Shown piece by piece: positions 1 through 23,141 of a stretch of 23,141 nt of DNA. A program made the translations under genes and the position numbers. The number at the start of each line of letters is the position of its first letter. Positions within the stretch are counted from its first letter, which is position 1. The notes below the pieces were generated by a model. The model searched no databases. It was not told the origin of the DNA and saw only the letters and a list, made by a program, of their open reading frames with translations. Source of the stretch: a virus. The DNA is taken from positions 1-23,141 of the IMG/VR virus record IMGVR_UViG_3300014838_001986; one strand, given 5' to 3'.

Positions 1-870
1 GTGAATAATATTGGTCATCGCGTGCGCGCCTTGCGAGAGAGACTTGGGATCACCCAAGCCGAACTCGCTCCGCGTATTGGCTTCGTGCGCAACTACATAT
101 CGCTGGTTGAGAATGGCCGCGAGCCATCGCACCGCTTCATCCGATCCCTTGAGTTGCTCGAGCAGGCACCTTTGCCAAATATTGAACACGCGTCAATCGT
201 CCGGGAAGAGCCGTTTGCATCGACGCCCCGGGGGCAGATCAAGGCGCGCCGGAAGGAACTGGGCCTGAGCCTCGATGATCTGGCCAGACTCACGGGTTAC
301 CAGAAAAGCACCATTCGCAACGTCGAAGAGGGTCACACCCGGCCCAGTGAAAAGCTGCTGAAACTCCTTTCAAAGCATCTCGATTTGCCGCTCGATGAAC
401 TCATGGGCGGCTCCGATTACCCGCATCTCACCGGCAGCGGAAGGACTAATGGCGCGGAGGCCAATATCATTACCGAGCCGGGCGTAACAGCGCGCACCAT
501 TCCCCTTCTCTCCTGGGCGCAAGCCGGCACTACTCAGGCGTGGGATGACGTTTATGAGCATGAAGGATTCGTCGGCTTCAATGTAAGGGACCCGAGAGCC
601 GTGGCTATCCAGATTCGCGGCGATAGCATGGAGCCGCAATATCCGCAGGGGACGATTGCGATTGTTTACCCGAGTTGGGAGGCGAAGAGCGGCGACCTGG
701 TAATTGCGCGGCTCAATGACGGAACCGTCATGTTCAAGCGTCTCCACGTCGATGGAGAGAATTATACGTTCATTTCGCTGAATCCTATTTATCCACCGCG
801 AACGGTGGAAAAATCGATGATCGAGAAGGTCATGCCGGTCGGCGGCACCTTTCAAAATCACTTTCAATAA
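1..870 (+). CDS. Phage repressor: two XRE HTH domains plus S24 peptidase
   Basis: Probable CI-type lysogeny repressor of 289 residues. Two helix-turn-helix segments are visible: residues 5-57 (ITQAELAPRIGFVRNYIS) and 76-137 (LSLDDLARLTGYQKSTIR). A LexA/CI-like S24 domain follows (about 165-285) with the Ser nucleophile in GDSMEP (Ser209), the Lys partner in VMFKRL (Lys246) and an Ala-Gly at 175-176 (WAQAGT) where self-cleavage would be expected. Known S24 repressors dimerise on operators and cleave themselves after DNA damage through RecA; that role is inferred here. Two HTH domains in one chain are unusual, since most CI proteins have one. The start is GTG at the first base, so an upstream start cannot be excluded. 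It probably controls the downstream late genes or an operator in the 871-1120 gap. Confidence 0.88.
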   Translation: MNNIGHRVRALRERLGITQAELAPRIGFVRNYISLVENGREPSHRFIRSLELLEQAPLPNIEHASIVREEPFASTPRGQIKARRKELGLSLDDLARLTGYQKSTIRNVEEGHTRPSEKLLKLLSKHLDLPLDELMGGSDYPHLTGSGRTNGAEANIITEPGVTARTIPLLSWAQAGTTQAWDDVYEHEGFVGFNVRDPRAVAIQIRGDSMEPQYPQGTIAIVYPSWEAKSGDLVIARLNDGTVMFKRLHVDGENYTFISLNPIYPPRTVEKSMIEKVMPVGGTFQNHFQ

Positions 871-1120
871 GGCGCCGGGCCGTCCGAAAATCCTCCCGGA
901 GTTATTTTCCGGAGGTGATATTGCGGATCAGCTTTCAGGGTCAAAAGGCGATTTTGGAACCCCCTGTTTCAGGCAAAACATCGACGTTTTTTTGTTCTGA
1001 AAAAATATAGTTACAAGCCTATTGACAACTGGGTGCGCGCATCGACTGCAAGAGGCCTGGAAATGTCAATAGAAAAGAAATAATTCACAGGGCATCATCC
1101 AATTCAGCCAGGATGGACTT
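871..1120. promoter_or_regulatory. Intergenic regulatory gap with inverted repeats
   Basis: This is the longest non-coding stretch of the window. An imperfect stem pairs 883-891 (TCCGAAAAT) with 904-913 (ATTTTCCGGA), with one bulged base and no T-run after it; it could end repressor transcription. An AT-rich patch (987-1011, TATAGT at 1006-1011) could hold a promoter, and a perfect -35-like TTGACA lies at 1022-1027 but lacks a good -10 at 17 bp. The seven bases ATTGACA (1021-1027) recur inverted as TGTCAAT (1064-1070), a possible operator. No gene was recognised here. Confidence 0.4.
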
Positions 1121-1603
1121 ATGAAACAGCCCATCTTTCGCGGCCTTTGTTCAATCAATCGGGTGTGTCCCAGCCATCCGCTTAAAGGCGCCCTTTCACT
1201 TATCGCAATCGGCGCGCTTGCCTTTCTCCAACCGGCTTGCAGCACCCTTAGTGGATCACAACGCGGGGCGCTCCTGGTAGGCGCCGAATCGCTGGCGAAT
1301 ATCGCGGGCACCGCAGCCGCCACTTACTACGGTGGGCCCGGCGCGGGCCAGCTCGCAAGCGCCGGATTGAGCGCATTGGGCAGTGTGCTGCAGGGCTATG
1401 TTGGCGCCACCGTACCGACATCGGTGGTGGAAGCCACACCGGGCGTGGCAAATGTGGGTGAAGCCGTGGCCGCGGTAATCGCTCCAAATCACGCGGTCAA
1501 CCAGACCGACGTGAATCTCGTAAACCAGGCGGCAGCCATTGCGGCGGAGCTGAACATTCTGGCGCCAGCCACGACGGGCACGGCGGTTACGGGCGTGCAG
1601 TAG
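1121..1603 (+). CDS. Small phage lipoprotein of the lysis region
   Basis: A 160-residue protein with a hydrophobic segment at 24-36 and a lipobox-like LQPAC ending at Cys40, so it is probably exported and lipid-anchored. The N-terminal stretch is long for a lipoprotein signal. The mature part is rich in Ala and Gly (glycine-zipper-like runs around 50-110) with no catalytic motif. AGGA about 8 bases upstream supports the start. Its place directly before a holin and an endolysin suggests a lysis role such as an outer spanin-like factor, but it is longer than usual spanins and I do not recognise the family. It may instead be a superinfection or envelope protein. Confidence 0.65.
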   Translation: MKQPIFRGLCSINRVCPSHPLKGALSLIAIGALAFLQPACSTLSGSQRGALLVGAESLANIAGTAAATYYGGPGAGQLASAGLSALGSVLQGYVGATVPTSVVEATPGVANVGEAVAAVIAPNHAVNQTDVNLVNQAAAIAAELNILAPATTGTAVTGVQ

Positions 1604-1610
1604 GGAGAGG

Positions 1611-1676
1611 TTGATGGATGAGGGTTGATGGATGATCGACCGGAATTTCCATCAACGATCAACGATCAACCAATTA
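1611..1676. repeat. Heptad tract TTGATGG with inverted copy before the holin
   Basis: Heptads run TTGATGG (1611), ATGAGGG (1618), TTGATGG (1625), ATGATCG (1632). After ten bases come CCATCAA (1649), CGATCAA (1656) and CGATCAA (1663). GTTGATGG at 1624-1631 pairs perfectly with CCATCAAC at 1649-1656. The tract fills the gap between two lysis genes and ends about 20 bases before the holin ATG. Confidence 0.85.
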
Positions 1677-1688
1677 CCGAAAAATCCT

Positions 1689-1946
1689 ATGATCAAGAAC
1701 ATCTTATTCGGCTATCTCCGCCACTTGCTTACCGCCGCGGCTGGGTACCTGCTGGCGCACGGATTGGTGGATCAGGCCGGCGGGCAGATCCTGGCCAGCG
1801 CCGGGCTGGCGATTGCCGGTGTGGCATGGAGCACTGGTCAGAAGCTGGCATCCAGCTACGAGCTGAAGCTGGCCCGGAAGGCGATGCCGCCCGGCGTCCT
1901 TCCACCTCCATGCATCGGCCCTGCACCACAAAACGATCGTCCGTGA
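1689..1946 (+). CDS. Holin-like small membrane protein (Pam3-gp28 type)
   Basis: An 85-residue protein with two hydrophobic segments (about 8-23 and 31-46) joined by a short GLVDQAGG turn, followed by WSTGQKLA and a basic tail. This layout, including the RHLLTAAAGYLLAHGLVD style of the first helix, fits the small phage holins typified by Pam3 gp28. Holins pierce the inner membrane at a set time and release or activate the endolysin. An in-frame ATG at 1632 would add 19 residues encoded by the heptad repeat, so 1689 is preferred. No Shine-Dalgarno is visible. The endolysin starts 22 bases downstream. Confidence 0.68.
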   Translation: MIKNILFGYLRHLLTAAAGYLLAHGLVDQAGGQILASAGLAIAGVAWSTGQKLASSYELKLARKAMPPGVLPPPCIGPAPQNDRP

Positions 1947-1968
1947 ATGCCGCGGTCCCGGAAATAAT

Positions 1969-2511
1969 ATGAACAATAATTTTCAGAATTCCCTCGGGTT
2001 TGTGCTTCGCCATGAGTGTGTTTATGCGCCGGGGCACGACGATGATCCCGCCTTTGTCGTTTGTGAAAATGTCCCCGGGGACAGTGGGGGATGTACAAAA
2101 TATGGAATCGACGAGGCGAGCCATCCCGGGATCGATATCCGCAACCTGACGCTCGCGGAGGCGACCACCATTTACCGGGACGGCGAATGGACGCACTGCC
2201 GCTGCGACGGTCTGCCAAAGGGGCTGGACACGGCCATTTTCGATTGCGCGGTCAATAACGGCCTCGTTGTAGCAGGCATTCTCTTGCAGCGGGCCATCAT
2301 TGCCTGCGGATACGGGGTGGTGGTGGATGGGGATATCGGGCTGCAAACGCTCCGGGTTTCAAACCTCATCAACGGCCCGGACCTTATGGCGCGCCTGCTC
2401 CAGCTCCGCCGGCAGCGGTACACCGACATCGTTTTGCATCACCCGGCGGATGCGAAGTTTCTCAAGGGCTGGCTGGCGCGGGTGGACGACCTGGAGCGGT
2501 TCCTTTTCTAA
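1969..2511 (+). CDS. Endolysin, GH108 N-acetylmuramidase-like
   Basis: A 180-residue peptidoglycan hydrolase. The N-terminal half resembles glycoside hydrolase family 108: a catalytic-type Glu in VLRHE (Glu16) and the block DSGGCTKYGID, the usual DPGGxTxYGI motif. Residues about 95-180 resemble the accompanying peptidoglycan-binding part (DGDIGLQTLR, then LRRQRYTDIVLH and FLKGWLARV). GH108 enzymes cut the glycan strand between N-acetylmuramic acid and N-acetylglucosamine. It has no signal peptide, in keeping with release through the upstream holin. Cys replaces the second residue of the usual EGG motif (HEC), and further Cys occur at CEN and GGC. A weak GGA precedes the ATG. Confidence 0.82.
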   Translation: MNNNFQNSLGFVLRHECVYAPGHDDDPAFVVCENVPGDSGGCTKYGIDEASHPGIDIRNLTLAEATTIYRDGEWTHCRCDGLPKGLDTAIFDCAVNNGLVVAGILLQRAIIACGYGVVVDGDIGLQTLRVSNLINGPDLMARLLQLRRQRYTDIVLHHPADAKFLKGWLARVDDLERFLF

Positions 2512-2520
2512 AATAATCAT

Positions 2521-3330
2521 ATGTCTCCTTCTTACTCACACCTATCCGGCATCGAGGCAGTCCCCCGCATGGCTCAGCGAGCCATGGCTACAACGGCTTC
2601 GCCGCAACTCGTTGAATCGCTGCGCCTGGAAGCGGTGACTGTCTGCGTCGGGTTTGACGACCTGCTGGATGTTACCCTGAGGCTGAATCATCCGCACCTG
2701 GATACGCTCATCATTGTCACGTCGCATGATGACCGCGCAACTCAGGCGGTGGCGCAAAAGCACGGGGCTATCTGCGTGCAAACCGACCTCTTTACCAAGA
2801 ACGGCCGCAACTTCAACAAAGGCGCCGCCATCAATGCAGGGTTCAACCGCTTCCAATATCACGGCTGGCGCCTGCATCTGGATGCGGACATCGCCCTGCC
2901 GGATAACTTCCGGCGGATTCTCTTCAATCATACCGCGCTCGACCGCGATTGCATCTACGGCGCGGACCGCGTGGACGTAATCGGAAGGGACGCCGTCGCT
3001 TTCATCAAGAGCGGCAATAGCCGCCCCCCTCAGCACATGCATGGCTTCCTTGTAAGTCCGCACCCGTCGCATCCCCTCTCCTCCCGCTATGTCGATACCC
3101 TGTGCGGCTATGTGCCGATCGGCTTCTTCCAGCTCTGGCACTGCTCCACGCAGAAGGATTACCCATGGTCCCTGGGAACCGCCGCGCACGACGACGTGAT
3201 GTTTGCCGAGCAATGGCCGGCGCCTTTCCGCCGACACCTGCCCACGGTCATCTGCCGGCATCTTTGCGCCGAGGCGCCGAGCCTGGGCGAGAACTGGGAC
3301 GGGCAGAGGCGTCAGCCTCGGATCGGCTAA
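2521..3330 (+). CDS. GT-A fold glycosyltransferase (family 2-like)
   Basis: A 269-residue soluble protein with the hallmarks of a GT2-like glycosyltransferase: a beta strand and nucleotide-binding region (LDTLIIVTSHDDRAT), NKGAAINAGF around residue 100, and the metal-binding DAD at 121-123 (LHLDADIALP). A late HDD (AAHDDVMFAEQW) could hold the catalytic base. It should move a sugar from a nucleotide-sugar donor; the acceptor is unknown. It lies between the endolysin and the gp25-like gene, where Mu has no such gene, so it is probably a moron that alters the host surface or decorates virion proteins. There is no Shine-Dalgarno before 2521; starts at Met17 or Met22 are possible. Confidence 0.78.
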   Translation: MSPSYSHLSGIEAVPRMAQRAMATTASPQLVESLRLEAVTVCVGFDDLLDVTLRLNHPHLDTLIIVTSHDDRATQAVAQKHGAICVQTDLFTKNGRNFNKGAAINAGFNRFQYHGWRLHLDADIALPDNFRRILFNHTALDRDCIYGADRVDVIGRDAVAFIKSGNSRPPQHMHGFLVSPHPSHPLSSRYVDTLCGYVPIGFFQLWHCSTQKDYPWSLGTAAHDDVMFAEQWPAPFRRHLPTVICRHLCAEAPSLGENWDGQRRQPRIG

Positions 3331-3336
3331 GCTCAA

Positions 3337-3357
3337 GTATGAAGGATGAATTATGAA
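3337..3357. repeat. Three heptads xxATGAA; left arm of inverted repeat
   Basis: GTATGAA (3337), GGATGAA (3344) and TTATGAA (3351) follow without gap right after the glycosyltransferase stop. The 14 bases 3344-3357 recur exactly inverted at 3927-3940, on the other side of the next gene. Confidence 0.85.
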
Positions 3358-3383
3358 ACTCCAGAAGCTCCCTTTTCCCCCTT

Positions 3384-3836
3384 ATGTTAGCTGAAATCAA
3401 TTTGTTGGGAAACGCAGGTCCATTCCTTACGGTAATGGTGGGACTGATAGTCATCTCGGGATGCGTGGGCCTGCTGCTGAGGGTGGCCAATGACGCCAAA
3501 GTCCTCTTTGGACGCCAGCCGCCGCTCGACACCGATGTGCGCAAGATAGAGGCGCGGGTGGCCCGGTTGGAAGTGGTCATGGAGCGCCTTGCCACCAAGG
3601 AGGCCCTGGGCCAGCTCGAACGCGATTTCCGCCAAACGCTGGATGAGAAGTTCCAGGGGCTCGATGCCAAGAGGAGCCGGGATACGAACGATCTGCACAG
3701 GCACGTGGAGGCCACCGCGGGAAACTTTCACAAGAGGCTCAACGATGTATCCGCGGCGCTGGGAGACGAGATCAAGCGCCTGCCGGCGGAAATATTTCAG
3801 ATGATCAAAACCGCAAGCAGCATCGGAAGAGACTGA
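3384..3836 (+). CDS. Membrane-anchored coiled-coil protein, Mu gp25-like
   Basis: A 150-residue protein with one N-terminal transmembrane helix (about 12-34, FLTVMVGLIVISGCVGLLL) followed by a long charged helical region (50-140) with coiled-coil spacing (KIEARVARLEVVMERLATKEALGQLERDF). This layout and the place between lysis and terminase genes match Mu gp25 (DUF2730), which is often suspected to be an inner-membrane spanin-like factor. Lysis involvement is inferred. The gene is bracketed by a perfect 14-bp inverted repeat. No Shine-Dalgarno is visible before the ATG. Confidence 0.68.
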   Translation: MLAEINLLGNAGPFLTVMVGLIVISGCVGLLLRVANDAKVLFGRQPPLDTDVRKIEARVARLEVVMERLATKEALGQLERDFRQTLDEKFQGLDAKRSRDTNDLHRHVEATAGNFHKRLNDVSAALGDEIKRLPAEIFQMIKTASSIGRD

Positions 3837-3843
3837 CGGGCAA

Positions 3844-3878
3844 GTGTGAAGTTAAAAGTTAAAAGTTAAAAGTAAGAA
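3844..3878. repeat. GTTAAAA heptad tract
   Basis: Three perfect GTTAAAA copies (3851, 3858, 3865), flanked by the heptads GTGTGAA (3844) and GTAAGAA (3872). It starts eight bases after a stop codon. The same unit recurs five times at 14668-14702. Confidence 0.9.
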
Positions 3879-3926
3879 AGATAAGACAGCGCGTCAGGGC
3901 CAGAGCGCGAAGCGTTAAATGTCACC

Positions 3927-3940
3927 TTCATAATTCATCC
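3927..3940. repeat. Right arm of 14-bp inverted repeat
   Basis: TTCATAATTCATCC is the exact reverse complement of 3344-3357. It is two heptads long and lies 16 bases before the next start codon. Confidence 0.85.
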
Positions 3941-3956
3941 CCAAGCATTTTTAACA

Positions 3957-4208
3957 ATGAGAGCTATTAATATCCGCCGCGCCATCCTTGATATCCTGGA
4001 GAGAGCGTTACCTTACGCCCTGCCCGAGTCGCAACTAACCGTGGAGTTGAATGGGGCGATCCGTCCGCACGCCGGCAGGGCGGAGCTGGATGAGGAACTC
4101 CTCTTCCTCCAAAGCCGGGCCTACATCGCCACGGTGCCGGACCCGCTGGATGACAGCCTGGTCAAATGGGCAATCACCGAAGCGGGCAAGACAATGCTCC
4201 GTCACTAA
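3957..4208 (+). CDS. Small winged-helix-like phage protein, Mu gp26-like position
   Basis: An 83-residue protein: helix (INIRRAILDILERALP), turn and helix (LPESQLTVELNGAIR), helix (AELDEELLFLQSRAYIA) and a hairpin-like end (TVPDPLDDSLVKWAITEAG). This resembles a winged-helix fold. In Mu-like phages a small protein of this size and place (gp26, sometimes labelled ArsR-like) precedes the small terminase. No function is established here. DNA binding during packaging or regulation would fit. No Shine-Dalgarno is visible. Confidence 0.66.
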   Translation: MRAINIRRAILDILERALPYALPESQLTVELNGAIRPHAGRAELDEELLFLQSRAYIATVPDPLDDSLVKWAITEAGKTMLRH

Positions 4209-4231
4209 CAACCATTCGGAATTAAAGATCA

Positions 4232-5026
4232 ATGACAGGCAACCCACAGAAGAGCCGGAGGTCGAAGCTGGACAAGCTGGCGCCGGAGGCACAGGAGGCG
4301 GCATTTGCGTACTGCGAGAATGTTACGATCACGGAGGGTATCCGCTGGCTCGCGGCCGAGCACCATGTCGAGGTCGGCACCAATACGCTAAGCAGATGGC
4401 TAAAAAGGCAGCGGGCGATTTATTGCGTGAGGCTAAACCAACGCAAGACGCGACCGGATTGCGTGCTGGGGATGCTGAAGGGTGACCAACAGGAGAGGAT
4501 TGAGAAGCATTGCGAGGAAGTGACACTGGAGGAAGGGGTGCGGTGGCTGGCGGAGGAAACGAAGCTTGCGGTGAGCCCCAATGCGCTGGGGACCTGGCTG
4601 AGAAGGAGAAGGAACGAGAAGGAGTATTCCGGGACGCTTGAAGCCATCCAGGATAACAGCGACCGCGCGACGCTTGTGGGGAATGTAGTGGGAGCGGCGG
4701 CAGCACTTACCGAGGCGAATGTTGTAATGCTGGCGCAAGCGGTGTTCGAGGAATTCAACAAGAAGCCGGAGAAGCGGGACGAGAAGAGGCTGACACAATA
4801 TATGAAGCTCGCACTCCATGGGCGTTCCGTGTCGCTGGCGTTCGACCGTTTTCACTTCGATGCGGCAAAGAGGGCGAGCGAATGCGCGGAGGAATTGCAT
4901 GCGATCCATGAGGGGGAAGCGGATGAGAGCGAGAAAATTGAGAAGGTCATCGAGTTGCTGTTTGGCCCGCGTCCCACGAATACAACCTTTCAACCGGAGG
5001 CCGATGAGGCGGCTGCGGAAGCGTAA
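4232..5026 (+). CDS. Terminase small subunit-like, Mu gp27/DUF3486 type
   Basis: A 264-residue protein directly before the large terminase. The N-terminal half holds two copies of the same unit: residues 17-61 (EGIRWLAAEHHVEVGTN then LSRWLKRQR) and 85-128 (EGVRWLAEETKLAVSPN then LGTWLRRRR). Each looks like a helix-turn-helix DNA reader. The rest is helical and acidic at the end. Small terminases bind the packaging site, assemble into rings and load the large subunit. The tandem duplication is clear in the sequence; most Mu gp27-like proteins have one such unit as far as I recall. The stop overlaps the next start by one base. Confidence 0.75.
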   Translation: MTGNPQKSRRSKLDKLAPEAQEAAFAYCENVTITEGIRWLAAEHHVEVGTNTLSRWLKRQRAIYCVRLNQRKTRPDCVLGMLKGDQQERIEKHCEEVTLEEGVRWLAEETKLAVSPNALGTWLRRRRNEKEYSGTLEAIQDNSDRATLVGNVVGAAAALTEANVVMLAQAVFEEFNKKPEKRDEKRLTQYMKLALHGRSVSLAFDRFHFDAAKRASECAEELHAIHEGEADESEKIEKVIELLFGPRPTNTTFQPEADEAAAEA

Positions 5027-6537
5027 TGGTTCTTGACCCATTCTTCATACAACGGATCCCGCGGAACAAGCGCGCCCGGGCGCAAGCCGCGCTGCTCAAG
5101 TTCCGGCGGTATCAAGAACCGATCTTCTGGTGTTCGTACGGGATGCTGATCCTGCATTGGAGCCGCCAGATCGGGAAAAGCTTTGTGCTGGCTGCATGGG
5201 CGGTAATCCGGTTGCTCGAAAATCCGGGCCGGCTGGTGACGGTGCTGAGCAATAGTAAGTCAAACGGCATGGAGTTTGTTTTGAAGGCGGCGCAGGTTTG
5301 CGAGCTGCTGCAAGTGAGCTGCCAGACGGCCGATCTCTCACCGGATAAGCGTGTTGAAAATATGCGAATGGAAATCCGCATCAAGGTGAACCGCAAAATA
5401 GGCCGGATCGTTTTCCTGGCCGCGAATCCCCGCACGGCGCGCGGCTTTTCCGGAGACCTGATCCTGGATGAATTCGCTTTCCATGAGGATAGCGCGGCGA
5501 TCTGGGACGCGGCGGAGCCCATCATCTCCAGCAACCCGGATTACCGTTGCCGCATCGCAAGCACAGGCAATGGCCGCTTCAATATGTTCTATCAAATGGC
5601 GAATGAATCTTCGTCGTATCAGGTATCCCGAATCCGCCGGAGCGAAGCCTACCAGATGGGAATAAAGATCTATGATCCGGCAACGCGGCGGGAACTTACC
5701 CCCGAGGAAGCCCGATCCGCCTCCCTCGACAAAGCGAGTTACGACCAGAACTACGAGTGCGCCTTTAATGACGAGAACATGGCGCTGCTCACTCTCTCCC
5801 TGATCAGCGAATGTGAATACCCACTCGAAGCCGGACCCAATTGGCCAGAGGCCGCGCCCGAATGTTGCATCTGCTCGCAGGATTGGACCCGAGAAGCGAT
5901 TGAACGGCTGCGGGGATGCAAGGGACCGCTCGGAGTCGGCCTGGATGTGGGACGGACCCGCGACATCACCGTAATAACCGCCGGCGAAAAGATCGGCGGC
6001 ATCATCTTCACCCGCGCAATCCTCCGCATCAGCGCGATGCGACTGCCGCAGCAACTGGACCGGCTCCGGCCTCTGCTGGAGATGCCTAACTTTGGCAGGC
6101 TCAGCGGCGATGCCACCGGCCTCGGACTTGGTCTTGTCGAGTTTGCCCAGGAGGAATGCGGCGCCTATCGGGCGGAGGCAGTCCAATTTGGCAGCCGCGA
6201 AAAACGGACTCTCCAGGGCATTCAGCAAGCGGACTCGGCACTGGTGACAGAACTTATGGCGCTCGACTTACTCGAAGCGTTTGAAAACCGCGCCATCCGA
6301 ATCCCGTGCGAGCCAACGCTGCGGGACAGCCTGCGGAAACCCGAGCGCATCACGACCGGCAGCGGGGTACGCATCGCCGCGACACGCGATGGCGCCGGGC
6401 ATGCCGACGAGTTCTGGAGCATGGCGCTCATGGTGCGCGCCTTAAAGGGGGCCAGCACCGTCTTTGCTTACGACGCGACGGACCCGATACCCGGCGAAAG
6501 ACACGCTTCAATGGAAAGAAAGGCACTTACATGGTAA
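5026..6537 (+). CDS. terL: Terminase large subunit, Mu gp28-like
   Basis: DNA packaging motor of 503 residues. The ATPase part shows a Walker A-type SRQIGKS at 46-52 and Walker B LILDE at 145-149, followed by a coupling-type STGNG at 179-183. The C-terminal RNase H-like nuclease shows three acidic positions: Asp307 (GLDVGR), Asp362 (SGDATG) and Asp461 (HADEFW). The protein hydrolyses ATP to drive DNA into the prohead and cuts it to finish filling. Mu-like enzymes package by headful from the inserted genome. The start overlaps the small subunit stop as TAATG, with GGAAG at 5017-5021, indicating coupled translation. Confidence 0.93.
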   Translation: MVLDPFFIQRIPRNKRARAQAALLKFRRYQEPIFWCSYGMLILHWSRQIGKSFVLAAWAVIRLLENPGRLVTVLSNSKSNGMEFVLKAAQVCELLQVSCQTADLSPDKRVENMRMEIRIKVNRKIGRIVFLAANPRTARGFSGDLILDEFAFHEDSAAIWDAAEPIISSNPDYRCRIASTGNGRFNMFYQMANESSSYQVSRIRRSEAYQMGIKIYDPATRRELTPEEARSASLDKASYDQNYECAFNDENMALLTLSLISECEYPLEAGPNWPEAAPECCICSQDWTREAIERLRGCKGPLGVGLDVGRTRDITVITAGEKIGGIIFTRAILRISAMRLPQQLDRLRPLLEMPNFGRLSGDATGLGLGLVEFAQEECGAYRAEAVQFGSREKRTLQGIQQADSALVTELMALDLLEAFENRAIRIPCEPTLRDSLRKPERITTGSGVRIAATRDGAGHADEFWSMALMVRALKGASTVFAYDATDPIPGERHASMERKALTW

Positions 6538-7889
6538 CACCCAAAAACAGAATCAACCGTGCGAACGGCAGCCCCACGGCGGCCCGACCGCACCGCGCCC
6601 CGAAAACAGAAAGCCTCGTGAGCGCGGACGTCGTGCAACTGGCGCTGCGGTCCCGCTTCAATCCGCTGCGAGGACTGACGCCGCAGCTTCTCTCCGTATA
6701 TCTGGATAATTTCATGCTCGGTTTCGTGGCCTATGCCGCCCTGGTATGGGACCAGATCGAGAAGCGGGACGACGTGATCCGCAACGTGGCCAGCAAGCGC
6801 AAGAAGGCCATCGCGAAATTCAAACGCCAATCATTCCAGCGCGAGGACAGCCCCGAAGCCGAGGCGCACGCGGAGGCGCTGGATGACTTTTACGATAACA
6901 TGACCGTGGTCAACGCGCTCGACGAAAACGAGAAAGGCGGATTCCCCCTCCTGGTGCGCCAAATGATGGACGCGGTCGGAAAGTATTACGCGGTGCATGA
7001 GATCGTATGGCAACCCGGAGAACTTCTTACGGCGGAGCTGCGATTTGTCCCTCTCTGGTTCTTCGAAAACCGCTCCGGACGGCTCCAGTTTCTCAAGCTC
7101 CCGCTGGGCGGCGCAAACGGGGAGCCGCTGGAGGAGGGCGGATGGATGATCACCAAAGGCGACGGCATCATGGAGGCGTGTTCGATTGCTTATATGTTCA
7201 AGAATATGCCACTGAAGGATTGGGTGGCTTACTCCGATAAGTACGGAACGCCTGGGGTGCTGGGGCAGACCAATGCCGCGAAGGGAAGCGAAGCCGGCGA
7301 AGCCTTGAAGGCCGCCGTGGCCGCCTTTGGACAGAATTGGTCGGGGGTGGTCTATGGCGCCGATGGAACAGTCAAGGACCCTATTTCATTAATCACGGCG
7401 CGCGGCGAAGGAACCCTTCCGTTTCCCCCGCTGGTGGAGAGGATGGATCGAGCCCTGGCGTCCTTGTGGCGCGGGAGCGATCTCTCGACCATGTCCGGAG
7501 ACCGGAACGGGGCAAGTGTCCAGGAGGACGAAAGCGACATTCTCCTGGAAGACGATGCCGCGATGATCAGTGAGACGCTGCATCTCCATATCGACCGGTG
7601 GGTTATCTGGCAGAAGTTCGGAGTAAGGCCGCTCGCTTACTCGCGGATCGTGATCCCGGAGTCACGGAACATCGATCTGGACTTGAAAATCGACGAGTTG
7701 CTGCTCAAAGCCGGCGCCCGCATGGGCGAGCGGGAGCGGCTTGAATACTACGGCCGCCCGTTGATCGCGGCACAGGACCTCCCGCTGCATAATCCCGTGA
7801 CCATCATGGAACGCATCCAGGACGCCACCCAGAACCAGGAACTACCGGCAGAAAATCTGCCGAATCAGGAGAACCATTCAACCACCTAG
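6531..7889 (+). CDS. Portal protein, DUF935 (Mu gp29-like)
   Basis: A 452-residue portal. The region from about residue 50 carries the DUF935 pattern (LTPQLLSVYLDNFMLGFVAY, ALVWDQIEKRDDVI, then KYYAVHEIVWQPG and DWVAYSDKYGTPGVLGQT). Portals form the dodecameric ring through which DNA enters, and bind the terminase and neck proteins. The ATG at 6531 is chosen because AAAGAAAGG (6515-6523) sits seven bases upstream; it overlaps the terminase end by seven bases. A longer in-frame reading from 6306 exists, but it would overlap the catalytic end of the terminase. The last 30 residues are Gln/Asn-rich and probably disordered. Confidence 0.9.
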   Translation: MVTPKNRINRANGSPTAARPHRAPKTESLVSADVVQLALRSRFNPLRGLTPQLLSVYLDNFMLGFVAYAALVWDQIEKRDDVIRNVASKRKKAIAKFKRQSFQREDSPEAEAHAEALDDFYDNMTVVNALDENEKGGFPLLVRQMMDAVGKYYAVHEIVWQPGELLTAELRFVPLWFFENRSGRLQFLKLPLGGANGEPLEEGGWMITKGDGIMEACSIAYMFKNMPLKDWVAYSDKYGTPGVLGQTNAAKGSEAGEALKAAVAAFGQNWSGVVYGADGTVKDPISLITARGEGTLPFPPLVERMDRALASLWRGSDLSTMSGDRNGASVQEDESDILLEDDAAMISETLHLHIDRWVIWQKFGVRPLAYSRIVIPESRNIDLDLKIDELLLKAGARMGERERLEYYGRPLIAAQDLPLHNPVTIMERIQDATQNQELPAENLPNQENHSTT

Positions 7890-7917
7890 ACCTTCACTCA
7901 ATCCCAACATAACCAAT

Positions 7918-9162
7918 ATGAAACTAATCGCATCCATTCAAAAACTCCGGGCCTTTCGCGGCCATGGTTGCCACGACGGCATCGCTTTCCTGGCTAATGA
8001 AGCCAGAAAGGCAGCGGTCACGCTATTTCTGCCGAACCAGCTATCCGCATTTCAGGCTGGGCAGGATCATTGGGTCCAACTCTCGCCCTATGGCGACTTT
8101 GGCAATGTCAATGGCAAGGCGCGGATCATCCAGCGCTTCCGCAAAGAGGACGCCCAGCATATCTGCAATGAGTTTAACTCGGCCATCCGCCGCGTGACGC
8201 AGCCGCTCGGCATGCCTTTTTACATCGGCCATCCCGATCATCCCCGGTTTGCGGGACAGCCGGGGCATGAAGATACGCGGGCCTATGGCCGAGGCAAGGA
8301 AATGCAGGTGCGCCATGAGGCCGCCTGCCCGGCCTGCACGGCGTTTGCCAACGCAAAAGACAACGCCGACGGATCGGCGCCGGCACCCTGCCAGGATCAC
8401 GGCTTGTTTGTGAGAATGCATTGGAACGACGACGGCGCGCGACTTATCGCCAACGAAAGCTTTCACGGACACAGCGTCAATTGGGCCGCCATTCCGGACG
8501 TGATGGAAAACGGGGTGCAGGTGTACCGCCCGATCCGGGTCAAAAGCGCCGGTTTCACTAATGAGCCTAACATTCCGGTCCGCCCGGCATCTCTCGCCAA
8601 TGCGAGCGCGGATACGAGCGACGATGAGAAACAGCCGGCGCAACCCACCGTTCCGCCGCGGCTGAAGCTGCTCGCCGGCTTTAAGGAAGATGACGAAGTC
8701 ACGATGGACCAGGTAATCGAAGCACTGGAGAAAGCGCGTCCTGTGGATAAAGCGAACGAGGCGCGCCCCGACCTGGAACAGCAACTGGCGGAAGAACGCC
8801 GAGCCCGTGCGACGGTCGTGATCGACTGCCTTGTGAAAGCCGGGAAGGTTATTACTAAGGACCGCTCTGCCTGCATCGAGCAGTTATGCAACGCGGGCGA
8901 TAAGTTCGACGAAACCGCCGCGCACCTGGGCAACGCTGGCGCCACAGTGAAGACGGAGCCGAGAACGCGGGGCCTCGCGGGCCAGCATGCAAAGGTCGTC
9001 GAGGGGGAACGGGAACGCACCGCGCGCTTCCAGCAACTCATGGATGCGCGGCAACAGGATTTCCCCAATGAAACCTATGAGGACCGGTTCCGCACGGTCG
9101 CCAATTCCAACGAAGGCGCGCAACTCTTCGCGCAGATGAGCCGCGCCGGAGCGGAAGACTAA
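7918..9162 (+). CDS. Mu I-like head maturation protease with scaffold region
   Basis: A 414-residue protein like the Mu I protease (phage I-like, COG4388). Family features include FLPNQLSAFQAGQDHWVQLSPYGDF and IIQRF plus EFNS, followed by GHPDHP at 104-109 and the FHGHSVNWAAI block around 182-192. The C-terminal third (about 255-414) is charged and helical, as expected for the scaffold that directs capsid assembly and is then digested. In Mu the scaffold Z is also made from an internal start; here Met263 at base 8704 is a candidate. A Cys-rich insert (CPAC at 137-140, Cys158, then DHG) could bind a metal and is unusual. No Shine-Dalgarno lies before 7918. Confidence 0.84.
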   Translation: MKLIASIQKLRAFRGHGCHDGIAFLANEARKAAVTLFLPNQLSAFQAGQDHWVQLSPYGDFGNVNGKARIIQRFRKEDAQHICNEFNSAIRRVTQPLGMPFYIGHPDHPRFAGQPGHEDTRAYGRGKEMQVRHEAACPACTAFANAKDNADGSAPAPCQDHGLFVRMHWNDDGARLIANESFHGHSVNWAAIPDVMENGVQVYRPIRVKSAGFTNEPNIPVRPASLANASADTSDDEKQPAQPTVPPRLKLLAGFKEDDEVTMDQVIEALEKARPVDKANEARPDLEQQLAEERRARATVVIDCLVKAGKVITKDRSACIEQLCNAGDKFDETAAHLGNAGATVKTEPRTRGLAGQHAKVVEGERERTARFQQLMDARQQDFPNETYEDRFRTVANSNEGAQLFAQMSRAGAED

Positions 9163-9180
9163 CAAGAAAGCCAATCCATT

Positions 9181-9321
9181 ATGACCAAAGAACCCAATCC
9201 GGAAAAGCTCCGGGAGAAGATCAACGCCGGCCTCACCCGCGAGCAAGCCATGGACGTCCTGGAGCGCCAGGCGGAGCATGACGCACAAACAACCAAACAA
9301 GAAAAGAAGAGCGCCAAATAG
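9181..9321 (+). CDS. Small phage protein after the protease
   Basis: A 46-residue reading frame starting MTKEPNPEKLREKINAGLTR and ending in a Lys-rich tail. AGAAAG 11 bases before the ATG supports translation. The pattern KINAGLTREQAMDVLERQAE predicts a short helix-turn-helix-like or helical protein; similar tiny genes of unknown role occur beside protease and capsid genes in Mu-like prophages, as I recall. Its place between scaffold and cement genes suggests an assembly helper. Confidence 0.6.
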   Translation: MTKEPNPEKLREKINAGLTREQAMDVLERQAEHDAQTTKQEKKSAK

Positions 9322-9364
9322 CGAAAACTTTGCGACCGGGGCAATTCCGCCGCGGGAGCAGCAA

Positions 9365-9390
9365 CCCGGCTTCACCTGGTCATCGCCGGG
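9365..9390. other. Short GC-rich hairpin before the cement gene
   Basis: CCCGGC (9365-9370) and GCCGGG (9385-9390) form a perfect 6-bp stem with a 14-base loop in the 103-base gap. There is no T-run, so it is not an intrinsic terminator of the usual kind. It could adjust expression of the strongly needed capsid genes downstream. Confidence 0.35.
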
Positions 9391-9424
9391 GCAAGCCAAA
9401 ATAAACAAAAGGAAATAAACACAT

Positions 9425-9964
9425 ATGATCCACTCGATTACCACCGGCACCATGTTGCTGCTCATCCTGGCAGCGTCATGGACCGGGTTCAAGAACAGCC
9501 GATTTATCGGCAGTAAGTCGCGCGTCCTGGCCTTTCTGGCCAATAACGCAATCATCGTCAACATCACGCCCAAGGGACGCACTACCGCGGTTGCGGATGC
9601 GGCTTTTACAAGCCGTTACCTCATCGCGAAGCGCGGGGCCAATACCTATAGCATCGCCATTGCCGGCGTGGGAGACATCCCGTACGGGGTGGTTCCCGAT
9701 ATGAACCCGACAACGGACGTCGATTTGAGTTATCCGCTGCCGGTGAACATCCTCGGCCTCAACGAAGATACCGAGCGGATGATCGCGAGCAGCGCCATCG
9801 CCATCGACAACCTTCTGACGACGGGCGCCGCCGGCCAGATCCGCACGGTGCCTTCAGCCACCGGAACCTATTGGGTGATCGGGAAGGCCAGGACGGCCGC
9901 CCTGGCACAGTACGACCAGGTGGAGGTTATCCCTTGTTTCCCGTATCAGGTCGTCGTCGCCTGA
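9425..9964 (+). CDS. Capsid cement/decoration-like protein
   Basis: A 179-residue protein in the slot between protease and major capsid, where Mu-like phages usually have a DUF2190-type cement protein. The centre carries the pattern ANTYSIAIAGVGDIPYGVV, beta-rich and typical of that kind of capsid-stabilising protein, followed by VDLSYPLPVNILG and IRTVPSATGTYWVIGKAR. A good AGGAAA (9410-9415) lies nine bases before the ATG. The first 25 residues are hydrophobic (MLLLILAASWTGF), which is odd for a capsid protein and might indicate a start further in, although the ribosome binding site argues against this. Confidence 0.7.
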   Translation: MIHSITTGTMLLLILAASWTGFKNSRFIGSKSRVLAFLANNAIIVNITPKGRTTAVADAAFTSRYLIAKRGANTYSIAIAGVGDIPYGVVPDMNPTTDVDLSYPLPVNILGLNEDTERMIASSAIAIDNLLTTGAAGQIRTVPSATGTYWVIGKARTAALAQYDQVEVIPCFPYQVVVA

Positions 9965-10005
9965 ACGCATCCCGCAACCATTAACTCACATCAATCATCA
10001 TTATT

Positions 10006-11094
10006 ATGAAAAAAGCACTCAGGGCGGGAGCAATTCCGCAAATGTCCTTCGCGGACTTCAAAAAGCATCACACCAACGCCATAGGGAGGCTGGCTCGCGT
10101 TGAAACCGAGCCCGTCGCGCTCATCGCCAATGAAGGCGCAAGCATCCAGCCCGGCACGGTGTATCTGGCCAACGAGTCCGTGTTTACCCAGCAATACTTC
10201 GACGAGCCGCTGACCAATTACGCCATCGGCTGGCGGGACCCGAACAACATCGAGGAAACGCTCGAGTTCTTCGCCCCGAGCGTCCCGGTGCCGCGCCGCT
10301 TCACTTACAAGTCGTGGACTAACATCGAGGAGTTTCTCTCCGAAGACTCTTACGAGGATCTCCGCGCCATCGGCGGGGAGTTCGCGACTGTCAAATACAC
10401 AGGGTCGGAAATCCACTCCCGCACGGATAACAGGGGGCTCCGCATCCGCGTGGACCTCGACGAAGTGGCCGATCCCAATAGCGCACTGGCCGGCGGCATC
10501 TCAGCCTACCAGGCCCGGATTGTGGAAAAGCTGAAACGGCGAATTTTGCGAAACTCGCTCCGACGCGCGATCACCCTGATATCCGCCGGCGCCATCAATA
10601 CGGCCAAAACCTGGAATGGCATAGCAGGCCAGGATCCGGACAATGACATATTGCAACAGTTGGTGGCCGCGGCAACGCAATCCGGCATTCGTCCGAATCG
10701 TGTGGCGTGGGGAGATACGGCATGGTCCAAGCGCGTGTTGACGCACCGCGCTCAGAACGATGCGGGTGGATACGCAAGCGCCGGCCTCACGCCGGAGCAG
10801 GTCGGTATGTTCCTGGCCGTGGAACCCTATGTAAGTCGAGAGCGCTTTTCCGCAGCCGGCGCGGGGCTGGCGGAAGTCGTCGGCAACCTCGTCTTCATGT
10901 TCTACGCACTGGCCGGGCAGGACACGGAAGATCCCTCGAACATCAAGCGGTTCTACTCGATGACCGACAGCGGCGGCCCATGGCGCGTTTACGTGCAACA
11001 GGTCACCAGCAAGCTGGTTGATATCACGGTGGAACATTACGAACTGATCAAGGTCACCAGCCTTCTCGGGATCAATCAGTTCACCATCAGCTAG
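10006..11094 (+). CDS. Major capsid protein
   Basis: A 362-residue protein right after the cement gene, with size, position and composition of an HK97-fold major capsid protein. It has an N-terminal arm with Lys/Arg, a loop region rich in charged residues (TGSEIHSRTDNRGLRIRVDL), a long spine-type helix (AYQARIVEKLKRRILRNSLR) and a C-terminal domain ending in YELIKVTSLLGINQF. It forms the icosahedral shell and is probably processed or assembled with the upstream protease/scaffold. There is no Shine-Dalgarno before the ATG despite the high output expected. Confidence 0.85.
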   Translation: MKKALRAGAIPQMSFADFKKHHTNAIGRLARVETEPVALIANEGASIQPGTVYLANESVFTQQYFDEPLTNYAIGWRDPNNIEETLEFFAPSVPVPRRFTYKSWTNIEEFLSEDSYEDLRAIGGEFATVKYTGSEIHSRTDNRGLRIRVDLDEVADPNSALAGGISAYQARIVEKLKRRILRNSLRRAITLISAGAINTAKTWNGIAGQDPDNDILQQLVAAATQSGIRPNRVAWGDTAWSKRVLTHRAQNDAGGYASAGLTPEQVGMFLAVEPYVSRERFSAAGAGLAEVVGNLVFMFYALAGQDTEDPSNIKRFYSMTDSGGPWRVYVQQVTSKLVDITVEHYELIKVTSLLGINQFTIS

Positions 11095-11102
11095 GCAGAT
11101 TC

Positions 11103-11180
11103 GTTGATGGTTGATGGGTGATGGTCGTTCGATCCGACTTTCTCTCCATCAACCATCAACCCTCCACCATCAACCTCTTC
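11103..11180. repeat. Inverted heptad tracts TTGATGG / CCATCAA forming a stem
   Basis: Left heptads are TTGATGG (11104), TTGATGG (11111) and GTGATGG (11118). Right heptads are CCATCAA (11146), CCATCAA (11153), CCCTCCA (11160) and CCATCAA (11167). Bases 11103-11124 can pair with 11146-11167 over 19 of 22 positions, with a 21-base loop. The tract begins just after the major capsid stop and ends close to the next start (11183). It could slow or end transcription after the capsid gene, or cover the start. Confidence 0.88.
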
Positions 11181-11182
11181 CA

Positions 11183-11635
11183 ATGAACAACTGGACTTCC
11201 ATCACTATTGACAGTCTCAAGGCCGCCGGCCATGGCGTCATTATTGACGCAGCGCAAACCGCCGGCATCGGCGGTATCGACCCCGTCGCCGAATCCATTA
11301 CAGATGCGGTCTCCCGCGTACGCGGCGCCTGCTCCACCGGCAACCAGATGGATGCAGACACGGCCACGGTGCCGAATAGCCTCAAGGGTCTCGCCATTCG
11401 CCTGGCGCTGTTCGCCCTCATGGAGCGCATTAGCTATCCGCTCAGTGAAGACCAGCGAGATACCCGACGCAACGACAACAGTTATCTACTCAGGATCAAT
11501 GACGACAAATTGCGCTTCGAGTTGCCGGATGTCCCCGCCGGCAACGCCGAGATGCAGCGCGGCACCGATATGGACACGGTCACGCGGAGCAACCGCCGCC
11601 ATTATACCCGCAAGGGAATGGATGGGCTGTTATAA
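11183..11635 (+). CDS. Head-tail connector, Mu gp36-like (DUF1320-type)
   Basis: A 150-residue protein directly after the major capsid, as gp36 is in Mu. The central block LKGLAIRLALFALMERISYP and SEDQRDTRRNDNSYLLRI follows the DUF1320 pattern of a helical adaptor. Such proteins are thought to complete the head and link portal to tail. The ATG at 11183 is chosen because a longer in-frame reading from 11111 would translate the heptad repeat (LHQPSTLHHQPLP). Its stop lies four bases before the next start. Confidence 0.75.
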   Translation: MNNWTSITIDSLKAAGHGVIIDAAQTAGIGGIDPVAESITDAVSRVRGACSTGNQMDADTATVPNSLKGLAIRLALFALMERISYPLSEDQRDTRRNDNSYLLRINDDKLRFELPDVPAGNAEMQRGTDMDTVTRSNRRHYTRKGMDGLL

Positions 11636-11639
11636 CCTT

Positions 11640-12365
11640 ATGAGCCTCCAGCGTTTTCAACTCGATATCGCGTCGCGCCTCCAGGAAAGCCCGTTTTTCG
11701 CGAACGTGCCGGTGTTCATTCTGCGCCCAAGGGCTGCGCTGACCGCCGCGCAGATACAGGATAGGATCAACGCCAGCCTGGGCGCGCTGACTACGCAGAA
11801 TGGCAAGGCCGGCCTTTGCGCGACCGTGCTCATGCCATTGCTTAACACGCAGAAACAGGAACTTCCCGGTCCGTATTTCCATCTCAAATGCACAGTGCGG
11901 GTACAGGAAAACGTGATAGTAAACATGGGTCCAAACGGAACCCAAATCGCCTGCGAAGACGCGGCCATTGCCGTTGCCCAGAGCCTCCACCTTTGGACCC
12001 CGGGGGGAACCGCCGGCATCGTCCGCGCCGCCCAGGAAACAATAGCTCCTAATACGGCCTTCGAAGCAAGGGTCACTTATGACGTACTGATGGAGAGCGA
12101 ATTGGAATTGCCATGCCCGCCGAAAACAGTGCAGCCGCTTTTGATTAATACCGATGGCTCCATTATCCTCACCTGTGCCGACACAGGCGCGGCGATCTAT
12201 TATACGCTCGATGGGACGGCGCCATGGCCGGGCAATGCCAGCTATCCGAGTACCGGCATCTTTTACAATGGCCCGTTCGCCACGCCGGAAGCCGGGACGC
12301 TCGTGCGGTGCGCCGCATTCGCCACCGGCGTTCCGGGCAGCGATATCAACTGGCTGCAACTCTGA
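11640..12365 (+). CDS. Tail-completion protein (gp37-like) with CHB_HEX-type C-terminal domain
   Basis: A 241-residue protein in the Mu gp37 (DUF1834) slot. Residues 1-160 look like a tail terminator or minor head-tail protein. Residues about 165-240 form a second domain resembling the beta-sandwich CHB_HEX_C_1 module of chitobiases and sugar-binding enzymes: AAIYYTLDGTAP, then FYNGPFATPEAGTLVRCAA and GSDINW. The fusion suggests a carbohydrate-binding decoration of the neck, though the module can also be purely structural. The start at 11640 is chosen over an upstream in-frame reading that covers most of the previous gene. Confidence 0.7.
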   Translation: MSLQRFQLDIASRLQESPFFANVPVFILRPRAALTAAQIQDRINASLGALTTQNGKAGLCATVLMPLLNTQKQELPGPYFHLKCTVRVQENVIVNMGPNGTQIACEDAAIAVAQSLHLWTPGGTAGIVRAAQETIAPNTAFEARVTYDVLMESELELPCPPKTVQPLLINTDGSIILTCADTGAAIYYTLDGTAPWPGNASYPSTGIFYNGPFATPEAGTLVRCAAFATGVPGSDINWLQL

Positions 12366-12392
12366 CCCGCTTAAAGCTGGACACACTTTTTC

Positions 12393-12427
12393 AAATCCGA
12401 AATCCGCAATCCCAAATCCGCAATAAT
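12393..12427. repeat. AAATCCG heptad tract abutting a start codon
   Basis: Five heptads in strict phase: AAATCCG (12393), AAATCCG (12400), CAATCCC (12407), AAATCCG (12414), CAATAAT (12421). The ATG of the tail-tube gene follows two bases later, so the tract occupies the whole ribosome binding region. The reverse-complement family (ATTGCGG) recurs at 20982. Confidence 0.9.
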
Positions 12428-12429
12428 CC

Positions 12430-13371
12430 ATGAGTATTCCCATCCGCATTCACGGTCCCGCTGTCGTCATTTTCAATGGCGTAAGTTATTATTTTAAAAA
12501 TGGGCTGAAGGGCTCGATCAAGCGCAACCGCGCAAAGATCGAAGTCGACGCCTTCGGTCAGATAGCCGAGGTCGCAAAGGATTGCGTCGTTGAGTTCGCC
12601 GGGACGCCGACAGGGGCGATTCGTGCGGCGGACCTCGCGGGTCAGATGCCTTATGCGCCCAGCATGATTGGTCAAAGCATCTTCGGCTCGAACGACACAC
12701 CGCTGGTGGTGCAGACGATCAATGATGGGGCCACCATAACCTGGTCACGCGGGGCGATCTGCAAATACGCGCCCGTCCTGCTCTCGGCCACGCAGGGGAC
12801 GCTTTACAGAGGCGACATGACTTTTGCGTGCCTGATGGCGAGCGATTTCAACCTTACGAGCGCGACCGCATGGAAAAGCATTGCGTCAAACGGATTTGCG
12901 GACACGACTTTTGATCCATCAAAAGTGCGCATGGCACAATACACCGCGGCATGGGGCTCGGCGCCACCCTATAACGTGATGATTTCCGAAGATGGGTTTC
13001 TTCTTACTCCGGTGATCGCGACGGAGAATATTTCGGTGGATAACTACGGCATCATCGACATGACGCTCAGGGCCATAACCGGAACGGCGCAATTCAAGCC
13101 TGCGAACCTTACGGAGGAGCAGATCGATACCCTCGTGCGGTTACAGGGAACCGGGGCGCTGACTCCCGGGTCGGCGATTGGAGACGCCGGCCATGATCTG
13201 GTCATTTCAAGCAGCGCACTGACGGCTACCCTCAAACAGGCCGGCGCCGTGGATTATGCGCTCATGTACGCGACGGGCAAGCTGCGAGCGGGCGAGGTTG
13301 CGTTTGGGGCGGCGACGACATTCACCGGCGGAGTCCCGAATCCGTTATTTACATTCAGCGTCACTACCTAG
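12430..13371 (+). CDS. Major tail (tube) protein-like
   Basis: A 313-residue beta-rich protein at the start of the tail module. It resembles tail-tube proteins of this phage kind: an opening GPAVVIFNGVSYYFKNGLKG followed by IEVDAFGQIAEV, a middle with LSATQGTLYRGDMTF, EDGF and SVDNYGIIDMTLR, and a closing VAFGAATTFTGGVPNPLFT. Tube subunits stack into hexameric rings to form the tail shaft. No sheath protein is present nearby, so the tail would be non-contractile. The start codon has no Shine-Dalgarno and is preceded by the AAATCCG tract. Assignment rests on position and pattern. Confidence 0.68.
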   Translation: MSIPIRIHGPAVVIFNGVSYYFKNGLKGSIKRNRAKIEVDAFGQIAEVAKDCVVEFAGTPTGAIRAADLAGQMPYAPSMIGQSIFGSNDTPLVVQTINDGATITWSRGAICKYAPVLLSATQGTLYRGDMTFACLMASDFNLTSATAWKSIASNGFADTTFDPSKVRMAQYTAAWGSAPPYNVMISEDGFLLTPVIATENISVDNYGIIDMTLRAITGTAQFKPANLTEEQIDTLVRLQGTGALTPGSAIGDAGHDLVISSSALTATLKQAGAVDYALMYATGKLRAGEVAFGAATTFTGGVPNPLFTFSVTT

Positions 13372-13379
13372 GATTAAAA

Positions 13380-13796
13380 ATGCTCATTTCAATAGGCACA
13401 TACGCGCTTTGTAATGGAACCCGGTTGGGGGGCGTGGGGACCAGCCGTTTGCGCTTCCGGGTGAACAGGAAGCTCCAGGTGCAGGAGATCTTTCGCGCGG
13501 ACCAGGTCATTACGTTTGACCGCGGCAACAGGCAGACAACGGCGACCTTCGAGATTACGCGGACGTTTCCTACTCAGGACGAGGCGGATGTCTTTGTGCT
13601 GGAGCATGAGGAAACGATTCCCTCATCGGGGCTTGTGACCTTCACCGCATTCATGCCGAACGGTCAAAAGGTCCTCCGCTATCTTGCGGGCGGGAAAATG
13701 GAGCACCACGAGCTGGTGGAGCAGATAGGAGTCACGACCCGCCACCAGTACACGATCGTGGGCGGGACGATCCAACAGACGCAGCCTGCCAGTTAA
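13380..13796 (+). CDS. Tail-associated protein of unknown function
   Basis: A 138-residue protein, mostly beta strand (LRFRVNRKLQVQEIFRADQ, TATFEITRTFPTQDEADVF, HQYTIVGGTIQQ). I do not recognise the family. It lies between the tube-like gene and another tail protein, and could be a minor tail or tube-cap protein. AGGA (13370-13373), overlapping the previous stop codon, sits six bases before the ATG, one of the few clear ribosome binding sites here, and implies coupled translation with the tube gene. Confidence 0.62.
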   Translation: MLISIGTYALCNGTRLGGVGTSRLRFRVNRKLQVQEIFRADQVITFDRGNRQTTATFEITRTFPTQDEADVFVLEHEETIPSSGLVTFTAFMPNGQKVLRYLAGGKMEHHELVEQIGVTTRHQYTIVGGTIQQTQPAS

Positions 13797-13814
13797 CTCT
13801 TACTTCATACTCAT

Positions 13815-14666
13815 ATGCCAACATTCCAAACTCAAATCATTCGGCTGGCCGCGGATACGACCAGCAAGGAGAAAGTTCTTGACCTCAATACGTCCGCGGA
13901 GCCGCAGGCGTGGTGGGCGCGGGACCTTATTATCCAGGCGGGCGTGTTCGCGGGGCAGACGCTTCTTGACGTAAGCGATCTGCAAAGCGTGTCTGTGATG
14001 CTCAAGGACCCGTCGAATCTCGACGGGGCGGCGCTGGTGACGCAGACGATCACCAGTTTTGATAACACCACGACGCAGGCGGCCTGGACGGCGGGGACGC
14101 AGCAGCATTTTGTCGCGAGCATTGCGGCGGACCAATTATCGTTCCCGCTTACGAATTCAGCGCGGCTGGTGCACCTGGTGATCACGGCCATAACCACCGG
14201 GGGCAAAACGGGGACCATTTGCGTCGGGACGATCAATATCATCGACGATGGGGGAAACAGCCCGTCGGACAACCCTGCGAACGCGATCACTGTCAGCCAG
14301 GCGCAGGCGATGTGCGCGGCGCTGGCGTGGTCGGGCGCGACCATGGCGCTCAGCAGCGGCGGAACTACGAATGTGACCAATGCGCAGACATGGCTTATGG
14401 GACGCCAGCCTTTCTCCGCCGGCGCGGGAACCGGAGCTTATGTGCAGAACATCACTGTTGCGGACGCAAATGCGCTTGCGGGGGCATTGCTACGGATACC
14501 AATCGACTTCGCGGCAACACTCAACCCGACGATCAATATTTATGACGGGAACGGGACGCTTCTTCAGACCCTTACGAACATTGACGCGAACGCGCGCTCG
14601 TTTCTTTTCACAGCGGGATTCGACGGGACCGGCTGGCACAAAGAGACGGGAGAGTGGGTCCAGTGA
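13815..14666 (+). CDS. Tail/fibre protein, beta-rich
   Basis: A 283-residue protein rich in Thr, Ala, Gly and Asn. The first 150 residues (IIRLAADTTSKEKVLDLNT, then DLQSVSVMLKDPSN) look like a beta-sandwich adaptor. The rest has a second beta module ending DGTGWHKETGEWVQ, a common style of fibre or baseplate adaptor ends. No enzyme motif is seen. Its stop codon is followed after one base by the GTTAAAA tract. Confidence 0.62.
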   Translation: MPTFQTQIIRLAADTTSKEKVLDLNTSAEPQAWWARDLIIQAGVFAGQTLLDVSDLQSVSVMLKDPSNLDGAALVTQTITSFDNTTTQAAWTAGTQQHFVASIAADQLSFPLTNSARLVHLVITAITTGGKTGTICVGTINIIDDGGNSPSDNPANAITVSQAQAMCAALAWSGATMALSSGGTTNVTNAQTWLMGRQPFSAGAGTGAYVQNITVADANALAGALLRIPIDFAATLNPTINIYDGNGTLLQTLTNIDANARSFLFTAGFDGTGWHKETGEWVQ

Positions 14667-14667
14667 A

Positions 14668-14716
14668 GTTAAAAGTTAAAAGTTAAAAGTTAAAAGTTAA
14701 AAATTAAAAGTTTAGA
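14668..14716. repeat. GTTAAAA heptad tract in the 5' region of the beta-helix gene
   Basis: Five perfect GTTAAAA units (14668, 14675, 14682, 14689, 14696), then ATTAAAA (14703) and GTTTAGA (14710). The tract starts one base after a stop codon and ends seven bases before the next ATG. It can pair at six of seven positions per unit with the TTTTCAC units inside the following gene. Confidence 0.95.
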
Positions 14717-14723
14717 TCACCTT

Positions 14724-16736
14724 ATGAAACCATGCGTTCAACAATCCTCCACGGCGGCTCTAGCTTTACTGCTGGCCTTTTCACTTTTCACTTTTCACTT
14801 TTCACTTTTGGCCGATCCTCCTACGACGACTCAGGCGCCGGTGACTTCAACGGCCGGGACGGCCGGGTATGCGCGTGCCAGCGGGACGGCGAATGCGGTT
14901 GGGGGAAATACCTACTTCACGTCGAAGATTCCAGGGATGCTAAATACGACGGACAGCGACGACTGGGCAACGTTTCAAGCAGTATTGAACACAGCGACCA
15001 GCGCGGGTTTTGTCGTGATTAATCAGGAACATGATTTTTGGGTATCGCAATCGGTGCGAGTGTTGAGTAACACGATCTGGCATGGGAACGGCTTTGCGGT
15101 GCGCGCGCTGGGAGGGATCAACATGCCGGTGATGACGACGGTTCTTTCCGGGGCGACGATCTCGACGAGTAATGTCTGGATCGACGGAGTGACCTTTGAC
15201 GCCAATGGGGCGGATCAAAATGAGTGGGCCGAATCCACTTCCGCATGGAACCTGCAAGGAGACCTGACCTGGTGGTCCGGGTCGGACGCGGGGCTGGGGT
15301 GGACGATGGGAACCTGGGTCGGGAGCGCCACTGGAATGCATTTTACGGATGTCGTGTTCCTAAACGGGAGTTCCTTTACCTTTGTGATGAGCAACCTGCA
15401 TCATTCGTCCTTTGAGGGTTGCAGCTTCATCAATAATGACGATGACGACAGCCCTCCTTTCGGAGGTCACAACCATGATTCCGTGCATTTATGGGGGCCG
15501 TGCGATGATGTGATCTTTCACCACTGCTACGCGACGGGAGGCGATGACGACTGGTTTGGGTTCCTGCCGGTGGAGGATACGCCGGAAGCGGGAGACACTT
15601 CGGGGCATTACTCGACGCGGCGGGGACACGGCGGCCCGATCACGAACATCGACCTGATTGATGATACCGCCGACAATGTTCAAAACGGCATTCGTTTTGG
15701 GGGGTTTTCCGTGACCACTGGAACGGCGCAATGGGAGGACTTTATCGATAACATCAATATCAGCATCTCGGGAACGACTTATAACCCGATGCAGACGATG
15801 AACACCAATATTGGGAGGGTTAATTTCATCCGGGACTGTGTTCGAAGCGGGACGGCGGGAGGCAACGCGATTACGCTAATGAACGGGGGCGCCCCTGACG
15901 CCGAGGAATACACCCTTGACGGGATTGCCGCCGATGTGCCGGTTTACTGGACGGCGGGCAATAATGGCGTGGGATTGGATAATGTGAGTCTGGGAGGGGC
16001 GTATGCCGCCGAGTTACATGGCCTGCGGGATGGTTGCATGGCGTTCTGGAGCGGGACGAATGACCTGACCGGGAACGGATTCAACTTGAGCAGCTCCAAT
16101 GGGGTGACCTTTACCAGCGGAACGCTTTGCGCCAACTGCCCGACCTTTACCGCAAGCAGCCATCAGGAGTTGCTCATTTCGAGCACGACCCTGAACGTGA
16201 CCAGCTATCCCGCGTGGACGATTGCCGGCTGGTTCAATTCCGGGAACACAGGCAATTACGCCTACATGCTAAGCATGGGATCGGCGTCAACCGTGGCGGG
16301 GAACGGATTTATTATTTCGCCAAGCGGAGCTTCGTATAACGGGGGCTATGGCTGCGCCCCGCTGGGCGCCGATTTCACGACGGTTTTTTCTCCTGCTTAT
16401 TTTGGGCTTGGACATTGGAATTTTATTTGCGCCCGCCAGCGGGCATCGGACGGGAAACAGAGCTGGATCAACAGCACGCCCTGTAACAGCCTTTGCGCGG
16501 GCGCATGGGGATCGGGATGGGTTATCCCCCCCGTTACCGGCGCAACTTTCTTGATCGAGATAGGGGGTTCGGCGCGGCAAGGCGCGTGGACGACGGGGCA
16601 GACAGGGCCGCTCGGGATATGGAAGCGGTGCCTTACGGACCGGGAGGTGCAGCTTCTCTGCAACCAGGGGACGGATGGGAATGCGAAGATTTCGCCGCCG
16701 ATCTATGCGCCGAGAATCTGGCCATTCAACCACTAA
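14724..16736 (+). CDS. Exported beta-helix plus LamG-like protein (tailspike or secreted cargo)
   Basis: A 670-residue protein in three parts. Residues 1-30 form a Sec-type signal peptide with probable cleavage after SLLA (30/31). Residues about 65-400 look like a right-handed parallel beta-helix of the pectate-lyase kind (short repeats rich in Gly, Asn and Asp, e.g. SSFEGCSFINNDDDD and VIFHHCYATGGDDDWF). Residues about 430-670 resemble a LamG/concanavalin jellyroll (AWTIAGWFNSG, HWNFICARQR, GPLGIWKRCLTDREVQLLC) with many Cys. In a tail operon this suggests a polysaccharide-binding or cleaving spike. The signal peptide and Cys content instead suggest export by the lysogen. Residues 19-29 of the signal are encoded by heptad repeats. 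Confidence 0.72.
   Translation: MKPCVQQSSTAALALLLAFSLFTFHFSLLADPPTTTQAPVTSTAGTAGYARASGTANAVGGNTYFTSKIPGMLNTTDSDDWATFQAVLNTATSAGFVVINQEHDFWVSQSVRVLSNTIWHGNGFAVRALGGINMPVMTTVLSGATISTSNVWIDGVTFDANGADQNEWAESTSAWNLQGDLTWWSGSDAGLGWTMGTWVGSATGMHFTDVVFLNGSSFTFVMSNLHHSSFEGCSFINNDDDDSPPFGGHNHDSVHLWGPCDDVIFHHCYATGGDDDWFGFLPVEDTPEAGDTSGHYSTRRGHGGPITNIDLIDDTADNVQNGIRFGGFSVTTGTAQWEDFIDNINISISGTTYNPMQTMNTNIGRVNFIRDCVRSGTAGGNAITLMNGGAPDAEEYTLDGIAADVPVYWTAGNNGVGLDNVSLGGAYAAELHGLRDGCMAFWSGTNDLTGNGFNLSSSNGVTFTSGTLCANCPTFTASSHQELLISSTTLNVTSYPAWTIAGWFNSGNTGNYAYMLSMGSASTVAGNGFIISPSGASYNGGYGCAPLGADFTTVFSPAYFGLGHWNFICARQRASDGKQSWINSTPCNSLCAGAWGSGWVIPPVTGATFLIEIGGSARQGAWTTGQTGPLGIWKRCLTDREVQLLCNQGTDGNAKISPPIYAPRIWPFNH
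14778..14809. repeat. TTTTCAC heptads inside a signal peptide
   Basis: Four perfect TTTTCAC units (14778, 14785, 14792, 14799) plus TTTT. They encode residues 19-29 (FSLFTFHFSLL) of the downstream protein; three heptads make seven codons, so the peptide repeats every seven residues. They are nearly complementary to the GTTAAAA tract upstream, and the start codon lies in the loop between the two. Confidence 0.95.
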
Positions 16737-16805
16737 GCATGTCCAATCAGGAATAGAAACGGCAAACGGGAAGACTGGCGGCGTTAGTCAAAAAAATACC
16801 TTAAT

Positions 16806-19349
16806 ATGTCCTGGCTTCTACAAATCAATGGGAATGCGGCGCAGAGTTTCACGGAGCTGCAATGCGTGGATCTCAAGAGGGAGTTGCGCTCGCAGGCGGC
16901 GGGGACGTTTTCGTTCCGCCTGAATGTGCAGGCGTTCGAGAGCGATCCGATAGCGAATCCGGACGACCTTGCGACCGTGATGTGGGTGGCCGGAGAGTTT
17001 GATACCACCATGTTTTCCGGACGGGTAACGCGAGTGCCTGTGGCAGGGTCGACGGGAAAGGAGGACCAGACTTACGAAATAAGCGATGCATGGAGTGACT
17101 TTGAGCGGATCACGTTTCAGCAGCAATGGAACCGGATCACCGGTGTGGACGAGAGCGGGGCGCCGACGAAGGCGTACCAATACAGCGCGTGCTGCCTGCT
17201 GGGGGTGGATGTGTATGGGAACGCGCAGGATAGCGCGTCGGTTATCACCGAGGCGGTGACGTGGGCGATCTTGCGCGGGGCGAATTGCCAGATAGGGCAG
17301 ATCCTGCGGGACGGCGGGGCGAGCGCGGGATCGCCGGTGCCGGTGGATGAAGTAACCGATCTGCCGGTGTCCGAGATCATCAAGAAGATGCTGCGATTCA
17401 CGCCGGACGCGGTGGCGTGGTTTGATTACAATTGGTCTCCGCCGAAGTTCAATGTCACGCGGCGGGCGCAGTGCGCGGCGGTGACGCTGCCGTTTACCAA
17501 TGAGGGGCAGGGGGTGGAAGTGACGCCGCGGCATGACCTGGTGAGAACCGAGGTGCTGGTCCGGTACGAGCAGGAGAACCAGACGGACGGCGTGCCCAGT
17601 GTGACCGTGATCGCGGACGCGGCGCCGGATGGCGCGGATGGGCTGGCGTTCAACGCCCTGGTATCGACCGTGAGGCTGGCCGGGAGTAACGCCGCGTTTC
17701 AAAAGCAATACGTGCAGACGGCGGCAATCCCGCAGGATAACAGCAGCGGGGACGGGGGAGGGCCGGCGGATGATCCCACGATAGATTGGTGGTGGGATCA
17801 CGTGCCGTGGCTGCAACAGTTTTCCAAGGACCGGCTTTCCATCACGAATGTGAACGGAACCGTGGACCCGGGACAGAAGGACCCGAACGGGGATGGCGAA
17901 TATATCGAGGATGACATTCGCAAGTATCCCAATGAGCTGATCAGCGGGACCGTGGCGCCCTGGATGAATTGTTACGTGGGGCACACCACGTGGACGGCGC
18001 TGGTGTATTATAACTACCCGGACACGTCGGATACCGAGTCGGATGCGGCGGAAAACGTGTTCGGGCCGGATGACGGGAGCGACAACGCGAGCGCGCAACT
18101 GCCGATCTACGCGCAGGTGGTGGCGACAAGCGCGGTGACGCAGACCTATGCGCAATTATCCTCCTACACGAGCCCGGAGCCGGTCCCCACCGGGCTGGCG
18201 GCAGAGTTGTATCGAGCGGTGAACCCGTTGCAATACGAGGGAACATGGGATGTGGTCCAAGAGGAGCCATACGCGGGCGGGATGCTGGGCGTGCTGCTCA
18301 ATCTCTCCGGCGGGCGCGCGGAATGGACGGCCATGAACGCGCTGGTGCAGGAAGTCTCCGATAACCTGGACAAAGGGATCACGACTTACAAGTTCGGCCC
18401 GGCACGGCAATTGAGCATCGCGGACCTCATGGAGCAATTGCGGGCAACGCGGCGGCGGACGATCTCGGGCAAGATCAAGGAGCGGACTACGGGGCAGCCG
18501 GGCGACGCGCCCACGGTGATCGGGTCATCGCACGGACCGGACTCCAGCAGCAGCACGCCGCCGTCGAGTTTCCGGTATCCGTGGATCGATTACATCACGA
18601 GCCAGGAGAGCCTGGATGGGAGCAATGACACTTACCAGGCTCTTCTGGGTTACGGGCAGAGCAGCTTTGCGGGGGATGATAGTATTGACCATTCCGGGCC
18701 GCTGGAGAATCTGGAGGTGAGCGTTGGCAATGACGGGAGCGGATGGACGGGGCCATACTATGATTGCGGCAGCCTGTATAATGTCTTTTCCGTGGTGAGC
18801 GGGGATGACACGAGCGCGAATGACTGGCTCTGGATCGGGCGGACCGACTCCGATGGCAATGGCGGCTCGGCGCGCATTGTGCCATCTGATCCATCGCTTT
18901 ATCTGTCCCAGAATCTGGACCCGGGGGATGATGGCGACGGGGATGCATTCATTAACCTTTCGCTGGGCGACCTGATCCTGGAGATACAGGACAGCGACGG
19001 GCAATATATCCACCTGGACGTGGATGCGATGCTGGTGGAAATCCAGGACACGGACGGCAACCTGATCGATCTGGACCTGAGCGGCGACCCAATCATCAAG
19101 GTCGAGAACTCGGACAATGGAAGTCACGCCTATCTGGATGAGAACAGCCTGAATTTATCCGATGGAGATACCGGCAACGCAGCCGACCTGGAGGCGAACA
19201 GCCTGAGCCTTTATGACGCGGGAACGGGAGCAACGGTGACCATCGATGCTTCGGCGACCGGAGGGCACGACGTTAGTTTTCAGGAGGTGCAGATATGCGT
19301 GAGCGGCACGACGAAGACCATTCAGGTGCTTGCGAGCGCGCCGTATTAA
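16806..19349 (+). CDS. Large tail hub/fibre protein
   Basis: An 847-residue protein. The first 300 residues resemble a baseplate hub or distal tail protein (FSFRLNVQAFE, VMWVAGEFDTTMFSGRVTRV, YEISDAWSDFERITF, ADAVAWFDYNW-like sandwich). The middle is beta-rich with no catalytic motif. Residues about 700-820 hold short acidic Asp/Gly repeats (LILEIQDSDGQY, MLVEIQDTDGNLIDLD, IIKVENSDNG, LNLSDGDTG, LSLYDAG), like a fibre built from beta units. The end EVQICVSGTTKTIQVLASAP is a compact tip. It probably joins the tube tip to the receptor-binding region. No tape-measure gene precedes it, which is unusual. Confidence 0.72.
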   Translation: MSWLLQINGNAAQSFTELQCVDLKRELRSQAAGTFSFRLNVQAFESDPIANPDDLATVMWVAGEFDTTMFSGRVTRVPVAGSTGKEDQTYEISDAWSDFERITFQQQWNRITGVDESGAPTKAYQYSACCLLGVDVYGNAQDSASVITEAVTWAILRGANCQIGQILRDGGASAGSPVPVDEVTDLPVSEIIKKMLRFTPDAVAWFDYNWSPPKFNVTRRAQCAAVTLPFTNEGQGVEVTPRHDLVRTEVLVRYEQENQTDGVPSVTVIADAAPDGADGLAFNALVSTVRLAGSNAAFQKQYVQTAAIPQDNSSGDGGGPADDPTIDWWWDHVPWLQQFSKDRLSITNVNGTVDPGQKDPNGDGEYIEDDIRKYPNELISGTVAPWMNCYVGHTTWTALVYYNYPDTSDTESDAAENVFGPDDGSDNASAQLPIYAQVVATSAVTQTYAQLSSYTSPEPVPTGLAAELYRAVNPLQYEGTWDVVQEEPYAGGMLGVLLNLSGGRAEWTAMNALVQEVSDNLDKGITTYKFGPARQLSIADLMEQLRATRRRTISGKIKERTTGQPGDAPTVIGSSHGPDSSSSTPPSSFRYPWIDYITSQESLDGSNDTYQALLGYGQSSFAGDDSIDHSGPLENLEVSVGNDGSGWTGPYYDCGSLYNVFSVVSGDDTSANDWLWIGRTDSDGNGGSARIVPSDPSLYLSQNLDPGDDGDGDAFINLSLGDLILEIQDSDGQYIHLDVDAMLVEIQDTDGNLIDLDLSGDPIIKVENSDNGSHAYLDENSLNLSDGDTGNAADLEANSLSLYDAGTGATVTIDASATGGHDVSFQEVQICVSGTTKTIQVLASAPY

Positions 19350-19363
19350 AGGAATTCGGGAAA

Positions 19364-19464
19364 ATTGCCAATTGCTAAAGTGTGATTGCTAATTGACCAG
19401 AATCCAGAACTCGCGCTCCACCTTTTACTCCCGAAACAGCAATCACACATTAGCAATTAGCAAT
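19364..19464. repeat. Inverted heptad arms ATTGCTA / TAGCAAT forming a 28-bp stem
   Basis: Left arm heptads: ATTGCCA (19364), ATTGCTA (19371), AAGTGTG (19378), ATTGCTA (19385). Right arm: CAGCAAT (19437), CACACAT (19444), TAGCAAT (19451), TAGCAAT (19458). The arms pair at 25 of 28 positions, including the odd central unit AAGTGTG/CACACAT, so they look like an inverted duplication rather than two separate expansions. The loop is 45 bases. The right arm ends 11 bases before the next ATG and is followed by a T-rich stretch, so it could also act as a terminator or start-site cover. Confidence 0.92.
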
Positions 19465-19475
19465 TTCTTCTATTT

Positions 19476-19673
19476 ATGAATAACACGCTTTCCAATCCCG
19501 TCTGCGCCCGGTTCACCGAGGCGCAGCGACGCAATGCCATTTCGCTGCTCAAACGGGTTCCCATCAAGGGGGACGAGGCAAAGGCGCTTGTCGAGATCAT
19601 GGATATCCTGATCAAAGCCCAGGCTTCGCCTTCGGCCACGCCCGGACAAGAGGGCGAATCAATTAGCAATTAG
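19476..19673 (+). CDS. Small phage protein flanked by heptads
   Basis: A 65-residue protein with a helical core (FTEAQRRNAISLLKRVP, then DEAKALVEIMDILIKAQA). I do not recognise the family; a small tail chaperone or accessory protein is possible. The last residues Ile-Ser-Asn and the stop codon TAG are read from two TAGCAAT heptads (19664 and 19671), so the original end of the gene may have been changed by the repeat. No Shine-Dalgarno is present. Confidence 0.58.
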   Translation: MNNTLSNPVCARFTEAQRRNAISLLKRVPIKGDEAKALVEIMDILIKAQASPSATPGQEGESISN

Positions 19674-19677
19674 CAAT
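19664..19677. repeat. Two TAGCAAT heptads covering a stop codon
   Basis: TAGCAAT at 19664-19670 and again at 19671-19677. The second copy supplies the TAG stop of the preceding gene. The unit is the same as in the right arm of the stem at 19437-19464. The next ATG follows at 19686. Confidence 0.88.
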
Positions 19678-19685
19678 TTTTCCCG

Positions 19686-20774
19686 ATGTCCATCGGCTCA
19701 TTCCATCAGCCTGATTCGAGCGGGAAGTGCTGCGGGTGCCTCACGGATTGCGGCTCCTGTTGCACGGTCACCTATCAGACGCGATCAATAACGATGGCGA
19801 AATGCGGGTATCTCGGACCGGCTACCGGGCCATACTCCAATATTACGGGTACGAATCCGTATATAGACAGCATTATACCCGCATATGTTTCGACTCATTG
19901 CCCGCCTCCTTCCGGGTACGTCGCCAGCACAGTAGTTCAATGGTATCACAAAAGCCAGTATTGCACCATTCAATACGATGGGTGCATATGTTATAGCCTG
20001 GATTACGGCGATGAAATGCCCCAATTGGATATGTATCTGGATTGTGGGTGTTCTGGGTATTGTCCGCCCCCCACCAATCAAGGCGGGGAAGGAGGAACAG
20101 GAGAATGGTATGCGAACACCATTCCTTCAGGGTGTCAATCAGTTCCCAATTGGGGGTCTTATCAGGGATCGAGGGTCGGTCCTCAATCCCCTGGCACCGT
20201 ACAAAATCAGTTTAGTATCGATCCCGGAACCTGCGGCCCACCCACTTCATCAGGGTCACAGACAATAGAAGGGGAATCTACGGTAAGTGGTGAGGCGTTC
20301 GATTCCCAGGATTGTAGTGGTTCCGGGAACCCCTGGTCTGCGGTTGGTAACGCCATAATGTCTCTTGCCTGCGGGACGACCTGGGTGAATCAATATCTCT
20401 ATGACCCATATAGCGACCAGGAACTGCTGGGATATGCGCGGACGGCTTTGACCGGCGAGAGCTGGACCGCGTGTAGCGGGACCTGCATGGCGAGCGTCGC
20501 GTTTACCGGCAAAAACGACGAGGATTATACGGACGTGGCGATGACCGACCTGCAATACACGGTCACTTCCGGCGCCGACGGAGGGACCTGTTACTGGACG
20601 GTGCGCTTTACGAATACGAGTGGCGGCATTACTGACACGGCGATGAGCGGGAGTGGAACATTCACCCTAAGACCGGACGGAATGGGAACCCTCAATTATG
20701 ATGGCAACAGTAACTACGCATCCGGGGCGGGAACCTGGCAGATTATTAACCTATCCGGCAATGCGCCCTCCTGA
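19686..20774 (+). CDS. Cys-rich tail-end protein with C-terminal beta-sandwich
   Basis: A 362-residue protein whose first 140 residues hold many Cys, including six within residues 15-26 (KCCGCLTDCGSCC) and a later DCGCSGYC. The pattern suggests metal binding or, outside the cell, disulfide packing. The middle is rich in Gly, Ser and Pro. The last 130 residues look like an Ig-like or jellyroll beta domain (DLQYTVTSGADGGTCYWTV, TNTSGG, GSGTFTLRPDGMGTLNYDG). I do not recognise the family. Its place after the hub and before the accessory genes suggests a tail-tip or receptor-related part. It overlaps the next gene by 14 bases. Confidence 0.6.
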   Translation: MSIGSFHQPDSSGKCCGCLTDCGSCCTVTYQTRSITMAKCGYLGPATGPYSNITGTNPYIDSIIPAYVSTHCPPPSGYVASTVVQWYHKSQYCTIQYDGCICYSLDYGDEMPQLDMYLDCGCSGYCPPPTNQGGEGGTGEWYANTIPSGCQSVPNWGSYQGSRVGPQSPGTVQNQFSIDPGTCGPPTSSGSQTIEGESTVSGEAFDSQDCSGSGNPWSAVGNAIMSLACGTTWVNQYLYDPYSDQELLGYARTALTGESWTACSGTCMASVAFTGKNDEDYTDVAMTDLQYTVTSGADGGTCYWTVRFTNTSGGITDTAMSGSGTFTLRPDGMGTLNYDGNSNYASGAGTWQIINLSGNAPS

Positions 20775-21372
20775 TCCAGGCCTATCCATGATGCTGGCGG
20801 TGGCAAATAGCCGCCGCGACATTTGCCTGAACCGCTGCCCGAATGGCGCGGCCCGATGCGAGCAATGGCTGGCGTCCTCCGGTGCGGTAACAGAGGCGCA
20901 CGAGGCTTTTTGTCCCGCTGGCGCATGGCATGAGTACCATTACAACGCGGCACGGAGGGCTGGGGCGGGGGGGGCGGGGCAATTGCGGATTGCGGATTTC
21001 GGATTGCGGAATGCGGAATGCAGAGGCGGCAGAACGCGGTTACCAGACGGGGCGGGGACGATCTTGAAGAGGATGCTGGGATGGGTGGGAATCAAGGCGG
21101 CGGAGACATGTGCGTGCAACCGGCGGGCGGCGGAGATGGATCGGCTGGGGATGGATTGGTGCGCGGCGAATATGGAGACGATCGTAGGTTGGCTGGAGGA
21201 GGAAGCGGGGCGGAGGGGGATGCCGTTTAGCCGGTTCGCGTCGCGCTGGCTGGTGAGGGCGGCAATCGCCCGGGCGCGGATTGGATTAGCATTATTTTTA
21301 TGGACACACACAATAACAACAGCAACTCTAATGAAGAGGCCGTGGGCGCTCAAAGTGCGCCGGCGGAGATAA
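20761..21372 (+). CDS. Two-part Cys-containing phage protein with heptad-encoded linker
   Basis: A 203-residue protein. Residues about 10-60 carry a Cys set (ICLNRCPNGAARCEQW, later FCPAGAWHEYH), similar to small zinc-ribbon-type phage proteins ending in a CPxGxW motif. Residues about 100-180 hold a second block (TCACNRRAAEMDRLGMDWC, then METIVGWLEEEAGRRGMPFS), a helical pattern with CxC and a later Cys. Between them QLRIADFGLRNAECR is translated from ATTGCGG-type heptads. The start at 20761 overlaps the previous gene by 14 bases; an upstream in-frame ATG at 20698 lies inside the previous gene and is less likely. The end overlaps the next gene by 73 bases. Function is unknown. Confidence 0.55.
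   Translation: MRPPDPGLSMMLAVANSRRDICLNRCPNGAARCEQWLASSGAVTEAHEAFCPAGAWHEYHYNAARRAGAGGAGQLRIADFGLRNAECRGGRTRLPDGAGTILKRMLGWVGIKAAETCACNRRAAEMDRLGMDWCAANMETIVGWLEEEAGRRGMPFSRFASRWLVRAAIARARIGLALFLWTHTITTATLMKRPWALKVRRRR
20982..21023. repeat. ATTGCGG heptad tract inside a coding region
   Basis: Six heptads in phase: ATTGCGG (20982), ATTGCGG (20989), ATTTCGG (20996), ATTGCGG (21003), AATGCGG (21010), AATGCAG (21017). Forty-two bases equal 14 codons, so the reading frame is kept. The unit is the reverse complement of the family at 12393-12427 (CGGATTT / AAATCCG). Confidence 0.92.
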
Positions 21373-21575
21373 ACTCCGGCAAGGTGAACGATGCGGCGCA
21401 GCAGTTGCAGGCGGCCGTTTCGAGCTTTGCGCAGGAAACCCAAAGAAACCAGGAAAGCCTTATCGCACTCATAAAACAAATGAGCGACCAACTCCGATCA
21501 ACCGATGCCAAGGGGCGGGCGGACCGCGCGCAGATTGATAAGCTTGCGAGTCAGATTCGCAATTACCGGAGCTAA
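21300..21575 (+). CDS. Coiled-coil phage protein
   Basis: A 91-residue soluble protein. After a flexible Asn/Ser-rich start, residues 27-90 form a long amphipathic helix (DAAQQLQAAVSSFAQETQRN, then LIALIKQMSDQLRST). It shares short motifs with the N-terminal part of the next, toxin-like protein: SFAQE (42-46) and DRAQIDKLASQI (75-86) compare with TFAQE and DNAEIAMLSAEL there. A duplicated structural or tail-associated coiled coil is one reading. No enzyme motif or clear ribosome binding site is seen. Confidence 0.6.
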   Translation: MDTHNNNSNSNEEAVGAQSAPAEINSGKVNDAAQQLQAAVSSFAQETQRNQESLIALIKQMSDQLRSTDAKGRADRAQIDKLASQIRNYRS

Positions 21576-21606
21576 TCGCGGGCCTTTGTAAAACCTGGAT
21601 AGACCA

Positions 21607-22581
21607 ATGAGCGACAACCACTCTAATAACCTGGCCGACTCGGAGCGCGAAGACCTGGAACTAACCCTGGCCTGCGTGGGGCAGATCACCCGGGAGTTCG
21701 ACAACATGACATCCCGGTTGCGGATGGACAATGCGGAGATTGCCATGTTGAGCGCGGAGCTTCAACGCCTCGGCGGCAGCGGCAGCCGTAGCGCAAGCCC
21801 GGCGGGGCGGGGAGATTCCGCCCTCGCGGCGGGCTTCGAAGAAATCGAGCAATCGCTGGCGAGACAAAGAGCGCTGGGAAAAGTGCTCTGCGACGCTGCT
21901 TCCACCTTTGCCCAAGAGTTGGTCCGCTGGGGGGAGGATTTGGAGAGGCGCGAGCAACAGCAAGAGACTGCTTTATTGTCTTCCCCTTCCCTTCCAATCG
22001 TAACGGGTGAAAATGGACTGCTGCCGGACGAGTTCGGCGTTCCGGAGGGCTTACAAGAACGGCAGCAAGACGACTCGAATGCTTCTGAAGTATCGGGAGA
22101 AAGCTTTATTAATAAGACTTTACTTGCTCTGGCAGTAAAAAAGCCGGATGGTTCCGTAGTAATAGTCATGACTAAAGTAAAAACCCAAGAGCAAGCCGAT
22201 TTACTTGGAGTGCCCATCGGTACGGATGTGCCAATCTTTGTGCCGCCTGATGTCGACCCTCAAGCAATGGTCGATCAATGGAGTCGGCCAACGGAAAAAA
22301 GCCCAATCGATTTTTACGAAACGTGGAAGCCAGGCGGACCAAACGATTACAAAAAGAGATTTGGTGCCATTTATGACGCCTATGGCAATTTTGAATATGG
22401 GGCGACAGGCGCGGCCTATGGATTTACCAAAGCGGAAATAGAGGGAGGGGGTGAGATGGCCGCATTTTATCAACATCACGCGTTCAATAACCCGATCAAT
22501 CGCGCGGACATTGGGGCGGGCCATAGTGTGATCAGCGGAGGCGGGAAACTTCTAACAATCCCGTACAAGTGGATCCCATAG
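21607..22581 (+). CDS. Polymorphic toxin-like protein, type-44-like C-terminal domain
   Basis: A 324-residue protein in two unlike parts. Residues 1-125 are helical and coiled-coil, phage-like and GC-rich. Residues about 160-225 form a linker with a small beta region (DGSVVIVMTKVKTQEQADLL) like the pre-toxin segment of secreted toxins. Residues about 235-312 resemble the bacterial toxin type 44 domain: WKPGGPNDYKKRFGAIYDAY, NFEYGATGAAYGFTKAEIEG and a late GAGHSVI with His306. This family is found at the C-terminus of contact-dependent and other polymorphic toxins; a nuclease-like or related activity is assumed, not shown. GC falls from 46/60 (21781-21840) to 22/60 (22081-22140), marking imported DNA. 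The gene after it is the likely antidote. Confidence 0.7.
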   Translation: MSDNHSNNLADSEREDLELTLACVGQITREFDNMTSRLRMDNAEIAMLSAELQRLGGSGSRSASPAGRGDSALAAGFEEIEQSLARQRALGKVLCDAASTFAQELVRWGEDLERREQQQETALLSSPSLPIVTGENGLLPDEFGVPEGLQERQQDDSNASEVSGESFINKTLLALAVKKPDGSVVIVMTKVKTQEQADLLGVPIGTDVPIFVPPDVDPQAMVDQWSRPTEKSPIDFYETWKPGGPNDYKKRFGAIYDAYGNFEYGATGAAYGFTKAEIEGGGEMAAFYQHHAFNNPINRADIGAGHSVISGGGKLLTIPYKWIP

Positions 22582-22595
22582 GTCCGCGCCAAGAC

Positions 22596-23141
22596 ATGAA
22601 CATTATGAACAACGCTTTCTTTGCTTTTTGTAAGCGGAATAAGGGCAAAGTGCTGCTTCTAGGTTTGTTCCTGATATTTATCATACTTTTTTATCTCGGA
22701 CCTCGGAGCAGGTTTCCTTCTGACCTCCCAAAAGACAGCGAACTCGTGGCATCTTTTCGGGAGCACCATGAAGCGTTTGAAGCGCTTTGCGCAATGGCCC
22801 TTGAAGATAGTGAACGTGTTTCCGACATAAGCGTGGACACCTTGCGCGAAACTTCATTGGAGAAACATCGCAAAGCCCAATATAGGGACCTGCTGGAACA
22901 AATTAAGCGCGATATGGATATAGGAATCGACGATCACGAAAGAGTGTTGTTCTCTTATAGCGGAGGAGGGGAGTTCTTAGCCATTAATCGGACTTGGGGG
23001 AAAGGCATTGCATATTATCCGAGTGGCCCTTGGAAAGGTAATTTAGTGGTAAAGGATTTGGATCATTTGGGGGATCGGGATGGGATTTACCTCGTGCCGC
23101 TTGAGAAAAATTGGTATCTTATCTATCAGAATTTGGATTGA
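22596..23141 (+). CDS. Membrane-anchored putative immunity protein
   Basis: A 181-residue protein with one transmembrane helix at about 18-35 (KVLLLGLFLIFIILFYLG) and a soluble domain (SFREHHEAFEALCAMALED, KGIAYYP, then RDGIYLVPLEKNWYLIYQ). The pattern of an anchored domain starting with FxxHxxxFExL and ending with NWYLIY occurs, as I recall, in small proteins beside polymorphic toxins. The short 14-base gap after the toxin and the matching low GC support a toxin-immunity pair. ATG 22596 is chosen because an in-frame ATG at 22569 lies inside the toxin; 22605 is also possible. The gene ends exactly at the window end. Confidence 0.62.
   Translation: MNIMNNAFFAFCKRNKGKVLLLGLFLIFIILFYLGPRSRFPSDLPKDSELVASFREHHEAFEALCAMALEDSERVSDISVDTLRETSLEKHRKAQYRDLLEQIKRDMDIGIDDHERVLFSYSGGGEFLAINRTWGKGIAYYPSGPWKGNLVVKDLDHLGDRDGIYLVPLEKNWYLIYQNLD

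Follow-up and report, generated by a model that had tools for sequence, protein, structure and literature searches.

A divergent Ntox44-like domain and a membrane-anchored putative immunity protein at the right end of a Mu-like phage record

Introduction

Does the right end of this viral genome encode a toxin together with its antidote, and if so, is the pair part of the phage and where in a target cell would the toxin act? The questions are raised by two overlapping reading frames that close a stretch of viral DNA of 23,141 bases (hereafter the window), which is one entire IMG/VR record. The original prediction described these frames as a phage-borne toxin and its immunity protein, and both are present as described:

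21607 to 22581, plus strand: toxin reading frame, 324 residues, ATG start
21607 to 22050, plus strand: N-terminal part of the toxin (residues 1-148), a proposed carrier, coiled-coil-like and of phage-like base composition
22051 to 22581, plus strand: C-terminal part of the toxin, a beta-rich linker followed by an Ntox44-like helical domain (residues about 205-324)
22569 to 23141, plus strand: putative immunity protein, 190 residues, starting at GTG 22569 or ATG 22596 and overlapping the toxin stop by 13 bases

Results

A temperate Mu-like phage and its probable host

The gene order of the window comprises a repressor with HTH and S24 domains, an endolysin (GH108), a terminase, a Mu-type portal, a Mu-like protease, a major head protein and tail-region genes. 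A portal alignment search identified relatives in 11 viral contigs and 47 genome loci, and since all of the genome loci fall in Verrucomicrobiota or close kin, the phage host is very probably a verrucomicrobium; a genome scan using the tail protein as query gave no matches. The listed start of the portal frame (6306-7889) is probably too early, with the true start nearer 6594, and the stretch of L003 that corresponds to the upstream part of this frame contains stops. The first base of the record lies at a GTG start codon and the last base belongs to the stop codon of the final reading frame, so the record is probably a provirus trimmed at gene ends, with a right border that was the choice of a program.

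The C-terminal domain of the toxin is related to Ntox44

A type-44-like toxin domain had been predicted, and the region proposed for a profile search (residues 230-324) does match that family. Pfam-A assigns 37 residues only (255-291) to Ntox44 (PF15607, "bacterial toxin 44") with an E value of 5.2e-5 and a score of 24.0 bits that equals the cut-off of 24, and an NCBIfam scan gave no match. Clear Ntox44 proteins were gathered from plasmids and one verrucomicrobial genome and then aligned, and further members were sought in viral contigs by profile and then by motif pattern. The pattern GNFxYGATG gave five distinct viral-contig proteins (L143, L144, L145, L147 and L149) that score 30-58 bits against PF15607 and whose combined profile aligns to the canonical Ntox44 profile with an hhalign probability of 97.8%. 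Toxin residues 205-324 align to these five proteins with a probability of 97.6% (E value 3e-12, 40% identity over 65 columns), and the match extends beyond the core as PPxVD...FY...K(x)GG(x)xDYK...Y(D/E)AxGNFxYGATGAA.G. Because of the profile alignment and this extended motif, the relation of the domain to Ntox44 can be regarded as secure.

Searches of viral contigs and of phage and plasmid records identified no direct relatives of the toxin or its partner, and a PF15607 search of the phage relatives and 15 host genomes returned none. Ntox44 is rare in the phylum, with 2 of 388 genomes above the cut-off, one of these an artefact. The PF15607 matches of genome G242, which are short pieces at contig starts, were treated as artefacts; several of its contigs (L113, L115) open with an identical peptide followed by unrelated sequence, resembling an assembly or adapter artefact. 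Also rejected were a chance match in G014 (L151), which contains stops, and two glycine-rich false positives (L148 and L150). A sequence search of the PDB returned chance matches only, and PADLOC found nothing credible.

The N-terminus had been described as a phage-style coiled coil, and half of this description stands: the first ~115 residues are coiled-coil-like, but a phage-style character by homology did not emerge, as the sole phage-family match is a weak one to a tape-measure protein (E value 0.035). The toxin N-terminus has no homolog among the virion genes of this phage, and no convincing one was found in 365 genomes of the class. A 16-residue stretch is held in common with a short frame directly upstream (E value 0.015), described below. 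Hydropathy identified no transmembrane segment in the toxin, and the predicted lack of known secretion domains was borne out, with no match to PAAR, VgrG, LXG or MuF (Pfam scan, and PHROGs too for MuF).

The partner is a putative single-pass membrane protein

A membrane-anchored protein had been expected at the immunity position, and the overlapping frame agrees with this expectation in having one N-terminal transmembrane helix. A small partner gene directly after the toxin tip is the layout of polymorphic toxins and their immunity genes. Two features of the partner are relevant:

22644 to 22700, plus strand: single N-terminal membrane helix (residues ~26-44), hydropathy 2.44 over 19 residues
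22728 to 22787, plus strand: motif PKDSELVASFREHHEAFEAL, weakly common to L130:2618-3289, the partner of a canonical Ntox44

The helix is preceded by the basic residues KRNKGK and, by the positive-inside rule, the C-terminal domain is predicted to lie in the periplasm, outside the inner membrane. The partner could be assigned to no family (Pfam-A, NCBIfam, hmmscan). Its similarity to L130:2618-3289, which matches Pfam DUF4948 (PF16306), reached an E value of 3e-4 by BLASTP of the single pair and 0.004 by phmmer. Neither a search of the window with the DUF4948 profile nor hmmscan of the partner gave a match at E <= 10, and the sequence relation of the two partners is suggestive only. A phylum search with the partner as query was discarded as hydrophobic-stretch noise.

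The pair lies beyond the conserved tail end

Consistent with the predicted placement after tail genes, the pair follows the conserved last tail gene. The genes that lead up to it are:

16806 to 19349: 847-residue tail-region protein, 75% identity in L002
19686 to 20774: cysteine-rich protein of no known function
20698 to 21372, plus strand: final gene of the conserved tail end, marking the limit of what the phage group shares
21300 to 21575, plus strand: 91-residue coiled-coil-like frame that starts inside the preceding gene

The final conserved gene encodes a cysteine-containing C-terminal domain (CxCxxRAAxMDRxGxxWC...ILDWLEEEA), and its homologs close the tail module in the relatives L029 (E value 1.5e-24), L153, L167 and L168. 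The position of the cysteine-rich gene at 19686 after the tail protein is likewise kept in relatives out to Spartobacteria (L153, E value 4e-13). Three genes are absent from all phage relatives, namely the 91-residue frame, for which a homolog search was negative, the toxin and the partner. At the matching phage end of the closest relative (L002:13246-14478), a 410-residue glycosyltransferase-like frame with a C-terminal DCGCxxRQ motif replaces the toxin pair, indicating that this end of the phage is variable.

In L153 (Spartobacteria genome G012), host genes begin within about 0.2 kb after the homolog of the last conserved tail gene, and the pair could therefore lie just outside the right prophage end, as a chromosomal toxin-immunity locus that was included by an over-long provirus call and encodes a bacterial polymorphic toxin unlinked to the particle. 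Its absence from the phage relatives and the opening and closing of the window at a start and a stop codon are compatible with this arrangement, which we nevertheless consider rather unlikely. The pair is on the same strand as the tail genes, the 91-residue frame starts inside the last of them and the other gaps are short, while no promoter-like or terminator-like site on the plus strand between the tail genes and the pair rises beyond chance. In the L168 prophage, the stretch between the last conserved tail gene and the host genes holds additional genes on the same strand, one of which weakly matches tail-needle and hemolysin proteins. The lack of a homolog of the toxin N-terminus in genomes of the class and the rarity of Ntox44 in the phylum also speak against a chromosomal locus. 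On balance, we regard the pair as probably phage-borne.

Base composition changes inside the toxin gene. Most phage genes have a GC3 of 0.65-0.78, and the first half of the toxin (21607-22080) has a GC of 0.60 and a GC3 of 0.70, compared with 0.48 and 0.46 for its second half and 0.46 and 0.48 for the partner gene. The best GC change point, 22051, lies about 56 codons upstream of the point where the aligned Ntox44-like domain starts (22219) and separates a GC of 0.588 from one of 0.467, with a log-likelihood ratio of 26.7 measured from 16806; in a 1535-base frame the ratio for the break, 13.4, only equals the maximum of 13.4 among ~200 other stretches. Because a phage-like first half is followed by an AT-rich toxin domain and partner, the pattern fits a cassette of tip plus immunity gene joined to a resident N-terminus, where resident may mean of the phage or of the host. 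No relative with the same toxin N-terminus and another tip was found among the phage relatives and the 365 genomes.

The toxin departs from canonical Ntox44 at one of three motifs

Zhang et al. 2012 name three Ntox44 motifs, DxK, GNxxxG and DxxxD (PMC3482391), and the corresponding positions in the toxin are:

22345 to 22353, plus strand: DxK (D-Y-K, residues 247-249), conserved
22384 to 22410, plus strand: GNxxxG (GNFEYGATG, residues 260-268, with GNFEYG at 260-265), conserved
22486 to 22500, plus strand: DDxxD position, which reads NNPIN (residues 294-298), with asparagine in place of all three aspartates

The DxxxD motif is absent from the window toxin, and the other aligned sequences have DDxxD. 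In an alignment of twelve sequences (the window and 11 others), the window alone departs from these nearly invariant aspartates and from a nearly invariant tryptophan before DxK, which is asparagine here. Because DDxxD reads NNxxN, the sequence describes a divergent relative of Ntox44, not a canonical member; a pattern for the NPxNxxDI variant gave no matches.

An AlphaFold model of toxin residues 163-324 (mean pLDDT 86, pTM 0.83) contains a linker rich in beta structure followed by a helical domain, with residues about 218-310 mostly helical, in line with the all-alpha fold of Ntox44. A second model, of a canonical Ntox44 (pLDDT 75, pTM 0.77), is helical with a hairpin. Searches of the PDB and BFVD with both models gave no Foldseek match at E <= 0.001 and VIA Z scores below 5, and since no credible match was obtained no enzyme class can be read from the fold, a result that does not imply that the fold is new.

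Catalysis by the NNxxN form may be altered or lost, and its activity is doubtful. The substitutions at the aspartates and the tryptophan would be accounted for if the domain were catalytically dead, either as a structural or decoy protein after loss of DDxxD or as part of a decaying module. This appears improbable given the intact reading frame, the good confidence with which the fold is predicted, the retention of the overlapping partner gene and the preservation of both DxK and GNxxxG.

Most genes directly after Ntox44 toxins encode membrane proteins

A cytoplasmic toxin is normally countered by a soluble cytoplasmic immunity protein. We surveyed the gene immediately downstream of each Ntox44 toxin and treated near-identical or same-type loci as one, which gave 13 groups besides the window, with the Photobacterium and Klebsiella plasmid loci left out. 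The gene encodes a membrane protein in 11 of the 13 independent groups, distributed as follows:

Single N-terminal transmembrane segment or anchor, nine groups: L125 (Treponema), L129, L130, the PAAR-like L131-L136, L143/L146, L144, L145, L147 and L149
Three transmembrane segments: L126/L127
Five transmembrane segments: L112
Membrane partner absent: L124, L128

The segment of the L131 partner is just below the threshold, and the L147 helix was read by eye from the sequence. As a control, a single N-terminal transmembrane segment is found in 18 of 106 reading frames of 90-260 residues in the same loci, partners included. The Ntox44 gene at L124:2761-3414 sits amid conjugation genes on the Sinorhizobium plasmid pAK76, with no adjoining membrane partner.

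As the anchored partners come from unrelated sequence families, the survey argues for an envelope target of Ntox44, in the membrane or periplasm, rather than the predicted RNase role. Ntox44 was listed under predicted RNases by Zhang et al. 2012 (PMC3482391) and is called a nuclease in later papers (PMC9635880, PMC9134191), and the accepted RNase label appears to rest on prediction; no experiment on Ntox44 was found in the literature examined, not counting Ma et al. 2017, a study to which PMC9635880 refers. Under that label, the window toxin would be a cytoplasmic RNase bound by its partner either during its entry or at the inner face of the membrane, with anchoring incidental. The soluble immunity protein normally expected for such a toxin is not what the loci offer, with membrane partners of at least three topologies in most groups, and we consider a cytoplasmic RNase unlikely.

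Toxin and membrane partner recur in unrelated phage contigs

Three unrelated phage contigs show the same layout of toxin plus membrane partner, in each case close to genes for structure or packaging. The L129 toxin gene comes immediately after that of an internal virion protein (phrog_511, E value 6e-135), the L144 toxin lies near a portal (phrog_156), and the L149 toxin is found between a terminase (phrog_2) and a portal (phrog_1497). The L129 toxin (L129:5578-6519) and a 449-residue protein encoded in the same prophage record (L139:5049-6398, minus strand) have their N-terminal ~25 residues in common (GYRxxxFMDGFxxGxDFVxxLQ, E value 1e-4), which hints at a shared sorting signal there; the window gives no comparable hint. 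A second toxin-like gene (L139:1004-1876, minus strand) lies in the same prophage record (G413), encoding a Zeta-toxin domain protein (PF06414, E value 3e-15).

A further reading, that the window toxin is exported by a secretion system of the cell (T6SS or other) and that its gene hitched a ride in a prophage, is very unlikely. Six viral-contig Ntox44 loci (L131-L136) are PAAR-like, a label read from sequence, and one plasmid locus follows VgrG, but this toxin has a coiled-coil-like N-terminus and neither a match to PAAR, VgrG or LXG nor a transmembrane segment.

Discussion

A proposed mechanism and its generality

The explanation that we favor by a modest degree is that a temperate Mu-like phage of Verrucomicrobiota bears a two-gene toxin module of polymorphic type, as accessory genes ending its late operon. 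The toxin would have a coiled-coil N-terminus of phage type and, fused to it, a tip that resembles Ntox44, and the partner would be a single-pass inner-membrane protein that faces the periplasm and blocks the tip. Late expression, release, envelope target and immunity are the steps we infer: the toxin would be produced along with the late genes, exit the cell at lysis either free or attached to the particle, reach the envelope of neighbors and cause damage from the periplasmic side, while the anchored immunity protein would let lysogens survive.

Of broader interest than the pair itself is the finding that the partners of Ntox44 toxins are, in most groups, membrane proteins. It is conceivable, and we put this forward tentatively, that all Ntox44-type toxins act on the envelope and are not RNases, and that, independently of one another, unrelated temperate phages encode such toxins next to their virion genes, as weapons that can be released or are borne by the particle and that are paired with membrane-anchored immunity; the window would hold a divergent NNxxN form. 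If so, a widespread family that carries the RNase annotation would have the cell envelope as its target, and its T6SS, T7SS and phage members would have to be tested differently. Beyond the MuF family, phages of Gram-negative Verrucomicrobiota would also join those suspected of arming their lysogens against kin.

Comparison with known systems

The closest relatives of the pair by domain are the Ntox44 (PF15607) polymorphic toxins, for which the 2012 survey lists T2SS, T6SS and T7SS (PMC3482391). As in these, the window toxin is a longer protein that ends in a related domain in which DxK and GNxxxG are present, and a small partner gene follows; it differs in having NNxxN for DDxxD, no known carrier domain and a phage setting. 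The MuF polymorphic toxins of temperate phages (PMC5576092) and Bxa of Bacteroides (PMC11699363) are also related in concept. Like the MuF toxins, the window combines an N-terminal carrier, a toxin tip and a downstream immunity gene encoded by a temperate phage with protection of lysogens, although these roles are putative here; unlike them, its protein is without a MuF domain, its genes follow the tail rather than the packaging module, and its partner is membrane-anchored. The pair presumably also resembles the S-pyocin-like coiled-coil bacteriocins encoded beside tail cassettes, as may L143, L147 and L149. Similar to these, it combines a long helical part, a tip of the Ntox44 type and a small partner with a membrane anchor, and release at lysis is plausible, whereas no receptor-binding domain was recognized in the window protein and the phage has head and packaging genes. 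Set among these systems, the pair is probably a phage-borne toxin module of polymorphic type, in which a domain that resembles Ntox44, but has its DDxxD motif altered, is coupled to a membrane-anchored partner.
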